DNA of 64,000 nucleotides from Pseudomonadota bacterium (lineage in GTDB: Bacteria > Desulfobacterota > Desulfobulbia > Desulfobulbales > JAHJIY01), in the NCBI GenBank assembly GCA_018823175.1, contig JAHJIY010000013.1, positions 28,329 to 92,328 on the forward strand, in the 5' to 3' direction. How positions within the stretch are numbered: position 1 is the stretch's first letter; every line of letters begins with the position of its first letter. Positions 1 through 64,000 of the stretch are shown piece by piece. Under the pieces are notes generated by a model. That model saw only the letters and a program-made list of their open reading frames with translations. It searched no databases and was not told the origin of the DNA. A program made the translations under genes and the position numbers.

Positions 1-513
1 GACCAGGCGTTAAGGCAGAAAATAATGTGCCTGGCCAAACGCGGCAGCCTGGGAAATGTCCGCCATCTTAATCGACCGGCGATTTTAAGTCTGACCGACA
101 AACAAGGACAGGAATTTTTTGCCCCATTGACCGCCCTGGGCGAGACAACCGCAACCTTCGAAATAAAGGATGAAAAAATTACGATCAGCACCAGGACCCT
201 GGAATTGATCTGGCACGGCACTTTCATCATTTTATGGCGCTTCCCCCCGGAGTATCATCAGGAAATCCACCCCGGGAGCTCCGGCCCGGTCATCACCTGG
301 CTGGCGACAAAATTTGCCGAAATTGACGGCATAAATTCGGATAGCGGCAAGCCAAATGAGCTCAGCGGCCAACTACTGGACCGTCTGCGCAGGTTTCAAC
401 TTTCCGAGGGACTGCTGGCCGACGGCATTATCGGACCTGAAACCATAATTCACCTGAATAATGTCACGGATCACAATCTGCCGACTCTGATTAAAAAACA
501 AAAAGACACCTGA
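1..513 (+). CDS. gspA: GspA/ExeA-type secretion ATPase, C-terminal part (partial)
   Basis: The reading frame is open from base 1, so only the last 170 residues of a longer protein are present. The end (about residues 85-155 here) looks like a peptidoglycan-binding domain: it has HPGSSGPVI near residue 89 and the typical GLLADGIIGPET repeat-like motif. In the GspA/ExeA family this domain follows an AAA ATPase and a C39-peptidase-like region, and the protein helps the type II secretion secretin cross the peptidoglycan. The gspB gene follows after 78 bases, the usual partner, which supports the call. The ATPase part lies outside the window and cannot be checked. Confidence 0.8.
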   Translation, partial: DQALRQKIMCLAKRGSLGNVRHLNRPAILSLTDKQGQEFFAPLTALGETTATFEIKDEKITISTRTLELIWHGTFIILWRFPPEYHQEIHPGSSGPVITWLATKFAEIDGINSDSGKPNELSGQLLDRLRRFQLSEGLLADGIIGPETIIHLNNVTDHNLPTLIKKQKDT

Positions 514-591
514 TCCAGCAAAACCGGATTATTTTTATTACCCCCTCGCAAGAGGAAATAGAATCAGATATTTCGCACAAAGGGTTTAAAT

Positions 592-1395
592 ATGTCTTAC
601 ATACTTGATGCTCTGAAAAAATCAGACCAGGAAAGAAAGCAAGGAGAGATCCCCACCCTGCAGACCATCCAGAATCAGGGAGGGAAATCGACGCCCCGGA
701 AAAAACTCTGGCCTTATCTGGTGGCCGCAGCCCTCCTGATCAACGCCGCCGTTCTGGCTTACTGGCTACGCCCTTCTTCGACCGAGGAGCAATCGACCGC
801 GACCAGGATAATTGCCGGGAAACCAGCCATCCTTGAGACGACCGGTCCGGAAAAATCGCAAGAGTCCGGCCAGGCCGAGGTTGCCACGGCCCCGATCAAA
901 CAACCGACTTCGACCGAGCCGTCAGCGCCGGAGTTGGACACCATGGCCCCCCAACCCGCCTCCTTTCCGGACAATGACGATAATCCATTAAACACCCCGG
1001 ATGAAGAACAGGATCCGGTTGTCGTTCAATTTGAGGAAGACCAGCCTGCAATCCCTGAGAACGCAGAAGACGAACCATTATTTCAGGAGACACCCCAAGC
1101 GGATAGGTCGATGATCCCGGCCGTAACTTTTGAGCCGGAAGAACCTAAATTCGCAGCCAAAGGTAAGATCCCCGAGTTGGACGAACTGCCACCGGCAATC
1201 CGCCGACAACTATCAGACATGAACATCTCCGCCCACTTCTACGCCAACAATCCAGCTTCGCGGATGGTCAGCATCAATGGCCGCATCCTGCGCCAGGGAC
1301 AGTTAGTCGAAGAAGGACTCCTGGTTGAAGAAATAACCACCTCCGGCATCCTCTTCAACTTCCGCGATACCCGCTTCATTTTGAAGGTATTCTAA
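592..1395 (+). CDS. gspB: GspB-family general secretion pathway protein
   Basis: The protein has 267 residues. It starts with the highly typical MSYILDALKKSDQERKQGE, has one membrane segment at about residues 40-58, then a Pro/Glu-rich periplasmic linker, and ends in a compact domain (about 199-267) matching the GspB C-terminal region. GspB works with GspA at the inner membrane to assemble or position the type II secretion secretin. The linker is rich in acidic residues and proline and is probably unstructured. Placement directly after gspA supports the assignment. No other gsp genes lie downstream, so this is a detached gspAB pair. Confidence 0.85.
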   Translation: MSYILDALKKSDQERKQGEIPTLQTIQNQGGKSTPRKKLWPYLVAAALLINAAVLAYWLRPSSTEEQSTATRIIAGKPAILETTGPEKSQESGQAEVATAPIKQPTSTEPSAPELDTMAPQPASFPDNDDNPLNTPDEEQDPVVVQFEEDQPAIPENAEDEPLFQETPQADRSMIPAVTFEPEEPKFAAKGKIPELDELPPAIRRQLSDMNISAHFYANNPASRMVSINGRILRQGQLVEEGLLVEEITTSGILFNFRDTRFILKVF

Positions 1396-1711
1396 GAAGC
1401 GGTCGGCTAAAGTTCCACCGTAAAATAAAATCTTTACCTTAGACCGGTATATTTTTGCATCTCCGGCTTACCGTGATCACCCTCGCTCTCCTGCCTCATA
1501 AAACAACCCTCAAATTAACATCCCTCGCCGAAGACCTGAAAACGAAAAATACGATATCCATCTCTCAGCTGCAAAAAAACTAATTGGAAATTATTTTTTC
1601 CTATTTGAAACTATTTATTTATTCCCCTACAATAGAAATATAACCCTAAATATGAGTAAGGAATTTGCTCCAATCAACATATCAAAACTAGGGCCAACAG
1701 GGAGAATGAAA
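1396..1711. other. Intergenic region without a recognised gene
   Basis: About 316 bases between gspB and the first PilZ gene. The second half is AT-rich, with runs of T and A around 1565-1625, and probably carries the promoter of the PilZ gene, but no clear -35/-10 pair or terminator stands out. Confidence 0.4.
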
Positions 1712-2086
1712 ATGAGCCAGATGATGCAGGACTTCAAAAACCGCCGGGAGCATAAAAGATTTCTCGTAAAGGATGGAGTTTTTGCTCTCGACTCAACCAG
1801 GTTCGGCAGCATTCTGGACATCAGTCTCGGAGGGCTGTCTTTGAGCAGTCTTAGTCAGCATGGCTGGTCTTTGCATGTATATGACACCGGAATCATCCTT
1901 TCCGAAAACGATATTTACCTGCGAGACATCCCCTTCAGGATCACCTCAAAAACCGAGATGAAAAATGAAGAATCCTTCAGCACCATAAAAATAATTCGCA
2001 TTGGCCTTAAATTTGGTTCATTAGATAATCAGCAGTTGACCTCACTAAAAAACTTCATCATCAACAAAACCTCAGCCGAGGCCTAG
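1712..2086 (+). CDS. PilZ-domain protein
   Basis: A 124-residue single-domain PilZ protein. It keeps the c-di-GMP binding signature: an RxxxR motif (R12-R16, within RREHKR) and a D/NxSxxG motif (D36, S38, G41, within DISLGG). It is likely a cytosolic c-di-GMP receptor that acts on motility, polysaccharide or secretion by protein contact. I chose ATG 1712 because GGAG at 1701-1704 sits seven bases upstream; the frame is open to an earlier ATG at 1652, which has no visible ribosome binding site. A clear paralogue lies at 2669-3049, separated by two mobile repeat elements. Confidence 0.8.
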   Translation: MSQMMQDFKNRREHKRFLVKDGVFALDSTRFGSILDISLGGLSLSSLSQHGWSLHVYDTGIILSENDIYLRDIPFRITSKTEMKNEESFSTIKIIRIGLKFGSLDNQQLTSLKNFIINKTSAEA

Positions 2087-2142
2087 AAATAAAATATCAA
2101 AAGCAATATTCCTGAAACGAACCACTCATAAAATATCCTGGT

Positions 2143-2287
2143 TAGTGTCTATCCAGAAATGATAATTTTTGTTCGCGCTCAAAGCATGCGAAAAAAATAA
2201 CCGCAGGCATATATTTGATATTCCGAGGATTATTTTTTTCGCATAACGCAAAGATCGGGCGAAAAGACCGTTTATGGACAGGTACTA
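2143..2287. repeat. MITE-like element, copy 1
   Basis: About 145 bases bounded by imperfect terminal inverted repeats: TAGTGTCTATCCAGAAATG at the left and the complement of that pattern at the right end, about 2269-2287. The inside has a perfect 15-base inverted repeat (ATGCGAAAAAAATAA and its complement, about 2187-2250), so the element can fold into a long hairpin. It has no coding capacity. The ends begin and finish in TA, which recalls IS630/Tc1-type elements that duplicate TA, but no transposase is present. It directly adjoins a second copy. Confidence 0.65.
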
Positions 2288-2288
2288 G

Positions 2289-2435
2289 TTAGTGTCTGTC
2301 CAGAAATGCGGATTTTTATTCGAGAACGAGGAGCTAGGATTTTGAAAAGCGCAGCGGACTGCTGTCCGTGAGCACTTTCAAAGAACGAAGCGACGACGTA
2401 ATCGGAGAAAAAGACCATTTATGGACAGGCACTAG
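2289..2435. repeat. MITE-like element, copy 2
   Basis: About 147 bases with the same terminal inverted repeats as the preceding element (TAGTGTCTGTCCAGAAATG at the left; CATTTATGGACAGGCACTA at the right, about 2417-2435). The interior differs from copy 1 but is again palindromic, with TTTGAAA/TTTCAAA and GCGGAC/GTCCGT arms. Shared ends with unrelated centres suggest two members of a family mobilised by a transposase encoded elsewhere. Confidence 0.65.
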
Positions 2436-2668
2436 TTAATTGACAGCAGCTCCCAATCTGTGTTGTAATATTTCAAATAATGTTTGCCGGGAGAGATTAT
2501 CGGTGGCCCCTTTTTCTTACCACCTATAAATCTGATCCTTATCTGACGGGTAAAATTATCATAGCCACCGGGCACCGCTCAATACCGTTGAGAAGTTCAT
2601 CGCCCTGGCCGGCAAACGCAAAGTTTCCGGATCGGACTTTCGCCCACCGAGTTTAAACAGGAGAGGTA
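2436..2668. other. Intergenic region, possible gene remnant
   Basis: Between the repeats and the second PilZ gene. The part from about 2560 to 2660 has coding-like composition and short open stretches in two frames, as if the tail of a decayed gene remained, but I cannot assign it to a family. AGGAGAGG at about 2659-2666 is the ribosome binding site of the next gene. Confidence 0.3.
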
Positions 2669-3049
2669 ATGGTCAAAAAAAAGAAGAAAAAGCCGCTTGA
2701 ACGCAGAGAACATAAGCGTTACTCGGCCAACGCCGCCACCTGCGCCTTAAAATCAAAAACCGGCCAGATTATTGACATCAGCATGGGTGGCCTGGCCTTC
2801 AGCTATATCGACCGGGGCGACTGGTCAAACGAATCCCTGGAACTCGGCATGTTGTTCGGCGAAGGAGATCTCTGCATCGATGAGCTCCCCTTAAAAATTA
2901 TCTCCGATTGCGCCATCGGCAACGGCATTTCAATGATCAGAAGATGCGGCGTCAAATTCGGCGAACTAACCCCCAAACAGATCGCCCAACTCGAATACTT
3001 CATCTGGGCCAACACGGCGGAAAGAAACGAAAAAGACTTCCTGGCCTGA
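2669..3049 (+). CDS. PilZ-domain protein (paralogue)
   Basis: A 126-residue PilZ protein. A lysine-rich start (MVKKKKKKPLERREHKR) leads into the RxxxR motif (R13-R17), followed by DISMGG with D36, S38 and G41. It aligns along its whole length with the PilZ protein at 1712-2086, so the two are paralogues. It likely binds c-di-GMP in the cytosol; the basic N-terminus could help with nucleotide, nucleic acid or membrane contact. The start is fixed by AGGAGAGG just upstream. The next gene begins 25 bases later, so the two may be cotranscribed. Confidence 0.85.
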   Translation: MVKKKKKKPLERREHKRYSANAATCALKSKTGQIIDISMGGLAFSYIDRGDWSNESLELGMLFGEGDLCIDELPLKIISDCAIGNGISMIRRCGVKFGELTPKQIAQLEYFIWANTAERNEKDFLA

Positions 3050-3073
3050 ACCCTGCCGGTTACCACTCAAACC

Positions 3074-4729
3074 ATGAACACTCTGCTAAAACCATTCTTC
3101 TGGTCGGCCAAACACCGTTTTTTCCCGGCCGGAAACATTCCTTTAAAGACTGCCGGCATAGCGCTATTCAGCAGCACCGTCTGTCTGGTCCTTTATTTTG
3201 TCTCACTAAAAGCACTTAACTACTTTCACAGCCAGAACGAACTGGGCATTATCCTGGCCCTTAAAATATTCCAGATGGCCTGGATCGTCATGTTTGCCAT
3301 GCTGATTTTCTCGTGCATGGTCTCCGCCGTCTCAACCATCTTCCTCTCACAGGACAATGAGATCATATGTGCGGCGCCGATCCAGCCCTTTAAAATATTC
3401 CAGATGCGTTACATCACCACCTCAATTTATACTTCCTGGATGATGGTCATCTTCTCAATCCCGATCTTTGCCGCCTATGGCCAGGTTTTCAAGGCGGGAT
3501 TACCCTATTGGCCATTGATGCTGCTGGCAATCATCGCGACCGCCGCCACCGCCACCGCCTTTGCCACCACCGCCACCATCGTGCTGGTCAATCTTTTTCC
3601 GGCCCGACGAACCAAAGATATTCTGCTTTATCTCTCTTTATGTTTCGGAATCTTTATTTATGTGATGTTTCGCCTGATGCGCCCGGAAGACCTGGTAAAC
3701 CCCGACAAATACGGCCATTTTGTCGACTACCTCTCCAGCATTTCCACCCCGGCCGCGCCATATCTGCCCGCCGCCTGGACTTCCAATTTCCTGTCCCTCT
3801 ACCTGCTTGAGCGACAAATTGACTGGCTGCTTCTGGCCCTGATTCTGATTACTCCCTTTGCCTTATTTTTTATTGGGGAATGGGTCATGCAGCGCTGGTT
3901 CTTCGCCGGATATTCCAAATCACAGGAATCTTTTGGCGGTTTTCACCGTTTCGGATCGTTAAGTCGATACCGACCCAAGGCCTGGCAGTGGATCTTTGCC
4001 AAGGAACTGAAAACATTCTTGCGCGATTCCGCCGAGTGGTCGCAGATTTTCATGATCGGCGCCCTGATCATCGTCTATCTCTACAACTTTAAAATTTTAC
4101 CGGTTGAGAGATCTCTTTTTGAAAAGGAATACATCACCAACCTCATCTCATTTCTCAACATCGGCCTGACCGGTTTCATGGTAGCTTCACTTTCAGCCCG
4201 TTTCGCCTACCCGGCGATCGGGACCGAAGGCAACGCCTTCTTTATCATCCGTTCATCCCCCCTGCCTCTTTATAAATTTCTTATGCACAAATACCTGTTT
4301 TATGTAATTCCCTTCACCATCCTCGCCATCATTCTGGTTGCCGCCTCCGACCATCTGCTCCAGATTAACGGGCCGATGTGGTGGTTTTCGGTGGGCAGCA
4401 TTATTCTGATCACCTGGACGGTAGTCGCCCTGGCCATCGGCTTCGGCGCAATTTACGCCGATTTCAAGGCGGAAAACCGGGCCGCCGCCCTGGGTGGAAT
4501 AGGAGCGATAATCTTCCTGTTTTCTGCCATATCCTATGAGATGATCGTCATCCTCTCCGGGGTCTACCCGGCCTACCGGATCGTGGGTAAATGGCTGCGA
4601 AAGATGCCGATCACCATGATCGACTGGTCGATTCTAGCCGCCTGGGGTTTACTGGCAACTGCCCTGGGGTTTTATCTTTCCCTATTTTTTTTCCGGAAAG
4701 GAATCAAAAAACTCCAAAATTATTCATAA
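3074..4729 (+). CDS. Multi-spanning ABC-2-type exporter permease-like protein
   Basis: A 551-residue integral membrane protein with roughly twelve hydrophobic segments grouped into two halves (about residues 30-240 and 330-545) around a soluble stretch at about 275-330. It resembles the uncharacterised ABC-2-type permease family sometimes called putative ABC exporter proteins. No ATPase subunit is next to it, so the energy source and substrate are unknown. It follows the PilZ gene by 24 bases and precedes yifB. There is no obvious Shine-Dalgarno sequence at the ATG, consistent with translation coupled to the upstream gene. Function is not assignable beyond a transport-type membrane protein. 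Confidence 0.6.
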   Translation: MNTLLKPFFWSAKHRFFPAGNIPLKTAGIALFSSTVCLVLYFVSLKALNYFHSQNELGIILALKIFQMAWIVMFAMLIFSCMVSAVSTIFLSQDNEIICAAPIQPFKIFQMRYITTSIYTSWMMVIFSIPIFAAYGQVFKAGLPYWPLMLLAIIATAATATAFATTATIVLVNLFPARRTKDILLYLSLCFGIFIYVMFRLMRPEDLVNPDKYGHFVDYLSSISTPAAPYLPAAWTSNFLSLYLLERQIDWLLLALILITPFALFFIGEWVMQRWFFAGYSKSQESFGGFHRFGSLSRYRPKAWQWIFAKELKTFLRDSAEWSQIFMIGALIIVYLYNFKILPVERSLFEKEYITNLISFLNIGLTGFMVASLSARFAYPAIGTEGNAFFIIRSSPLPLYKFLMHKYLFYVIPFTILAIILVAASDHLLQINGPMWWFSVGSIILITWTVVALAIGFGAIYADFKAENRAAALGGIGAIIFLFSAISYEMIVILSGVYPAYRIVGKWLRKMPITMIDWSILAAWGLLATALGFYLSLFFFRKGIKKLQNYS

Positions 4730-4812
4730 GCCTGCTATCATGGCTGAACCTGACCGCTCCGGGCAGGAAAATCGCCCCACTGACCACCGCACCATAAAAT
4801 AAAGGAGTAAAA

Positions 4813-6348
4813 ATGCTGGCCAAGATCAACAGCGGATCGGTATCTGGAGTTGATGGAATTCCGGTAGAGGTGGAAGTTGATATCGCCTTTGGCCTACCCT
4901 CCTTTTCTACCGTTGGTCTGCCCGAGGGCGCCGTCCGGGAAAGCAAGGACAGGGTCAAGGCGGCGATCAAAAACACCGGCTACGATTTCCCTAACCGCAG
5001 AATTACCGTCAACCTGGCGCCGGCCAACCTGAAAAAAGTCGGGGCCGGATACGATCTGCCGATTGCCATTGGCATCCTGGCCGCCGCCGAGACTTTCAGC
5101 AGCAAGACTTTAAATAACTACGCCGTGATCGGTGAGCTATCTCTGGATGGGGCGGTCCGCCCGGTAACCGGCATTCTGCCCATGGTTATTGCGGCCCGTG
5201 ATCTCGGATTAAAAGGAATAATTGTCCCCGCCGCCAACACCACTGAAGCTGCGGTGGTGGCCGGCATTGACGTAATCGGAGTCGACACCCTGCATCAGGC
5301 GGTCGAATTCTTAGCTGGAATCAATGACTTGCAACCAACCAGGGTTGACCTGAAAAAAATATTCAAGGATAATTCCAGTCATGATCTCGACTTTTCAGAG
5401 GTCAGAGGACAGGAAAACGTCAAACGAGCGCTGGAAATAGCCGCCGCCGGCAATCATAATGTCCTGATGCAAGGCCCCCCCGGCTCGGGCAAAACCATGC
5501 TGGCCCGCCGCATGCCGACCATCATCCCGGACTTGTCTTTTGATGAGGCCCTGGAAACCACCAAGATATACAGTGTCGCGGGCATGATGACCGATAACAA
5601 AGGTCTGGTCACCAGCAGACCTTTTCGCGCCCCGCATCACACCATCTCCGATGCCGGCCTGATCGGCGGTGGCCAATTCCCCCGGCCGGGTGAAGTATCA
5701 CTGGCCCACAACGGAGTACTCTTCCTGGATGAATTTCCTGAGTTCAAGAAAAATGTCCTGGAGGTATTGCGCCAACCGCTAGAAGACTCCACCGTTACCA
5801 TCTCCAGGGCCGCCCACTCCCTTAATTTTCCGGCCCGATTCATGCTGATCGCCGCCTTGAATCCCTGCCCCTGTGGTTATCACGGTGATTCACGCAACCA
5901 ATGTTCCTGCACCGCCGTACAGATTCATCGCTACATGAGCCGTTTATCCGGACCACTGCTCGACCGGATTGATATTCACCTGGAAGTGCCGGCCGTTCCC
6001 TTCAAGGATATCGCCAACACCCACGAGGGTGAATCATCCAGCGCGATCAGAGCCAGGGTTACAGCGGCCAGGAATATCCAGCAAAAAAGATTTAGTCGCC
6101 ATAAAAAAATATACTGCAACAGCCAGATGACTCCGCGAGATCTCAAAAAACACTGCCTCCTGGACCAGGCCGGCAACTCTATTCTAGAAAAAGCGGTTTC
6201 CCGCCTGCACCTTTCGGCCCGGGCCTACCATCGGATCATTAAAATAAGCCGCACTATCGCCGACCTGGCCAAATGTGATACAATACAAGTAGAGCATATA
6301 GCAGAAGCCGTGCAATACCAACGGCTCAACAAAAAAAATCAGCCGTAA
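4813..6348 (+). CDS. yifB: YifB/ComM-family Mg-chelatase-like AAA+ ATPase
   Basis: A 511-residue protein of standard family length. It has an N-terminal Lon-protease-like (ChlI) domain (about 1-170), a Walker A motif GPPGSGKT at 221-228, Walker B LFLDEFPE around 303-310, the Cys-rich NPCPCGYHG signature near 350, and the C-terminal Mg-chelatase helical domain. ComM of this family is a hexameric helicase that promotes branch migration during natural transformation and homologous recombination; elsewhere the role is less clear. AGGAG eight bases upstream fixes the ATG. Confidence 0.92.
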   Translation: MLAKINSGSVSGVDGIPVEVEVDIAFGLPSFSTVGLPEGAVRESKDRVKAAIKNTGYDFPNRRITVNLAPANLKKVGAGYDLPIAIGILAAAETFSSKTLNNYAVIGELSLDGAVRPVTGILPMVIAARDLGLKGIIVPAANTTEAAVVAGIDVIGVDTLHQAVEFLAGINDLQPTRVDLKKIFKDNSSHDLDFSEVRGQENVKRALEIAAAGNHNVLMQGPPGSGKTMLARRMPTIIPDLSFDEALETTKIYSVAGMMTDNKGLVTSRPFRAPHHTISDAGLIGGGQFPRPGEVSLAHNGVLFLDEFPEFKKNVLEVLRQPLEDSTVTISRAAHSLNFPARFMLIAALNPCPCGYHGDSRNQCSCTAVQIHRYMSRLSGPLLDRIDIHLEVPAVPFKDIANTHEGESSSAIRARVTAARNIQQKRFSRHKKIYCNSQMTPRDLKKHCLLDQAGNSILEKAVSRLHLSARAYHRIIKISRTIADLAKCDTIQVEHIAEAVQYQRLNKKNQP

Positions 6349-6373
6349 AAAAATTACCGCTTAAACAAATTAT

Positions 6374-8197
6374 ATGGTAAACGACCCACCCCAAATACCG
6401 CCGGAGGTTCACCAGCAAAATCCTGGCCTTAAATCTACTGAAGCAGATATTACGCCCGAACCAGTCGAAACGAGAATCATAAATCCTGAAGCAGAAGAAG
6501 CAATCAATCGACTGTCGACCGCCATTTATGCCACTCTCCAAAAAAGCCAGGACAGCATCAAATGCTCCCTGCGGTTACCCGACTCAAATAAGGTCCCCCC
6601 CAAACTATTAGCCACGTCACTGGAAAAAATACTGCACGACAACTTCGGTATCCTGATCCCGAGAACAACCAAATCAAGGATAAAACTTCGCGCCAGCGAT
6701 CAATTCTCCGCTCCCTCACAACCAGGATTACCTGCCAGAACCGTTCAAATCTCATTCGAAGAACCGGCAAGACTGAAAATAAATGGCTGCCTCCCGAAAA
6801 AAGGAGAAGACAGCTATGCCGACCTGGCTTTCGACTGGGAAAAACGATCAGGGACCATTGATTTAACCGGCAGCATCGACTGGAAAAAGATCAACAGTAT
6901 CCCAAACATCCTCAGCGGCGAACTCCTGGCCACAATTCATGATCGAACCGAAGGATTCCCCGGAGTCGATTTTCTCGGCAGACCGATAAAACAAGCACCC
7001 GGACGCCGCCATCCACTAAAATTTTCACCCGGGCAAATTTCCCGAAAAGACGACCCAAACAATGAAACAATCTGCCGACTATATGCCAACTTTTCCGGAG
7101 CGGTCAATTTCAGGTTTAGAAACCCGCAAGACCCCAAAACCCTTGAACGCATTAATATAACCGAAACACTCTCGGTAAAAAGCGACGTCAACTACGATTT
7201 CGGAAACCTGGAGAGTGCGGCAAACCTGGAAATTGATGGTAGTCTCAGGGGAAATTTTTCAATTCAGTCCGATGGATACATAAAAGTAAAGGGCTCGGCC
7301 GAAGGTAGAATGATCACGGCCCGCAAGGTGATTGCCCGTCTGATTACCAATGGCTGCGTGGTCAACGCCCGAGAGGAAATCGAGTGTGACAACATCAATA
7401 ACGCCACTGCCACTGCAGAAACCATAAACATCAAGCAAACCGCCAGCGGCGCCACTTTAAAAGCAAGACAGAAGATATATTTCAACGACAAATCATCTTT
7501 TCTCGGAATCAAATTTTACGCCCGAACCGTAATTTTGCAGGGCACCAGATTTGCGGGAATAAATGAGATTTTTTTAGGAGAAGAACTATTTCAGACAGCG
7601 GCGAAATTACTGGATAAAAGCGGCGAACTTGCCAAAATCACCGAAGATCTGGAAACTTCGGCCGGAGACATGGCCCGAAACATTATTACTTTGCTATTGC
7701 AGGTCGAAGAACTTACAAAGTCAGAACAGGCAGGCTCCGTAATCAAAGAGCTGATCAACTCCCTGAAACGTGATCTCCTCGAGACAATCCAATTCCTGGA
7801 TATGATCAGCGCAGCAATTTCAGATGCATCCTACGAACTTGAGACGGTTCTGGGTGAACGCAATTACAACGAGTCAATCCAGCGGAAAGTCGACCAGATG
7901 ATCACCCAGATTAAACGTTACAATGCACTTCAGGTTGAATTCACCCAGGCAAACTCCAAATTATTACAAAACCAGAGCGAACGGCAGGAAATAAAAGAGG
8001 CGATCGTTAATCATCTGGCCCTCGAAATGAATAATTGCCAGATGATAAATCCCAGCGCCGAATTAAAAATTAAATGCGGCAGCTCCTACATGATTGTAGA
8101 TCACAACAATTTCTCATCGACAAGAATCAACATCAGATATCATCTCCCCGAAGACAGTGAAATATTTGATGAAGGGATTCTGGAAATTTCACCATGA
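6374..8197 (+). CDS. fapA: FapA-family (DUF342) polymer-forming protein
   Basis: A 607-residue protein. Residues about 1-190 form a variable N-terminal domain; the centre (about 230-400) is a beta-helix-like DUF342/FapA core with repeated short beta strands (NLESAANLEIDGSLRGNF and similar); the C-terminus (about 410-540) is strongly coiled-coil. FapA proteins are described in Vibrio as flagellar assembly regulators and are widespread in Deltaproteobacteria and Firmicutes with poorly known roles. It starts 25 bases after yifB. No flagellar genes are in the window, so a flagellar role is not supported by context. The protein ends 10 bases before a convergent gene and no terminator is visible. 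Confidence 0.75.
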   Translation: MVNDPPQIPPEVHQQNPGLKSTEADITPEPVETRIINPEAEEAINRLSTAIYATLQKSQDSIKCSLRLPDSNKVPPKLLATSLEKILHDNFGILIPRTTKSRIKLRASDQFSAPSQPGLPARTVQISFEEPARLKINGCLPKKGEDSYADLAFDWEKRSGTIDLTGSIDWKKINSIPNILSGELLATIHDRTEGFPGVDFLGRPIKQAPGRRHPLKFSPGQISRKDDPNNETICRLYANFSGAVNFRFRNPQDPKTLERINITETLSVKSDVNYDFGNLESAANLEIDGSLRGNFSIQSDGYIKVKGSAEGRMITARKVIARLITNGCVVNAREEIECDNINNATATAETINIKQTASGATLKARQKIYFNDKSSFLGIKFYARTVILQGTRFAGINEIFLGEELFQTAAKLLDKSGELAKITEDLETSAGDMARNIITLLLQVEELTKSEQAGSVIKELINSLKRDLLETIQFLDMISAAISDASYELETVLGERNYNESIQRKVDQMITQIKRYNALQVEFTQANSKLLQNQSERQEIKEAIVNHLALEMNNCQMINPSAELKIKCGSSYMIVDHNNFSSTRINIRYHLPEDSEIFDEGILEISP

Positions 8198-8207
8198 ATA
8201 ATGTTGG

Positions 8208-8552
8208 TCAGCGGATATCGGCCTCAAGATCCATAATGCAATCAAAAAGATCCATCAAGGGGACAATATTATCCCCTTCCTCCTGATACACCTGCTGGTA
8301 GAAAAAACATTTTTTACACCTGGCAATCTTGTTGACAAAATCATCATGGGTTTGCTGGTCACAAAGGGTGCCGGCAACGACCCAGCAGGAACGCCCGGCG
8401 TTCACCCCATTATTTTTACCGTCGAGCCGTTTCTCAAGAGCAGCAGGGCAGATGCCGCGCTGATCAATATTATCACCACCCGGATGCCTGCCACACCCCT
8501 TAACTTCCCAACAATTCTTTTTATCGATCATCGACTCACGAAAACTATTCAT
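8208..8552 (-). CDS. Two-CW domain cysteine-rich protein
   Basis: A 114-residue protein with the spaced Cys/Trp pattern of two-CW domains: CWEVKGC, then CP, CWVVAGTLC, and CKKCFFY. The cysteines are likely to bind a metal or form redox-active pairs. The family is common in Desulfobacterota and has no established function. The start shown overlaps the psiE-like gene by 8 bases, so translation is probably coupled; a second Met at residue 8 (MIDKKNCWEV) would also work. A relative of this domain is fused to an XRE regulator at 9287-9661, so one locus holds both a free and a DNA-binding form. Confidence 0.75.
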   Translation of the reverse strand: MNSFRESMIDKKNCWEVKGCGRHPGGDNIDQRGICPAALEKRLDGKNNGVNAGRSCWVVAGTLCDQQTHDDFVNKIARCKKCFFYQQVYQEEGDNIVPLMDLFDCIMDLEADIR

Positions 8553-9018
8553 CCGCCGACTTGTCTCGCGCCGAAAGTACTCTTAACGACAATGCCAGGG
8601 CCAGAATAATACCGACATTTGCTCCCATCTCGGCCAATACCGGCCAGGTCGAAGACCAATCCATCACATGCCCACCGATCTGGGCCAACATTGAATGCTC
8701 AGCCTCAATTAAAAGAATCCGTCGAATACATGAAATGATCCCGATATATAAAAAAGGGTTGAGGGTAAACGCCTCCCTTTTTAAAAACCTGACAATCGGC
8801 CACATAAGCTCCATCACAATCAAGACAAGCAAAACATCATTAAGCACATGGAGAAGTGTTTTAATATCCGGATGAACAAGATTGGGCAGGGTCTGCACCA
8901 GGATTAAGGCCGCACAGACAAGCAAGGTAACCGCGACGATAAAGTGCATAAGATCATCGGCGACAATCAGTAACTGCCGAAGAAATTTCACGTTAAGCAG
9001 ATATGGTTTCTTTTCCAC
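8545..9018 (-). CDS. PsiE-like phosphate-starvation-inducible membrane protein
   Basis: A 157-residue protein with four hydrophobic segments (about 20-42, 50-75, 85-105, 125-145), matching the PsiE family. PsiE was named from phosphate-starvation induction in E. coli; its biochemical role is not known. The sequence between the last helices contains EAEHSMLAQIGG, typical of the family. It is transcribed as a pair with the two-CW gene, which overlaps its end by 8 bases. The divergent XRE/two-CW regulator upstream is a plausible controller. Confidence 0.75.
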   Translation of the reverse strand: MEKKPYLLNVKFLRQLLIVADDLMHFIVAVTLLVCAALILVQTLPNLVHPDIKTLLHVLNDVLLVLIVMELMWPIVRFLKREAFTLNPFLYIGIISCIRRILLIEAEHSMLAQIGGHVMDWSSTWPVLAEMGANVGIILALALSLRVLSARDKSADE

Positions 9019-9221
9019 AATTATCCTCGTTCAAGACAGTCGTTATTTCTTAGTATTTTTGCGAAGTAAACACCGTAAAAAGAATATTGTATATATTTTC
9101 GTTTTTCAGCCGAACCGCAAGCCTTGAAAGGCTAAACTCACATTTCATTTAAGTATATAAATTTAGAGCAGAGAACGACCAGAAAAAAAATATTATTATC
9201 TTCGATTTTTCTTTTCCCTTA

Positions 9222-9236
9222 TACCACAACGTGGTA
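9222..9236. promoter_or_regulatory. Palindromic operator candidate, TACCAC-AAC-GTGGTA
   Basis: A perfect 6-3-6 inverted repeat, TACCACAACGTGGTA, centred 58 bases before the GTG start of the XRE/two-CW gene and about 210 bases before the divergent psiE-like gene. Its size and symmetry suit a dimeric helix-turn-helix protein, and its position suits autoregulation. The binding itself is inferred. Confidence 0.5.
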
Positions 9237-9286
9237 CAATTATTTTAAATGAACAGCAAATTCAAGAAATCAGACCGAGGTTAATC

Positions 9287-9661
9287 GTGGACAGTAAAGA
9301 ATTTTTGACCGCCCGCAAAAATATTGGCAAGACCCAGCGACAATTATCTGAACTTCTCGGAATATCGATCAAAGCAGTCCACAGTTATGAACAAGGGTGG
9401 CGGAAAGTGCCTTCGCATGTTGAACGCCAGATTTTCTTTCTCTTATCCAGGACCCGAGACAACGCGGAAAAACTCAATGATTGCTGGAAGATAAAAAAAT
9501 GTCCGCCCCAACGCCGAAAACATTGTCCGGCTTGGGAGTTTCAGGCCGGCAAGCTGTGCTGGTTTATCAACGGCACCATCTGTGAATGCCAAATCCAAAA
9601 AAACTGGGCCGCGAAAATGAAAATCTGCCGCTCCTGCGAGGTACTCTCCTACCTGCTCTGA
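9287..9661 (+). CDS. XRE-type regulator fused to a two-CW domain
   Basis: A 124-residue protein starting at GTG with GAGG just upstream. Residues about 3-60 are an XRE-type helix-turn-helix (KTQRQLSELLGISIKAVHSY covers the recognition region). Residues about 66-124 are a two-CW module with CWKIKKCPP, CPAW, CWFINGTIC and CRSC. The design suggests a DNA-binding protein whose activity is set by metal or redox state at the cysteines; this is inference. A divergent gene encodes a free two-CW protein, and a perfect palindrome lies in the shared upstream region. Confidence 0.75.
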   Translation: MDSKEFLTARKNIGKTQRQLSELLGISIKAVHSYEQGWRKVPSHVERQIFFLLSRTRDNAEKLNDCWKIKKCPPQRRKHCPAWEFQAGKLCWFINGTICECQIQKNWAAKMKICRSCEVLSYLL

Positions 9662-9761
9662 TTTCCCCGGAATATTTTTTATTTATAGCATGCATTTTTC
9701 CTTACGAATAGCATAATATAGATTGTTATCTTCTTCCCTCTTTCCCAACACGAGGCCAGCC

Positions 9762-11021
9762 ATGTCCAGTAAAAATAACCGTCATTTTAATACCAGAGTC
9801 ATTCATGCCGCCCAGACCCCTGGTGATTGGCAAGGGGCAACCCTGCCTCCCATCTGCCAGTCCGCCTCGCACCTGCACCCCACAGCGGAAAATCTCAGCG
9901 CCACCTTCGGCGGCAAGACTACCGACCATATATACATGCGATTAACCAACCCGACCAACCGGGTCCTGGAAGAAAAACTTACCTCGCTGGAAGGCGGCAA
10001 AGGAGCGGTAGCCATGTCTTCAGGCATGGCGGCGGTGACCAATGGCTGCATGGCTCTTCTGCGGGCCGGCGATGAGTTCGTCTGCGGCAATTCATTATTC
10101 ATGTCGACCTATGTGCTTTTCTGCAATATTTTCAAGAAATATAACATTACCGCCAAACTGGTTGAATCAACCGATCTTAAGGCCATGGAGCAGGCCATAA
10201 CCGAAAAAACCAGGTTCATCTATCTGGAGACCATCGGCAATCCCAAGATGGATGTCCCCGACCTGGCGGCGGCGGCCAAAATCGCCCACCAGCACGGACT
10301 GCCATTGCTGGTCGACAATACCCTGGCCACCCCTTATCTGTGCCGACCTCTTGAAATCGGGGCCGACGTGGTCATCCACTCAACCACCAAGTACCTAAGC
10401 GGCCACGGCGACGCCACCGGCGGCATCGTTATTGACGGCGGCAATTTTGACTGGAGCAAATCAAGCCGCTTCCCGGACTTCAAACCCTTTATCGACCGCA
10501 AAGGGCCCCTGGCCTATCTTGACAAGGTCTGGCGCGAGCATCACATCAACTTTGGCACCACCCAGGCGCCGCTGCATTCTTACCTCACCATGGTCGGTCT
10601 CGATACCCTGGCCCTGCGCATGGAACGCCACCTGACAAATGCCAGCGAAGTAGTTTCTTTTCTCAGCAAAAGACCGGAAGTTAAATGGATTAATTATCCC
10701 GGTCTGCCAGCCAATCCGTCCTTCAAAACCGCAGCCCGGCAATTTGAACAAAAAGGTTTTGGCGGCCTGCTCGCTTTTGGCCTTACGGACCAGGAGGCCT
10801 GTTTCAAGTTTATTAACAACTTGCAGATGATCTATCACTTGGCCAATCTGGGTGACTGCAAAACCCTGGTGATTCACCCCTATTCCTCTCAGTATCTCTC
10901 CTTCGATGAGCCGACCAGACAGAAGCTGGCCATCACCAGCGACCTGATCCGCCTTTCGGTCGGAATCGAAGCGGTGGAAGATATCTGCCAGGATATTGGT
11001 CAGGCCCTTGATCGACTATAA
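9762..11021 (+). CDS. metY: O-acetylhomoserine/O-succinylhomoserine sulfhydrylase
   Basis: A 419-residue PLP enzyme of the Cys/Met metabolism family. It would make homocysteine from activated homoserine and sulfide. Visible features are SSGMAA near residue 87, DNTLATP near 185, and the PLP lysine at K210 in HSTTKYLSGHGD. ATG 9762 is chosen, 39 bases inside the open frame, because it follows CGAGG and gives the normal N-terminus. The metX gene starts nine bases after the stop, so the acyl donor is probably O-acetylhomoserine. The pair converts homoserine and sulfide to homocysteine in the cytosol, a sensible route for a sulfide-producing organism. Confidence 0.88.
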   Translation: MSSKNNRHFNTRVIHAAQTPGDWQGATLPPICQSASHLHPTAENLSATFGGKTTDHIYMRLTNPTNRVLEEKLTSLEGGKGAVAMSSGMAAVTNGCMALLRAGDEFVCGNSLFMSTYVLFCNIFKKYNITAKLVESTDLKAMEQAITEKTRFIYLETIGNPKMDVPDLAAAAKIAHQHGLPLLVDNTLATPYLCRPLEIGADVVIHSTTKYLSGHGDATGGIVIDGGNFDWSKSSRFPDFKPFIDRKGPLAYLDKVWREHHINFGTTQAPLHSYLTMVGLDTLALRMERHLTNASEVVSFLSKRPEVKWINYPGLPANPSFKTAARQFEQKGFGGLLAFGLTDQEACFKFINNLQMIYHLANLGDCKTLVIHPYSSQYLSFDEPTRQKLAITSDLIRLSVGIEAVEDICQDIGQALDRL

Positions 11022-11030
11022 ACAAAGGCC

Positions 11031-12197
11031 ATGAGCGAATACGCAGTCCGCAACAATGATGGTAATTCCGTCGGCATCGTCGAGAAAAGGACCTTCACCT
11101 TTGCCGAACCACCGGACACCATGGCCCTGGAAAGCGGCGTCAAACTGGGTCCGATCAACATCGCCTACGAGACCATCGGACAACTAAACGCCGATCGCTC
11201 CAATGTGATCCTGATCACCCACGCCTTATCGGGTGATTCCCATGTCGCCGGCTACTACACCGAAAAAGACAAAAAACCGGGCTGGTGGGAGATCATGGTC
11301 GGCCCCGGCAAGGGCATTGATACCGACCGATACTTTGTGGTGTGCGCCAATATTCTGGGCGGCTGCATGGGTTCCACCGGCCCTTCCTCGATCAATCCCG
11401 CCAGCGGCAAGGCCTATGGTCTTGATTTCCCGGTGGTGACCATCGGCGATATGGTCAAGGCCCAGAAAGCCCTGCTCGACCACCTGGGGATTAAAAAACT
11501 GCTGGCCGTCGTCGGCGGCTCGATCGGCGGCATGCAAGTCCTGGAATGGAGCCTTCGGTACCCGGAAATGGTGACTGCCGCCATTCCCCTGGCCACCACC
11601 ACCAGGCACTCTGCCCTGGCCATCGCCTTTAACGAGGTGGGCCGGCAGGCGATCATGGCCGACCCGAACTGGAACCGGGGCAATTATTATGACGGCCCCC
11701 GGCCCAATCTGGGGCTGGCCGTAGCCAGGATGATCGGCCATGTCACATATCTGTCTGACGAGTCGATGCGTCAAAAATTCGGGCGCCGATTGCAGGACAA
11801 GAGAGATTTCTCTTTTAATTTCGACGCTGATTTCCAGGTGGAAAGTTATCTGCGGCATCAGGGCTCAAAATTTGTGGAAAGATTTGACGCCAACTCGTTT
11901 CTTTACATCACCAAGGCCGCCGACTACTTCGATCTTAAGAATCAGCATGGGGCCGGCTCCCAGGTTGAGGCCTTTGCCAAGGCCCAGGCCAAATTTCTGG
12001 TCGTCTCCTTCACCTCCGACTGGCTCTATCCCACTTACCAGTCAAAGGCCATGGTCAAAGCGATGAAGAAAAACGGCCTGGACGTAAGTTTCTGCGAGAT
12101 CAAGGCCGATTGCGGCCACGATGCTTTTCTGTTGCCCAATGCGCGGTTGGCCAGTCTGATCAAAGGATTTCTCGAACGGGTTCAGCTGGAATCATGA
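11031..12197 (+). CDS. metX: Homoserine O-acetyltransferase
   Basis: A 388-residue alpha/beta-hydrolase-fold acyltransferase. The nucleophile elbow VGGSIGGMQ puts the catalytic serine at S164; the acid and base lie in FTSDWLYP and ADCGHDAF near the C-terminus. NILGGCMGSTGPSS is the oxyanion/signature region of MetX. It transfers an acyl group from acetyl-CoA (some family members use succinyl-CoA) to homoserine. It sits between metY and metW, and its stop overlaps the start of metW by four bases, so the three genes form one operon. Confidence 0.92.
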   Translation: MSEYAVRNNDGNSVGIVEKRTFTFAEPPDTMALESGVKLGPINIAYETIGQLNADRSNVILITHALSGDSHVAGYYTEKDKKPGWWEIMVGPGKGIDTDRYFVVCANILGGCMGSTGPSSINPASGKAYGLDFPVVTIGDMVKAQKALLDHLGIKKLLAVVGGSIGGMQVLEWSLRYPEMVTAAIPLATTTRHSALAIAFNEVGRQAIMADPNWNRGNYYDGPRPNLGLAVARMIGHVTYLSDESMRQKFGRRLQDKRDFSFNFDADFQVESYLRHQGSKFVERFDANSFLYITKAADYFDLKNQHGAGSQVEAFAKAQAKFLVVSFTSDWLYPTYQSKAMVKAMKKNGLDVSFCEIKADCGHDAFLLPNARLASLIKGFLERVQLES

Positions 12198-12820
12198 AAA
12201 CTGATCACAAAAAAATGCGTTTTGACCTGCAGTTGATCGCCGACTGGATTGAGCCAGGCAGCCGGGTTCTTGATCTTGGTTGCGGCAGCGGCGATCTACT
12301 CTTCTATTTAAAGAAAAATAAACAGGTGGCGGGCACCGGGATTGAAAACGACGAGGACAAGGCGGCCCAATGCATTAACAAAGGACTATCCGTCCTGCAG
12401 GGCGATATAAACGAAGAGGTACTCGATTATCCGGACAACGCCTTTGACTATGTAATCTTAAGTCAAACTCTGCAACAGGTTTACGAACCGCACAAATTAA
12501 TCAGCAATTTGCTCAAAATCGGCAAAAAGGTCATTGTCTCCTTCCCCAACTTTAGTAACTGGCGGATCAGGATGCAGATTTTTTTTACCGGATACGCGCC
12601 CAAAAGCAGACAACTACCCTACGAATGGTACGATACCCCAAACATCAGGGTCATCACCATCAAGGACTTCCGGCGATTTGTCAAAAAAACCGGCTGCCGG
12701 ATAATCAATGAAGTGGCGATCAATACCCACAGCCATGATCGACAGGGGAAAATCATTTCTTTTCTCTCTAACCTCCGCGCCACTTATGGAATTTTCCTAA
12801 TCGAGAAGAAGGACCATTGA
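12194..12820 (+). CDS. metW: MetW, methionine biosynthesis protein
   Basis: A 208-residue class I SAM-methyltransferase-fold protein with the motif VLDLGCGSGDLL near residue 24. ATG 12194 overlaps the metX stop (ATGA), a standard coupled arrangement, so I prefer it over the earlier in-frame start that would extend into metX. MetW is reported to act with MetX in homoserine acylation in several proteobacteria, and the metX-metW order is highly conserved. The substrate-level role of its methyltransferase fold is not established. Confidence 0.9.
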   Translation: MKTDHKKMRFDLQLIADWIEPGSRVLDLGCGSGDLLFYLKKNKQVAGTGIENDEDKAAQCINKGLSVLQGDINEEVLDYPDNAFDYVILSQTLQQVYEPHKLISNLLKIGKKVIVSFPNFSNWRIRMQIFFTGYAPKSRQLPYEWYDTPNIRVITIKDFRRFVKKTGCRIINEVAINTHSHDRQGKIISFLSNLRATYGIFLIEKKDH

Positions 12821-12821
12821 T

Positions 12822-13787
12822 ATGACCATAGAAATCGATCCAAAAAAATGTGTTGATGAAGCCGAAGGCATTGCCCACCTGTATGATGAAATTCCGCCGG
12901 TAGTCAAAAAACTGGCGGCCTCATGCAACCGACATGAATGCCTCGGCCATGTCGGATCAATCCCGATCCCGACCCATGAGGCGGTAATTGAAATTATTCA
13001 CCAGGCGCGGCGCATTCTGTTTCCGGGATACTTCACTCAGACCTCGATCAACCCGGCCAACCTGGAATACTTCCTGGGCCAGGAGACCACCGAACTTTTT
13101 GAAAATCTGGCCAAGCAAGTGGTCCTGGCCATTCAACACGAATGCTTTCTGGCCCGCCAATCCTGCACCAAATGCGAAAAACAGGGCCACGAAAAAGCGA
13201 TAAAATTTATCGAAACCCTACCCGAGATCAACCGGATGCTGGCCAAAGATATCCAGGCCGCACTTGACGGCGATCCGGCCGCCAAAGGTCACGATGAGGT
13301 AATCTTCAGCTATCCAGGCTTACTGGCGGTCAGCATCTACCGGATGGCCCATGAGCTGCACAACCTGAAAGTGCCGGTCATTCCGCGAATCATGACCGAA
13401 CACGCCCACAGTCTGACCGGGATCGACATCCACCCCGGCGCCACCATCGGCCAGAGTTTTTTCATCGACCACGGGACCGGGGTGGTCATCGGCGAGACCA
13501 CTTTGATCGGCGACCGGGTCAGACTTTATCAGGGAGTGACCCTCGGCGCCCTTTCCCTGACCAGAGATGCCGGCCAGAGATATCGCGACATCAAACGTCA
13601 TCCAACCATTGAGGACGACGTGATCATTTACGCCAACTCCACCATTCTTGGCGGAGAGACCACGATCGGGGCCAGATCAGTGATCGGCGGTAACATCTGG
13701 GTCACCGAAAGCGTCCCGGCCGATACCAAGGTTCTATTAAAAAAACCTGAGCTGATATACAGCGGCAACGGATCCACGGTAAAATAA
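12822..13787 (+). CDS. epsC: Serine O-acetyltransferase, EpsC/long CysE type
   Basis: A 321-residue protein with an alpha-helical N-terminal region of about 190 residues and a left-handed beta-helix of hexapeptide repeats at about 200-300 (HPGATIGQSFFIDHGTGVVI, then IGETTLIGD). It makes O-acetylserine from serine and acetyl-CoA, the substrate of the cysteine synthase encoded next. It starts one base after the metW stop, and cysK follows after 17 bases, so methionine and cysteine synthesis share one transcript. The long N-terminal domain is typical of the EpsC-like branch. Confidence 0.88.
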   Translation: MTIEIDPKKCVDEAEGIAHLYDEIPPVVKKLAASCNRHECLGHVGSIPIPTHEAVIEIIHQARRILFPGYFTQTSINPANLEYFLGQETTELFENLAKQVVLAIQHECFLARQSCTKCEKQGHEKAIKFIETLPEINRMLAKDIQAALDGDPAAKGHDEVIFSYPGLLAVSIYRMAHELHNLKVPVIPRIMTEHAHSLTGIDIHPGATIGQSFFIDHGTGVVIGETTLIGDRVRLYQGVTLGALSLTRDAGQRYRDIKRHPTIEDDVIIYANSTILGGETTIGARSVIGGNIWVTESVPADTKVLLKKPELIYSGNGSTVK

Positions 13788-13804
13788 TATAAGGAGAATC
13801 AATA

Positions 13805-14731
13805 ATGGCAAATATCCTCTCAAATCTAACCAAGTTAATCGGTTCAACTCCTTTAGTCAGACTGGACAATTTGGCCGGCGGGGCAAAAGGTGTGCTGTTT
13901 GCCAAACTTGAGTCCCAGAACCCTCTGTCCAGCGTCAAGGACCGGATTGGCAAGGCGATGATCGAAACGGCCGAAGCCGATGGCCGGATCAAGGCCGGCA
14001 CCACCATTATCGAACCGACCAGCGGCAACACCGGCATTGCCTTGGCCTTTATCTGCGCAGCCAGAAAATATCGACTGATTCTGACCATGCCGGAAACGAT
14101 GAGCATCGAACGCCGCAAGCTGCTCAAACATTTCGGGGCCGAACTGGTCCTCACCCCCGGGCCGGACGGAATGAAAGGGGCCATCGCCATGGCCCGTGAG
14201 TTACAGGTCAACACCCCAAACTCCTTCATGCCTGACCAGTTCGCCAACCCGGCCAACCCGGAGATCCACCGCAAAACCACGGCCGAAGAGATCTGGAAGG
14301 ACACCGAAGGCAAAGTTGACATTTTTGTCGCCGGGGTCGGAACCGGCGGCACCATTACCGGGGTCTCGGAAGTGCTCAAGGCCCGCAAGCCTTCATTAAT
14401 TTCGGTCGCAGTCGAACCGGCCAACTCGCCGGTTCTTTCCGGGGGTAAACCGGGCCCCCATAAAATTCAAGGAATCGGCGCCGGATTTATCCCTGAAGTG
14501 CTAAACAGAGAAATCATCGACGAAGTAATCACCGTTGAAAACGAACAGGCCATAGAAACGGCCAGAAAACTGGCAAAATCCGAAGGCATCCTCTGCGGGA
14601 TCTCCTCCGGGGCTGCGGCCTGGGCCGCACTACAAATGGCCAACCGACCGGAAAATAAAGGGAAAAACATCGTGGTAATTCTGCCGGATACCGGTGAAAG
14701 ATATCTGAGCACCGACCTGTTGCAGGAGTAA
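13805..14731 (+). CDS. cysK: Cysteine synthase A (O-acetylserine sulfhydrylase)
   Basis: A 308-residue fold-type II PLP enzyme. The PLP lysine is K45 in SSVKDR, the substrate loop TSGNTG is at 72-77, and the phosphate-binding GTGGTITG follows at about 177-184. It makes cysteine from O-acetylserine and sulfide. AAGGAG lies eight bases before the ATG. It is the last intact gene of the met/cys operon; a broken MOSC gene follows. Confidence 0.94.
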
Positions 14732-14740
14732 ATTTAGCCA

Positions 14741-15167
14741 ATAGCCAGAATAATTTCTCTAAATGTCAGCCCGTCCACCGGCACCGAAAAAAACCGGTGA
14801 CCAGCATCGAAGTCAGGCCGGGGCATGGGATGGCAGGCGATGCCCATGCCCGGAACTGGCACCGGCAGATCAGCCTGCTGGCCATTGAAAGCATCAACAA
14901 GATGAGCAAAGACAACCCGGAACTTAAACCAGGCTCCTTTGCCGAAAAAATCACCACCCAGGGGCTCGACCTGCCAGCCCTGCCTGCGGTAAAGTAGAGC
15001 TCGAAATCACCCAGATCGGCAAAAAATGTCATGCCAGGTGTGACATCTTTCACCGGACCGGGGACTACATTATGCCGAAAGAAGGGGTCTTCGCCAAAGT
15101 CATCATTGGCGGGACCTTGTTCCGAGATGAAGAAATAAAGATCAAGAGCCTTTCTACCGCCCCATAA
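14741..15167 (+). pseudogene. MOSC-domain protein, degenerate
   Basis: Pieces of one MOSC protein occur in order but in different frames. LNVSPSTGTEK (about 14759-14790) shifts at an A6 run (14787-14792) into VRPGHGMAGDAHARNWHRQI and onward to LDLPALPA; after a small deletion at about 14987, the frame changes again to VELEITQIGKKCHARCDIF and finishes at TAA 15165-15167. There is no ATG in frame at the front. MOSC proteins bind sulfur carriers or molybdenum cofactor; the GKKCHARC cysteine motif is still recognisable. Two frame changes plus a missing start point to a pseudogene, not a programmed frameshift. Confidence 0.8.
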
Positions 15168-15375
15168 TTCCCCGCCGGAACCGCATTAATCAAGTGGCTG
15201 CAGGATATTTCCTTTGACAAACACCCCAAGTTTATTTAACTAGTTGCGTTCATAAATATAATTGAAAAATAAAAGCCATGAGCTATCAGCCGTCAGCAGT
15301 TAGCTTTACACGCACCATAATTGATTTAGCTAAAAGCTGATCGCTAACCACCAAGAGCTTCATCCCGGACAAACC
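15168..15375. repeat. Spacer with degenerate AGCTATCAGC-type inverted repeats
   Basis: Between the MOSC remnant and msbA. The stretch at about 15283-15352 is made of related short words (AGCTATCAGC, GTCAGCAG, TTAGCTAAAAGCTGAT) that pair as an imperfect hairpin. It looks like an intergenic repeat of the host genome. No coding sequence is seen. Confidence 0.35.
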
Positions 15376-17100
15376 ATGTCTGAAAAAGAAATCCTCAAAC
15401 GCATATATCAATTGGTCAAGCCCTACCGAACGGCGATGCTCCTGGCCATGCTCTGCATGGTTTTAGTCGCCGGCTTCAGCGCCGCCCAGGCCTATATGGT
15501 TAAACCTCTGCTCGACAAGATATTTTTCGAGCAGGACAAATATCTGCTCAATCTCCTGCCTTTGGCGCTGGTGGCGATCTTTCTGGCCAAAGGTTTTTTC
15601 TATTACGGCTACACGGTCCTCCTGCAAAAAGTGGGGCAATCCGTCATCAAAGACCTGCGAAACAAGGTCTACAGCCATATCCAATCCCTACCGATCTCCT
15701 TTTTCCACAAGACCCCGACCGGCGAGCTGATCTCCCGGATAATTTCGGATGTCACCTTGTTGCAAGGGGCGGTGTCTCAGGCGTTAGTGGTTGTCCTCAA
15801 AGATTCCTTCCAGGTCATCGCCCTGCTTGGCGTCGTCTTTTACCAGAACTGGCAACTTGCCTCGATGTCGATCCTCTTTCTGCCGGTCGCCTGTGTGCCG
15901 ATCATCATCTTTGGCCGGATCCATCGTAAACTGAGCAACAACAATCAGCAAACCGTGGCCGCCGTCTCCAACGTCATGCATGAAACCATTGCCGGCAACC
16001 GGATCGTCAAGGCCTTTTGTATGGAAGATTACGAAAGCAGTCGTTTTGCCAAAGTGGTGCAAAAATTATATGACCTGATCATCAGCGACACCAAGGTCAA
16101 AAGTTTTTCCCACAGCCTGATGGAACTGCTCGGTGGAACGTTTGTCGCTTTCATCCTCTGGTATGGCGGCAGCGAGGTCTTAGACGGCCACTCAACGCCG
16201 GGCACCTTCTTTTCGTTTCTTACCGCCCTGGTTATGATCTATGAACCGATCAAAGGGATAAGCAGTGTAAACAGTATGATCCAACAGGGATTGGCCGCTT
16301 CAATCAGGGTCTTCACCGTCCTTGACACCAAACCGGAAATCACCGATAAGCCGGGCGCCATCGATCTGACGCCCATGCAGAACGAACTGGAACTAAGGAA
16401 CGTCTCTTTTACCTACGACAACAAGGTCCAGGTCCTTGACCGGATCCAGCTGACGATCAAAAAAGGCGAGGCCCTGGCTATCGTCGGCACCAGCGGTGCC
16501 GGAAAAACCAGTATGGTCAACCTGGTCCCCCGTTTTTTCGAAGTGACCAAAGGCCAGGTCTTGCTGGACGGTCACGACGTCCGTGACGTCACCTTAAAAT
16601 CACTGCGCAGCCAGATCGCCATGGTGACCCAGCAGACCATTCTTTTTAACGATACCATTCGCAACAATATCGCTTACGGCGACCTTAATTGTACGGAGGA
16701 AGAAATCATTGAAGCCGCCCGGGCCGCCCATGCCCTTGACTTCATCAACGAACAGGCGGCCGGTTTTGACACCGTGATCGGCGAATCAGGGGCCAAACTC
16801 TCCGGCGGCCAGCGCCAGCGCTTGTCCATTGCCCGGGCCCTTTTAAAAAACGCCCCCATCCTTATTCTGGACGAGGCCACCTCATCACTTGATACCGAAT
16901 CGGAACGCGAGGTCCAGAAAGCCCTGGAAAACCTGATGAAAAACCGGACGACCCTGGTTATTGCCCACCGCCTGTCCACCATCCGCAAGGCCGACCGGAT
17001 CATCGTGATGCAAAACGGTCGCATCGTTGAGGAAGGAAATCACGATGACCTGCTGGCCGCCCACGGCATTTACCGGATGCTGCACAACATGCAACACTAA
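15376..17100 (+). CDS. msbA: Lipid A/LPS flippase, MsbA-type ABC exporter
   Basis: A 574-residue half-transporter of normal MsbA length. Six membrane helices occupy about residues 18-300, followed by a nucleotide-binding domain with Walker A GTSGAGKT at 371-378, signature LSGGQRQR and Walker B ILILDEATS. It flips lipid A-core across the inner membrane. It heads an envelope cluster: the ELM1-like gene starts 29 bases later and glycosyltransferase, wecB, waaL-like and kdsB genes follow on the same strand. That context favours MsbA over a generic multidrug exporter. Confidence 0.88.
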   Translation: MSEKEILKRIYQLVKPYRTAMLLAMLCMVLVAGFSAAQAYMVKPLLDKIFFEQDKYLLNLLPLALVAIFLAKGFFYYGYTVLLQKVGQSVIKDLRNKVYSHIQSLPISFFHKTPTGELISRIISDVTLLQGAVSQALVVVLKDSFQVIALLGVVFYQNWQLASMSILFLPVACVPIIIFGRIHRKLSNNNQQTVAAVSNVMHETIAGNRIVKAFCMEDYESSRFAKVVQKLYDLIISDTKVKSFSHSLMELLGGTFVAFILWYGGSEVLDGHSTPGTFFSFLTALVMIYEPIKGISSVNSMIQQGLAASIRVFTVLDTKPEITDKPGAIDLTPMQNELELRNVSFTYDNKVQVLDRIQLTIKKGEALAIVGTSGAGKTSMVNLVPRFFEVTKGQVLLDGHDVRDVTLKSLRSQIAMVTQQTILFNDTIRNNIAYGDLNCTEEEIIEAARAAHALDFINEQAAGFDTVIGESGAKLSGGQRQRLSIARALLKNAPILILDEATSSLDTESEREVQKALENLMKNRTTLVIAHRLSTIRKADRIIVMQNGRIVEEGNHDDLLAAHGIYRMLHNMQH

Positions 17101-17129
17101 CCGGCTAACTTTTTCAGCCTGAAAGCCAT

Positions 17130-18095
17130 ATGAAACCGCTTGCGATCCATGCCTTTTTTGATACCCGCAAAGGCCACGAAAAACAAACCAGGGGCGTATT
17201 GCAAGCACTGGCGGCCTTGACCCCGGTGCAAGTTACCGAACATCGACTACCCCTCCCTTCTCTCCTCACCAGGATCACGGACTGGCTGCGATATCTGCTC
17301 GCCCCGATCCTGCCAGACCGAAAAATAAATTTATCGGACACCGACCTGATCATCGGCACCGGCAGTCGCTGCCACATTCCAATGCTGCTTGCCGGCCGAC
17401 AAAATCGGGCAAGCAACCCTAAGATCATCACCAGCATGTCTCCTGACCGGATCTTGCTCAACAAATTCGATCTTTGCCTGGTCCCGCTCCATGATGACAT
17501 TCCAGAGGCGGACAATATTCTCAAAACAACCGGCCCTCCGTGTCCGGTATCCAACAAGGGCCAACACGACAAGGCAAAAGGACTGATCCTGATCGGCGGC
17601 ATCAACAATAAAAGCCACCACTGGCAAACCCCGGTCATCACGAAACAGGTCAAAGAAGTAATCAAAGCGGACCCTGAAATCCACTGGACGGTGTCATCCT
17701 CGCCACGTACGCCGACCGGGACCATTGAGTTACTTGAAATAATCTGCCGAGAGTGTGATAATGCCGACTTCTTTCGAGCCGAGGACACCGGTGACGGCTG
17801 GATCGAAAAGCAATATGAACAGAATAGTACGGTCTGGGTGACGGCGGACAGTATGTCGATGACCTACGAGGCCTTATCAGCCGGCTGCCGGGTAGGTGTT
17901 TTCCCGATCAAGTGGAAAAAGAATAACAATAAATATCAACGCAGCCTCGCCTCGCTGATCGAAAAAAACTTAATTCTCCCCTTTGAGGAATGGCAAAAAG
18001 GCAAATCCTTCGGCCGGCAGACTTTGCTGCTTGACGAGGCCGGGGTTTGCGCCAAAGAAATACTAAAAAGATGGTGGCCGGAAAAATTACAGTAG
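17130..18095 (+). CDS. ELM1-like (mitochondrial fission ELM1 family) protein
   Basis: A 321-residue protein of the ELM1/DUF1022 family, which has a glycosyltransferase-B-like fold. Visible landmarks are the N-terminal FFDTRKGHEKQTRGVLQAL, IIGTGSRCHIPML in the middle and VTADSMSMTYEAL near the C-terminus, where GT-B enzymes bind the nucleotide sugar. In bacteria these genes tend to lie with LPS genes, as here, directly between msbA and a glycosyltransferase. A role as an unassigned LPS-core glycosyltransferase is my inference. The next gene overlaps its end by 25 bases. Confidence 0.72.
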   Translation: MKPLAIHAFFDTRKGHEKQTRGVLQALAALTPVQVTEHRLPLPSLLTRITDWLRYLLAPILPDRKINLSDTDLIIGTGSRCHIPMLLAGRQNRASNPKIITSMSPDRILLNKFDLCLVPLHDDIPEADNILKTTGPPCPVSNKGQHDKAKGLILIGGINNKSHHWQTPVITKQVKEVIKADPEIHWTVSSSPRTPTGTIELLEIICRECDNADFFRAEDTGDGWIEKQYEQNSTVWVTADSMSMTYEALSAGCRVGVFPIKWKKNNNKYQRSLASLIEKNLILPFEEWQKGKSFGRQTLLLDEAGVCAKEILKRWWPEKLQ

Positions 18096-19225
18096 TGCAG
18101 ATGCTGCCGGATTTACACTCCGGCGGCGTTGAGCGCGGCACCCTGGAACTGGGTTCTTATTTATCCCAAAGGGGCCACCGGTCCATCGTGATCTCCAACG
18201 GAGGTCGGCTGGTTCCTCGTCTTGAACAGGAAGGCAGCAGTCATCTCTGCTGGCCGGTCGGCAAAAAAAGTCCGGCCACCTTCAAATATCTGCTGCCGCT
18301 TCGAAAATTCCTGCTGGAGCAGAAGGTTGATATCCTGCACCTGCGCTCAAGGGTCCCGGCCTGGCTCGGTTATCTCGCCTGGCTCAGTATCCCGCCCGCC
18401 AAAAGACCAACCCTGATCACCACCTTTCATGGCTTTTATTCAATCAACAAGTACAGCGCCATTATGACCAAAGGGGAAAGGGTAATCGCAATTTCCCGAA
18501 CTATTGCCCAGCACATCAAAGAAAATTATCACATCCAGGCGGAAAAAATAGTAACTATACATCGCGGGGTTGATATCGATGCCTTTGATCCGGCAAAAGT
18601 ATCTGAAGAGAGACTGACGATTTTACAAAAACAATGGCGTATTTCCGGCAATCCAACCCCGATCATCATGCTACCCGGCAGGATCTCGCCCTGGAAGGGG
18701 CATGATATCTTGATTCAGGCCCTGGCTGAGTTGAAAGATCTGGCCTGGACTGCGGTTTTTATCGGCGATCCGGCCGGCAATCCACGCCTCACCGATAATT
18801 TAAAAGAGATGCTCCAAAAATATCATTTAACCAGGAGGGTTAAATTTGTCGGCCATTGTGATGACATGCCCGCCGCCTATCTGCTGGCCGATCTCGTGGT
18901 CTCGGCCGCCTCGACTGAACCGGAAGCCTTTGGCCGGGTCTCGGTTGAAGCGGCGGCCATGGGCAAACCGGTAATCGCTTCCGCCCATGGCGGTAGCCTG
19001 GAGACAGTGCTGCCGGGGAAAACCGGCTGGCTGGTCAAGCCAAACAATGCCCACAGTCTTGCCAAGGCCCTGGCCCCGGCAATTGTCGACCATGATCTGC
19101 GCCGGAAACTCGGTCGGCAGGGACAAGACTGGGTGAGAAATAATTTCACGGTGGCCGGCATGTGCGCCAAAACCCTGACTCTATACGAAGAATTATTATT
19201 GAAGAGAAAAGTAAATAGTGAATAG
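18071..19225 (+). CDS. GT4-family glycosyltransferase
   Basis: A 384-residue GT-B glycosyltransferase. The N-terminal domain has LHSGGVERGTLELGSYL, the acceptor-side motif of many LPS and capsule transferases. The C-terminal GT4 domain has PGRISPWKGHDILI and the EX7E nucleotide-sugar motif in EAFGRVSVEAAAMGKPVIAS. I chose ATG 18071, which gives the normal start and a 25-base overlap with the ELM1-like gene; the open frame extends to a TTG at 18047. It probably adds a sugar to LPS core or O-antigen; donor and acceptor cannot be read from the sequence. Confidence 0.82.
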   Translation: MVAGKITVVQMLPDLHSGGVERGTLELGSYLSQRGHRSIVISNGGRLVPRLEQEGSSHLCWPVGKKSPATFKYLLPLRKFLLEQKVDILHLRSRVPAWLGYLAWLSIPPAKRPTLITTFHGFYSINKYSAIMTKGERVIAISRTIAQHIKENYHIQAEKIVTIHRGVDIDAFDPAKVSEERLTILQKQWRISGNPTPIIMLPGRISPWKGHDILIQALAELKDLAWTAVFIGDPAGNPRLTDNLKEMLQKYHLTRRVKFVGHCDDMPAAYLLADLVVSAASTEPEAFGRVSVEAAAMGKPVIASAHGGSLETVLPGKTGWLVKPNNAHSLAKALAPAIVDHDLRRKLGRQGQDWVRNNFTVAGMCAKTLTLYEELLLKRKVNSE

Positions 19226-19305
19226 TAAATAGTAATGAGTGAATAGTATCGAGTTTTTACCACTTGTCACTTTTCACGATTCACTCGTCACTCTTCACTT
19301 GTCAC
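19207..19305. repeat. Short degenerate repeat block shared with the rlmB upstream region
   Basis: Repeated words of the form AGTAAATAGTGAATAG, then after a short gap TTGTCACTTTTCACGATTCACTCGTCAC, so the block is also roughly an inverted repeat. The 18 bases AGTAATGAGTGAATAGTA at 19231-19248 recur exactly on the other strand at 54405-54422 upstream of rlmB. The block starts inside the end of the preceding gene and fills the gap to the next. Confidence 0.55.
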
Positions 19306-19331
19306 AAATAAACCAAAATGCTGGAAACAAG

Positions 19332-20423
19332 ATGAACATCCTGATGATCTCAATGGACTTTCCGCCCACCGTCGGCGGGATTTCGGCCCATGTCTATGAA
19401 CTGTCAAATACCCTGGCAAAGGCCGGCCACCAGGTAACGGTCCTGGCCCGGGAGCTTAAAGACGGTCAGAGCTATCCGCCCTTGAGCAATATCAAACTGC
19501 ACACAATCAAACTCCAACTGATCAGCCCCTTGTACGGCCTGCAGATCACCCGCAAGATCAAAAAACTTTTGCCGGCAGTAAAACCCGACATCATTCATAT
19601 CCACGGCATGGGCCCGCTGGAATGGTACAATATTAAATCGGTGCCGCTGGTCTACACCAATCACACCTCCGGATACCTGAAAAGGATCAAAAAAGGCGGC
19701 ATCAGGCGGATGGCGCTGTTAAAAAGACTATTCAAAAAACCCGACCTTTTTCTCGCCCCCAGCCGGGAACTGCTGGAGACCCCCTTTCCGGTCGCCGCCC
19801 CCAAGGTCTTTATCTCAAACGGGATCGACGCCAAAAAATACCAATTCAACCAAGAGCAGCGGCAAACCTTGCGCAAAGAGCTGGGAATTGAAGAACTGCA
19901 ACCACTGGGGATTTTGACCAGAAGACTGGTTGAAAAAAACGGAGTGGCCTTTCTGGCCAAGGCAACCAAACACCTAAAAAATCAAAACTTGCGCCTGCTA
20001 CTGATTGGCGACGGTCCGGAACGACCAGTCATTGAGCGTGAACTATCCCACCATTTTGCCGGCCGTTTCCAGATGCTCGGTTCAATGACCCACGATGCCA
20101 TTGTCCCCTTTTATTCGGCCGCCGACTTTTCGATCCTGCCATCATTAATGGAGGCGACCAGCATCAGCGGTCTGGAGGCCATGGCCTCGGGCCTGCCCTT
20201 ACTCGGCACCAACGTCGGCGGCATCCCTGAACTTATCGAAAACGAGGGTAATGGCCTTTTATGCCGCCCGGCCGACGAGAAGGATCTGGCCGAAAAAATT
20301 GATCTTCTGCTGACCATGGATCTCAAAAAATTAGGCGCCCGGTCCCGGGAGCTGGTCGAGGAAAAATTTGACTGGCAACAGATCGCCCAGCAGACTATCA
20401 CCGCCTACGAGAGCGTCTTATGA
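19332..20423 (+). CDS. GT4-family glycosyltransferase
   Basis: A 363-residue GT-B enzyme. ATG 19332 is used because [20 protein letters not shown] is the usual start of this family; the frame is open further upstream only through the repeat block. The C-terminal domain has [20 protein letters not shown] (EX7E-like) and [15 protein letters not shown]. It is probably an LPS or exopolysaccharide glycosyltransferase. The wecB start overlaps its stop by four bases (ATGA), indicating coupled translation and perhaps a shared pathway using N-acetylated hexosamines. Confidence 0.82.
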
Positions 20424-21568
20424 AAAAAGTACTGATCGTGTTCGGCACCAGACCAGAGGCCATAAAAATGGCCCCGGTGATCAAAGAGCTTGAAAAATAT
20501 CCGACTGAAATCGAACTAAAGGTGTGCGTTACCGCCCAACACCGGGAAATGCTTGATCAGATTCTGCAAGTATTTGCAATTTCGCCTGATTACGATCTGA
20601 ATATCATGCAGAGCAACCAGGACATTTATGACATCACGATCAATGTCCTGGCCAAGATGAAAGGGGTGCTGGCCGAAGCCAAACCTGACCTGGTGCTGGT
20701 CCATGGCGACACCACCACAACCTTTGCCGCTTCCCTGGCCGCCTTTTATCAGCAGATCGCGGTCGGACACGTGGAAGGCGGTTTACGGACCCATAACATC
20801 TACTCACCATTCCCGGAAGAAATGAATCGGCAGCTGGCCTCCCGACTCGCCAGATTCCACTTTGCCCCAACTGCCGCCAACCGAGACAATCTCCTGAAAG
20901 AAGGAATTCCCGCCGAGCGGATCATCATCACCGGCAATACCGTAATTGACGCCTTGCTGATGATGCTGGCCAAAATTCAAAACAACCCGACCCTGCAGGC
21001 GGCAATCGACCAAACCATGACCCAAAGCGGCTATGACCTACCCGCAGTTACAGCTGACCAAAAAATATTACTGGTCACCGGCCACCGGCGGGAAAACTTT
21101 GGCCAGGGCTTTTTAAACATCTGCGAGGCGTTAAAAGAAATCGCCCACCGCTTCCCTGATCTCGACATCGTTTATCCGGTCCATTTAAATCCCAATGTCC
21201 GGGAACCGGTAAACCGCATTCTGTCGCAGATCAAAAACATCTTCCTGATTGAACCACTGCCGTATGAAGCTTTTCTCCACCTGATGGGAAGATCGACGGT
21301 CATCCTGACTGACAGTGGCGGCATCCAGGAGGAGTCGCCATCTTTATCCATCCCGACCGTGGTGATGCGGGACAACACAGAAAGGCAAGAGGCGGTTGAC
21401 GCCGGCACCGTAAAACTGGTGGGGACCGACAAAAACAAGATTATCAAGGCGGTCAGCGCCCTGCTAAACGATGCCGTCAGCTACCAACAGATGGCAATGG
21501 CCCAAAACCCTTATGGCGATGGCAAGGCAGCGAAAAGAATTGCTGATTTCATCCGCAACCTACCTTAA
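20420..21568 (+). CDS. wecB: UDP-N-acetylglucosamine 2-epimerase (non-hydrolysing)
   Basis: A 382-residue enzyme with the family signatures [17 protein letters not shown] at the N-terminus, [18 protein letters not shown] and DSGGIQEE. It interconverts UDP-GlcNAc and UDP-ManNAc, giving a ManNAc or ManNAcA precursor for O-antigen or enterobacterial-common-antigen-like glycans. The length is normal. Its four-base overlap with the upstream glycosyltransferase suggests that enzyme or a neighbour uses the product. No UDP-ManNAc dehydrogenase is nearby, so the fate of the product is open. Confidence 0.93.
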
Positions 21569-21595
21569 CGCTAAAATTTCCGGGAAAACAAAAAA

Positions 21596-22480
21596 ATGCC
21601 GATATCGAATAATTCACTGGCCGAGTGGATATGTAAAAAAAGATTTATCCACCGCAGCATCCGGGAATTTCTGACCAAAATCATCGCGCCCCGATTCAAT
21701 GACGGTCACCATTTTGAAACCGACTTCTTCGGTCTGATCTGGCCGGGAATTACCAGCAATTACATCGACTATCAGGTGTTGCTGCGCGGGGCCTATGAAA
21801 AATTCATGCTTTTTTTCATGCGGGATGCCTTTGCCGCGCTGCCCAGGGAAGAGGCAGTCTTTCTCGATGTCGGCGCAAACATTGGGAATCATTCACTTTT
21901 CATGTCAAAATACGCGACGACCGTCCACTCATTTGAGCCATACGCACCGGCCCGAAACATTTTGGAAAATAAGATAAAAATAAATCAGCTAAAAAATATA
22001 ATTGTCCATCCCGTAGGTCTGAGCAGCAAGAATGAAACCATCCCCTTCTACCCGCCCAACCTGGCCAACCTCGGAACCGGCTCCTTTGAAAAGGAGTATT
22101 GCGCCGATAATGAACAGGCAGCCGTTTCGTTAATGGTGGTAGTGGGCGATGAGGAAATAGCAGGAAACAAGATTACCGGAATCAGCCTGATCAAAATTGA
22201 TGTCGAAGGCCATGAACGACAGGTCATTGACGGACTAAACCAGACCATTAAAGACAACCGGCCGATCGTGATTTTTGAATCATCCCCCGCAACCCGGGAC
22301 TCATTGGCCACCTTTGAGAGCATGACCGCCCTCTTTCCGGAGGATTACTCCTTTTATATCTTTGCGCTGAAAAACAAAAAAACCGGCCGTTACCGGCTGG
22401 CCAAAATCACCAGCCTTGATTCATTAAAAAACAACGAAATTATCGCCATGCCCCATGAAAAATTTAACAACTTACAATAA
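21596..22480 (+). CDS. FkbM-family methyltransferase
   Basis: A 294-residue protein. The SAM-binding motif is VFLDVGANIGNHSLFMS at about residue 83, followed by FEPYAPARNILENKI and the family motif LIKIDVEGHERQVIDG. FkbM-type enzymes often O-methylate sugars in polysaccharides, and its location between wecB and the ligase gene suggests methylation of an LPS sugar, perhaps a chain cap. The first 60 residues precede the methyltransferase core and are not recognised. Low lysine-free stretches or odd composition are not evident, so no sign of recent transfer. Confidence 0.8.
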   Translation: MPISNNSLAEWICKKRFIHRSIREFLTKIIAPRFNDGHHFETDFFGLIWPGITSNYIDYQVLLRGAYEKFMLFFMRDAFAALPREEAVFLDVGANIGNHSLFMSKYATTVHSFEPYAPARNILENKIKINQLKNIIVHPVGLSSKNETIPFYPPNLANLGTGSFEKEYCADNEQAAVSLMVVVGDEEIAGNKITGISLIKIDVEGHERQVIDGLNQTIKDNRPIVIFESSPATRDSLATFESMTALFPEDYSFYIFALKNKKTGRYRLAKITSLDSLKNNEIIAMPHEKFNNLQ

Positions 22481-22504
22481 ATAATAACGAAATTTAGACA
22501 AGCC

Positions 22505-23770
22505 ATGTCATCGACAAACCACCAACCAACAGCTACCAGACTGGACAAATTCTGCCTTTATACCGCGGCAGCCTTTCCATGTGCCCTGATCACCAGTAAC
22601 AGCGCCCTTGAGGCAATTATCGCCTTGGTCGGCATCAGCTGGCTGGGCGGGTTAATATTCCAGCGCCGTAATCCTTTTCCCGATCTGCTCAAAGACCCGC
22701 TGGTCCTGCCCTGGCTTGCCTGGTATGGAGCGGTGGTCCTCAGTCTGCTAATAAACGGCCCGGGGAGCAAAGGCTGGGGCCATGACCTCATCCTTTTCAG
22801 GCAACTCCTCTTCATGACCGCCCTGCTGGACATCTCACGCCGAATGCCGATCGCCAGAACTCTGATGATCGGACTGGCGGCCGGATTAGCATGGGTGGCG
22901 ATCAACCTGACGCTATCCTACACGATCGGTCATGACCTGATCGGCAATTCCCTGCTCCATTATCAGAAAAAGAAAACCTCACTGATCGGTCCCATAACCG
23001 GCCTCACCGCTTACGCCGGTCCCCTCTTCTGCTGTTTTGCTTTACTCCGAAAACAACTGAACACCAGGCTCAGAATCCTGGCCATGGCCGTCGGCCTGCT
23101 CTCGTTTTTTCTTCTCTTTTACAGCGGGGTCAGAACCACAATTATTGCCTCTTTCGCCGGACTTGCTGTCGGCCTGCTCTGGCAATTTGGCAGACGATTT
23201 TCGATCAAGAGTCTGACCATAACCGGGATAGCTTGTGTCCTGTTGCTCGGAATTGCCATTCAGAACATCCAGATCGCGCAGATAAATAAAGTGGTCAATC
23301 TGGCCAGCATGTATGACCGGGTCAAGGTCTGGCAGGTATCAACGGCCATGTGGCAAGACAGTCCATGGTTCGGAATCGGGGTCTCTTCGTTCCGGGAAAC
23401 CTATAAAGAAAAAGCCGCGACTTTCCCCCAGGATGACGTGATCATGCCAAACGGCACCATTTTTTCCTGGCATAAAAATACAACCCATGCCCACAACACT
23501 ATCCTGATGTTGCTGGTCTGTACCGGCATCCCTGGCCTGCTGACCTTCCTCTGGTTATTTGGCCGCCTGGCGATTAATTCCATTCGGGTCCAGAATCAAC
23601 ATCCGGAAGTGATTGCGCTTTTGACCGTGTTCATCCTGATCGCCCTGGTCGGCTACAATATCTATCACAGCTGGTATAACGCCCTATTCGCCTATCTGGC
23701 GGCACTAGCCGGCACCCTGTTTGGACCGGCCGGCGGATCCGGAGACCTGGAAAAACTCAGCCATGATTAA
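22505..23770 (+). CDS. O-antigen ligase-like (WaaL/Wzy family) membrane protein
   Basis: A 421-residue protein with about ten to twelve hydrophobic segments and one long periplasmic loop at about residues 260-335, which contains MWQDSPWFGIGVSSFRETY and THAHNTILMLL. This is the layout and loop motif of the Wzy_C O-antigen ligase/polymerase superfamily. It probably joins O-antigen or another sugar chain to lipid A-core on the periplasmic face. Ligase and polymerase cannot be told apart by sequence; absence of other O-antigen polymerisation genes here slightly favours ligase. Its end overlaps the next gene by eight bases. Confidence 0.8.
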   Translation: MSSTNHQPTATRLDKFCLYTAAAFPCALITSNSALEAIIALVGISWLGGLIFQRRNPFPDLLKDPLVLPWLAWYGAVVLSLLINGPGSKGWGHDLILFRQLLFMTALLDISRRMPIARTLMIGLAAGLAWVAINLTLSYTIGHDLIGNSLLHYQKKKTSLIGPITGLTAYAGPLFCCFALLRKQLNTRLRILAMAVGLLSFFLLFYSGVRTTIIASFAGLAVGLLWQFGRRFSIKSLTITGIACVLLLGIAIQNIQIAQINKVVNLASMYDRVKVWQVSTAMWQDSPWFGIGVSSFRETYKEKAATFPQDDVIMPNGTIFSWHKNTTHAHNTILMLLVCTGIPGLLTFLWLFGRLAINSIRVQNQHPEVIALLTVFILIALVGYNIYHSWYNALFAYLAALAGTLFGPAGGSGDLEKLSHD

Positions 23771-24407
23771 GCTTAACAACTCCAACCTCGTCGGCACCGG
23801 CAACGACCGGGTGGTCTACCAGGACCCGACCCATCCGGACCGGTGCATCAAAATTTCCCGTCATCCGGTGGATAAAAGCTACCAGATAAAAGGGCTCCAA
23901 AACCGGCTCCTGTGGTTGGCCCGAGGAAGAGATCTCCGTTATTTTGATCACAACTTCGTCGATGTCCTGACGGCCGAGCTTCTGGAAAAGAGAAACAACC
24001 AGAGGGTCTTTGATCATCTGCCCCGCTGCTTTGGCTTTGTCGATACCGACCTTGGCCCCGGCGTATCCTGGGAGACCATCCGCAACAGTGACAATTCGCC
24101 ATGCATCTCGCTCAAGGACTGTTACCATCAGCCCGGAATTCTGGGAGAAAATGAAACGGAATTACTAAAAATTGCGCTGAATGAATTCTTTGCCTGGCAG
24201 CTGGACAATCATATAATGCTTCGGGAAATCGCCTTTACCAACACCCTGGTTCGCCGAAATGAAGACGGCAGCATCCGGCTCTATCATATTGACGCCATCG
24301 GCTGTGTTGACATTATCCCTCTGGCCCTTTATTTTAATGGAATTGCCGGACTACGGATCAGAAGCAAGATCTTCCGGTTCAAGAAGAAACTGCCCTGGTT
24401 TAAATAG
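23763..24407 (+). CDS. YrbL-like kinase-fold protein
   Basis: A 214-residue protein resembling the YrbL family (PhoP-regulated, protein-kinase-like fold). Landmarks are LVGTGNDRVVYQDPTHPDRC at the N-terminus, the following CIKI, which supplies the lysine of the nucleotide site, and REIAFTNTLVRR and YHIDAIG near the C-terminus in place of the kinase HxD and DFG regions. In this cluster a sugar or LPS kinase role, like the Kdo/heptose kinases WaaP and InaA, is plausible but unproven. ATG 23763 overlaps the ligase gene, so the two are translationally coupled. Confidence 0.68.
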   Translation: MIKLNNSNLVGTGNDRVVYQDPTHPDRCIKISRHPVDKSYQIKGLQNRLLWLARGRDLRYFDHNFVDVLTAELLEKRNNQRVFDHLPRCFGFVDTDLGPGVSWETIRNSDNSPCISLKDCYHQPGILGENETELLKIALNEFFAWQLDNHIMLREIAFTNTLVRRNEDGSIRLYHIDAIGCVDIIPLALYFNGIAGLRIRSKIFRFKKKLPWFK

Positions 24408-24492
24408 ATGACTAAGTCTTCCGCTGTTAACGATCAGATTTCAACCTAAAATGTTATTTCTTTATAAATTATAAGCCACCGAAGGAAACAAG

Positions 24493-24660
24493 ATGATATC
24501 CCAAGACCTGTTGGACATTCTGGCCTGCCCGCAATGCAAAGGGGCCCTGAAATTGACCGAAAAAAATGACGGCCTGATCTGTGAAAAATGCAAACTGCTT
24601 TACGAGATCAAGGAAGACATCCCGATCATGCTGGTGGACGAGGCAAAAAAGATTGATTGA
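24493..24660 (+). CDS. Trm112-like small zinc-ribbon protein
   Basis: A 55-residue protein (MISQDLLDILACPQCKG at the start). It has two CxxC pairs (CPQC and CEKC) and the Trm112 pattern with DIPIMLVDEA at the end. The E. coli relative is YcaR, encoded next to kdsB; here kdsB follows one gene later. In eukaryotes and archaea Trm112 activates methyltransferases; the role of the bacterial short form is uncertain. The stop is TGA in the same frame as the next gene, but the family normally ends here, so readthrough is unlikely. Confidence 0.82.
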   Translation: MISQDLLDILACPQCKGALKLTEKNDGLICEKCKLLYEIKEDIPIMLVDEAKKID

Positions 24661-24738
24661 CCGCAAGTAATTCCGGTCAGCAAAACCCGCATACTTTTCA
24701 AGCAATCAATAGCGCGGACTACTCATATTTTTTCCGAC

Positions 24739-25581
24739 ATGAAAGAACAATTTTCCCAGACCATTTCCCGCTGTTTTGTCAACGCCCCCTTTGACCGGCT
24801 GCGGCAGGACCTGCTTGCCAAATTTATCGAAAACCGCCTGCAGCCGGAGATCGGCCTGGAAGGTGATTGCCTCTACAACTGTTCCCGTCAGGACTTCAAG
24901 GATCTCGCCCGGACCTTTCAAGCAGAAGGCCTCGCCTGCACGATCCACGCCCCATTCTATGACCTCTCGCCCGGTGCTTCCGATCAATACATCAGACAAT
25001 CCAGCCTCAATAAATTGAAAAAATCCTTCGAACTAATCGAGGTTTTCAAACCACAATCCATCGTCTGTCATCTCTCCTACGAAGAGAACAAACACGGCTT
25101 CAAGCAAGACGACTGGCTCAAATATTCAATTGAGACCTGGCAGGAACTGCTGGAGATCGCTGGACAATATCAAACCCCGATGATGCTTGAAAACACCTAC
25201 GAAACCGAGCCCAAACAGCACCAAAATATCTTGGCGGCGCTCGACTCGCCCTACGCCCGCTTCTGCCTGGATGTCGGCCACACCCTGGCCTTTGCCCGCA
25301 CTTCCTGGCAGGAATGGCTGCCGGCGCTTACGCCCTGGCTGGGTCAACTCCATCTGCATGACAACATGGGAGATATGGACAACCACCTGGCCATCGGTCA
25401 TGGCATCTTTGACTTTGCGGGATTATTTGATTATCTCCGGCAGAATGATCTCTCGCCGATCATGACCATGGAACCGCATCACGAAGAGCAATTATGGGAC
25501 AGTATCGCGGCCCTCGACAAACTATTGTTTGACAAAACACCGTTAACCAGCCCGCCTCACTCCACAAAAAATCAGCCATAA
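24739..25581 (+). CDS. AP-endonuclease-2/xylose-isomerase-fold TIM-barrel protein
   Basis: A 280-residue TIM-barrel protein of the sugar phosphate isomerase/epimerase group. Metal-binding motifs are visible: IHAPFY, MMLENTYE, FCLDVGHT, LHLHDNMGDMDNHLAIGHG and TMEPHH, in the usual order of His/Glu/Asp ligands. The substrate is unknown; members of this fold include isomerases, AP endonucleases and phosphodiesterases. It lies between the Trm112-like gene and kdsB, so a role in sugar metabolism is possible but not shown. Confidence 0.7.
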   Translation: MKEQFSQTISRCFVNAPFDRLRQDLLAKFIENRLQPEIGLEGDCLYNCSRQDFKDLARTFQAEGLACTIHAPFYDLSPGASDQYIRQSSLNKLKKSFELIEVFKPQSIVCHLSYEENKHGFKQDDWLKYSIETWQELLEIAGQYQTPMMLENTYETEPKQHQNILAALDSPYARFCLDVGHTLAFARTSWQEWLPALTPWLGQLHLHDNMGDMDNHLAIGHGIFDFAGLFDYLRQNDLSPIMTMEPHHEEQLWDSIAALDKLLFDKTPLTSPPHSTKNQP

Positions 25582-25709
25582 AATTGGGTGTTTTCTGGAA
25601 ATAATGGTATGTTATCAACTTTTCGATGCAATTTCAGGTTGCCTTGGAGATTGTCTTTTACACTACTTCAGGTTCCCTTTTAACCTTCTTAGCCAAAACA
25701 AGATACTTG

Positions 25710-26462
25710 ATGACCACTCTACCCAAATGTTACGGCATTATCCCGACCCGCTACGCCTCCTCCCGCTTTGAGGGCAAGCCTCTGGCCCTTATCCTCGGCA
25801 AGCCGATGATCTGGCATGTTTACACCCGGGCCCGGCAATGTCCGGAGCTTGAACAGGTGGTGCTGGCCACCGACGATGACCGGATCTTTAACACGGCCAG
25901 ACAACTGGAGATCCCGGTCCTGATGACCAGCCCGGACCATTCGTGCGGCACCGAGCGGGTCCTTGAGGCGGCACAGATCCTTAAGGTCCCGGCGGATGGG
26001 GTCATCCTTAATATTCAAGGTGACGAACCTTCGCTAGCACCGGAGATGCTCAGTGAGCTTCTTGGCCCATTCTCCGACTCGGCGGTACAAGTGACCACCC
26101 TGGCCCATGAAATCACCCTTGAGCAAGCCAAAAATCCCGATCTGGTCAAAGTAGTGCTGGCCCATGACCACAAAGCCCTTTACTTCTCCCGCTCCCCCAT
26201 CCCCTATCCCCGCGACCACAAAGACGGACCATATCTTGGCCACATCGGCCTTTACGGTTTTCGAATGAAGACCCTGGAAAAATTTGTCGGCCTGAAAAAA
26301 GGTGCCCTTGAACAACGGGAAAAACTCGAACAACTCCGCCTCCTTGAGCATGGCATTTCGATCCAGGTAGTGCCGACCAGCTATCAGGGTTACGGGGTCG
26401 ACCGTCCCGAAGATATCGCGGTGGTGGAAGAAATCTTGAAAAAATCAGCTTCAGCGGCTTAA
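25710..26462 (+). CDS. kdsB: 3-deoxy-manno-octulosonate cytidylyltransferase
   Basis: A 250-residue enzyme that activates Kdo as CMP-Kdo for lipid A-Kdo assembly. The N-terminus has [20 protein letters not shown], the nucleotide-binding region, followed by LATDDDRI, the catalytic-region [20 protein letters not shown] and HIGLYGF. ATG 25710 gives the normal length; the open frame upstream is not family-like. This confirms the msbA-kdsB stretch as an LPS cluster, although other Kdo genes are not here. Confidence 0.94.
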
Positions 26463-26491
26463 AATATTCAAATAAACATGGAGGGAATTTC

Positions 26492-27106
26492 ATGGGCATA
26501 GCAATTCGACTGATCACATTAACAACTGTTCTTATCATGAGCCTGGGCGTTGCCGGATGTACGGTCTCGACCCGCACGGTCGATGCAGACGAAGAAGTGG
26601 TCTACGATGAAGGTTATAATTTTTCCGACAAAAAAAATATCGTCGCTGCTCTGACCAACTCCCTCTTGACCAAAAAACCTCTGGTCTCCGCCAGTGACCG
26701 GCCGATTATTGTGGTCTACGGCATTGCCAACCGGACCAATGAGCATATCAGCACCGACGGCATCAGTGATGATCTCCGTCAAGCCTTGCTTGAGAGCGGC
26801 AAACTTCGTTTCATCAACAAAGAACAGCGCGAGAATATCGCCCGCGAAGCGGATTATCAATACGGGAGCAGGGTGGCGCCTGAGACCAGGATCCAGATGG
26901 CAAGGCAGACCGGGGCCAAATACATGCTCACCGGCACCCTCCGTTCCATCGACAAGGAACAACCCCGCCAGGTCCGGTTAAAGAAAAAAGTCCTTAAATA
27001 TTACAGCTTGAATCTTGAACTGACCGACCTTGAGACCAGTCTCATTGAATGGGCCGACAAAACCGAAGTTATCCGGGAGGCCTCAAAGCCTTTTATCGGC
27101 TGGTAA
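26492..27106 (+). CDS. LpoB-like penicillin-binding-protein activator lipoprotein
   Basis: A 204-residue lipoprotein. The signal sequence ends in a lipobox, LGVAGC, with the acylated cysteine at C23. The mature domain (about 55-185) matches the LpoB/CsgG-like fold: RPIIVVYGIANRTNEHISTD, LLESGKLRFINKEQR and YMLTGTLRSID. LpoB is an outer-membrane activator of PBP1b in enterobacteria; in this lineage function is inferred. A ribosome site, GGAGGG, lies just upstream. The lipoprotein gene that follows starts 24 bases later. Confidence 0.8.
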   Translation: MGIAIRLITLTTVLIMSLGVAGCTVSTRTVDADEEVVYDEGYNFSDKKNIVAALTNSLLTKKPLVSASDRPIIVVYGIANRTNEHISTDGISDDLRQALLESGKLRFINKEQRENIAREADYQYGSRVAPETRIQMARQTGAKYMLTGTLRSIDKEQPRQVRLKKKVLKYYSLNLELTDLETSLIEWADKTEVIREASKPFIGW

Positions 27107-27130
27107 TAAAACTTGCCCGGCCCCGACCCC

Positions 27131-28447
27131 ATGCTGCCTACCTGTCGTCATTCCCCAAGCCGGGCCAACACCTGTAACTTTAACCGTTACAAGCGGTCGG
27201 CCTGGCTCATCGTTTTACTCGCCCTGATCCTGGGGGGGTGCGCCTCGGCAAAACTCACCGATGCCCGGCGGGAGTTCCATGCCGGTTATCCGACAAGAGC
27301 CTACGACATCCTCAGCAAAGTCAAATCATATCCGGCCCGGGACAAACTTCTCTTCCATCTGGAAATGGGAGTTATTCTTTTTAATCTCGGCCGATACGAA
27401 CAAAGCACCGCCGAGTTTCTGGCCGCCGCCCGCCTGAAAAAGGAACAGGAGATTATCAGCATCTCCGAACAAGCCGGCTCCCTGATAACCACCGAATGGC
27501 TTACCGAGTACAAAGGAGAGTACGGTGAACGCCTCTGGATCCACACCTATCTGATGATGAATTTTTTGCTCCAGGCAAAATATGAAGACGCACTGGTCGA
27601 GGCCAAGCAAGCGCTGGAGTTATACGAAAAATACCCGGAAGTCTTGGCCGAAGATTATTTCACCCGCACCCTGATTGCGATCTGCTATGAACTCTTAGGG
27701 GAATACAATGACGCGTACATCGAATACAAATCCCTTTTTTCTCAACTGCCGGACAAAAAAAATCTTGCCGGAGAGCTCTATTATCTGGCCCACAGATTGG
27801 GCTTTTCGGATGAATCGACCCAATACGCCGCTTATCTCAACAAAGAGGAACAGGATTTCTGGCAAAATCCGCCGGAGACGGAAATTGTTATCTTTGCCGA
27901 ACTAGGCCGGGCACCCGATAAAATTCCGGGCAATATTGTGGTACCGCCAACCATTCGCTTTTCCTTTCCTCAATACCGGAATGACTACGATAACGATTAT
28001 TTTATAGACTTGATTCATCCGGAAAAAAAAGGCCAAATCTCCAAAACAACGACCGAGGTCAGGGAGGTTTTAGTAACCTCACTTGAGGCCCGGGCAAAAT
28101 CGATGATCGTCAAAGAGACGGCAAGAGTTGCGATAAAAGAAGCACTGGCCCAGGCAATTGAGGAAAATAATGGCGCCGCCGCCGGGGCATTGACCCGGGC
28201 GATCCTCTTTCTCAGCGAAGAACCAGACACCAGAGGGTGGGAAACCCTGCCGGCGGAATTTGCCCTGCTCAGAATCCGTCTACACCCGGGAACCCATGAT
28301 CTGGTCATCGCTATCAAGGATTATTACGGAAACACCATCGAAAAAATTGATCTGCCGGAAGTGAAACTTTATCCCGGACAGAATTTTTTCAAGGCGATCA
28401 AGTGGCCTGAGGCCATGAGCGAAAAAGTAGAAGAAAGTACCAACTAA
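27131..28447 (+). CDS. COG3014-like outer-membrane lipoprotein
   Basis: A 438-residue protein. From ATG 27131 there is a basic start, a hydrophobic segment and a lipobox, LILGGC, with cysteine C37. The mature part begins with TPR-like helices (about 45-220, for example LEMGVILFNLGRYEQSTAEF), then a beta-rich C-terminal domain. It resembles an uncharacterised family (COG3014) that is often encoded next to LpoB-like lipoproteins, as here. A role in cell-wall enzyme control is possible by association. An upstream TTG at 27113 is also in frame, but lacks support. Confidence 0.7.
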   Translation: MLPTCRHSPSRANTCNFNRYKRSAWLIVLLALILGGCASAKLTDARREFHAGYPTRAYDILSKVKSYPARDKLLFHLEMGVILFNLGRYEQSTAEFLAAARLKKEQEIISISEQAGSLITTEWLTEYKGEYGERLWIHTYLMMNFLLQAKYEDALVEAKQALELYEKYPEVLAEDYFTRTLIAICYELLGEYNDAYIEYKSLFSQLPDKKNLAGELYYLAHRLGFSDESTQYAAYLNKEEQDFWQNPPETEIVIFAELGRAPDKIPGNIVVPPTIRFSFPQYRNDYDNDYFIDLIHPEKKGQISKTTTEVREVLVTSLEARAKSMIVKETARVAIKEALAQAIEENNGAAAGALTRAILFLSEEPDTRGWETLPAEFALLRIRLHPGTHDLVIAIKDYYGNTIEKIDLPEVKLYPGQNFFKAIKWPEAMSEKVEESTN

Positions 28448-29015
28448 TGCCGATCCGACACATGCAGTAATTTTAAGTTTTCCCGTCCCTTAATCCTCCT
28501 TTTCATCCGTTGTCAATTGTTCACTATCCAACCCCTATATTTCCTCCAAGATAAAAGGTTGCTTAAAGTGACTCAACCTCAATATTTTCTAAGAAATTTC
28601 ACCTACCAAATTCTGCAAAATTCAATTCCTCTGTTCCTTGCTTAATCATTATTCAATTTATCTTGTCATATCAGTATGATAGATTTATTTTAGGCCATAG
28701 TATTTTTTTTATTGACAGTTTCTCAAAACGAATGCATAAGGGAGTCAGAATATATGATTTCCGGTCCGTATATGTTCCTTTATTTTTAACGGAACTACGG
28801 GTAGTTAAATTATCCCGGCATTCATGGTTCCTTAGAGGCCATTGTTTGACAAGAATCAAACCAGCAGGACAACCGCAAAATCTGACCTTTTCGCCTCTTC
28901 GGCGTAGCCAACAAACTTACCCTGTAAAACATCCTAACCCAGACATTCGGAGACTCCCCAAATTTACCGGGGAAAGCTTCAACATAAGAGCACAAATTAA
29001 TTCAGGAGAAAAATC
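28448..29015. other. Long intergenic region upstream of the kamA-type operon
   Basis: About 570 AT-rich bases. A TTGACA box at 28712-28717 with CATAAG 17 bases on (28735-28740) is a weak promoter candidate for the downstream operon. An open frame at 28663-29019 has no recognisable protein features and is not taken as a gene. AGGAG at about 29003-29007 is the ribosome site of the next gene. Confidence 0.35.
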
Positions 29016-30251
29016 ATGAAACTAAAAGAATCACCTGTTGCCGAACCGGAAGAACCCCCATCGCCGCAAATTTTTTCCGGAGCGCTCGCCGTCAGCGCCC
29101 CAAACAATTTCACCACCTCCTTCCGGCAAAAATTTTTTCCCACCGCAACCGAAAACGATTGGCATAACTGGCAATGGCAGCTCAGGCACCGGATTACCAG
29201 CCTGAAACAACTCGAAAAAATCATTAATCTTTCCGAGAACGAGCGACAGGCCATGCAGTTCACCGGCACCGTTCTGCCGCTGGCCATTACCCCTTATTAC
29301 GCCAGCCTGATTGATCCTGACGATCCAAATCAACCAATCAGACGGACGATGGTTCCCACCACCGGCGAGCACATGGTTTCCCAGGGCGAAGAGCATGATC
29401 CTCTTGGCGAAGACGGCCACAGTCCGGTTCCGGGACTGATCCATCGCTATCCGGACCGGGTGCTCTTCCTGGTTACCGATTACTGTTCAAGCTATTGCCG
29501 ATACTGCACCCGCTCACGAATGGTCGGCAAACGGGCCGGCACCAGTAAGGCTAGGTGGCAAAAAGCCATCGCCTATATTGCCGCTCACCCGGAGGTCCGC
29601 GATGTCCTGATTTCAGGCGGTGATCCCCTTACCATGCCTGATCATCATCTGGAGTGGATACTCAGCCGACTGCGAAAAATCGATCATGTCGAATTGATCC
29701 GGATCGGGACCAAGGCCCCCATTGTTTTGCCGCAACGAATCACGCCGGACCTGATCGCCATGCTCAGGCAATATCACCCCCTGTGGATGAGTGTTCACTG
29801 CACCCATCCGGAAGAACTGACCCCCGAGTCCCGTCAGGCCCTGACCAGACTGGCCGATGCCGGTATTCCGCTGGGCAGCCAGACCGTGTTGCTGGCCGGG
29901 ATTAACGATTCAGTTAAAACCATGAAAACCTTGATGCAGGGGCTGGTCAAAAACCGGGTCAAACCCTATTACCTTTACCAGTGTGATCCGATCATCGGCT
30001 CCGCCCATTTCCGGACGCCGGTCTCCAAAGGACTTGAAATTTACCAGGGACTCCGGGGCCATACCACCGGTTATGCGGTGCCCAATTACGTAATCGACGC
30101 CCCTGGCGGCGGCGGCAAGATCCCGCTCTTGCCGGAAACCGTGGTCGGCCGCGAAGGGACCGATCTCCTGATCCGCAACTATGAAGGCAAAGTATACCGC
30201 TATCCCGATGTGATCGGTGGCGGCGCAGACCGGAATGGGAGTGAATCGTAA
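29016..30251 (+). CDS. kamA: KamA-family radical SAM aminomutase, probable lysine 2,3-aminomutase
   Basis: A 411-residue radical SAM and PLP enzyme. The iron-sulfur motif CxxxCxxC is C157, C161 and C164 (CSSYCRYC). The PLP lysine is K368 in DAPGGGGK. D324 (YQCDPIIG) and D361 (start of DAPGGGGK) correspond in spacing (37 residues apart, then seven to the lysine) to Asp293, Asp330 and Lys337 of the clostridial enzyme, where the two aspartates bind the lysine side chain. That favours lysine over glutamate, giving beta-lysine. It is the first gene of a compact five-gene operon with two ATP-grasp ligases, an acetyltransferase and a deacetylase fusion; the next start overlaps its stop by one base. 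EpmB, which modifies EF-P, is a related alternative, but no epmA or efp is nearby. Confidence 0.85.
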   Translation: MKLKESPVAEPEEPPSPQIFSGALAVSAPNNFTTSFRQKFFPTATENDWHNWQWQLRHRITSLKQLEKIINLSENERQAMQFTGTVLPLAITPYYASLIDPDDPNQPIRRTMVPTTGEHMVSQGEEHDPLGEDGHSPVPGLIHRYPDRVLFLVTDYCSSYCRYCTRSRMVGKRAGTSKARWQKAIAYIAAHPEVRDVLISGGDPLTMPDHHLEWILSRLRKIDHVELIRIGTKAPIVLPQRITPDLIAMLRQYHPLWMSVHCTHPEELTPESRQALTRLADAGIPLGSQTVLLAGINDSVKTMKTLMQGLVKNRVKPYYLYQCDPIIGSAHFRTPVSKGLEIYQGLRGHTTGYAVPNYVIDAPGGGGKIPLLPETVVGREGTDLLIRNYEGKVYRYPDVIGGGADRNGSES

Positions 30252-31243
30252 TGCAGATTGGCATGACATATGATATGCGGTCGGACTATCTGGCTGAGGG
30301 CTATTCAGAGGATGAAACCGCCGAATTTGACCGCGACTCAACCATTGCCGCCATAGAAAATGCACTGGCGGCAATGGGCCACAAACCAGTCCGGATCGGC
30401 AATTTAAAAAGTCTGGTTAGCCGACTGGCGGCCGGAGAGCGTTGGGACCTGGTCTTCAATATCGCCGAAGGACTTTATGGGTTCGGCCGTGAATCACAGA
30501 TCCCTGCCCTGCTCGACGCCTACCGGATTCCCTATGTTTTTTCAGATCCACTGGTCCTGGCCTTGACCCTGCACAAGGGGATGACCAAACATGTGGTCCG
30601 GGACCTGGGGATTGCCACCCCTGATTTTGCGGTAGTCAAGAGCGTCGCCGACCTTGCCGGCCTTAACCTGCCCTACCCGCTTTTTGCCAAGCCGGTAGCC
30701 GAAGGAACCGGTAAGGGAGTAAACGCCACCTCAAAAATCAACAACCCCAAAGAACTCGCCCGAATCTGCGGAGAACTGCTAACTACATACCGCCAACCGG
30801 TGCTGGTCGAAACCTTTCTGCCCGGCCGGGAGTTTACGGTAGGCATCGTCGGCAACGGCGCCGCCGCCCACTCCATCGGAATCATGGAGGTTGTCCTGCT
30901 TGAAAAAGCGGAGGCGGAGATCTATTCCTACCATAACAAGGAGAATTGCGAGGAGCTGGTAGAATATCAGGTGCCGAATGATCCAGAAGCGAAACTAGCT
31001 ATAGAGGTGGCCCTGGCGTCCTGGCACGCCCTGGGCTGTCAGGACGCCGGGCGGGTCGATCTGCGCTCCGATGCCAACGGCTACCCAAATTTCATCGAGG
31101 TCAATCCCCTTGCCGGTCTGCACCCGGAACATTCTGACCTGTGTATCATTGCGACCAAATACGGAATCAGTTACCAGAAACTACTAAATGAAATCGTCGG
31201 AGCGGCCCTGGTCCGAACCGGACTTTCTCAAAAGGCCGGTTGA
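30251..31243 (+). CDS. ATP-grasp ligase, D-Ala-D-Ala-ligase-like (first)
   Basis: A 330-residue ATP-grasp enzyme. Visible elements are the lysine-containing ATP-binding stretch YPLFAKPVAEGTGKGV, the hinge VLVETFLPGREFTVGIVG, and the magnesium-binding end DLRSDANGYPNFIEVNPLAG with Asp, Glu and Asn in the usual positions. It forms a carboxylate-amine bond with ATP. It is probably not the housekeeping Ddl, since it lies in an operon with an aminomutase and a second ligase and not with cell-division genes. The likely substrates are amino acids, perhaps beta-lysine. The start overlaps the kamA stop by one base. Confidence 0.82.
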   Translation: MQIGMTYDMRSDYLAEGYSEDETAEFDRDSTIAAIENALAAMGHKPVRIGNLKSLVSRLAAGERWDLVFNIAEGLYGFGRESQIPALLDAYRIPYVFSDPLVLALTLHKGMTKHVVRDLGIATPDFAVVKSVADLAGLNLPYPLFAKPVAEGTGKGVNATSKINNPKELARICGELLTTYRQPVLVETFLPGREFTVGIVGNGAAAHSIGIMEVVLLEKAEAEIYSYHNKENCEELVEYQVPNDPEAKLAIEVALASWHALGCQDAGRVDLRSDANGYPNFIEVNPLAGLHPEHSDLCIIATKYGISYQKLLNEIVGAALVRTGLSQKAG

Positions 31244-31245
31244 AC

Positions 31246-32235
31246 ATGCAAATCGGGGTCATCCACAATCAACCGATTCCTAAAGGTGAACCTAACTGGG
31301 AGTCATCGATTGATGTCATGGTGCAGGTTGAGGCAATTAGCCGCGCCCTTACCGAACTTGGCCATGTCCCGATCGCAATCCCTTTCACCAGGGACCTGGC
31401 GAGTTTTATCAACCAACTGCAACAGGCGGATGTTGAAGCAGCCTTCAACCTCTGCGAGTCGGTTGATGAGGACCCGCGATTGATCGGCCATCCGGCGGCG
31501 GTCCTTGAATTGCTCGGACTGCCTTTTACCGGATCTTCCTCAATGGCCCTGGCCGTTTCCACCGATAAACTACTGAATAAAAGAATCATGGCAAATGCCG
31601 GGATCAGGACCTCAGCCTTTTTTGCCTACGAAGGAGGCGAGGTTCCCCGTCCGCTCAACCTCACTTTTCCCCTGATCATGAAACCACGGTGGCAGGATGC
31701 CAGCATCGGTATTGACCAGGAATCAATGATTTTAAACAGTAAAGGAATGCTTAAGACCCTGAGCGATTTTTACCGCCGCTTCGGGCCATTACTGGTTGAG
31801 GAATATGTCGAAGGGCGAGAATTTAACGTCTCGCTGCTGGGTGATCCGCTGCCCCGGGTCATGCCGCTGGCAGAGATTGATTTCAGCGGGTTCCCTTCTG
31901 ATCTTTTCAGGATTGTCGGTTATAAGGCCAAATGGGACGAAGAGTCTGCAGAATATAAAACTACCGGCCGGGTCTTTCCCGATGATTTACCCCGGGACCT
32001 TTCCCGCTCGATCCGTCGGGTGGCCAAAGATTGTTTTCAGCTCTTCGGCTTACGCGATTACGGGCGAGTTGACATGAGGATCGATTTCCGGGGCCGGATT
32101 TATGTGCTGGAGGTCAACGCCAATCCCTGCTTATCCCCCGATGCCGGCTTTACTGCGGCAGTTCTCAAGGCCGACCTGTCCTACAAGGGAATGGTCGGCG
32201 AACTGGTCAATCAGGTCAACCGGAGAATTAGATGA
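31246..32235 (+). CDS. ATP-grasp ligase, D-Ala-D-Ala-ligase-like (second)
   Basis: A 329-residue ATP-grasp enzyme. It has FPLIMKPRWQDASIGI for ATP binding, LLVEEYVEGREFNVSLLG, and YGRVDMRIDFRGRIYVLEVN for the metal-binding end. ATG 31246 lies just after the previous stop (31241-31243); a TTG at 31240 is also possible. It is only distantly similar to the preceding ligase, so the pair is not a recent duplication: either a two-step condensation or a heteromeric enzyme is possible. Residues 75-110 include CESVDEDPRLIGHPAAV, which may help define specificity. The next gene overlaps by four bases. Confidence 0.8.
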   Translation: MQIGVIHNQPIPKGEPNWESSIDVMVQVEAISRALTELGHVPIAIPFTRDLASFINQLQQADVEAAFNLCESVDEDPRLIGHPAAVLELLGLPFTGSSSMALAVSTDKLLNKRIMANAGIRTSAFFAYEGGEVPRPLNLTFPLIMKPRWQDASIGIDQESMILNSKGMLKTLSDFYRRFGPLLVEEYVEGREFNVSLLGDPLPRVMPLAEIDFSGFPSDLFRIVGYKAKWDEESAEYKTTGRVFPDDLPRDLSRSIRRVAKDCFQLFGLRDYGRVDMRIDFRGRIYVLEVNANPCLSPDAGFTAAVLKADLSYKGMVGELVNQVNRRIR

Positions 32236-32705
32236 TGATTACCATCCGACCGGCAACAATGGCTGATCGAAAACAACTGTTGGGGCTGGTTTTAGCCCAG
32301 GATAATTTTACCGAAGAGGAACAGGAAGTTGCCCGTGAGGTTATCGAAGACAGTTTGTTCAAAAGAGATGATTACCAGATCCTGACCGCCGTTGAAAAAA
32401 ACGGCGCTCTGCTCGGTTTTGTCTGTTATGGTATAATTCCAATGACCGAAAAGTCTTTTGACCTCTACTGGATCGCCACCGCCCCGGAACACGGCCGGCG
32501 CGGAATCGCTTCCCAGTTGCTGTCAGCCATGGAAACGGAGCTCAACAAATCGGCCGGAGCAGTCGTCTATGTCGACACCTCGTCAACCGATGGGTATGAA
32601 CGGGCCCGCTCTTTTTATGAAAAGAACGGTTACCAGGTCGCAGCCCGGTTCAGTAATTTTTACAAAACCGGCGATGACAGGGTGATCTACCGCAAGGAGC
32701 TGTAG
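32232..32705 (+). CDS. GNAT-family N-acetyltransferase
   Basis: A 157-residue acetyltransferase. It shows motif A, WIATAPEHGRRGIASQLL, with the (Q/R)xxGxG/A-like acetyl-CoA loop, and a C-terminal family motif RARSFYEKNGYQVAARF. It overlaps the preceding ligase gene by four bases. In the Nepsilon-acetyl-beta-lysine pathway, KamA-type AblA acts with a GNAT enzyme, AblB; this protein could play that part, or acetylate the ligase product. Substrate assignment is inference. Confidence 0.82.
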   Translation: MMITIRPATMADRKQLLGLVLAQDNFTEEEQEVAREVIEDSLFKRDDYQILTAVEKNGALLGFVCYGIIPMTEKSFDLYWIATAPEHGRRGIASQLLSAMETELNKSAGAVVYVDTSSTDGYERARSFYEKNGYQVAARFSNFYKTGDDRVIYRKEL

Positions 32706-32709
32706 CCCC

Positions 32710-34452
32710 ATGTTCCGTATCCGTCGTGTGTACGACGCCACTCTTGAAATTGACAAACAGGCGATTGATCAGGTCATCAAGATTCTCTCCTCCCAGTTTT
32801 CAGGGGTAGCCGTCAAAGAACTAAGGCTACTGCCCCAAAAACTTGCCAACCCGCTCAAATACCAGTTCCGGACCATTCTGTTTGTCGCCGAAAACCAGCG
32901 CCATGAAGTCAAGGGCTGCGCCATCCTCAACCATGCACCTGATCTAGCTTTCTGCTTTCTTGATTATATTTCGGTCAGACCGGGGCGCGGGGCCGGCGGC
33001 ATTGGCGGCGCACTGTATGAAAGGGTCCGGGAGGAATGCCGGACCCTGGGAGTCCACGGCCTGTTCATGGAATGTCTGCCGGATGAACCCAAACTCTGCA
33101 GCGACCCGGTCATCCTCAGACAGAATCGGGCCCGTTTCCGTTTTTATGAACAGTATGGTGCCCGCCCCATCATCAATACCGCCTACGAGACTCCTTTGCA
33201 TCCGGATGATGACTGCCCGCCCTATCTGGTTTTTGATGACCTGGGCAGCGGCCATCTGCCGGGTTCGACCGAGATCCGTCCCATCGTCCGGGCCATTCTA
33301 CTGCGCAAATACGCGGCCTCATGTCCGCCGGGATACATTGCGATGGTGGTTGAGTCATTCCATGACAATCCGATTGTTTTGCGTCCGGCCCGTCTGATAC
33401 CCAAGACTAAAAACAATACCAGCCCAACGATTGTGCCGGATCGACAGATTCCGCTGATCGTTAACGAAAGTCATGATATCCACCATGTCCGCGAGCGGGG
33501 CTATGTGGAAGCGCCGGTCCGGATCAAGGCGATTCTCAGCGGCATTGAACCCTCCGGGCTCTTTGAGCGGATGGCGGCCCGCCATTTTTCGGAATCAAAG
33601 ATTAAAAGGGTTCATGACGTCAGCTATGTTGAATACCTGAAACGGGTCTGCACCAGACTTGAACCGGGAAAATCAATCTATCCTTACGTATTCCCGATCC
33701 GCAATGCGGCAAAACCTCCTAGAGAACTGCCGGTCCGGGCCGGTTATTTCTGTATCGACACCTTTACTCCGCTTAACCGCAACGCCTACCGGGCCGCCAA
33801 AGGGGCGGTGGACTGCGGTCTGACCGCGGCCTCCCTCATCCTGGAAGGTTACCGCCTGACCTACGCTCTGGTCCGCCCCCCCGGCCATCATGCCGAGCGC
33901 CGCGCCTTCGGCGGGTTCTGCTATTTCAACACCTCTGCCATTGCTGGAGATTTACTAAGTAAATATGGTAGAGTCGCAATCCTTGATATCGATTATCATC
34001 ACGGCAACGGCACCCAGAATATTTTTTATGAGCGAGGAGATGTGATGACTATTTCGATTCACGGTCATCCCAGCTTTGCCTATCCCTATTTTTCAGGATT
34101 TTCCGACGAACGGGGCGAAGGATCGGGCAAGGGGGCAAACCGCAACTATCCCCTGCCGGAAGAGGTCGATGGGCCGACCTATCGCCGAACCCTGGCAAAG
34201 GCCCTGCAAAGAGTGCGGAGCTTCCAGCCCAATTTTCTGATCGTGGCCTTGGGGCTGGATACCGCCCGCAAGGACCCGACCGGTACCTGGATCCTGGCCA
34301 AGGAAGATTTTTTTCTAAACGGCCAGATGATCGGTCAATTAAGGATCCCGACCGTGGTAATCCAGGAAGGGGGCTATCTGACAAAAACTCTAGGAACCAA
34401 TGCCCGTAATTTTTTTCAGGGGTTATGGCAGGGAATGTATGGGACCAAATAA
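32710..34452 (+). CDS. GNAT acetyltransferase fused to histone-deacetylase-family amidohydrolase
   Basis: A 580-residue two-domain protein. Residues about 1-200 look like a GNAT acetyltransferase (LDYISVRPGRGAGGIGG near 84, then RFRFYEQYGARPI). Residues about 245-575 are a complete deacetylase domain: H393-H394 in RPPGHHAE, zinc ligands D428 and H430 in DIDYHHGNG, D517 in LGLDTARKDPTG, and the catalytic tyrosine Y556 in EGGYL. It resembles acetylpolyamine amidohydrolases more than acetoin-utilisation proteins. Opposite activities in one chain suggest regulated acetylation and deacetylation of one metabolite, or a dead GNAT used as a sensor. It ends the operon, 4 bases after the preceding stop. 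Confidence 0.82.
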   Translation: MFRIRRVYDATLEIDKQAIDQVIKILSSQFSGVAVKELRLLPQKLANPLKYQFRTILFVAENQRHEVKGCAILNHAPDLAFCFLDYISVRPGRGAGGIGGALYERVREECRTLGVHGLFMECLPDEPKLCSDPVILRQNRARFRFYEQYGARPIINTAYETPLHPDDDCPPYLVFDDLGSGHLPGSTEIRPIVRAILLRKYAASCPPGYIAMVVESFHDNPIVLRPARLIPKTKNNTSPTIVPDRQIPLIVNESHDIHHVRERGYVEAPVRIKAILSGIEPSGLFERMAARHFSESKIKRVHDVSYVEYLKRVCTRLEPGKSIYPYVFPIRNAAKPPRELPVRAGYFCIDTFTPLNRNAYRAAKGAVDCGLTAASLILEGYRLTYALVRPPGHHAERRAFGGFCYFNTSAIAGDLLSKYGRVAILDIDYHHGNGTQNIFYERGDVMTISIHGHPSFAYPYFSGFSDERGEGSGKGANRNYPLPEEVDGPTYRRTLAKALQRVRSFQPNFLIVALGLDTARKDPTGTWILAKEDFFLNGQMIGQLRIPTVVIQEGGYLTKTLGTNARNFFQGLWQGMYGTK

Positions 34453-34470
34453 TTAAGCGACAAACCAATA

Positions 34471-35079
34471 TCAGATTAAAGGAAATACCCCACTCCCCAC
34501 TCCAGCCAGCAAGTCCTGAAGCCGATCAGCGCTTTGCACCCCGGCCGCCAGAATCCGCCCTTCCGTGACAAAGGCCGGTACTGCCCTGACCCCGATCCGC
34601 CTCGCATCCTCTTCGTCGCCGATGACCTTATCGATAAATTCGTGATTAACCAGAGAAACATTCAAGGCTTCGGGGTCAAGACCAAGATCGGCGGCCAGCT
34701 TTATCAGCACCTCGATTTTGCCGATATCAAGTCCGTGCTCAAAAAAGGCCCTAAAGATGACAAGATGTAATTCATCCTGGCGCTCATAAGTTGCGGCCCA
34801 CTTGACCGCCGCATGGGCCAGTCGCGAACGGGGCTGGATCGGCGGCATCTGTAAAGGCATCCCCATCTGTTCAGCAAGGGGATAGACATGATTTTTCCAG
34901 GCCGAGGTCAGATAATCTCCCTGCGGATCAAGAAGCTCTACCGGCTCAGGCCGCAGTTCAAAAGCCCGCCAGCGAACCATAACTTCCGGGTTTCGAGTGA
35001 CAAGTTCTTTCAGGGCCGGCTCCGCCAGCCAACAAAACGGTCAGAGATAATCGGAAAAGACATCAAGAATTTTCATCAT
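34471..35079 (-). CDS. FrnE/DsbA-like thiol oxidoreductase, selenoprotein (UGA at residue 13)
   Basis: Read as 202 residues with UGA at 35041-35043 as selenocysteine. The start MMKILDVFSDYL leads to UPFC, with Sec13 in place of the first cysteine of the family's CPFC redox motif and C16 kept. Downstream the DsbA/FrnE fold is intact to GVRAVPAFV, the cis-proline loop near the end. Without readthrough only a truncated protein from Met 34980 would be made, which would lack the active site. AGGAGT lies 6-11 bases before ATG 35079. A hairpin with loop GGCGG follows the UGA (35015-35033). FrnE proteins catalyse disulfide exchange in the cytosol. The gene faces the end of the kamA operon. Confidence 0.85.
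35015..35033 (-). promoter_or_regulatory. Candidate bacterial SECIS hairpin of the FrnE/DsbA-like gene
   Basis: In the mRNA, a seven-pair stem GUUGGCU/AGCCGGC (two G-U pairs) with loop GGCGG begins seven bases after the UGA. The loop starts with G, as bacterial SECIS elements require, and lies 15 bases from the UGA, near the lower end of the usual spacing. It was found by eye; a folding program was not run. Confidence 0.6.
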
Positions 35080-35323
35080 TTGTTACTCCTATCAGAAAAG
35101 TATTCCAAAATATTATACCAGAAATATACACCGACAAACAAATCAACCTTCGACAGGTCAAGAATGGGTTACGATTTGTCAGATTACCTCAATAATAAGA
35201 AATCAATACAAGAAATTAACAGAAACAATTTTTCTTGATTACCTGATCAAATCATATATATAATTTTCTAGCTGGCGTTGATATAATCAATCAAATTGAG
35301 ATGATTTTTCCTTATTGCGAGAA

Positions 35324-35347
35324 TAAAGGGAATGGATTTTCCCTTTT
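35324..35347. terminator. Hairpin AAAGGGAA/TTTCCCTTT with T-run
   Basis: An eight-pair stem with loop TGGAT ends in a short T-run, 62 bases upstream of the small secreted protein gene. It could be a terminator or a 5' untranslated-region hairpin of that gene; no gene reads into it from the left on the + strand, which favours the latter. Confidence 0.35.
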
Positions 35348-35408
35348 TCGATAACAGGACAGAGGCATTCAGGGCAACTGTTCAAAATATTTGTTTAAAG
35401 GAGGAAAA

Positions 35409-35720
35409 ATGAAAAATTTTAGATTTTCCATCATCACGCTCGGAACAGTATTCTTAATCACGGGTCTTTGCTCTTTTGCCTCAGCAGCGTCAGGCAACAG
35501 GACTGCTGTCGCCCAGAGTCCGGCGGTAGCGACCAGAAGGCCGCCTGTAATGGCGGCAGATCCCTGTCCCCAGGGCTGGCATAAATACGCCTCTCTCGAC
35601 AACGGCGAATACAAGTGCAAACCGAACAAGCCTGCCCCGCAAACCTGTCCTCCCGGCCTCACCTGGGTTGACGACTCTCAAACCAATTGCATGGTGGGCT
35701 GTATTTATTACGTCAAATAA
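35409..35720 (+). CDS. Small secreted cysteine-containing protein of unknown function
   Basis: A 103-residue protein with a clear signal peptide (about residues 1-27, ending at SAASG). The mature part contains five cysteines and two short proline-rich repeats of the form DPCPQGWHKY and QTCPPGLTWV, which may be two copies of a small disulfide unit. AAAGGAGG five bases before ATG 35409 fixes the start. The gene is flanked by hairpins on both sides and is probably monocistronic. I do not recognise the family; export to the periplasm or outside the cell is the only supported statement. Confidence 0.65.
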   Translation: MKNFRFSIITLGTVFLITGLCSFASAASGNRTAVAQSPAVATRRPPVMAADPCPQGWHKYASLDNGEYKCKPNKPAPQTCPPGLTWVDDSQTNCMVGCIYYVK

Positions 35721-35735
35721 TAATTGACCAGATTC

Positions 35736-35772
35736 AGGGCCGGGGCATTTCCCGCCTCGGCCCTACTTTTGT
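35736..35772 (+). terminator. Rho-independent terminator after the small secreted protein
   Basis: An 11-pair stem (AGGGCCGGGGC with GCCTCGGCCCT, one G-U pair) with loop ATTTCCC, followed by ACTTTTG. It begins 16 bases after the stop codon at 35720. Confidence 0.75.
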
Positions 35773-36076
35773 TTATCTCTCACCACCTTCCGGAATAACT
35801 GACGGCAGGAAATCACTTTTTTCCACTTAAATCAAAAATCTGACCGATGATCAGGAAGACGTTATTCTGTCAGCCTTCTCTTCACCTTGTGTTTAATGAC
35901 GGTCAGATCTCATATCTCAAAATCCGCCATTGCCAGGCGCCCAAAACTTTACCCATAAAAAACAACCAACCACAAATTTCTTCCTGTTATTTACACCTCG
36001 TCGGTGATATGTTTTAATCTTTTACCGCTGGACCGATCCCTTTCAAATCTAAAATTTTATCAGGCCCAAACCATCC
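35773..36076. other. Intergenic region before dnaE
   Basis: About 300 bases with no coding sequence. It should hold the dnaE promoter, but no convincing -35/-10 pair was seen. A GACGGTCAGATCT-like word recurs loosely as CTGACCGATGATC, too weak to call. Confidence 0.3.
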
Positions 36077-39000
36077 ATGACTCAGGAAGCACATACCTCG
36101 CCCATCATCCCGCCTGCCGGTTTTGTCCATCTGCACGTCCACACCAAATACAGCCTGCTCGACGGGGCGATCCGCCTTGGCGACCTGCTTAATAAGTGCA
36201 AGGAATTCGGCATGGACACCGTGGCCATCACCGACCACGGCGCGATGTTTGGGGCCCTGGAATTTTATGTGAAGGCAAAAAAAGCCGGGATCAAACCAAT
36301 CATCGGTTGCGAGTTTTATATCGCCCCCAAAGACCGCAAAGACCGCGACGCCCGAAGCGCCGGCACCGCCGCCTTTCACCTGGTGCTCCTGGCCATGAAC
36401 AAAACCGGCTATCAAAACCTGATGCGGCTGGCGTCCATCGCCCAGTTGGAAGGTTTTTATTACAAACCTCGAATCGACAAGGAAGTTTTAATTGAACACA
36501 ATGAGGGGTTAATCGCCCTCACCGCCTGCCTGCACGGCGGCGTCCCCTACCTGATCGCCCAGGGAGATGAAGAAGGCGCTTTACGAGAAGCGGCCGAGCT
36601 GCAAGAGATATTTGGCGACCGCTTATATCTTGAGATGCAGGAAAACGGCATCCCCGAACAAACCGTAGTCAACGAAGGGCTGAAAAAACTGTCCCGAAAA
36701 ACCGGGATCAAACTGGTAGCGACCAATGACTGTCATTATCTGACCAGAGAGCAGTCCTATGCCCATGAAGTCTTGCTCTGCATCCAGACCGGCAAGACCA
36801 TGCATGATATCAGCCGCTTCAAGTTTTCCACCGACGAACTGTTTTTTAAATCCCCGACAGAGATGAAGAATAGTTTTGCTCACACCCCGGAAGCGATCAC
36901 CTCCACCGTCGAAATTGCCGAGCGCTGTAATCTCGAGCTTGAATTCGGCGACTACCATTTCCCGATCTTTCCGGTGCCGGAGGGGGAAACCCTGGACACT
37001 CTGTTTGAAAGAGATGCCAGAGAAGGCCTTGAGCTAAGGTTCAACCTCCTGCGGGAAAGAAACGAGCTCGACCAGGAAACGGAAAACATATACCGCCAAC
37101 GCCTGGACATGGAGATTAACGTCATCAAAAAAATGGGCTTCCCGGGATATTTCCTGATTGTGGCCGACTTTATTAACTGGGCCAAAAAAAATAAGATTCC
37201 GGTCGGTCCCGGTCGCGGTTCCGGGGCGGGAAGTCTGGTCGCCTACGCCATGAGCATCACCGATATTGATCCGATTCCCTATGGGCTGATCTTTGAAAGG
37301 TTCCTCAATATCGAAAGAAAGAGCATGCCCGACTTTGATGTCGATTTCTGCCAGGAACGCCGTGGCGAGGTTATTGAATACGTCCAGAAAAAATACGGCG
37401 GCGCCGACCACGTGGCCCAAATTATCACCTACGGTTCAATGAAGGCCCGCGGCGTCATCCGAGATGCCGGCCGCGCGCTTGGCATGGCATACAGCGATGT
37501 GGACCGCATCGCCAAACTGATCCCGGACCAGCTCAACATCACCCTGAAAAGGTCCCTGGCCGAAGAACCCCGGCTACGCGACGCCCAAAAAAGAGACCCG
37601 GAGGTCAACAAACTGATCGAGGTTTCTCTGGCCCTGGAAGGCCTTCCCCGTCATACTTCGACCCATGCGGCCGGGCTGGTCATCTCACCTAAACCGATGT
37701 ACGAGTACCTGCCCCTGGCCCGGGATGCCAAAGATGAGGTCCTCACCCAGTATGACATGAAGTACACAGAGATGACCGGCCTGATCAAATTCGACTTTCT
37801 GGGCCTCAAAACCCTGACCGTCATCGACCGGGCCCTAAAAATGATCGAGACCTACCGGGGACATCCCTTGAATATCGGCACCATCCCGATGGATGACGCC
37901 AAAACCTATGACCTTTTGTGCAAGGGCGACGCCCTGGGTGTTTTTCAGTTGGAAAGCTCCGGCATGCGGGCCTTATTGATGAAGATGAAGCCGGAGGTGT
38001 TTTCCGACATGATCGCGCTGGTCGCCCTCTATCGCCCCGGCCCCCTGGAAAGCGGCATGGTGGACGATTTTGTAAACACCAAACATGGCCGAATGGTGGC
38101 CAAGTACCCGCTGCCCCAACTTGAACCGATCCTGCAAGAGACCTATGGCGTTATCGTCTACCAGGAACAGGTCATGAAAATCGCCAATGTTCTGGCCAGC
38201 TATTCGCTCGGCGACGCCGATATGCTACGCCGCGCCATGGGCAAGAAAATTGCCGAAGTAATGGATGCTGAAAAAGGCAAATTCATGGCCGGCTGCGAAA
38301 AAAACAAGATTCCGGCCGACAAAGCGGAATACATCTTCGACCTGATGGCCAAATTCGCCGGCTACGGGTTCAATAAATCCCATAGCGCCGCTTACGCCCT
38401 GATCGCCTACCAGACCGGCTACCTCAAGGCCCACTATCCGGCCCAATTCATGGCGGCCCTGCTCTCTTGCGATGTCAGCAATACCGACAAAGTTGTCATG
38501 TATATCAACGAATGCAAGGACCACGATATCGAGGTGCTGCCGCCGGATATTAATGAATCAGGCAAGGATTTCACCGTTATCGACGAGCGGATCCGTTTCG
38601 GCCTGGCCGCCGTAAAGAATGTGGGAAGCGCGGCAATTGACTCGATCATGGAAGAACGGAGCCAGGACGGACCCTATACCTCTTTGGAAAATTTTTGCAA
38701 CCGGATCGATTCCAGACGGGTCAACCGCCGGGTCATCGAAAGTCTGATCAAAGCCGGGGCCTTCGATTCCTTCCAAATCAAACGATCACAGCTTTTCGCG
38801 ATACTTGATCAAGCCATGGAACAAGCCCAGGCCTCCCAGCGCGACAAACTCAGCGGCCAGATTTCACTGTTCGGCGCCTTATCCGAGAAACAGGCAATGC
38901 AGTCGATAACCATCGTCCTGCCCGACATTCCGGAATGGTCGGAAAAAAAGAGGCTGGCTTTTGAAAAAGAAACCGTCGGTTTTTACATAACCGGTCATCC

Positions 39001-39634
39001 GCTGGATGACTACCGGCAGGAAATAAAGTCAGTAACGACCACCGACCTGACCGGTCTGGCCGGCATCGACAGCCAGCCGGTAAGAGTCGGGGGCCTGATC
39101 CGCAGCTACAAAGACCATAAAAGCAAAAAAGGCGAGCGCATGGCATTCATCACCCTGGAGGATGTTTCCGGGGCGGCGGAAGTGGTCATCTTCCCCAAAA
39201 CCTTCAGCGAATGCATGGATTTACTGCAGAGCGACGAACCGATCATTGTGCAGGGCCGGGCGGAAAGTGACGAACGGGGAGTCAAGATCATTGCCGATGA
39301 AATAACCAGCCTGCCGATTGCCAGAGAAAAATACATCAGTAGCGCCAGAATTTTATTGCGCGCCGAGAAAATCAGCCGCCGCCGGATCGAAGATCTGAAA
39401 AAATTAATCATGCAAAACCACGGCCCCTGCCCGATCCATTTAACCATGCACTTTGACAATCGGGGGGAGGTGGACATCGACGTCCCCAAGGACCTCACGA
39501 TCATGCCAAGTTTCGCCTTTGAGAAAGCCGTCGAGGACAAATTAGGCTACAAGGCGGTAATGCTGACGATCAAAGCGCCGGAACTGAACAACGGCAACGA
39601 CAAGAACCGGGGAAACTGGCAGAAAAGAGACTGA
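36077..39634 (+). CDS. dnaE: DNA polymerase III alpha subunit
   Basis: A 1185-residue replicative polymerase of normal DnaE length. The N-terminal PHP domain begins with FVHLHVHTKYSLLDGAI; the catalytic core includes PVGPGRGSGAGSLVAYAMSI and the acidic MPDFDVDFCQERR that binds the catalytic metals; helix-hairpin-helix and an OB-fold (VRVGGLIRSYKDHKSKKGER) follow, and the QISLFG beta-clamp-binding motif lies near residue 930. It catalyses chromosome replication in the cytosol. No ribosome site is obvious; the start chosen gives the usual spacing to the PHP motif. The gene seems to stand alone. Confidence 0.96.
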   Translation: MTQEAHTSPIIPPAGFVHLHVHTKYSLLDGAIRLGDLLNKCKEFGMDTVAITDHGAMFGALEFYVKAKKAGIKPIIGCEFYIAPKDRKDRDARSAGTAAFHLVLLAMNKTGYQNLMRLASIAQLEGFYYKPRIDKEVLIEHNEGLIALTACLHGGVPYLIAQGDEEGALREAAELQEIFGDRLYLEMQENGIPEQTVVNEGLKKLSRKTGIKLVATNDCHYLTREQSYAHEVLLCIQTGKTMHDISRFKFSTDELFFKSPTEMKNSFAHTPEAITSTVEIAERCNLELEFGDYHFPIFPVPEGETLDTLFERDAREGLELRFNLLRERNELDQETENIYRQRLDMEINVIKKMGFPGYFLIVADFINWAKKNKIPVGPGRGSGAGSLVAYAMSITDIDPIPYGLIFERFLNIERKSMPDFDVDFCQERRGEVIEYVQKKYGGADHVAQIITYGSMKARGVIRDAGRALGMAYSDVDRIAKLIPDQLNITLKRSLAEEPRLRDAQKRDPEVNKLIEVSLALEGLPRHTSTHAAGLVISPKPMYEYLPLARDAKDEVLTQYDMKYTEMTGLIKFDFLGLKTLTVIDRALKMIETYRGHPLNIGTIPMDDAKTYDLLCKGDALGVFQLESSGMRALLMKMKPEVFSDMIALVALYRPGPLESGMVDDFVNTKHGRMVAKYPLPQLEPILQETYGVIVYQEQVMKIANVLASYSLGDADMLRRAMGKKIAEVMDAEKGKFMAGCEKNKIPADKAEYIFDLMAKFAGYGFNKSHSAAYALIAYQTGYLKAHYPAQFMAALLSCDVSNTDKVVMYINECKDHDIEVLPPDINESGKDFTVIDERIRFGLAAVKNVGSAAIDSIMEERSQDGPYTSLENFCNRIDSRRVNRRVIESLIKAGAFDSFQIKRSQLFAILDQAMEQAQASQRDKLSGQISLFGALSEKQAMQSITIVLPDIPEWSEKKRLAFEKETVGFYITGHPLDDYRQEIKSVTTTDLTGLAGIDSQPVRVGGLIRSYKDHKSKKGERMAFITLEDVSGAAEVVIFPKTFSECMDLLQSDEPIIVQGRAESDERGVKIIADEITSLPIAREKYISSARILLRAEKISRRRIEDLKKLIMQNHGPCPIHLTMHFDNRGEVDIDVPKDLTIMPSFAFEKAVEDKLGYKAVMLTIKAPELNNGNDKNRGNWQKRD

Positions 39635-40347
39635 CCGGCGAAAAGGATATTCTTAAAGGTAAAGTAAAAAAAGTTGACAAAAAAGATGTTAGAGAAAAGA
39701 CAGACGAGAGTAATTGTTTCACCTACAGAACCTCACATTTTACCTGACAACCCAAAAAATTAAGGTTGTTCGAGATCTACTTCTGACGCTAATTCATACC
39801 TCAAGGGCACTCGAATTCTTCGCTCGTCTCCTTCGGGAAGAAATAGTCTCGATCTCTTGTGAACTCCCTAAACTCATCTTACTGATAGTCAGTAACACCT
39901 CAAATCCTCGCCTTTTTGTGCCAGATTGCAGGTATCTTGAATTTCACCAATCTTTTCTCTGGCAGCAACCAAAATAACATGCTAGGAATAATACATTAAG
40001 CAACCGATTATTAAGTTCAGGTCTCGGTGATGATATAAATCATATGGTGCTATCCGGTTTTCTGATTATCGTTCATCATTTGTCTGATTTCCGGTTAGAA
40101 ACAACGCGAAATGGGATGAACTTAGGGGGGGCAACTCAATCGCGCCAGGGTATATCAGGAAACCCTGCTTATAAAACGTTACGAAAATGTCGTTTTGAGT
40201 ATATTGAAGCTCCCCGCGGCAAGCCACGGGGAATTTCCGTATGTAAGGATGTTATCATTAGATTCGCTCACTAACCCCGCAGCAAGCTGCGGGAAATGCG
40301 TTTCGCTTTGCATGTTCAACAGGTTTGTCCTGAGGAGGGAGAACTAA
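39635..40347. other. AT-rich intergenic region with REP-like palindromes
   Basis: About 710 bases between dnaE and the cytochrome gene. Open frames at 39714-39977 and 40044-40274 have no family resemblance and poor codon use and are not taken as genes. The right part holds two palindromes listed separately, then the strong ribosome site GGAGGGAG at about 40335-40342. Confidence 0.4.
40211..40293. repeat. Pair of REP-like palindromes (CCCCGC..AAG..GCGGGG type)
   Basis: Two related hairpins: CCCCGCGGCAAGCCACGGGG at 40212-40231 and CCCGCAGCAAGCTGCGGG at 40276-40293. Both share the pattern CCCGC-GC-AAG-C-GCGGG and lie 44 bases apart in the same orientation. This is the form of repetitive extragenic palindromes. 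They lie just upstream of the cytochrome gene. Confidence 0.6.
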
Positions 40348-41670
40348 ATGTTAAATATTAAGCGATTACTGCCTGTTACGATCATTTCCTTATTGACCTG
40401 TTTAGGAATTTTTACTGTTGCAGGTGATCTTTTTGCCGGCCCTTATCTGACATCAGGGCATGGCGGCAGCAACAATGCAGCCGGCGGCCAAGGGGTTAGG
40501 CGGCTGACTGGTTATAGTGATGGGAACTGCGCACATTGCCATGAACAACATGCCAGTATCAACGGCAACGAACCGGCGCCGGACAATAACAAGGCCTCCG
40601 AACGTCTGTTGTTTAGTGATTTGAAGCTCAGTGGTTATGCAAATAATGATTTTTGTCTTTATTGCCACGGTGGCCCTAATCCCCCAAATGGGGAAGATAA
40701 TATTAAAGCCCAGTTTGATAAAGCACCTCTCACCCAGCATGATCCCGGGACAACAGCTTCACTGAACCTGGCGAATGGGCCGGTCACTTGCCTGAAATGT
40801 CATAATCCACATGCAGCCCAGTCAAGCTCGATTTTAGGTACTCATCAAGAAGCGACAGATGGTAATTCTGTGGCCAATTCCGGGCCCTTGCAAGGAGTTA
40901 GTGGAGCGAAGGTTAATCTTTGGCCAGCGCCAGCACCTCCAACTGGTGGTACTGAGAGTATCGATTTGTATCCTTCTTTATCGGATGTTGACCCTATTAC
41001 CATGGAATATGAGCTTTGTTTCAAATGCCATAGCTTCATGACAGAGCCCGGCATGATTGACATTGGCGCTCAATTTAATCCTGGAAATTATTCCGTCCAC
41101 CCGGTGACGACTACCGGACCGTGGATCAATGACTTTCTCCGAAATAACCAAACAATAGCTTTTGTCGGCAATTGGGCTAATATCACCAACCTCAATGCCA
41201 AGATGTACTGTAGCGACTGTCATAATAGCGATGGCAGTGGTTCGCCGGCGCTAGGCCCCCATGGCTCAATCTATCCTCGCCTGGCAAAGGCCGGTCCCCC
41301 TGATTTTTTGTGCCTGAGCTGTCATAATGTCCTAGCGGCTTCAAATTTTACTGATCCCGACATATCTGGTCTTAATGGTGATCATAGCCTTCCACAGCAT
41401 CTTCCTATTTCAATGGGGGGGACTGCTCCGGAGGGTTGTCTAACCTGCCATGGTGGCCCAAATAATCCAGCATTGATCAGTAATATTCATGGCGCAAACT
41501 ACCTTTATGATGATGTTCCGGGGGTGGGTTTGGGGCGACCGTCAAAGGAATTCCTGGTAAGTCAGTATATTACCCAGAATTATTACGCAGATCCCGGCCC
41601 CGGCGACGTCAAGGGTAACCGTTGGTGTGCCGCAACTTGTCATACCGGTAGTGTCGCATATAACTACTAG
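40348..41670 (+). CDS. Multihaem c-type cytochrome
   Basis: A 440-residue exported protein. The signal peptide (about 1-30) ends near DLFAGP. Seven CxxCH haem motifs are seen (CAHCH, CLYCH, CLKCH, CFKCH, CSDCH, CLSCH, CLTCH), plus CAATCH near the C-terminus, a CxxxCH form that may bind an eighth haem. Many additional histidines (for example HDPG, HPVT) could be distal ligands. It is likely a periplasmic or outer-surface electron carrier, as is common in Desulfobacterota and Geobacter-like bacteria. Codons are richer in A and T than in neighbouring genes, so it may have been acquired. A strong GGAGGGAG ribosome site precedes it. Confidence 0.88.
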   Translation: MLNIKRLLPVTIISLLTCLGIFTVAGDLFAGPYLTSGHGGSNNAAGGQGVRRLTGYSDGNCAHCHEQHASINGNEPAPDNNKASERLLFSDLKLSGYANNDFCLYCHGGPNPPNGEDNIKAQFDKAPLTQHDPGTTASLNLANGPVTCLKCHNPHAAQSSSILGTHQEATDGNSVANSGPLQGVSGAKVNLWPAPAPPTGGTESIDLYPSLSDVDPITMEYELCFKCHSFMTEPGMIDIGAQFNPGNYSVHPVTTTGPWINDFLRNNQTIAFVGNWANITNLNAKMYCSDCHNSDGSGSPALGPHGSIYPRLAKAGPPDFLCLSCHNVLAASNFTDPDISGLNGDHSLPQHLPISMGGTAPEGCLTCHGGPNNPALISNIHGANYLYDDVPGVGLGRPSKEFLVSQYITQNYYADPGPGDVKGNRWCAATCHTGSVAYNY

Positions 41671-41848
41671 TATACACAATGGATTAATTGCGACTCTTTG
41701 AGATCACATTAATCCTTATGTTTGCACTTGTGGACCAAGGGATCATTAATCAACAAGTCAGATATTCGGGTGATTTTTGTTCGAAAAGAAGAACCAGTCG
41801 GTCCAGAGCCCAACCCACTGAACATAATGTTTGGCGCCTTAATTTCAA

Positions 41849-42925
41849 ATGAATAACATAGCGAATAATCTAGATAAAATCGGCTTCGGCAAATGGTTGC
41901 TGGAAACAGTTCCCTCTGAGATCCTGGAACAATTTGACATAGCAAGAGTGGTCGCCGTTCATCGAGATAGCTACACCATAAGCAATGGAGAGATTGATGT
42001 CTTAGCAGAGCTGGTCGGAAAAATAATATTTAGCGCTTCATCGCCCGTTGATTACCCGGCGGTAGGTGACTGGGTCCTTGCCAACTTTTACGATGAAAAT
42101 ACCTTCGCAATAATTCACGAGATCTTAGTTCGTAAGTCTTTGTTAAAAAGAAAAACACCCGGGAAAAAAGTTGATTTCCAGTTGATTGCCGCCAATATCG
42201 ATGTTGCATTCATTGTGCAATCTCTGGATGAAAACTTTAATCTCCGGCGTCTTGAGCGTTATCTGGTGATGGTTAACGAGGGCAATATCCAACCGATTAT
42301 CCTTTTAAGTAAGAGTGACCTGCTGGCCGGCGAAGATATTGTAAACATAATCAATGAAATTCATAAAATAATGCCAAGCTTGCAAGTAGTCCCTTTCAGT
42401 AACGAAAATGAATCCGGCCTGGATAACGTAAAAGGCATTATGCAGTCGGGTCTGACATATTGTTTACTGGGCTCATCAGGCGTTGGCAAAACCACGCTGG
42501 TCAATAACCTCATCGGTGAGTCAATCTATAAAACCAAAACAGTCAGCAGGAAAGAGAGTAAAGGGAGACATGCCACAACCCACAGGCAGCTGATTAAACT
42601 AGATTCTGGGGCAATGATCGTAGACACGCCGGGCATGCGAGAACTCGGCAATTTTTCGGTGGCAACAGGACTTGATGAAACATTTTCTGAAATTATTACG
42701 CTATCAGAGAAATGCCGTTTCAGCGATTGTACACATACAGGAGAAAAAGGATGTGCGGTCATGGATGCAGTTGGAAAAGGTCAATTATCGGATGAACGCT
42801 ATCAAAATTATCTAAAAATGACCAAAGAATCTACTTACAATGAAATGTCATATCTGGAGAAAAGGAAAAAAGACAAACAGTTTGGGAAGCTCATCAAGAC
42901 CGTACTGAAACACCAGAAAAGTTAA
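41849..42925 (+). CDS. rsgA: Ribosome small-subunit-dependent GTPase A
   Basis: A 358-residue circularly permuted GTPase. An OB-fold N-terminal domain (about 30-110) is followed by the G4 motif LLSKSDLL, the P-loop GSSGVGKTTLVNNL, G3 DTPGMREL and a C-terminal zinc domain CRFSDCTHTGEKGC. RsgA is a late 30S subunit maturation factor. The protein has the length of the longer RsgA branch. Base composition is more AT-rich than in flanking genes, like the cytochrome before it, suggesting this segment differs in origin. Confidence 0.92.
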   Translation: MNNIANNLDKIGFGKWLLETVPSEILEQFDIARVVAVHRDSYTISNGEIDVLAELVGKIIFSASSPVDYPAVGDWVLANFYDENTFAIIHEILVRKSLLKRKTPGKKVDFQLIAANIDVAFIVQSLDENFNLRRLERYLVMVNEGNIQPIILLSKSDLLAGEDIVNIINEIHKIMPSLQVVPFSNENESGLDNVKGIMQSGLTYCLLGSSGVGKTTLVNNLIGESIYKTKTVSRKESKGRHATTHRQLIKLDSGAMIVDTPGMRELGNFSVATGLDETFSEIITLSEKCRFSDCTHTGEKGCAVMDAVGKGQLSDERYQNYLKMTKESTYNEMSYLEKRKKDKQFGKLIKTVLKHQKS

Positions 42926-43053
42926 GTTAATACCTATCTATGCGACACACCAGGACGCGAGAAATTCCTGAGTTGTTCCGGCAAGCCTTAAAAACATGAT
43001 TGCGATCACTTCTCAGTCAAATTGAGTCTCTTCATTTCAAGATCTCACTACCC

Positions 43054-43254
43054 TTAAAAATTAAATTCGATTTCTTCGTCAAGGTCAATTCGACTGGCCT
43101 TGATCTGGGCCAATATTTTTGCCGTCCACTCGGTCCCTAAAACTCCGGCGCAGGATGGACAGGCAAGAGAATCACCCTCAAACCAGCTCACTGGTTTTTT
43201 GAACTCCGCAGCACACTTTGGACATTGACAAGACCACAGAACACTCTCCGACAT
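43054..43254 (-). CDS. Small zinc-ribbon protein of unknown function
   Basis: A 66-residue protein with two CxxC pairs (CQCPKC and CPSC, the second in ACPSCAGVLG), likely to bind one zinc. The C-terminal half is acidic and helical. AAGGGGG lies six bases before the start. It resembles generic zinc-ribbon proteins and no specific function can be named. Transcription is opposite to rsgA; the next gene on the same strand starts some 980 bases upstream. Confidence 0.6.
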   Translation of the reverse strand: MSESVLWSCQCPKCAAEFKKPVSWFEGDSLACPSCAGVLGTEWTAKILAQIKASRIDLDEEIEFNF

Positions 43255-43435
43255 GGCGCCCCCTTCTCTTCTCCCGATAAAAACTGCATCTAATCAACCA
43301 ACCAACTTCCCTCATAATAAGGTTATAATGGCGTCAGAAATTTTACCAGCGAATAATCATCAGCAAACGATGCCTCAAGACCGAAAAAATATATCGGGTT
43401 AATCCAACAAGGAAGGAAAGTGAGGCAAAGACAAA

Positions 43436-44233
43436 CTACCTCTTGGCCTGCAGAGTCGGCTTGCTGGTCAAGATCAGTTTCAGCCAGTCAAATCCGAATT
43501 TAAGCAGGGCCTCATCATCGATCATGATTAACTTTTTGCGTGATTTATCCAGCTTATACTGATCCAGCAGTTTATTGTCGTCAACATACTGCCGAAAACG
43601 ATCGACGTTATAGCTGACCATAAAAGCCATCAACTGCCGGGGACCAGCCGCGCCTTCGCCCTGCCAGACGGCGCTGTCGGCAAAGATGGTATCCATCTCG
43701 GCCCACAGATCATCCATCTGGTTATAGTATTGCAACTGTTGGTCTCTGACCCATTCTTTAACCGTCCACTCCCGGGCTTCTTCGTGCCCTTTACAATACG
43801 AATGATCGGTCATAAAATAAAACTCTGCCGGCCGACCGCCGGGGCTATCCCGGTCAACCGCCCTTTCCAGCGGATAAGTGCGACAGGCCGACGGGCGATC
43901 GGCATAAACCGTGCAGCCCTCATCACCCAGAAAAGGACAGGTCTTTTCCTCATTGTCCGACATCAACATCACAATCGAAGGGAAACAGGGATTAATCCCC
44001 TGCCGCACCCCGGTATATTTGTTTAAAAATTCCTCCGAGCTGAGCCCCAGCCTGTTCTTTAAGCGGATAATATCATAGGGATAGAGGTACAATTCCAGTT
44101 GCCGGCAACAGCGGGTAAAACAAGACACCCCGGCATGACAAGCAAACTTGAAGATCGACTTTTCCAAAGGGACCATCCCGGCCGGAAACTGTTTTTTCTG
44201 AGAATCGAGGTTGTGTTTCATCATAAAATCCAT
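43436..44233 (-). CDS. YkgJ-family cysteine cluster protein
   Basis: A 265-residue protein of the YkgJ/FliB-like Cys-cluster family. The cysteine pattern is CHAGVSCFTRCCRQ, then CFPS, CPFLGDEGCTVYADRPSACR, which is the family signature and is thought to bind zinc or iron-sulfur. The C-terminal third (about 180-265) is helical and not recognised. An ATG at 44233 is chosen; an upstream TTG at 44251 and a downstream ATG at 44224 are alternatives. No function is established for the family in this setting. Confidence 0.75.
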   Translation of the reverse strand: MDFMMKHNLDSQKKQFPAGMVPLEKSIFKFACHAGVSCFTRCCRQLELYLYPYDIIRLKNRLGLSSEEFLNKYTGVRQGINPCFPSIVMLMSDNEEKTCPFLGDEGCTVYADRPSACRTYPLERAVDRDSPGGRPAEFYFMTDHSYCKGHEEAREWTVKEWVRDQQLQYYNQMDDLWAEMDTIFADSAVWQGEGAAGPRQLMAFMVSYNVDRFRQYVDDNKLLDQYKLDKSRKKLIMIDDEALLKFGFDWLKLILTSKPTLQAKR

Positions 44234-44412
44234 CAAATTGGAAGGTGACAATCCGTATTATTTCAAAGGGCGTGATGTTACCATTCACACCCTAAAAGGT
44301 CAATCTTGCAACATATACCACAAGGGCACCCCAAGGGCACTTCCTGCGAGGCGCATAAGTTTCATTTGAGCTACCGAGCAACTCAACTCAGTTTTACCAT
44401 AAATACAACGCC

Positions 44413-46653
44413 ATGAAACTTCGCTCGATAATATTCATCACCGCTTTTGCCCTGGGGATCATTCCTCTGCTGACCCTGGTTGCCTTCAACCTTTCGGGTC
44501 ACATCAAGCGACATGAGCAATCAGCCCATAACCAGACCCTGACCCAACTCCAATTAAATCAGGAAAAACTTGACGCCGAAATCATTCATCTCAAATCGCT
44601 GTTTCAAAATTTCATTCAATTGCCGGAGGTCCGGCAACTGACTTCCCCTGGGTTTTCAGATCCCGGCAAAAATGAAATAGCCGAGATCCTTAACCATTGG
44701 TTTAAAGACGACCATCGTCTACGGGAAATAATATTCTTCAACCAACAGGACACCGTCATATCTTATTTAAAAAGGAGAAAGGACCAAAGGTTTACATTTG
44801 CCCCATTCTCCGCGTTCCCGCAAGTCGTTCCATCTCTGGCCGGGGCCCGTATAATTTCAGACCAGGCCGGAACTGCCCTGATCTCGCTGGCTGCCATGGT
44901 CCCTGACAACAGTAATCCCTCGAAGGTGATAATGACCATCGACATAAACTCCCTCTTGAGTTCCTATGAAAACTCCTACTGGCTGATCAGGGACGGGTCA
45001 TACTTGCACAAAGCAGCGCCCACGCCGCCATCGACCATCACCGACAATGGTTTTAAGGACTTTGCCGGACTCGACAAATTACTGGCCGAGAATAAACCGG
45101 TGATCTGGGACGATGGCCGGGGACAGGGGGTGGCCTGGATGCCCCTGGCCTTTGTTTCCGGCCAGCCTTTAATCTGGATCGGCAATCCGGTTGACCGGAC
45201 TGCGGCGGAACAATGGAAATCATCACTGATCCACAACATCATTACGATCATCGTGGTCCTGGCAGCGATCATCTTTTTGATCGCCAACGCCATCGCAAAA
45301 AAAATCGACTCAATAAAAGAAAAAATCCTCACCGGCCTCAACACCCTGCTCAACGAAGAAAAGGAAACCTCCTTCAACTGGACCGGCCCCCGCGAAATCA
45401 GGAACATGGCGGAAGAACTCTCCCTGCTCGCCAGGCGTTACATAAAAAACGTCCTGGCCCGCAAGGAAGCGGAAGCGGCCTTCAGGGACAGTGAATTAAA
45501 TTTCCGTAATCTGACCAACTCGGCACAAGATGCCATAGTCATCATGGACCACAAGGGCAACATCTCATACTGGAACCTGGCAGCGGAAGAGATCTTCGGC
45601 TACTCAAAACAGGAGGCGTTAGGACACCCGATCCATTCATTAATCAGCCCCAAATTATCGGAACAGGACAATCGAGAATCGATCAACTCGGCATCCGACC
45701 ACGAAGGTCCGATCAAGGAAACCATCGAGCTTGTCGCAACGACCAAGGACGGCTCGGAACTGCCGATCGAATTATCTCTTTCCGAGGCCCGAATCCAAGA
45801 CCAATGGCATTCGATTTGGATCATTCGCGATATCTCGGAAAGAAAACGGGCGGCGGCAGAAGCTGCCCTGCAACAACAACAATTGCGGCAGGCGGACAAA
45901 ATGATCTCTCTTGGTCTATTGGTTTCCGGAGTGGCACACGAAATCAACAACCCCAACAGCATTGCCCTGCTCAACACCCCTCTGCTGGCCCGCTCCTGGG
46001 AGAGCATCAGACCTGTGCTGGAAGAATACCACCAGGAGAACGGCGATTTTCTGGTGGCAGGCCTGGAGTACAGTGAAATGAGAAACCAGATCCCCATCCT
46101 CTTTCAGGAGCTGGAAGAGAGCGGCCGCCGAATCAAAACCATTGTTCAGGACCTGAAAGATTATGCCAGACAGGATACCACAAGCCCGATGGAAACCATT
46201 GATCTGACCGAGGTCGTCAAGGCGGCGGTGCGCCTGACCCACAATCAGACGAAAAACGCCACCGACCATCTGCTGGAAGAATACGCCGAGGATCTACCCA
46301 AAATAAAAGGTAACAGCCAGCGTCTGGAACAGGTGGTGATCAACCTGATCCAGAATAGTTGCGAGGCGATGACCGGCAAAGAGGGCGCAATCAGGATTTC
46401 CACATCCGCCGACCAGGAGAAACAAACCGTGACCATCGAGGTAAAAGACGACGGTTGCGGAATCGCCACCGAGAAAATCAACCAGATTACCGACCCGTTT
46501 TATACTACCAAGCGCAGTCTCGGGGGCACGGGCCTGGGCCTGTCAGTCTCGGCGGGCATTATCAAGGAGCACAATGGCCAGTTGCGATTTGAATCCGTTC
46601 CGGGTAAAGGTACTACCGCCTGGGTTACTTTTCCGGCTTGCGGAGACCAATAA
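44413..46653 (+). CDS. Membrane sensor histidine kinase with PAS domain
   Basis: A 746-residue kinase. Two membrane segments (about 6-26 and 276-298) bracket a periplasmic sensing domain of some 250 residues with a Cache-like appearance (VISYLKRRKDQRF). A HAMP-like linker, a PAS domain (about 362-475, AIVIMDHKGNISYWNLAAEE) and a coiled region lead to the HisKA motif SGVAHEINNPNS with the phosphorylated histidine, then HATPase_c with NLIQNSCEAM, DDGCGI and GGTGLGLSVS. It is followed without a gap by the sigma-54 response regulator, its obvious partner. The stimulus is unknown. Confidence 0.9.
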   Translation: MKLRSIIFITAFALGIIPLLTLVAFNLSGHIKRHEQSAHNQTLTQLQLNQEKLDAEIIHLKSLFQNFIQLPEVRQLTSPGFSDPGKNEIAEILNHWFKDDHRLREIIFFNQQDTVISYLKRRKDQRFTFAPFSAFPQVVPSLAGARIISDQAGTALISLAAMVPDNSNPSKVIMTIDINSLLSSYENSYWLIRDGSYLHKAAPTPPSTITDNGFKDFAGLDKLLAENKPVIWDDGRGQGVAWMPLAFVSGQPLIWIGNPVDRTAAEQWKSSLIHNIITIIVVLAAIIFLIANAIAKKIDSIKEKILTGLNTLLNEEKETSFNWTGPREIRNMAEELSLLARRYIKNVLARKEAEAAFRDSELNFRNLTNSAQDAIVIMDHKGNISYWNLAAEEIFGYSKQEALGHPIHSLISPKLSEQDNRESINSASDHEGPIKETIELVATTKDGSELPIELSLSEARIQDQWHSIWIIRDISERKRAAAEAALQQQQLRQADKMISLGLLVSGVAHEINNPNSIALLNTPLLARSWESIRPVLEEYHQENGDFLVAGLEYSEMRNQIPILFQELEESGRRIKTIVQDLKDYARQDTTSPMETIDLTEVVKAAVRLTHNQTKNATDHLLEEYAEDLPKIKGNSQRLEQVVINLIQNSCEAMTGKEGAIRISTSADQEKQTVTIEVKDDGCGIATEKINQITDPFYTTKRSLGGTGLGLSVSAGIIKEHNGQLRFESVPGKGTTAWVTFPACGDQ

Positions 46654-48072
46654 ATGAAACAACCTCTCTACCCATACCTGCCGGTCCTGCTCGTCGATGA
46701 CGAAGAGGCCTGGCTGCGCAGTTTCAGCCTCACTTTGCGCGCCACCGGCATCAATAATATCCTGACCTGCCAGGACAGCCGGCAGGTCAAAAATATCATG
46801 GCACAACAGGAGATCGGCACCCTGGTGCTGGACCTGACCATGCCTTATCTTTCCGGGGAAGAACTGCTGCCGCAAATCGTGCAGGAGCAGCCGGAGGTGC
46901 CGGTTATCATCATCACCGGCCTCGATCTGGTCGATACGGCGGTCAAATGCATGAAGCTCGGGGCCTTCGACTACTACACCAAGGTTTCAGAAGATACCCG
47001 ATTGATCGCCGGCGTTAAACGAGCGATCGATCTTGGTATCCTCCGCCGTGAAAACGCCTCTTTAAAAAAACATGTTCTGGAGGATTGTCTCGACCGGCCG
47101 GAAGCCTTTGCCCACATCATCACTCACAACAAGGCGATGCGGTCGATCTTCCAATATGCCGAGGCCATCTCTCACACCTGTGAACCGGTCTTGATTACCG
47201 GCGACACCGGGGTCGGCAAGGAATTGATTGCCCGGGCCCTGCATATCTTGAGTCAGCGCAAAGGCCGCCTGGTCCCGGTCAATATCGCGGGTTTAGACGA
47301 AAACATGTTTGCCGACACCCTGTTCGGCCACCGCAAAGGGGCTTTCACCGGGGCCGATCAAGCCCGCCCGGGCCTGATCGAGCAGGCGGCCGGCGGCTCC
47401 CTTTTTCTTGATGAAATTGGAGAATTACAACCGGCCTCACAAGTCAAACTACTGCGCCTGCTGCAGGAACGAGAATATCTGCCCCTGGGGGCCGACCTCG
47501 CGAAAAGGACCGATTGCCGGATGATTTTCGCCACCCAGCAGAACCTCGAGGCCCTGCAACGGGCCGGCAATTTCCGCAAAGATCTTTTCTACCGACTGCG
47601 GACCCATCATATTCATATACCGCCCCTGCAAAACAGACGGGATGACTTACCGCTGCTGGTTGATTACTTCGCAGATCAAGCCGCCCAAAAACTGGACCGC
47701 AAAAAACCAAACTACCCCAAGGAACTGATCAGTCTGCTCGCGACCTACGATTTTCCAGGCAATATCAGGGAACTGCAAAACATGATTTTTGACGCAATCA
47801 GCCAATGCCCGACCAATAACCTGTCGATGGCGTACTTTAAATCCTATATTTACCAGAGAGGGGATGGCGATTCAGGTAAAGATTACGCAAGCACCCAGGA
47901 AGGAGAAACCCCTTTCAAGGAGCTGGCCCGGCTACCGGCGATGAAAGAGGCGGGCTACCTCCTGGCAATTGAAGCACTGAACCGGGCCGGCGGCAATCAG
48001 ACCATTGCGGCCGAGATGCTGGGGATCACCAGGCAGGCTCTGAACTGGCGACTCAAGCAAAAAGACAAATAA
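46654..48072 (+). CDS. Sigma-54-dependent response regulator
   Basis: A 472-residue NtrC-type activator. The receiver domain (about 10-125) has LLVDDEEAW and VLDLTMPYLSGEEL with the phosphoaspartate; the AAA+ domain has GDTGVGKE, the sigma-54 contact loop GAFTGA, and GGSLFLDEI; the C-terminal Fis-type helix-turn-helix is GNQTIAAEMLGITRQALNWR. It is coupled to the kinase gene, starting directly after its stop codon. A near-consensus sigma-54 promoter lies 209 bases downstream of its stop, before the rhodanese selenoprotein gene, which is therefore the best candidate target. Confidence 0.93.
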   Translation: MKQPLYPYLPVLLVDDEEAWLRSFSLTLRATGINNILTCQDSRQVKNIMAQQEIGTLVLDLTMPYLSGEELLPQIVQEQPEVPVIIITGLDLVDTAVKCMKLGAFDYYTKVSEDTRLIAGVKRAIDLGILRRENASLKKHVLEDCLDRPEAFAHIITHNKAMRSIFQYAEAISHTCEPVLITGDTGVGKELIARALHILSQRKGRLVPVNIAGLDENMFADTLFGHRKGAFTGADQARPGLIEQAAGGSLFLDEIGELQPASQVKLLRLLQEREYLPLGADLAKRTDCRMIFATQQNLEALQRAGNFRKDLFYRLRTHHIHIPPLQNRRDDLPLLVDYFADQAAQKLDRKKPNYPKELISLLATYDFPGNIRELQNMIFDAISQCPTNNLSMAYFKSYIYQRGDGDSGKDYASTQEGETPFKELARLPAMKEAGYLLAIEALNRAGGNQTIAAEMLGITRQALNWRLKQKDK

Positions 48073-48152
48073 GATTTCAGCAGAGCAACCGGATAGGTGC
48101 AACTTTCTTTGCCTACCCCATAAGCAAATTCCCCTACCCGCCTTTCTACAGA

Positions 48153-48165
48153 TGCGCAACGCGCA
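48153..48165. promoter_or_regulatory. Palindromic activator-site candidate TGCGC-AAC-GCGCA
   Basis: A perfect 5-3-5 inverted repeat lying about 116-128 bases upstream of the -24 element of the sigma-54 promoter, the usual distance for an enhancer bound by an NtrC-type activator. Related half-like words (GGTGCAACTT at about 48096, TTTGCACCC at about 48196) lie near. Binding by the adjacent regulator is inferred. Confidence 0.4.
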
Positions 48166-48280
48166 ACCATCTCACCGACAAACCCGCAAAATTATTTGCA
48201 CCCACCCGACAGATCACCCGCCGACCCCCCAGCCACTATTACCCTATGATTACAGCAGGTTAACGCCAAAACTTAAAACG

Positions 48281-48296
48281 TGGCATGTTCATTGCT
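48281..48296 (+). promoter_or_regulatory. Sigma-54 promoter (-24/-12)
   Basis: TGGCATGTTCATTGCT matches the consensus TGGCACG-N4-TTGCW with one change. The invariant GG (48282-48283) and GC (48294-48295) are 12 bases apart, as required. Transcription should start near 48307, giving a leader of about 70 bases before the selenorhodanese gene. Confidence 0.8.
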
Positions 48297-48377
48297 ATAC
48301 TAAATAATCGGTAGAAATATTCAAAAACAACCTTATGCAGTGAACCGATAACTAATTATTTCAATCAAAGGGAGGAC

Positions 48378-49703
48378 ATGATGGGGATCAGACACATTCC
48401 GTTAATGCTGGCGCTTGCTTTGGCCTTGGGCTGGTTGGCGCCGGCCGCCAAGGCTGAACAACCGGCGGCAGACACCAAACAAGTCACCGCAACACAACAG
48501 AACAATGAACAAACCGTGGTCAAGGGCAAGGTGCTTGGCGTATCCCAAAAGGCCAAAACGATCACGATCGAAAGTAAAGAAGGACTGGTCATGATCAAGT
48601 TTAACGATCAGACCACGGGCATGGAATATGCCGAGAAAGACGCGGCCGCCATTGTCAAGTTCATCCAGACAGGCAAAGAGAAGATGGCCACCGTAATTAA
48701 ACCAAAACTGGCGGAACTACCAGCCGGTGTGGTTGAAATGCAGCCGACGGAACTGGCCGAACTGGTGGCCATGGGTCCGGTCAAAGCCAATTACTTTCTG
48801 ATTGACTCTCGACCGGCCGGTCCATATGCCGCAGCCCACATCCCGACCGCAGTTTCAATTCCGGTGGAAACCCTAAAAAAAGAAGGCGCAACCGCCCTGT
48901 TACCCGCCGATAAAACCGACATCCAGTTGATTTTTTATTGCGGAGGCACCACCTGAGGGATGAGCACTACCTCCGCCGGTCTGGCGGTTAAAATGGGTTA
49001 CAAAAATATAAAAGTCATGCTCAAGGGCGCACCCGGTTACAAAAAAGCCGGTAACATGCTGGTAGCCAGCGATGAATTTGTTAAAACAGGAAATATGGTC
49101 CTGATCGATCTACGGGACCGCAAGCAGGTCGAGACCGGACATATTGCCCGGGCAGTCAACATCCCGCTGGCGCAACTCGCCGAGGCCGAGGACGATTTCC
49201 CGGCCAGCAAAGCCGCGCCAATCGTATTATACGGTTCGGAAGGAGAGGCAAAAAAAGGAGCCAAGATCATCGCCGGCTGGGGCTATAAAGGAATCTCCCT
49301 GGTTGACGGCGGACTGGAAGGCTGGGCCAAGGCCGGCCACCCGCTGGTTACCGGAAAGACCGACGACGAAATTAACTGGGTCCGCATCCTGGGCAAAAAC
49401 GAAGTAGGCATCGCGGAATTCAGCAAGGTCGCGGCAGGCAAGGATGCCGACCGGGTCATTCTTGATGTCCGAACCAATGACGAGGCGGCCGGCGGCAGAT
49501 TCAAAAACGCGATCCACATTCCACTTGATGAATTGGAAGGCCGTTTGTCCGAGCTGCCAACAAACAAGGAAATACTGGTCCACTGCACCACCGGCGCCCG
49601 GGCCGAAATGGCCAGTCAGCTCCTGCAAAAAGCAAAACTGCCAGCAAAATTCCTGCTCGCCAACGTTGAATGCGAAGACGGGGAATGTGAAATAGAAGAA
49701 TAG
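48378..49703 (+). CDS. Triple-rhodanese exported selenoprotein (UGA at residue 193)
   Basis: Read as 441 residues with UGA 48954-48956 as selenocysteine. A signal peptide (1-26) is followed by a small beta domain (about 46-80) and three rhodanese modules. In module 1, YCGGTTU places Cys188 at the start and Sec193 at the end of the six-residue active loop, and GMSTTSAGLAVKMGYKN continues the fold in the same frame. Module 2 has lost the cysteine (YGSEGE, G286). Module 3 keeps Cys393 in HCTTGAR. The tail ends in CEDGEC (C422, C427). It is likely periplasmic and active in sulfane sulfur or polysulfide transfer. A sigma-54 promoter precedes it, and a strong terminator follows. Confidence 0.88.
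48973..48987 (+). promoter_or_regulatory. Bacterial SECIS hairpin of the selenorhodanese
   Basis: Five G-C pairs, CCGCC (48973-48977) and GGCGG (48983-48987), hold the loop GGUCU, which starts 22 bases after the UGA. The same GGUCU sequence is in the apical loop of the E. coli fdhF SECIS element bound by SelB. Spacing and loop therefore both fit. Confidence 0.8.
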
Positions 49704-49732
49704 CAACCCGGATTGACATCCCCCAAACCGGG

Positions 49733-49775
49733 GCGGGACTAGACCAGAAATCGGTCTTGTCCCGCAACTTTTTTC
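49733..49775 (+). terminator. Rho-independent terminator after the selenorhodanese
   Basis: Stem GCGGGAC-t-AGACC with GGTCT-t-GTCCCGC (12 pairs, one mismatch) and loop AGAAATC, followed by AACTTTTTT. It begins 30 bases after the stop codon. Strong by eye. Confidence 0.85.
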
Positions 49776-49921
49776 CGATATGACCAACCTTATCCTCTGC
49801 ATTATTAACCGGGATCGCAAATCATCTCTTGCCCCGGTCCGGCACTAGGTCTATAATAATCCGATAAAATATAAATTGATTTTTTCTGGATATTATCAGC
49901 CTCTTCCCACCACAGACTACC

Positions 49922-51430
49922 TTGGATATAAAAACGGCAAAGGAAACCTGGCTTCTCCTGGAAAAGAAAGGAGCAAAAGCGACTGATCCACACCTGTTTG
50001 CCCTTGACCTGGCGAGCTCTTTCATGGCGCAGTTCTTCGCCGATTCTGAACCGGAGCTCGAATATATCAACATTCTTTGCCGGATGGCGGGATCGGACAA
50101 CCCGCGCATCTCAACTGCCGCCGTCTCGACCATTTACAAAAAAGTGATTGAGGTCCTTTGTGACGATTTCACCCCCTCCGGCGCCGAGCTATGCGCCACG
50201 ATTCTCATTAAGCTGATCTGTTTCGTCAGAAAAAACAAATCCGGCAAACCGATAGCAACCCTGCTTGCCCGATTAGGATATCACGATCAGGAAGATCTGC
50301 TGAAACGTTACCTGCAGCTTTGCGACAAACCACCGCTTGATCCGGCCGGCCCCAGGAAGGTCAAAAAGATATTCATCCTTTCCCGGGTGACGGTAGGCGC
50401 CGATGTGGCCATTACCGGCATAATTCTGCAACGGCTGGCCGCTTGCTTTCCAAAGGCGTTATTTGTGATGATCGGCCCCCACCATCTGCCGGAGATATTC
50501 AGCGGGATGGCCGAGATTAAATTCATCAACCTTGAATGTCTGCGCCAGGGGCATCTGGTTGACCGCCTGCAGTACTGGCCCCATCTCTATGATCTGATCG
50601 CTGAAGAATCAAAGGAGCTGGCCGCCGACGAGGTCCTGCTTTTCGACCCCGACAGCAGACTGTCCCAGCTTGGCCTGCTGCCCTTGCTCAGGGTCGACCA
50701 AACCTTCTTGTTCAATTCCCGATCAATGCGCCCGGAAAATAATCGCTCTTCCCTGACCGCTTTGACCAATATCTGGCTAAACCGGATCCTGGCTGAAAAC
50801 AAATTTGTTCTGCCCAAAGTCAGCTATGCCAAACACCATCGGGAGATGGCCTGGACCTTCTGCCAGAAATTAAGACAAAATGGCTGCAACCGCCTGATCA
50901 CCATCAATCTGGGGGTCGGCGACAATCTGCACAAAAGGATTCCCGATCCCTTTGAGCAAAAAATCCTCACCGCCCTTCTGGCAGAGAAAAACACCATAAT
51001 TCTGCTTGACATGGGTGTCAGTTCAGAGGAAAAAACCAGAGTTGAAAATCTGATCAACCTGCTGAAAAATCTTTCAATAGATACGGATTTTGTGAACGAA
51101 AAAAACTTCGCCAGTCAAAACATCGATTTTGCGCACGGTATAATCGCGCTCCAGGATTCAATCGGCGGCTTTGGCGCGATGATCAACAGTTCGGATTGTT
51201 TTTTCGGCTACGACTCGTGCTGCCAGCATCTGGCCAACGCCAATCAGATCCCATCCGTCATCATGTTTACCGGGCACCCCAACCTCCGGTTTATCGAAAG
51301 ATGGAGTCCGGAAAACATCTCCGGTTCAACCAGGATAATTCCGATCGAAAAAGATGGTTTTAAACCTGAGATGATCGACCAGTTGGTCAAAACAACCATA
51401 ACTACCCTGCACAACCTGACGGGATCATGA
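49922..51430 (+). CDS. GT9-like (heptosyltransferase-type) glycosyltransferase
   Basis: A 502-residue protein. From about residue 145 it resembles the ADP-heptose:LPS transferase fold: KKIFILSRVTVGADVAITG, then LITINLGVGDNLHKRIPDPF and a C-terminal DSIGGFGAMINSSDCFFGYD in place of the usual nucleotide-sugar loop. The first 140 residues are helical and not recognised, and the protein is longer than standard WaaC or WaaF (about 350). It starts at TTG with no clear ribosome site; a start at ATG 50024 is an alternative. The heptose kinase gene follows, supporting a heptose-related function. A perfect palindrome overlaps its stop codon. Confidence 0.68.
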   Translation: MDIKTAKETWLLLEKKGAKATDPHLFALDLASSFMAQFFADSEPELEYINILCRMAGSDNPRISTAAVSTIYKKVIEVLCDDFTPSGAELCATILIKLICFVRKNKSGKPIATLLARLGYHDQEDLLKRYLQLCDKPPLDPAGPRKVKKIFILSRVTVGADVAITGIILQRLAACFPKALFVMIGPHHLPEIFSGMAEIKFINLECLRQGHLVDRLQYWPHLYDLIAEESKELAADEVLLFDPDSRLSQLGLLPLLRVDQTFLFNSRSMRPENNRSSLTALTNIWLNRILAENKFVLPKVSYAKHHREMAWTFCQKLRQNGCNRLITINLGVGDNLHKRIPDPFEQKILTALLAEKNTIILLDMGVSSEEKTRVENLINLLKNLSIDTDFVNEKNFASQNIDFAHGIIALQDSIGGFGAMINSSDCFFGYDSCCQHLANANQIPSVIMFTGHPNLRFIERWSPENISGSTRIIPIEKDGFKPEMIDQLVKTTITTLHNLTGS

Positions 51431-51440
51431 TCCCGTCAGA
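51417..51440. repeat. Perfect 24-base palindrome over a stop codon
   Basis: CTGACGGGATCA followed by its exact complement TGATCCCGTCAG. The TGA stop of the upstream glycosyltransferase (51428-51430) lies at its centre. It can form a hairpin of ten or more pairs in the mRNA but has no T-run after it, so it is not a standard terminator. Confidence 0.7.
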
Positions 51441-51464
51441 CAGAAAAAATAAAGGAGTAAAAAT

Positions 51465-52445
51465 TTGACATCATCACCAAAAAAGTTACGGGCGGCGATC
51501 GACAAATTCAAGGCAGCCCGCATCCTGGTCATCGGCGACATTATCATTGACCATTTCATCTGGGGTTCCGTTTCACGGATATCCCCGGAGGCGCCGGTGC
51601 CTGTCGTTAATGTGACCAAAGAAAGCCTGCTGCTCGGCGGCGCGGCCAACGTCCTGCACAATCTTTACAGCCTGGGCGCCCAGGCCGATTTATGCGGCAT
51701 CATCGGCGAAGATCTGATGGGAAACCATATTATCGAACTCCTGCACGGACTTGGTTCACAAACCTTGGGAGTAATTAAAGCCGATGACCGTCCGACCACC
51801 AAGAAAACCAGAATCGTCGCCCAACACCAGCAGGTGGTAAGATTTGACCGGGAAAAAACAGGCAAGCCCTCCGCCGAGATCCTGGCCAGAATGCTGGACT
51901 TTCTTGACACTCATCTGGACAGTTTCCAGGCGATTATTGTTTCCGACTACAGCAAGGGCATGATCAGCATGGAACTGATGGACCACCTGCGAAAAAAACT
52001 GGCCGGCAGCAAAATCCCGATCGTAGCCGACCCCAAACCAATCAACATTGAACGGTTTAAAAACGTCACCATTATGACGCCCAACCACCAGGAAGCGGAA
52101 CTGATGAGCGGGATAAAAATAGAAAACGAAGATGACCTGTTGACCGCGGCCGGCAAAATCAATCAAGACCTGCAAACCAAAGCCATGCTGATCACCAGAG
52201 GGGAAGCAGGGATGGCCCTGCTGGAAAAAGACAAACCGCTGTTCACCATCCCGACGGTCGCCAAGGAAGTCTACGATGTAACCGGCGCCGGTGACACGGT
52301 TATCGCCACTCTGGCCCTTGGTCTGGCGGTCGGCTTATCATATATTGAGGCCGCTACTCTGGCAAACTTCGCAGCCGGAATCGTGGTCGGCAAACTGGGT
52401 ACCGCCACGGTCAGTCAAGATGAATTACGGGGAGCCATTAAATGA
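51465..52445 (+). CDS. hldE: D-glycero-beta-D-manno-heptose-7-phosphate kinase
   Basis: A 326-residue PfkB-family kinase corresponding to the first domain of HldE (RfaE1). N-terminal motifs are VIGDIIIDHFIWGSVSRISP and LLGGAANV; the C-terminal PfkB signature is DVTGAGDTV, with the catalytic aspartate, followed by ATLANFAAGIVVGKLGT. It phosphorylates heptose-7-phosphate in the ADP-heptose pathway. The cytidylyltransferase-like domain of bifunctional HldE is absent, so a separate RfaE2 must exist elsewhere. A TTG start with GGAG seven bases upstream is used. Confidence 0.88.
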   Translation: MTSSPKKLRAAIDKFKAARILVIGDIIIDHFIWGSVSRISPEAPVPVVNVTKESLLLGGAANVLHNLYSLGAQADLCGIIGEDLMGNHIIELLHGLGSQTLGVIKADDRPTTKKTRIVAQHQQVVRFDREKTGKPSAEILARMLDFLDTHLDSFQAIIVSDYSKGMISMELMDHLRKKLAGSKIPIVADPKPINIERFKNVTIMTPNHQEAELMSGIKIENEDDLLTAAGKINQDLQTKAMLITRGEAGMALLEKDKPLFTIPTVAKEVYDVTGAGDTVIATLALGLAVGLSYIEAATLANFAAGIVVGKLGTATVSQDELRGAIK

Positions 52446-53326
52446 AAAGACCTTTGAGCATGACCGCCTTTGGGCGTGGAGAAGCCACGGCCGACAATCG
52501 AACCTGGACCGCGGAGATCCGCTCGGTCAACCATCGTTTTTTCGATCCCAAAATAAGAATCCCCAATAAATACGCCGGGCTGGAAGAACGAATAAAAAAA
52601 GAGGTGATGAACTTCTACAGTCGGGCCCATGTCGATATTACGATCGGGGTCAGCGGCGATCAGTCCGAGGCCCTGAAACTGCAGGTCAACCTGCCGCTGG
52701 CCAAACAATTTCTCCACTGCCTGCAGGAACTGAAAGCCAATTTGTCCCTGGCCGAAAATCCGAACCTGTCGATGATTGCCTCCTACCGTGATGTAATCTC
52801 GACCATTGACCAGGAAGAAAATCTCGACGAATTATGGCCGACCGTCCAGCAGGCCCTGGCCGGTGCCTTAACAAGCAGCCGGGAGATGCGGGAAAAAGAA
52901 GGAACTCACCTGAAAAACGACCTGTTGGCCAGACTGGACGCCTTTGACAAAACCTTGCGACAGATCGAAGGATCAATTCCGGAGATTTTAAAAACAAAAG
53001 AAGCTACCCTGAAAGAAAGACTGAACAATCTGCTAAGCGGAATCGAGCTTGACCCGACCCGCCTGGCCCAGGAAGTCGCGATCATCGCCGACAAGGCGGA
53101 CGTGACCGAAGAAATCGTCCGCTTAAACAGCCATATCAAGCAATTTAATAATTTTCTGGAGATCGACGAACCAACCGGGCGGCGGATGGATTTCATGATG
53201 CAGGAATTTCTGCGGGAGGTCAACACCCTGGCCTCCAAGATATCCAGCGCCGAGGTGGCCCACCAGACGGTTGATCTTAAAAACGAAATTGAAAAAATGC
53301 GCGAGCAGGTGCAAAATCTTGAATAA
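52442..53326 (+). CDS. yicC: YicC/YloC-family endoribonuclease
   Basis: A 294-residue protein of normal family length. The N-terminus has SMTAFGRGEATADNRTWTAE and EIRSVNHRFFD; the C-terminus has the DUF1732 motif EIDEPTGRRMDFMMQEFLRE. YicC and YloC are reported endoribonucleases. The ATG overlaps the kinase stop by four bases. remA and gmk follow, the same gene order as in Firmicutes and many Deltaproteobacteria. Confidence 0.92.
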   Translation: MKRPLSMTAFGRGEATADNRTWTAEIRSVNHRFFDPKIRIPNKYAGLEERIKKEVMNFYSRAHVDITIGVSGDQSEALKLQVNLPLAKQFLHCLQELKANLSLAENPNLSMIASYRDVISTIDQEENLDELWPTVQQALAGALTSSREMREKEGTHLKNDLLARLDAFDKTLRQIEGSIPEILKTKEATLKERLNNLLSGIELDPTRLAQEVAIIADKADVTEEIVRLNSHIKQFNNFLEIDEPTGRRMDFMMQEFLREVNTLASKISSAEVAHQTVDLKNEIEKMREQVQNLE

Positions 53327-53341
53327 CAAAAGGAAAGAACC

Positions 53342-53608
53342 ATGGACCATCGTATGATCAACATCGGGTTTGGTAATTCGGTCGTGGCCGGCCGGATTCT
53401 TGCCGTCGTTAACCCCAAATCCTCGCCCATGAAAAAACTAAGAGACGAAGCGCGGGACCAGAAGAAGCTGATTGACGTCACCGAAGGCCGCCGCACCAGG
53501 TCAATCATCATCCTCGACAGCAACCATGTCATCCTTTCTTCGGTGCAACCCGAAACCATTACCCAGCGGTTCACCCCGGCCTCTGAACAAAAATTAGAGG
53601 AAGTTTGA
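53342..53608 (+). CDS. remA: RemA-family (DUF370) regulator
   Basis: An 88-residue protein with the family core [19 protein letters not shown], then [18 protein letters not shown] and [12 protein letters not shown]. RemA of Bacillus is a DNA-binding regulator of biofilm matrix and osmoprotection genes that forms higher-order rings. Start: AAAGG upstream of ATG 53342. It lies 15 bases after yicC and one base before the gmk start, so cotranscription is expected. Targets in a Gram-negative are unknown. Confidence 0.9.
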
Positions 53609-53609
53609 G

Positions 53610-54230
53610 ATGAACCGCGGCACTCTGTTTATTATCTCCGCCCCATCGGGAACCGGCAAAACCACTATTTTAAAAAATGTGATGGCGGAAATGGCGGCAA
53701 TTTCATTTTCCGTCTCCCATACCACCCGACAGCCCAGAAGTGGCGAAAAAAACGGCCGAGACTATCACTTTGTTGATCGCCAGACATTTTTGGAGATGCG
53801 ACAAAAGGGGGCCTTCCTGGAATGGGCCGAAGTCCACGGCAATCTTTACGGGACCAGCAAAACCGTAGTCGAAGAAAGTCTGGCCGCCGGGTCGGATATA
53901 ATCTTAGACATTGACGTACAAGGGGCCAGACAGATCAGAGAGGCCGCAAGCAAGGCGGTATCAATCTTTATTGCCCCGCCTTCAATGGCGGAACTTGAAA
54001 AAAGACTTATCGGCCGCGGCACCGATTCGACAGAGACTATCGCCCTGCGCCTGCATAACGCCCGGGCGGAGATGGCCGACCTGCCGTTGTATGACTATGT
54101 GATCATTAATGACCACATCAAGGAGGCAAGCGAGATGTTCCGCGCCATCATTCTGACCGAGAGAAGCAGAAACAGGCGGACAATCGCGGGCAAGGCCTTA
54201 CCGCCGGCAACCCTTGACGGCTCTGTATAG
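53610..54230 (+). CDS. gmk: Guanylate kinase
   Basis: A 206-residue kinase converting GMP and ATP to GDP and ADP. The P-loop is APSGTGKTT, followed by the GMP-binding motifs VSHTTRQPRSGE and GRDYHFV, EWAEVHGNLYGTS and DIDVQGARQIRE. It begins one base after the remA stop. rpoZ, which often follows gmk, is absent here. The last 15 residues extend slightly past the usual end. Confidence 0.95.
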   Translation: MNRGTLFIISAPSGTGKTTILKNVMAEMAAISFSVSHTTRQPRSGEKNGRDYHFVDRQTFLEMRQKGAFLEWAEVHGNLYGTSKTVVEESLAAGSDIILDIDVQGARQIREAASKAVSIFIAPPSMAELEKRLIGRGTDSTETIALRLHNARAEMADLPLYDYVIINDHIKEASEMFRAIILTERSRNRRTIAGKALPPATLDGSV

Positions 54231-54444
54231 CCGACCCGGATTTTGACCTTCATCTGCCGGATATAACCTGATAATTCCAGCCGTCAACAAAAGATACTTT
54301 TGACAAATTTGCCGGCAACGATGATAACTCATACAATAAACATCCATCTCGGCGTCCGGGCACAACAAAGGATGAAACTGCATAATATCATTAAAAAAAC
54401 TCGTTACTATTCACTCATTACTTGTCACTTTCAGCTAAAAAACT
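54231..54444. repeat. Intergenic region with the repeat shared with 19231
   Basis: Between gmk and rlmB. The only recognisable element is TACTATTCACTCATTACT (54405-54422), the exact complement of the 18 bases at 19231-19248, followed by TTGTCACTTT, which is also found at the first site. No coding sequence. Confidence 0.5.
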
Positions 54445-55203
54445 ATGACCACAAATAAAGACGAACTGATCTGGGGCATCCATCCGGTAATGGAACTCCT
54501 TGAGAAACAACCCGACCAGCTCCGGGAAATAATCATTCAGCAGCCGGGGACGGGCGAAAGTCTGCAGAAGATCATCACCCTTGCCAAAAAACATCAGATC
54601 AGGCTTACTTTCCAGCCCCAGATCAAAATTCCCGGCGGCAGCAAAAAAGTCAATCATCAGGGTGTTTTGGCCAAAATATCCCTGGCTACCACCATTAGTC
54701 TGCAGGAATTATTGAACCGGACCAGTAATTATGACGCGCCACTGGTCCTGGCCCTTGACTCAGTTCAGGACCCCCATAACCTGGGGGCCATCATCCGTTC
54801 CGGCGCGGCCGCCGGAGTGGCCGGCATAATCATCACCAAGGACCGTTCCGCCCCCTTAAGCGGTACGGTCGCCAAGGTCTCGGCCGGCGGCCTGGCCCAT
54901 GTCAACATCTGTCAGGTCACCAACCTGGCGACAACCCTTAACACCTTAAAAGAAAAAGGATTCTGGATCTTCGGGGCCGACAAGGAAAAAGGACAGAGCC
55001 TTTATGAAACTGATTTCACTGGCCCGACCTGTCTAATCATCGGCGGGGAAAACAAAGGGATGCGGCCGCTGATCAAGGAACAATGCGACTTTCTGGTCAC
55101 AATCCCGATGAAAGGGGAACTGGATTCTCTTAATGCGGCAGTGGCGGCCGGGATTATCATTTTTGAAATGACCCGGCCCAAACCAGGCAAACCAAAGGGA
55201 TAA
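54445..55203 (+). CDS. rlmB: 23S rRNA (guanosine-2'-O)-methyltransferase, RlmB/TrmH type
   Basis: A 252-residue SPOUT methyltransferase. An N-terminal L30e-like substrate-binding domain (about 1-75) starts WGIHPVMELLE; the catalytic knot has ALDSVQDPHNLGAIIRSGAA, IIGGENKGMRPL and SLNAAVAAGIIIFE. RlmB methylates G2251 of 23S rRNA; other TrmH-family targets are possible. The MerT-like selenoprotein gene starts two bases after the stop, so the two are coupled. Confidence 0.9.
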   Translation: MTTNKDELIWGIHPVMELLEKQPDQLREIIIQQPGTGESLQKIITLAKKHQIRLTFQPQIKIPGGSKKVNHQGVLAKISLATTISLQELLNRTSNYDAPLVLALDSVQDPHNLGAIIRSGAAAGVAGIIITKDRSAPLSGTVAKVSAGGLAHVNICQVTNLATTLNTLKEKGFWIFGADKEKGQSLYETDFTGPTCLIIGGENKGMRPLIKEQCDFLVTIPMKGELDSLNAAVAAGIIIFEMTRPKPGKPKG

Positions 55204-55205
55204 CG

Positions 55206-55502
55206 ATGCAACTTAAAGGTAAAATATCAAATATCGGAGCAATAATTTCCGCCACTATTCTTACATTCTGCTGACACGTGACTTTTATCCTGGCCAGTTT
55301 AGGCCTGGGAAGCGCGGCCCTTTCTTCATGGATCAGCGAAAACAAATGGTTTTTCTTGATCGTCACCATAATCTTTCTTGGACTAGCCCTCTATTCAGCC
55401 AACAGTGATCGCCGCCAAGGGAATCCAAAGGGCTTGGTTTTCTTCTGCCTAGCTGCTTTTATAAGTTTAGGACTGATCGGATATACGGAGTTATTTCGAT
55501 AA
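55206..55502 (+). CDS. MerT-like small membrane selenoprotein (UGA at residue 23)
   Basis: Read as 98 residues with UGA 55272-55274 as selenocysteine. ATG 55206 lies two bases after rlmB. The first helix ends TILTFCU (Cys22, Sec23), followed by HVTFILASLGLGSAALSSW, then a second (about 48-63) and third (about 79-94) hydrophobic segment. Mercuric transport proteins of the MerT type have a vicinal Cys-Cys pair in the first helix, followed by a similar glycine-rich LGLGSAA-like stretch, so Sec replaces the second cysteine. It probably moves or senses a soft metal or chalcogen at the inner membrane; substrate unknown. Without readthrough a 22-residue peptide would result. Confidence 0.72.
55289..55308 (+). 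promoter_or_regulatory. Candidate SECIS hairpin of the MerT-like gene
   Basis: Four pairs GGCC/GGCC (55292-55295 with 55302-55305), then a U-U mismatch and two more C-G pairs, enclose loop AGUUUA, 22 bases after the UGA. G is the second loop base, as allowed for bacterial SECIS elements. Weaker than the rhodanese hairpin. Confidence 0.5.
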
Positions 55503-55687
55503 TCAATCCGCCATCCCACCACTTTGATTATAACTCTTCATGCGGCCAGACAACCTGGTTATCATATCCCCCAAAAAGACTTTGCTATAATTTAATTTAA
55601 TGCTTAAACTACAATCTACTGATATTATTTCCCGGCTGACCAAACCAACACGCATAACATAGATTTTCTTCAGGAGAAAAAATCACA

Positions 55688-58156
55688 ATGGGTCAATTCA
55701 AAAAAAATATCGAACTTTGGTTTGAACGATTTACCGGGAAAATCATCAAGTTTCGCTGGCCGGTGCTCGGTCTGCTGGTTTTACTTACCGCCGCCTCAGT
55801 AACCCAGCTCCCGAATCTCACCATCGATATGTCGGACGAAGGTTTTCTGCGCGAAAATGATCCGATCCTGCAAACCTACAATGATTTCCGAGACCAGTTC
55901 GGCCGAGACGATCTGATCGTCCTCGCCATCGAAAGCCCACAGATTTTCAACCGGGATTTTTTATATAAACTCAAAAAACTGCATGTTGATCTGGCCGACC
56001 ATGTTCCACATCTGGCCGACATTATTTCCATGTTAAACGCCAGGAATACCAGAGGAATCAAAGACGGAATCATCGTTGAAGACCTGCTTGAAAACTGGCC
56101 GGAGACCGATGAAGATTTAGCGGTTCTCAAAGAAAGGGTGATGACCAATCCGCTCTACCAAAACCGTCTGATCTCTGAAGACGGCACCTTCACGACTATC
56201 GTCATCCAGACCGATGCCTATGGGGGCAAGGTGATCACCGAAGACGAGGCCCTGTCCGGATTCGACGACCCGGAACCTGATTCGGCCGCTCCCGCGACCA
56301 ATGACCAGAACCCTGCCAAACGCTCCTATATCAGCGAGCAGGAACGCAGTCTGATTGTAACGACGGTCAACAAGATCGCCGCCAAATATCAGGCAGACGA
56401 TTTCAAAATCAACATTGCCGGCAGCCCGGTGGTCACCAATACAGTCAAGAAAACCATGCGGGCCGACATGATGCTATTTCTTCGGCTGGCGGTATTGATG
56501 ATTGCCCTAAGCCTCTTTTTGATGTTCCGCCGCTTGTCGGCAGTAATCTATCCGCTGATCGTCGTAATCCTCAGTCTGCTTTCAACTTTAGCGACCATGT
56601 CGATCCTTGGGGTGGCGATCAAGATGCCGACCATGATTCTGCCCTCTTTTCTCCTGGCTGTGGGGGTAGGCGACAGCGTCCATATCCTGGCAATATTTTT
56701 CCAGAATTTCAAAAAATACCGCGACAAAAACAAGGCCCTGATCAAGGCCATGGGCCATTCCGGCCTGGCCATTGTGATGACCAGCCTCACCACCGCAGCC
56801 GGGCTGGCTTCCTTTCTGACCGCCGAGATCGCCCCGGTGGCAGACCTTGGTCTTTTTGCCGCTTTCGGCGTGATGCTGGCCCTGCTGTATACCATCATAT
56901 TTCTGCCTGCCCTGCTGGCCGTCACCCCACTTCGTGACAAGACTAAATCAGTCAAAAACAACCAGCAGGATCAGCCGGCAGCCCCCGGCGCGATGATCCA
57001 CATGATGGACTGGCTGACCGACTTTTCAACCAAGAGAAGCAAAGGCATTCTGGTTTTTTCCTTTCTACTGGTCGTCTTCTCATTAATCGGGATGAGCAGG
57101 CTAAAGTTTTCCCATAATATCCTTTCCTGGCTACCACCGGATATGCCTGTCCTGACCTCGACCCAGAATATCGACCACAATTTGAAAGGTTCGGTCACCC
57201 TTGAACTGGTCCTGGACACCGGCCGGGAAAACGGTTTATACGACCCCCAAACCCTCAACAAAATGGACCAACTGGCCCAGGAACTTGAAAACGGCAACTA
57301 TACCATTCCGATCGGCAAGGTGATGTCGGTGGTCGACATTATCAAGGAAATCAACCGGGCCCTGCATGAAAACAAGGCGGAATTTTACGTTATCCCCAAA
57401 GATGCCAAACTGGTACCCCAGGAATTTCTTCTTTTTGAAAACTCCGGCTCCGATGATCTGGAAGATGTGGTCGATTCCCGTTTTCAGCAGGCCAGAATTA
57501 CGATCAAGGTGCCTTGGCAGGATGCGATGAAGTATGTCCCGTTCATTGCCGAGGTGGAAAAACTGGCCACAAACATTTTTGGCCCCGGGGTCGAAATCAC
57601 CACCACCGGGATTATGGCGTTGTTCGGGCGGATAATCTATGCGGGAATTCATTCGGCGGCCAAAAGTTATCTGATCGCCTTTTGCGTAATTACCGTGATG
57701 ATGATTTTATTAATCAACAGTATTCGTTTGGGAGTGGCCTGCATGCTACCCAACCTCACACCGATTATCATCACCATGGGCATGATGGGATGGCTAGGCT
57801 TGCAGTTTGACATGTTCACCATGCTGATCGGCTCGATTGCGATCGGCATGGCGGTGGATGACACGATCCATTTTGTCTACAACTTCCGTAAATACTTTTC
57901 GGAAAGCGGCGACGCGGTTGAATCAGTCCGAAAAACTTTGCATACGGCGGGCCGCGCCATGCTGACTACAACCATCGTACTTTCAATGGGATTTTTTATT
58001 TTCATGCTCGCTTCAATGAGTAATCTTTTCAATTTCGGTTTACTGACCGGCATTACGCTTATCTTTGCGCTGGCCGCTGATTTTCTGTTGGCCCCGGCCC
58101 TCCTGACCCTCATTGCCCAAAGCTCGATCGGCCGGGCCGAAATCGTGAACCGTTAA
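55688..58156 (+). CDS. RND/MMPL-superfamily transporter
   Basis: An 822-residue membrane protein with the duplicated RND/MMPL plan: a first helix near residue 27, a large periplasmic domain (about 45-250), five helices (about 255-420), then a second helix, loop and helix bundle (about 450-800). GVGDSVHIL and GMAVDDTIHFVYNFRKY carry the acidic residues thought to carry protons in each half. It belongs with the uncharacterised hopanoid/lipid-exporter-like branch. A LolA-like and an outer-membrane protein gene follow, suggesting lipid or lipoprotein traffic to the outer membrane. AGGAG lies upstream of the start. Confidence 0.85.
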   Translation: MGQFKKNIELWFERFTGKIIKFRWPVLGLLVLLTAASVTQLPNLTIDMSDEGFLRENDPILQTYNDFRDQFGRDDLIVLAIESPQIFNRDFLYKLKKLHVDLADHVPHLADIISMLNARNTRGIKDGIIVEDLLENWPETDEDLAVLKERVMTNPLYQNRLISEDGTFTTIVIQTDAYGGKVITEDEALSGFDDPEPDSAAPATNDQNPAKRSYISEQERSLIVTTVNKIAAKYQADDFKINIAGSPVVTNTVKKTMRADMMLFLRLAVLMIALSLFLMFRRLSAVIYPLIVVILSLLSTLATMSILGVAIKMPTMILPSFLLAVGVGDSVHILAIFFQNFKKYRDKNKALIKAMGHSGLAIVMTSLTTAAGLASFLTAEIAPVADLGLFAAFGVMLALLYTIIFLPALLAVTPLRDKTKSVKNNQQDQPAAPGAMIHMMDWLTDFSTKRSKGILVFSFLLVVFSLIGMSRLKFSHNILSWLPPDMPVLTSTQNIDHNLKGSVTLELVLDTGRENGLYDPQTLNKMDQLAQELENGNYTIPIGKVMSVVDIIKEINRALHENKAEFYVIPKDAKLVPQEFLLFENSGSDDLEDVVDSRFQQARITIKVPWQDAMKYVPFIAEVEKLATNIFGPGVEITTTGIMALFGRIIYAGIHSAAKSYLIAFCVITVMMILLINSIRLGVACMLPNLTPIIITMGMMGWLGLQFDMFTMLIGSIAIGMAVDDTIHFVYNFRKYFSESGDAVESVRKTLHTAGRAMLTTTIVLSMGFFIFMLASMSNLFNFGLLTGITLIFALAADFLLAPALLTLIAQSSIGRAEIVNR

Positions 58157-58185
58157 TAATCACATTTAATCCAAGGTGAACAACC

Positions 58186-59019
58186 ATGAGCCCAAAAGAA
58201 ACAACATCCGGCGGCAGATCAAGATCAATGATTTTTATATTTTTATCCTGCCTGATGATTATCGTTCTACAGCAAACTCCGGCCCAGGCCCTGACCGCCC
58301 GCGAGATCATGGAAAAAGTCGATGCACGGGATGATGGCGACAACATCTCGCTCAATACCGAGATGATCTTAATCGACAAGAACGGCTATGAACGGGTCCG
58401 GCAGATTAAGGGCTTCATGAAGGATAAAGGGAAAGATACCTGGCGGATCCAGTTTTTTCTTGAACCGGCCGACGTGAAAAACACCGGTTTTCTGACCTAC
58501 GATTATTACAGCGGCGAAAAGGACGACGACCAATGGTTATTTCTGCCGGAATTGCACAAGACCAAACGGATCGCCTCGTCCGACAAATCCTCCGCCTTTA
58601 TGGGGTCGGACTTTTCCTATGCCGACATGAACCGGCGGGTCCTGGATGAATGGCAATACGAACTACTCAAGGAATCAACCGTCGACGGCCACAAGGTCTG
58701 GCTGATCGAGGCCAAGCCCGCCTCAAAGACGGTCGAAGACCGCTACGGTTACACCAAATCAGTGGCCTTTATCAGGCAAGACATCTTTTTCCCGGTCCGC
58801 GCCATCCACTGGGTGAAGGATGGCGATAAGCTGAAATACATGGAAGTAAAAAAACTTGAACAGATCGATAATATCTGGGTGGCAACCGAAACCCACATGA
58901 AAACCACCAAGAACAAAGCGACACTGCACAGTACAATCCTGCGTTGGAAGGAGATCAAGTATAACCAGGAAATAGATGAGTCCCTCTTTACGGTACGACG
59001 TCTTGAAAAAGGTCTCTAA
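58186..59019 (+). CDS. Outer-membrane lipoprotein-sorting (LolA-like) protein
   Basis: A 277-residue periplasmic protein with an N-terminal hydrophobic export segment (about 14-36) and a LolA/LolB-like beta-barrel-and-helix fold: NTGFLTYDYYSGEKDDDQWL, LHKTKRIASSDKSSAFMGSD and FSYADMNRR are the family hallmarks. Members are usually encoded beside RND/MMPL transporters, as here (29 bases apart). It likely receives a hydrophobic molecule from the transporter and passes it across the periplasm. Confidence 0.85.
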   Translation: MSPKETTSGGRSRSMIFIFLSCLMIIVLQQTPAQALTAREIMEKVDARDDGDNISLNTEMILIDKNGYERVRQIKGFMKDKGKDTWRIQFFLEPADVKNTGFLTYDYYSGEKDDDQWLFLPELHKTKRIASSDKSSAFMGSDFSYADMNRRVLDEWQYELLKESTVDGHKVWLIEAKPASKTVEDRYGYTKSVAFIRQDIFFPVRAIHWVKDGDKLKYMEVKKLEQIDNIWVATETHMKTTKNKATLHSTILRWKEIKYNQEIDESLFTVRRLEKGL

Positions 59020-59046
59020 AACTTTTAGCCAACAAGTTTATCAGCC

Positions 59047-60492
59047 ATGAATGCCACCGGAAAAATCACTATATTCCTGATGCTCATCTCATATGGTCTC
59101 GGTCAATCGGCCTGGGGCCAGGGCAGCGATCTGGACGACATCTTGGAAGGCTTTGACCAGCCGACCGAAATACCCCGGACAGATTCGGAACTTGATGAGG
59201 CGATCTCCGGTTTCGCAACGCCGCAAAACGGTCCCGACAAGTCCTCAGTTCTCCCCGGTGAGGATAGTCCTTTCCCTATGCAATCCCGATTAAAAATTTC
59301 GGGCGGCCTGACCATGGGGGCCTCCTACAACTTTGCCCACAGCCAACCTTTGCCCGGAGAAACCGACTACCGCGGCCTTTCCCGTTGCCGCTCGGCTCTT
59401 GACCTGGACGCCGACCTCACCTTGCCGAAAAAATGGCAGGCCAGAATCGGCGGCAAGGTATTTTATGATTTTGCCTATTCGATCAAGGGCCGGGATGAAT
59501 ACACCGCTGAGGTTTTAAAAAACTACGAGGACGAAATTGAGTTCACCGAGGTTTATCTGCAGGGCGCTCTTCTCAAAAATCTTGATCTCAAGGCCGGACG
59601 CCAGATTGTAGTCTGGGGCAAATCGGACAACATCAGGGTGACCGACCTCTTGAATCCGTTGGACAACCGGGAACCGGGCGTGGTTGACATCCGGGACCTG
59701 CGCTTGCCGGTAACCATGACCAAACTTGACTACTATCATGGTGCCTGGAATATCAGCGCGCTGATGATCCACGAAAACCGTTTCAACAAAGACCCGGTTT
59801 TCGGCAACGATTTTTATCCCGGCACAACGCCGGCCCCGGTTGAGGAAAAACTGTCTACGGGTATCGACCACCAGGAATACGGTCTGGCCGCCAACGGTAT
59901 TTTTGAAGGCTGGGACCTTTCCTTTTACGGAGCATCGCTCTACGATGATCAACCCCACCGGGAAATCACCCCGACCGGCGTGAAACTCCGCCATAGCCGG
60001 ATCAGCATGGCAGGCAGCGCCGTAAATATCGCCCTTGGCAACTGGCTGCTCAAAGCGGAGGCGGCCTGGCTATCCGGTCTTGAATATTCCGTTGACGTTG
60101 GCCCAAAGTCCCGACTCGACATTCTTATCGGGACCGAATACACCGGCTTCAACGAAACCGTCATCTCACTGGAACTAGCCAACCGTCATATCTTTGACTT
60201 CGATCAACAGCTTGAACAAGCCCCAGTCTATGGTCAAGAGGATGAACTGCAATACGTTCTTCGCCTCAGCCACGATTTTTATCACGATACCCTGCAACTG
60301 ACCGCGTTGTTATCCTCTTTCGGCCTGACCGGAGACGACGGGGCCTTCCAGAGGTTAAACATTAAATATAACTGGAGCGATGCCATAGCAATCACCACCG
60401 GCATCATCAACTATCAGAATGGAAACAAAACATTATTCAAAAATATCGAGGACAATGACCGCCTGTTTGCGGAAGTCAGATATTCCTTCTAG
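59047..60492 (+). CDS. Outer-membrane beta-barrel protein (DUF1302-like)
   Basis: A 481-residue protein with a signal peptide (about 1-24), an acidic linker (about 25-75) with two DxxLxGFxxP-like repeats (DDILEGFDQPTEIP and DEAISGFATPQNGP), and a beta-strand-rich domain to the C-terminal Phe (EVRYSF), the usual outer-membrane insertion signal. AGRQIVVWGKSDNIRVTDLL and VVDIRDLRLPVT are typical of DUF1302 proteins. The gene trio with the RND/MMPL and LolA-like genes is a recurring set, so it probably forms an outer-membrane endpoint of that export route. Confidence 0.8.
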   Translation: MNATGKITIFLMLISYGLGQSAWGQGSDLDDILEGFDQPTEIPRTDSELDEAISGFATPQNGPDKSSVLPGEDSPFPMQSRLKISGGLTMGASYNFAHSQPLPGETDYRGLSRCRSALDLDADLTLPKKWQARIGGKVFYDFAYSIKGRDEYTAEVLKNYEDEIEFTEVYLQGALLKNLDLKAGRQIVVWGKSDNIRVTDLLNPLDNREPGVVDIRDLRLPVTMTKLDYYHGAWNISALMIHENRFNKDPVFGNDFYPGTTPAPVEEKLSTGIDHQEYGLAANGIFEGWDLSFYGASLYDDQPHREITPTGVKLRHSRISMAGSAVNIALGNWLLKAEAAWLSGLEYSVDVGPKSRLDILIGTEYTGFNETVISLELANRHIFDFDQQLEQAPVYGQEDELQYVLRLSHDFYHDTLQLTALLSSFGLTGDDGAFQRLNIKYNWSDAIAITTGIINYQNGNKTLFKNIEDNDRLFAEVRYSF

Positions 60493-60519
60493 AAAATAAA
60501 CAATCATAATTATTTTAAT

Positions 60520-60561
60520 TTGCTCGCGAGCAAGATTGCTTCGCTTCGCTCGCAATGACGA
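60520..60561. repeat. Inverted repeat and GATTGCTTCGC..GCAATGACG-type extragenic repeat
   Basis: TTGCTCGCGAGCAA (60520-60533) is a perfect palindrome that runs into ATTGCTTCGCTTCGCTCGCAAT (60535-60556), a second hairpin. The wording GATTGCTTCGC...TCGCAATGACG is a very common bacterial extragenic repeat. It may also act as a terminator for the outer-membrane protein gene. Confidence 0.55.
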
Positions 60562-60680
60562 AATAAAAAAAATTTCAACGGCCTGCTGATAAGTTTCAAT
60601 TGAAGATAAGCTAAAACAGGAGCGGGTAACAAACTAAACCCCCGAATGTTTTACTTGACAAACCGCATAAATTTTTGAGA

Positions 60681-60696
60681 TGACTAATAATAGTCA
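60681..60696. promoter_or_regulatory. Operator-like inverted repeat TGACTA-ATAA-TAGTCA
   Basis: A perfect 6-4-6 inverted repeat about 92 bases before the DUF2914 gene. TTGACA at 60655-60660 lies 20 bases upstream and could be a -35 box, so the repeat would cover the -10 region and suit a repressor. No regulator gene is adjacent. Confidence 0.4.
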
Positions 60697-60787
60697 CCAA
60701 AATATAGTCCATTTTTTCAAAAAACTGCCTGATATACGCCTTTATAAACTTTAAAAATATTACTCTATACAGACGGAGGTTTACGAC

Positions 60788-61201
60788 ATGAAAAATTTGA
60801 TTACCCTGGCGAAGACTATCACTTTATCCACCCTGGCAACATTATTGTTCAGTCTCCCCGCCTTGGCGCAAGATGACACCGGGATCACCATCGCCCGCCT
60901 GGTCACCTGTGAAGGCGTTGCCGACCATGAGCCGGTCAATGAGACCAAATCATTCTCCGCCTCGACCCAAAAGGCATACGCATTTCTTGAAGCCCGGAAT
61001 ATCGCTCAGCCAACAGAAGTGAATTTCGTCTGGTCTTTTGAAGGCAGCGAAATGGCAAGAGTAACCGTCGCCCTTGGCAAAAGCGCGCGCTGGCGGACCT
61101 ATGCCAACAAGAATTTGGCCGGCCGGAAAGGAGCCTGGAAGGTTGAAATTCAGGACTTGCATGGCAAGGTTTTGTCTGCTACGGAATTTACCGTCGAGTA
61201 A
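60788..61201 (+). CDS. Exported DUF2914-like protein
   Basis: A 137-residue protein with a signal peptide (about 1-27, ending ALAQDD). The mature domain begins ITIARLVTCEGVADHEPVNE and carries NFVWSFEGSEMARVTVALG and RWRTYANKNLAGRKGAWKVE, which match the beta-sandwich DUF2914 domain. No function is established; it is likely periplasmic. GGAGG lies ten bases before the ATG. Convergent with the oxidoreductase gene, and separated from it by a bidirectional terminator. Confidence 0.78.
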   Translation: MKNLITLAKTITLSTLATLLFSLPALAQDDTGITIARLVTCEGVADHEPVNETKSFSASTQKAYAFLEARNIAQPTEVNFVWSFEGSEMARVTVALGKSARWRTYANKNLAGRKGAWKVEIQDLHGKVLSATEFTVE

Positions 61202-61378
61202 ATATGATGGCGTCGCAAAAACTCCGATCTACCGCGTTGTAGCAATTTTCAGCCACTCGGCATACCACATGTATGGCCTCGCACCTGAAAAATCACTACG
61301 CCTTATATATCGAAATTTTTGTTTAGCCATCCCCCGACTTTTTGCGAATTCGTCAAATATATAAAATCAGATAATTGA

Positions 61379-61424
61379 TAAAAAAAGCTATGCTGCAGGC
61401 TTCCCGCAACATAGCTTTTTTTAT
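61379..61424. terminator. Bidirectional terminator
   Basis: AAAAAAGCTATGCTGC pairs with GCAACATAGCTTTTTTT around a CAGGCTTCCC loop region, with A-run on the left and T-run on the right, so it can end transcription from both the DUF2914 gene and the convergent oxidoreductase gene. Confidence 0.8.
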
Positions 61425-61444
61425 GGATATTTTTCAAGTAAGCT

Positions 61445-62362
61445 CTAGCTTTCCAGTATTCTCCTGTTGATATCGATTGCGGCCACCGCACCCTGGCCGG
61501 CGGCAATAATAGCCTGACGATTCTCCTGTTGCTGCAATCCCCCGAGAACATACAGTCCGGTCAGGGAAGACTCGTTGACGCTATTGGTCAAAATTTCAAA
61601 ACCAGTAATGTCCCTTTCCAGAGGCAATTCAGACAAAAAGTCATCATTAAGCTTATAACCAAAACTCGACATCAGTAACTCGCAAGCAATAATTCGACCA
61701 TTCTGCAACCTGGCCCCCCCCATGGTTTTATCACCAATAAGTTCCTCTACCACCCCATCAACCACCTCAATCTTCTCTTTGGCCAGCGCCGCAACATAAT
61801 CATCAGGCAAACTGACTCCGGCCATGACCAGCGAGACATCTTCCGTATACATCTGTTTCATGGCAAGGGCGACCCTGGCGGCAACAATGGAATCACCGGC
61901 CACCAGCACTTTTTTGCCGACACACCTGTATCCATCACAACTGACACAGGTAAAAAAACTTCTGCCAAAAAAATTATTCAGGTTCTTGATAGACGGCAAT
62001 TTCTCCTCTGCCCCTGAGGACACGATTACAAAACGCGCCTTAAAATTCATGTCCTTGGTGCAAACATCAAACGAGTCATCATTACTAACAACTCTGGTAA
62101 TGACTTTTCTTTCAACCCGAACCCCAAATTTTTTGGCCTGCATTATCCCGGTATCAATCAGATCCTGGCCTGAGGTCGACAAAAGGCCCAGATAATTTTC
62201 CAAATGAATGGCGCTGCGGGTGCTCCCGCCACCGCGATCAAAAATCATCACCCCCCGGTTAAAACGGGCCAGATGAATCGCAGCCTGCAAGCCTCCCGGG
62301 CCAGCGCCGACTACAATGCAATCGTATATCCTGGAGGTCATTTCGACTTTCGAATCATTCAT
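61445..62362 (-). CDS. Thioredoxin-reductase-like FAD/NAD(P) oxidoreductase
   Basis: A 305-residue flavoprotein. The FAD-binding GAGPGG is at 19-24, the redox pair is C139-C142 in CVSCDG (CATCDG in thioredoxin reductase), and VLVAGDS begins the NAD(P)-binding site. The C-terminal FAD motif is TGLYVLGG. An extra cysteine, C147, follows the redox pair (CDGYRC), unlike the usual enzyme. It could reduce thioredoxin or another disulfide, or use a different acceptor; no thioredoxin gene is adjacent. MTSRIYDCIVVGA gives a shorter alternative start at residue 8. Confidence 0.8.
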   Translation of the reverse strand: MNDSKVEMTSRIYDCIVVGAGPGGLQAAIHLARFNRGVMIFDRGGGSTRSAIHLENYLGLLSTSGQDLIDTGIMQAKKFGVRVERKVITRVVSNDDSFDVCTKDMNFKARFVIVSSGAEEKLPSIKNLNNFFGRSFFTCVSCDGYRCVGKKVLVAGDSIVAARVALAMKQMYTEDVSLVMAGVSLPDDYVAALAKEKIEVVDGVVEELIGDKTMGGARLQNGRIIACELLMSSFGYKLNDDFLSELPLERDITGFEILTNSVNESSLTGLYVLGGLQQQENRQAIIAAGQGAVAAIDINRRILES

Positions 62363-62614
62363 AGGTATCTACCCCGCCAAACCACTGAGTTAAAGATCAC
62401 ATAATTCCGCCCGCTGAACTCCTGATCAAGACCAGAAAACAACGACCATAAAAAATTATGGCATTACCCTTGAACAAAAGGCAAGGTATTTAACCTGCTG
62501 TTTTTACTTATTATTCCCTAACAATGGGCATGCCCGGACAAGTTAAAAGAAAGCCCGGTAAGAACAACGAGAAAGGAGACAAACAGAATTACAGATCACA
62601 AAAAAAAGAATTTA

Positions 62615-63862
62615 TTAAGTCTGGTCCAGAACGGACCTGATGACCTCAGCAAGATCATGAATGGCCAATGGCTTCATGACAAGTTCACGGACGCCGGCGG
62701 CCTTGGCCATTTCCTCGGTTACATCCTCACTAAATCCGGTACAGATAACAATCGGTAACCCCGGACGTAAGGCCAGCATGGACTTGGCAAGTTCAAGACC
62801 GGTCAAGTCCGGCATGGTGTAATCGGTAATCACGAGATCAAAGCGGGCAGGACTTTCTCTGAATATTTCCAGAGCGGCAGCACTACTGGTCAGGGCAACA
62901 ACATCATATCCTAAATAGCGAAGCATGCGTTCGCCCATCTTGGTAAGGGTCTCTTCATCATCAACAAAAAGTATCCGCTCACTACCTGGTGAAGGCATTA
63001 CAGCTATATCCCTGCCCTCTTCATCCTGGGGGGCATCAATTCTCGGCAAAAAGACATTAAAGGTCGAACCTTTGCCCGGTTTAGAATCAACAGTAATTGC
63101 GCCGCCATAACTTTTGACAATACCATGCACCACCGACAACCCCATCCCGGTGCCATCCCCCACCGGCTTAGTGGTAAAAAACGGCTCAAAGATACGATCA
63201 ATAATAATCGGCTCAATGCCGCAGCCGGTATCTCTGACACTTAATTTCACATAAGCCCCGGCCCCAATGGTTTGATAACGGGTAATCATCTCCGAGGCCA
63301 GATCCACTTCCTCCAAAGTGACTTCGACCATTCCGGTATGTCCCTTCATGGCATGAAAGGCATTGGTACAAAGATTCATCAGGACCTGATGGACCTGGGT
63401 CGGGTCAGCCATTATCTTGCTGTTTTCCGTCACAAGATTAAGATTAAGCTCAATGGTGGTGGGCAGGGAAGCCCGCAGTAACTTATGGGCCTCTTTGATG
63501 ATCGGCGAAACAAGGACCGGCTTACGCATAGTTTCCCGCTGCCGACTGAAGGTAAGAATCTGACCGACCAGTTCTTTGGCCCGGCTGCCGGCCTTTTTAA
63601 CCTCTTTGAGATTATCCCGCACCAGAGACTCGGAAGAAGACATAAAGGCCAGTTCGGTATAACCGAGGACCGCTCCCAGAATATTATTAAAATCATGGGC
63701 AATGCCGCCGGCCAGCGTCCCGATCGCCTCCATTTTCTGGGCCTGCCGCAGTTGCGCCTCCAGCATTTTATGCTCGGTAACATCCTTGGCAATATGGATC
63801 GCCCCGGTAAAATTTCCACTGTTATCAAAAAATGGCGAAGAGGAAACCACATATTTCCGCCC
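62615..63862 (-). pseudogene. Hybrid histidine kinase, N-terminal part lost at an insertion junction
   Basis: The frame runs from about 63862 (a break inside a PAS domain, at GRKYVVSSSP) to 62615, with GTG 63850 as the first usable start. What remains is the end of PAS, HisKA (GGIAHDFNNILG with the phosphorylated histidine), HATPase_c (NLCTNAFHAM, DTGCGI, GTGMGLSVVHG) and a receiver domain (LFVDDEETL, LVITDYTMPDLTG) at about residues 285-405. It is a hybrid kinase-type protein acting in a phosphorelay. The upstream sequence at 63863 changes abruptly and brings a stop codon in frame, so the sensing part is missing in this copy. A partial but expressed kinase core cannot be excluded. Confidence 0.7.
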
Positions 63863-64000
63863 TAGGAGCCTGTCGGACTTTCACCTATTAGTCTAAGTCA
63901 TACTGGGAGTTTTTGAGCTAACTTACTTGAATAATTAACAAAACATCAAAAAACAACTTACGTTCGAGGCACTATTTGTGTATATTTATACATGATATCA
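63863..64000. mobile_element. Putative insertion-sequence end (runs off the window)
   Basis: TAGGAGCCTGTCGGACTTT (63863-63881) starts exactly where the kinase homology stops and has the look of an IS terminal inverted repeat. AT-rich sequence follows, with a promoter-like stretch and an ATG at 63992 that could open a transposase frame to the right. The other end lies outside the window, so family and size cannot be determined. Confidence 0.5.

Follow-up and report, generated by a model that had tools for sequence, protein, structure and literature searches.

The operon at positions 29016..34452 would make a small acetylated β-lysyl peptide whose acetyl cap is likely removable. We hold this reading with moderate confidence, and infer the substrates, products, order of steps and role. 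The window is the whole stretch of DNA that was analyzed, 64,000 nt of contig JAHJIY010000013.1 (positions 28,329 to 92,328), and all five genes of the operon lie on its + strand. In the proposed pathway, the aminomutase KamA would isomerise L-lysine to β-lysine, and the ligase AG1 would use ATP to activate the β-lysine carboxylate and couple this to a second amino acid through the latter's amino group. The second ligase, AG2, would add or join a further unit, the acetyltransferase GNAT would acetylate a free amine of the product, and a GNAT-deacetylase fusion (GHD) may reverse the acetylation for turnover. The preliminary description had proposed an acetylated β-lysine amide or dipeptide, perhaps acting as an osmolyte or signal. 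Its chemistry fits the enzymes present, namely a lysine-type KamA, a pair of amide ligases, a GNAT and a deacetylase of the acetylpolyamine type, but the compatible-solute part found no support.

More tentatively, and with somewhat less than even confidence, we propose a dedicated β-lysyl peptide metabolism in many phyla, yielding a carnosine-like class of compounds that nobody has isolated. A KamA docked through (D/E)PP[G/S] would feed two peptide ligases descended from Ddl, with reversible acetylation and with S58/HDAC-type recycling in parallel variants. If true, a conserved metabolite widespread in bacteria has escaped notice, with its enzymes concealed among relatives of D-Ala-D-Ala ligase and histone deacetylase. 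Such annotations would be corrected, two lysine aminomutase pathways would be told apart within one cell, and Ddl ligases would be seen to have been reshaped for β-amino acids, giving enzymes for making β-peptides.

Organization of the operon

The first gene, preceded by AGGAG 7 bases upstream of its ATG, encodes the KamA-family radical SAM/PLP lysine 2,3-aminomutase (29016..30251, +, 411 aa), with radical SAM and LAM_C domains. It is followed by AG1 (30251..31243, +, 330 aa), a Ddl-like ATP-grasp enzyme predicted to be a β-lysine:amino acid ligase, and by AG2 (31246..32235, +), a second Ddl-like ATP-grasp ligase with a distinct pocket; each carries a Dala_Dala_lig_C domain. The listed AG2 reading frame starts from TTG at 31240 (331 aa); translation more likely begins at the ATG at 31246. 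The fourth gene encodes a GNAT N-acetyltransferase (32232..32705, +, 157 aa). The fifth, GHD (32710..34452, +, 580 aa), encodes a GNAT-like domain fused to an acetylpolyamine-amidohydrolase-type deacetylase; its domains were a weak GNAT, which scanned alone gave one model just above cut-off, and Hist_deacetyl.

The close spacing previously described was confirmed at every junction: a 1-base TAATG overlap between KamA and AG1, a 4-base overlap between AG1 and AG2 if the TTG is used or 2 intervening bases if the ATG is, a 4-base overlap between AG2 and GNAT, and a 4-base gap between GNAT and GHD. Rfam gave no match at the gathering threshold, riboswitches included, in the whole window, and riboswitch control of the operon was rejected. 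Conserved upstream regulatory DNA was also rejected, as an alignment of four upstream stretches, inspected by eye, displayed no conserved block outside the ribosome-binding region. Promoter and terminator scans showed no excess over shuffles.

Conservation of the gene set

A total of 80 named loci were retrieved by AG1, with full flanks in 59. KamA, AG1, AG2 and GNAT were kept together in 51 of these 59 full-context loci, and GHD was also present in 16 of the 51. The five genes are thus a real, tightly packed system, kept more than by chance. The co-occurrence expected across Desulfobacterota was borne out, and the spread went beyond that phylum, since AG1 relatives were found in 13 phylum-level groups according to record titles. 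No earlier description of the gene set was found among the titles and abstract openings listed; an earlier mention would most probably stand in a survey of amidoligases, such as the one that Iyer and others reportedly published in 2009.

Among 146 genomes of the order, AG1 and AG2 occurred together in 45. AG1 occurred without AG2 in two, where both AG1 pieces were partial, and AG2 without AG1 in three, one with a diverged ligase replacing AG1 and two with only a partial AG2. In one of the latter two, AG2 lies at the contig start. The gene order was variable, with KamA-AG2-GNAT-AG1 in L097 and GHD before GNAT in L107, and in L074 a single 800-aa frame holds KamA and a Ddl-type ATP-grasp domain. 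Among the 59 full-context loci, AG2 fell below threshold in L048, L058, L073 and L108, GNAT in L048, L058, L073, L074 and L109, and KamA was absent from L100, L109 and L114. An operon-type KamA (63%) is encoded elsewhere in one of the three KamA-less genomes, and the other two have only KamAs of about 50% identity. In the Pirellulales genome, inspection by eye placed an NRPS-like gene next to this KamA, which may thus act for a different product.

Distance correlations across 57 loci, which partly reflect shared species history, were 0.86 for KamA-AG1 and 0.88 for AG2-GNAT, against 0.63-0.78 for the remaining pairs. KamA with AG1 and AG2 with GNAT were shown to be the two best-matched modules.

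The KamA aminomutase

KamA matched the solved lysine 2,3-aminomutase 2a5h (E 4e-135), and the spacing noted in the preliminary description was recovered in an ungapped block, where D324, D361 and K368 correspond to chain residues 293, 330 and 337. We take D324 and D361 (codons 29985..29987 and 30096..30098, +) to be the lysine-binding aspartates and K368 (30117..30119, +) to be the PLP lysine. These three residues and the cysteines C157, C161 and C164 of the radical-SAM CxxxCxxC motif (29484..29507, +) were invariant in 73/73 aligned KamAs, comprising the window and 72 of 76 loci after four short pieces were excluded. The lysine 2,3-aminomutase residue set is thus complete in every aligned sequence, and KamA is predicted to convert L-lysine to β-lysine.

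The best-scoring model was AblA (TIGR03820), at 499.1 bits under a cut-off of 525.4. EpmB (TIGR03821) gave 261.9 bits against a cut-off of 369.3, and the glutamate and arginine aminomutase models gave 429.6 and 402.7, far below their cut-offs. Operon KamAs formed a clade separate from the AblA paralogues. Neither outcome that the preliminary description had set against its reading, sole use of another amino acid or modification of EF-P, was indicated by the lysine-type residues or by the ranking of AblA above the other models.

The two ATP-grasp ligases

The predicted structure of AG1 had a pLDDT of 93.7, and all 50 matches listed in the fold search were Ddl-family enzymes, at no more than 28% identity. 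AG1 and AG2 missed every Ddl-type model cut-off among the best 25 of 33 and the best 25 of 32 families, respectively. For the pocket comparison, 81 AG1 and 71 AG2 sequences were compared with the host's own Ddl, to which the N-terminal alignment is uncertain. The ATP/Mg catalytic residues were kept in 81/81 AG1 and, bar one E-to-D change, in 71/71 AG2. His65 was replaced by Glu in all sequences of both ligases, Tyr218 by Glu in 71/81 AG1 and by Trp in 71/71 AG2, and Ser147 by Thr in 80/81 AG1 and by Ala in 61/71 AG2. Gly277 was Cys in 71/71 AG2. Ser282, presumably a contact for the acceptor carboxylate, was kept in 81/81 AG1 and just 15/71 AG2. DdlB His63 is, we assume, a D-Ala pocket residue; Ser150 and Tyr216 of DdlB are described as such in passages of PMC7691350. 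By our own alignment, DdlB Ser150, Tyr216 and His63 match host Ddl Ser147, Tyr218 and His65, the positions changed in nearly all AG1 and AG2.

AG1 and AG2 are, by these residues, Ddl-like enzymes with catalysis predicted to be intact and substrate pockets consistently altered; the likeness to Ddl lies in the AG1 fold and the ATP/Mg residues. That they are merely misannotated Ddl was rejected: a normal-looking Ddl is encoded elsewhere in the host genome, and the pocket changes are consistent across AG1 and AG2.

Acetylation and deacetylation

The closest solved relative of GNAT was 2r7h, a 'putative D-alanine N-acetyltransferase'. In its acetyl-CoA loop, position 91 was Gly in 64/66 sequences, and position 93 was Gly in 64 and Ala in 2. 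Neither GNAT nor GHD had an AblB match at E 0.001. The GHD catalytic set H393, H394, D428, H430, D517 and Y556 was kept in 18/18 sequences; with the alignment to 6phr this places the domain, with its zinc ligands and catalytic His/Tyr, in the HDAC family. Among solved proteins, those nearest to the deacetylase domain were HDAC-type acetylpolyamine amidohydrolases (e.g. 6phr, 3q9b). GHD differs from these by its fused GNAT-like domain and by its company: across the 146 genomes, it occurred solely with AG1 or AG2 (39/39).

Relation to known osmolyte pathways

It is unlikely, although the strongest of the alternatives, that the same chemistry serves under salt stress by yielding a compatible solute, namely a peptide related to Nε-acetyl-β-lysine and NAGGN. 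NAGGN (N-acetylglutaminylglutamine amide) and related pathways use an ATP-grasp enzyme, a GNAT and a linked hydrolase. The operon likewise combines ATP-grasp ligation, GNAT capping of a short peptide and a linked hydrolase, but has two separate Ddl-type ligases, a KamA supplying a β-amino acid, and an HDAC-type rather than M42 hydrolase. A domain search of the five operon proteins found no asparagine-synthase-like amidotransferase. The operon was found in Desulfofustis and Dasania, which are marine, but some carriers would, to judge by the isolate names in their record titles, come from lakes, groundwater or sludge.

Passages of PMC9337991 describe β-lysine and its acetyl derivative as established osmolytes, and ablA as able to sit under Na+ riboswitches; no Rfam riboswitch was matched in the window. 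The AblA/AblB pathway shares with the operon a lysine 2,3-aminomutase, an acetyltransferase and possibly a small neutralised β-lysine product. However, the operon KamA belongs to a separate subfamily, no AblB lies beside it, and the gene set also includes two ligases and a deacetylase. The host already keeps a separate canonical ablA-ablB pair, with AblB on another contig (C59), where the KamA paralogue scored 689.7 bits against the AblA model. Across the 146 genomes, AG1 had no significant association with ectoine synthase (5/47 carriers vs 8/99 others), BCCT (5/47 vs 12/99) or AblB (8/47 vs 12/99), and an osmolyte association was rejected. AblB leaned towards carriers of AG1 or AG2 (10/50 vs 10/96 others, p 0.13). 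The compatible-solute role suggested previously is therefore unsupported.

The KamA N-terminal tail and other possible roles

Residues 1-29 of KamA are predicted to be disordered (pLDDT under 50) and include the motif E-P-P-S at residues 13-16 (29052..29063, +). A (D/E)PP motif was present in the variable N-tail of 69/72 operon KamAs and absent from 9 other KamA-like proteins. This near-universal tail motif is a new observation. The residue following PP was G in 37, S in 21, D in 5, P, H and E in 2 each, and N, L and A in 1 each. We propose that the tail may dock KamA to a partner, e.g. a ligase, so that β-lysine would be handed on.

The post-PP residues resemble EF-P-dependent pause motifs listed in passages of PMC4140641, and β-lysine is given as a known EF-P modification in parts of PMC6544042. 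EpmA was above cut-off in 127/146 genomes of the order, but in just 3/16 operon-bearing genomes outside it, with one more narrowly under. The (D/E)PP motif was kept in 12/13 of the outside genomes failing the EpmA cut-off; the remaining one, L105, was masked. Coupling to β-lysylated EF-P was therefore rejected as the general reason for the motif, which persists where EpmA fails, and a plain EF-P pause at the motif is possible.

It is improbable that the ligases attach β-lysine, with its amine then reversibly acetylated, to a protein or wall precursor. The EF-P modification and the frequent EpmA of the order speak for this, and AG1 and AG2 are related to a wall enzyme, but KamA is far under the EpmB cut-off, EpmA is infrequent in operon-bearing genomes outside the order, and the deacetylase belongs to the type that acts on small polyamines. 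Outside the five genes, the commonest same-strand neighbour family occurred in only 10/80 loci, and no neighbour in more than 16/80, those 16 on the opposite strand; this count rests on rough ORF calling and families in at least 4 loci, most without a name, so exporter or resistance genes in some loci are possible.

A specialised metabolite with a β-lysine block, an antibiotic or metal ligand like streptothricin, has a similarly low probability. β-Lysine is present in peptide antibiotics, and in 8 loci AG2 and GNAT are separated by a gene for a small membrane protein of the DMT family, which could export a product. Against this stand the sparse extra neighbours, a spread over 13 named phylum-level groups, broader than usual for such products, and the presence of a deacetylase, joined in some loci by a peptidase, which suggests internal turnover. 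Least probable is a KamA that uses an amino acid other than lysine, so that the operon builds a peptide or amide of some other β-amino acid: its score under the AblA cut-off and its separate clade would allow this, but both lysine-binding aspartates were kept in 73/73, glutamate and arginine models scored lower, and even the three non-clade KamAs in the same operon place (L074, L086, L108) carry the same catalytic and binding residues.

S58 peptidase variants

A peptide as the product is strengthened by loci that carry an S58 peptidase, a family which includes β-aminopeptidases. It lay beside KamA-AG1 in 3/3 WOR-3 loci, of which one sits on a short contig, and no S58 match was found in the other fetched AG1 loci. 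Solved S58 relatives include a β-peptidyl aminopeptidase, but D-aminopeptidases and DmpA scored higher. Carnosine-type β-dipeptides are synthesised by an ATP-grasp enzyme. The WOR-3 loci likewise bring together an ATP-grasp ligase, an enzyme supplying a β-amino acid and an S58 protein, with β-lysine predicted here in place of β-alanine. DmpA/BapA-type enzymes make β-Ala-His in vitro, according to passages of PMC9570944.

In a sister cluster, represented by 4 fetched genomes, S58 and an AG1-like ligase form one protein, and an HDAC gene comes next in all 4. The WOR-3 S58 proteins were 60-61% identical to the S58 domain of the ligase fusion, and four proteins from both groups scored 336.3 to 354.5 bits for Peptidase_S58 (cut-off 23.9). 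In one case, the sister fusion cluster lay directly after ablB.

Gene layout and conservation of the operon

The five genes lie on the forward strand at 29016–34452, where neighbouring genes overlap or stand apart by at most 4 bases. By domain families, the first gene encodes a KamA-type radical SAM/PLP aminomutase (KamA), the second and third encode ATP-grasp proteins with a D-Ala-D-Ala ligase C-terminal domain (AG1 and AG2), the fourth encodes a GNAT, and the fifth a GNAT-like domain joined to a histone-deacetylase domain (GHD). AG2 probably starts at the ATG at 31246 rather than at the TTG at 31240.

When named genomes were searched with AG1, 184 relatives were confirmed, Dasania sp. and Desulfofustis glycolicus being among the carriers, and the 80 best were retained. 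Among these 80, 59 loci had full context, with at least 1600 bases upstream and at least 3500 bases downstream of AG1, and gene presence was judged by tblastn score thresholds set by us. The genes that the preliminary description had grouped as one operon were found to co-occur: KamA, AG1, AG2 and GNAT stood together in 51 of the 59 full-context loci, and 16 of those 51 also carried GHD. Among the exceptions, only KamA and AG1 were found in L048, L058 and L073, GNAT was missing from L074, KamA from L100 and L114, and both from L109, while AG2 fell below threshold in L108. The titles of the best 80 of 184 loci named 13 phylum-level groups, although single assignments may be wrong because the loci come mostly from metagenome-assembled genomes. 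No earlier description of the gene set was found among the matches listed in the open-licence literature.

Within the host's order, 47 of 146 genomes have AG1, 48 have AG2 and 45 have both. GHD occurred in 39 genomes, every one of which also had AG1 or AG2 (genome sets compiled by eye from listings). Three genomes had AG2 only; two of them carried a partial AG2, and in the third (L137) a diverged ligase separates KamA from AG2. The order of the genes is not fixed, as in L097 (KamA-AG2-GNAT-AG1), and L074 combines KamA with a Ddl-type ATP-grasp in a single frame. Across 57 loci, pairwise distances were correlated most strongly for KamA-AG1 (0.86) and AG2-GNAT (0.88), with 0.63–0.78 for the other pairs and a top value of 0.18 in 999 permutations, all correlations being partly inflated by common species history.

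The aminomutase and its N-terminal tail

The preliminary description had assigned D324, D361 and K368 of KamA the spacing of the lysine-binding aspartates and PLP lysine of lysine 2,3-aminomutase. This was borne out by an ungapped alignment to residues 293, 330 and 337 of the solved lysine 2,3-aminomutase 2a5h. The AblA model gave the highest score, yet below its cut-off, and KamA was far below the cut-offs of the glutamate, arginine and EF-P aminomutase models. Across 73 aligned KamAs (the window protein and 72 of 76 loci; L038, L062, L105 and L106 were too short), no substitution occurs at the two aspartates, the PLP lysine or the three cluster cysteines. In a tree with a root chosen by us, the operon KamAs formed one clade (support 0.75) separate from the host's AblA; L074, L086 and L108 have out-of-clade KamAs in the equivalent operon position.

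The host genome contains four KamA-like genes. On contig C59 (L139), separate from the window operon, a canonical AblA gene is followed by an AblB gene, and the window operon is therefore likely a second β-lysine route. Two more KamA-like genes were seen on contigs C53 (L140) and C90 (L141). Since the EpmA cut-off was passed in 127 of the 146 genomes, one of these two may serve EF-P. The Pirellulales genome of L100 carries an out-of-clade KamA between asparagine-synthase-like and NRPS-adenylation-like genes (L144:2837–7712; names by eye), perhaps for a different β-lysine product.

The N-terminal tail differs among operon KamAs, and in the window protein it is predicted to be disordered (residues 1–29). 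A (D/E)PP motif, mostly with G or S next, was present in 69 of 72 tails (72 of 76 KamAs, with L038, L062, L105 and L106 excluded as cut or masked), including the window tail at 29016–29130 and tails of loci L035–L114. Of the three others, one (L090) is truncated at a contig edge; the other two read ERPPS (L093) and EQPPS (L113). The broader pattern [DE]x(0-1)PP[GSDP] matched 66 of 72 tails, whereas 500 shuffles gave 4.3 matches on average and never more than 11. The tails were taken back to the preceding stop codon (maximum 120 residues), so a match can precede the true start; this is apparently the case in L086, which has EEDHPPP instead after its likeliest Met. The motif lay 11 or 12 residues from the nearest upstream Met in 39 of 67 tails.

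The motif also occurred in the out-of-clade operon KamAs of L074 and L108, as well as in an unlinked planctomycete KamA (L142) from a genome whose AG1-AG2 stand elsewhere, and was not found in other KamA-like proteins (0 of 9). On these grounds, it appears to track the system rather than position or clade. The tail motif is a new feature of operon KamAs, and we favour reading it as a putative docking tag. In L137 (3210–6946), where the diverged ligase takes AG1's place, KamA has two EEPPS motifs.

Substrate-side residues of the ligases

The sequences of both ligases match Ddl enzymes, as does the predicted fold of AG1. Residues of 81 AG1 and 71 AG2 sequences were compared to the host's own Ddl. 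The ATP- and metal-binding residues were retained in all 81 and all 71, except for one E-to-D change. His65 is replaced by Glu in every AG1 and AG2 sequence, Ser147 by Thr in 80 of 81 AG1 and by Ala in 61 of 71 AG2, and Tyr218 by Glu in 71 of 81 AG1 and by Trp in all 71 AG2. By our alignment, Ser147 and Tyr218 correspond to Ser150 and Tyr216 of DdlB, residues associated with D-Ala-D-Ala specificity (PMC7691350). Acidic residues on the substrate side would fit a donor bearing additional amines, for example β-lysine. Ser282, an acceptor-carboxylate contact, was retained in all 81 AG1 and mostly not in AG2; judged by this residue, the two ligases likely take different acceptors.

Predicted acetyl-cap enzymes and S58 peptidases

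Among solved structures, the GNAT is closest to 2r7h, whose deposited name is putative D-alanine N-acetyltransferase. The deacetylase domain of GHD is closest to acetylpolyamine amidohydrolases, and its catalytic residues were present in 18 of 18 GHD sequences. N-acetylpolyamines would resemble an acetylated β-lysine side chain.

In all three WOR-3-titled loci (L073, L083 and L106), an S58 peptidase gene follows AG1 on the opposite strand; AG2 and GNAT were not found in these loci, L083 being on a short contig. In a sister cluster from the order's genomes (L130, L131, L132 and L136), an AG1-like ligase has an S58 domain fused behind it; an HDAC-type gene comes next, and in L130 (995–5133) the cluster stands directly after ablB. 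The WOR-3 and fused S58 sequences are 60–61% identical. Solved S58 relatives include β-peptidyl aminopeptidase, with D-aminopeptidases and DmpA scoring higher. The placement of S58 beside AG1 or fused to an AG1-like ligase speaks for synthesis and cleavage of a β-lysyl peptide, AG1 then being the first ligase. The sister cluster may serve both synthesis and cleavage of acetyl-β-lysyl peptides. In L134 (3008–7470), an ATP-grasp protein whose long C-terminal region resembles an M20 peptidase adjoins γ-glutamyltransferase-like and N-formylglutamate-amidohydrolase-like genes (likeness and names by eye).

Cellular role and neighbouring genes

Among the 146 genomes, ectoine synthase was present in 13, BCCT in 17 and AblB in 20. 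AG1 was not significantly associated in these genomes with ectoine synthase (odds ratio 1.35, p = 0.76), BCCT (0.86, p = 1) or AblB (1.49, p = 0.45); when all genomes carrying AG1 or AG2 were counted, AblB had an odds ratio of 2.15 (p = 0.13). These data neither back an osmolyte role nor rule one out.

A LysA-like decarboxylase gene lies downstream in eight loci, Syntrophaceae among them, and the one tested scored 289.1 bits (cut-off 297.9). It is accompanied by DUF47 and a phosphate transporter, and a DMT-family protein occurs in eight loci. In L049 (6223–10174, operon strand) and similar loci, the DMT-family gene stands between AG2 and GNAT, followed by DUF47, the phosphate transporter and the decarboxylase. 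This decarboxylase neighbourhood may hint at lysine supply.
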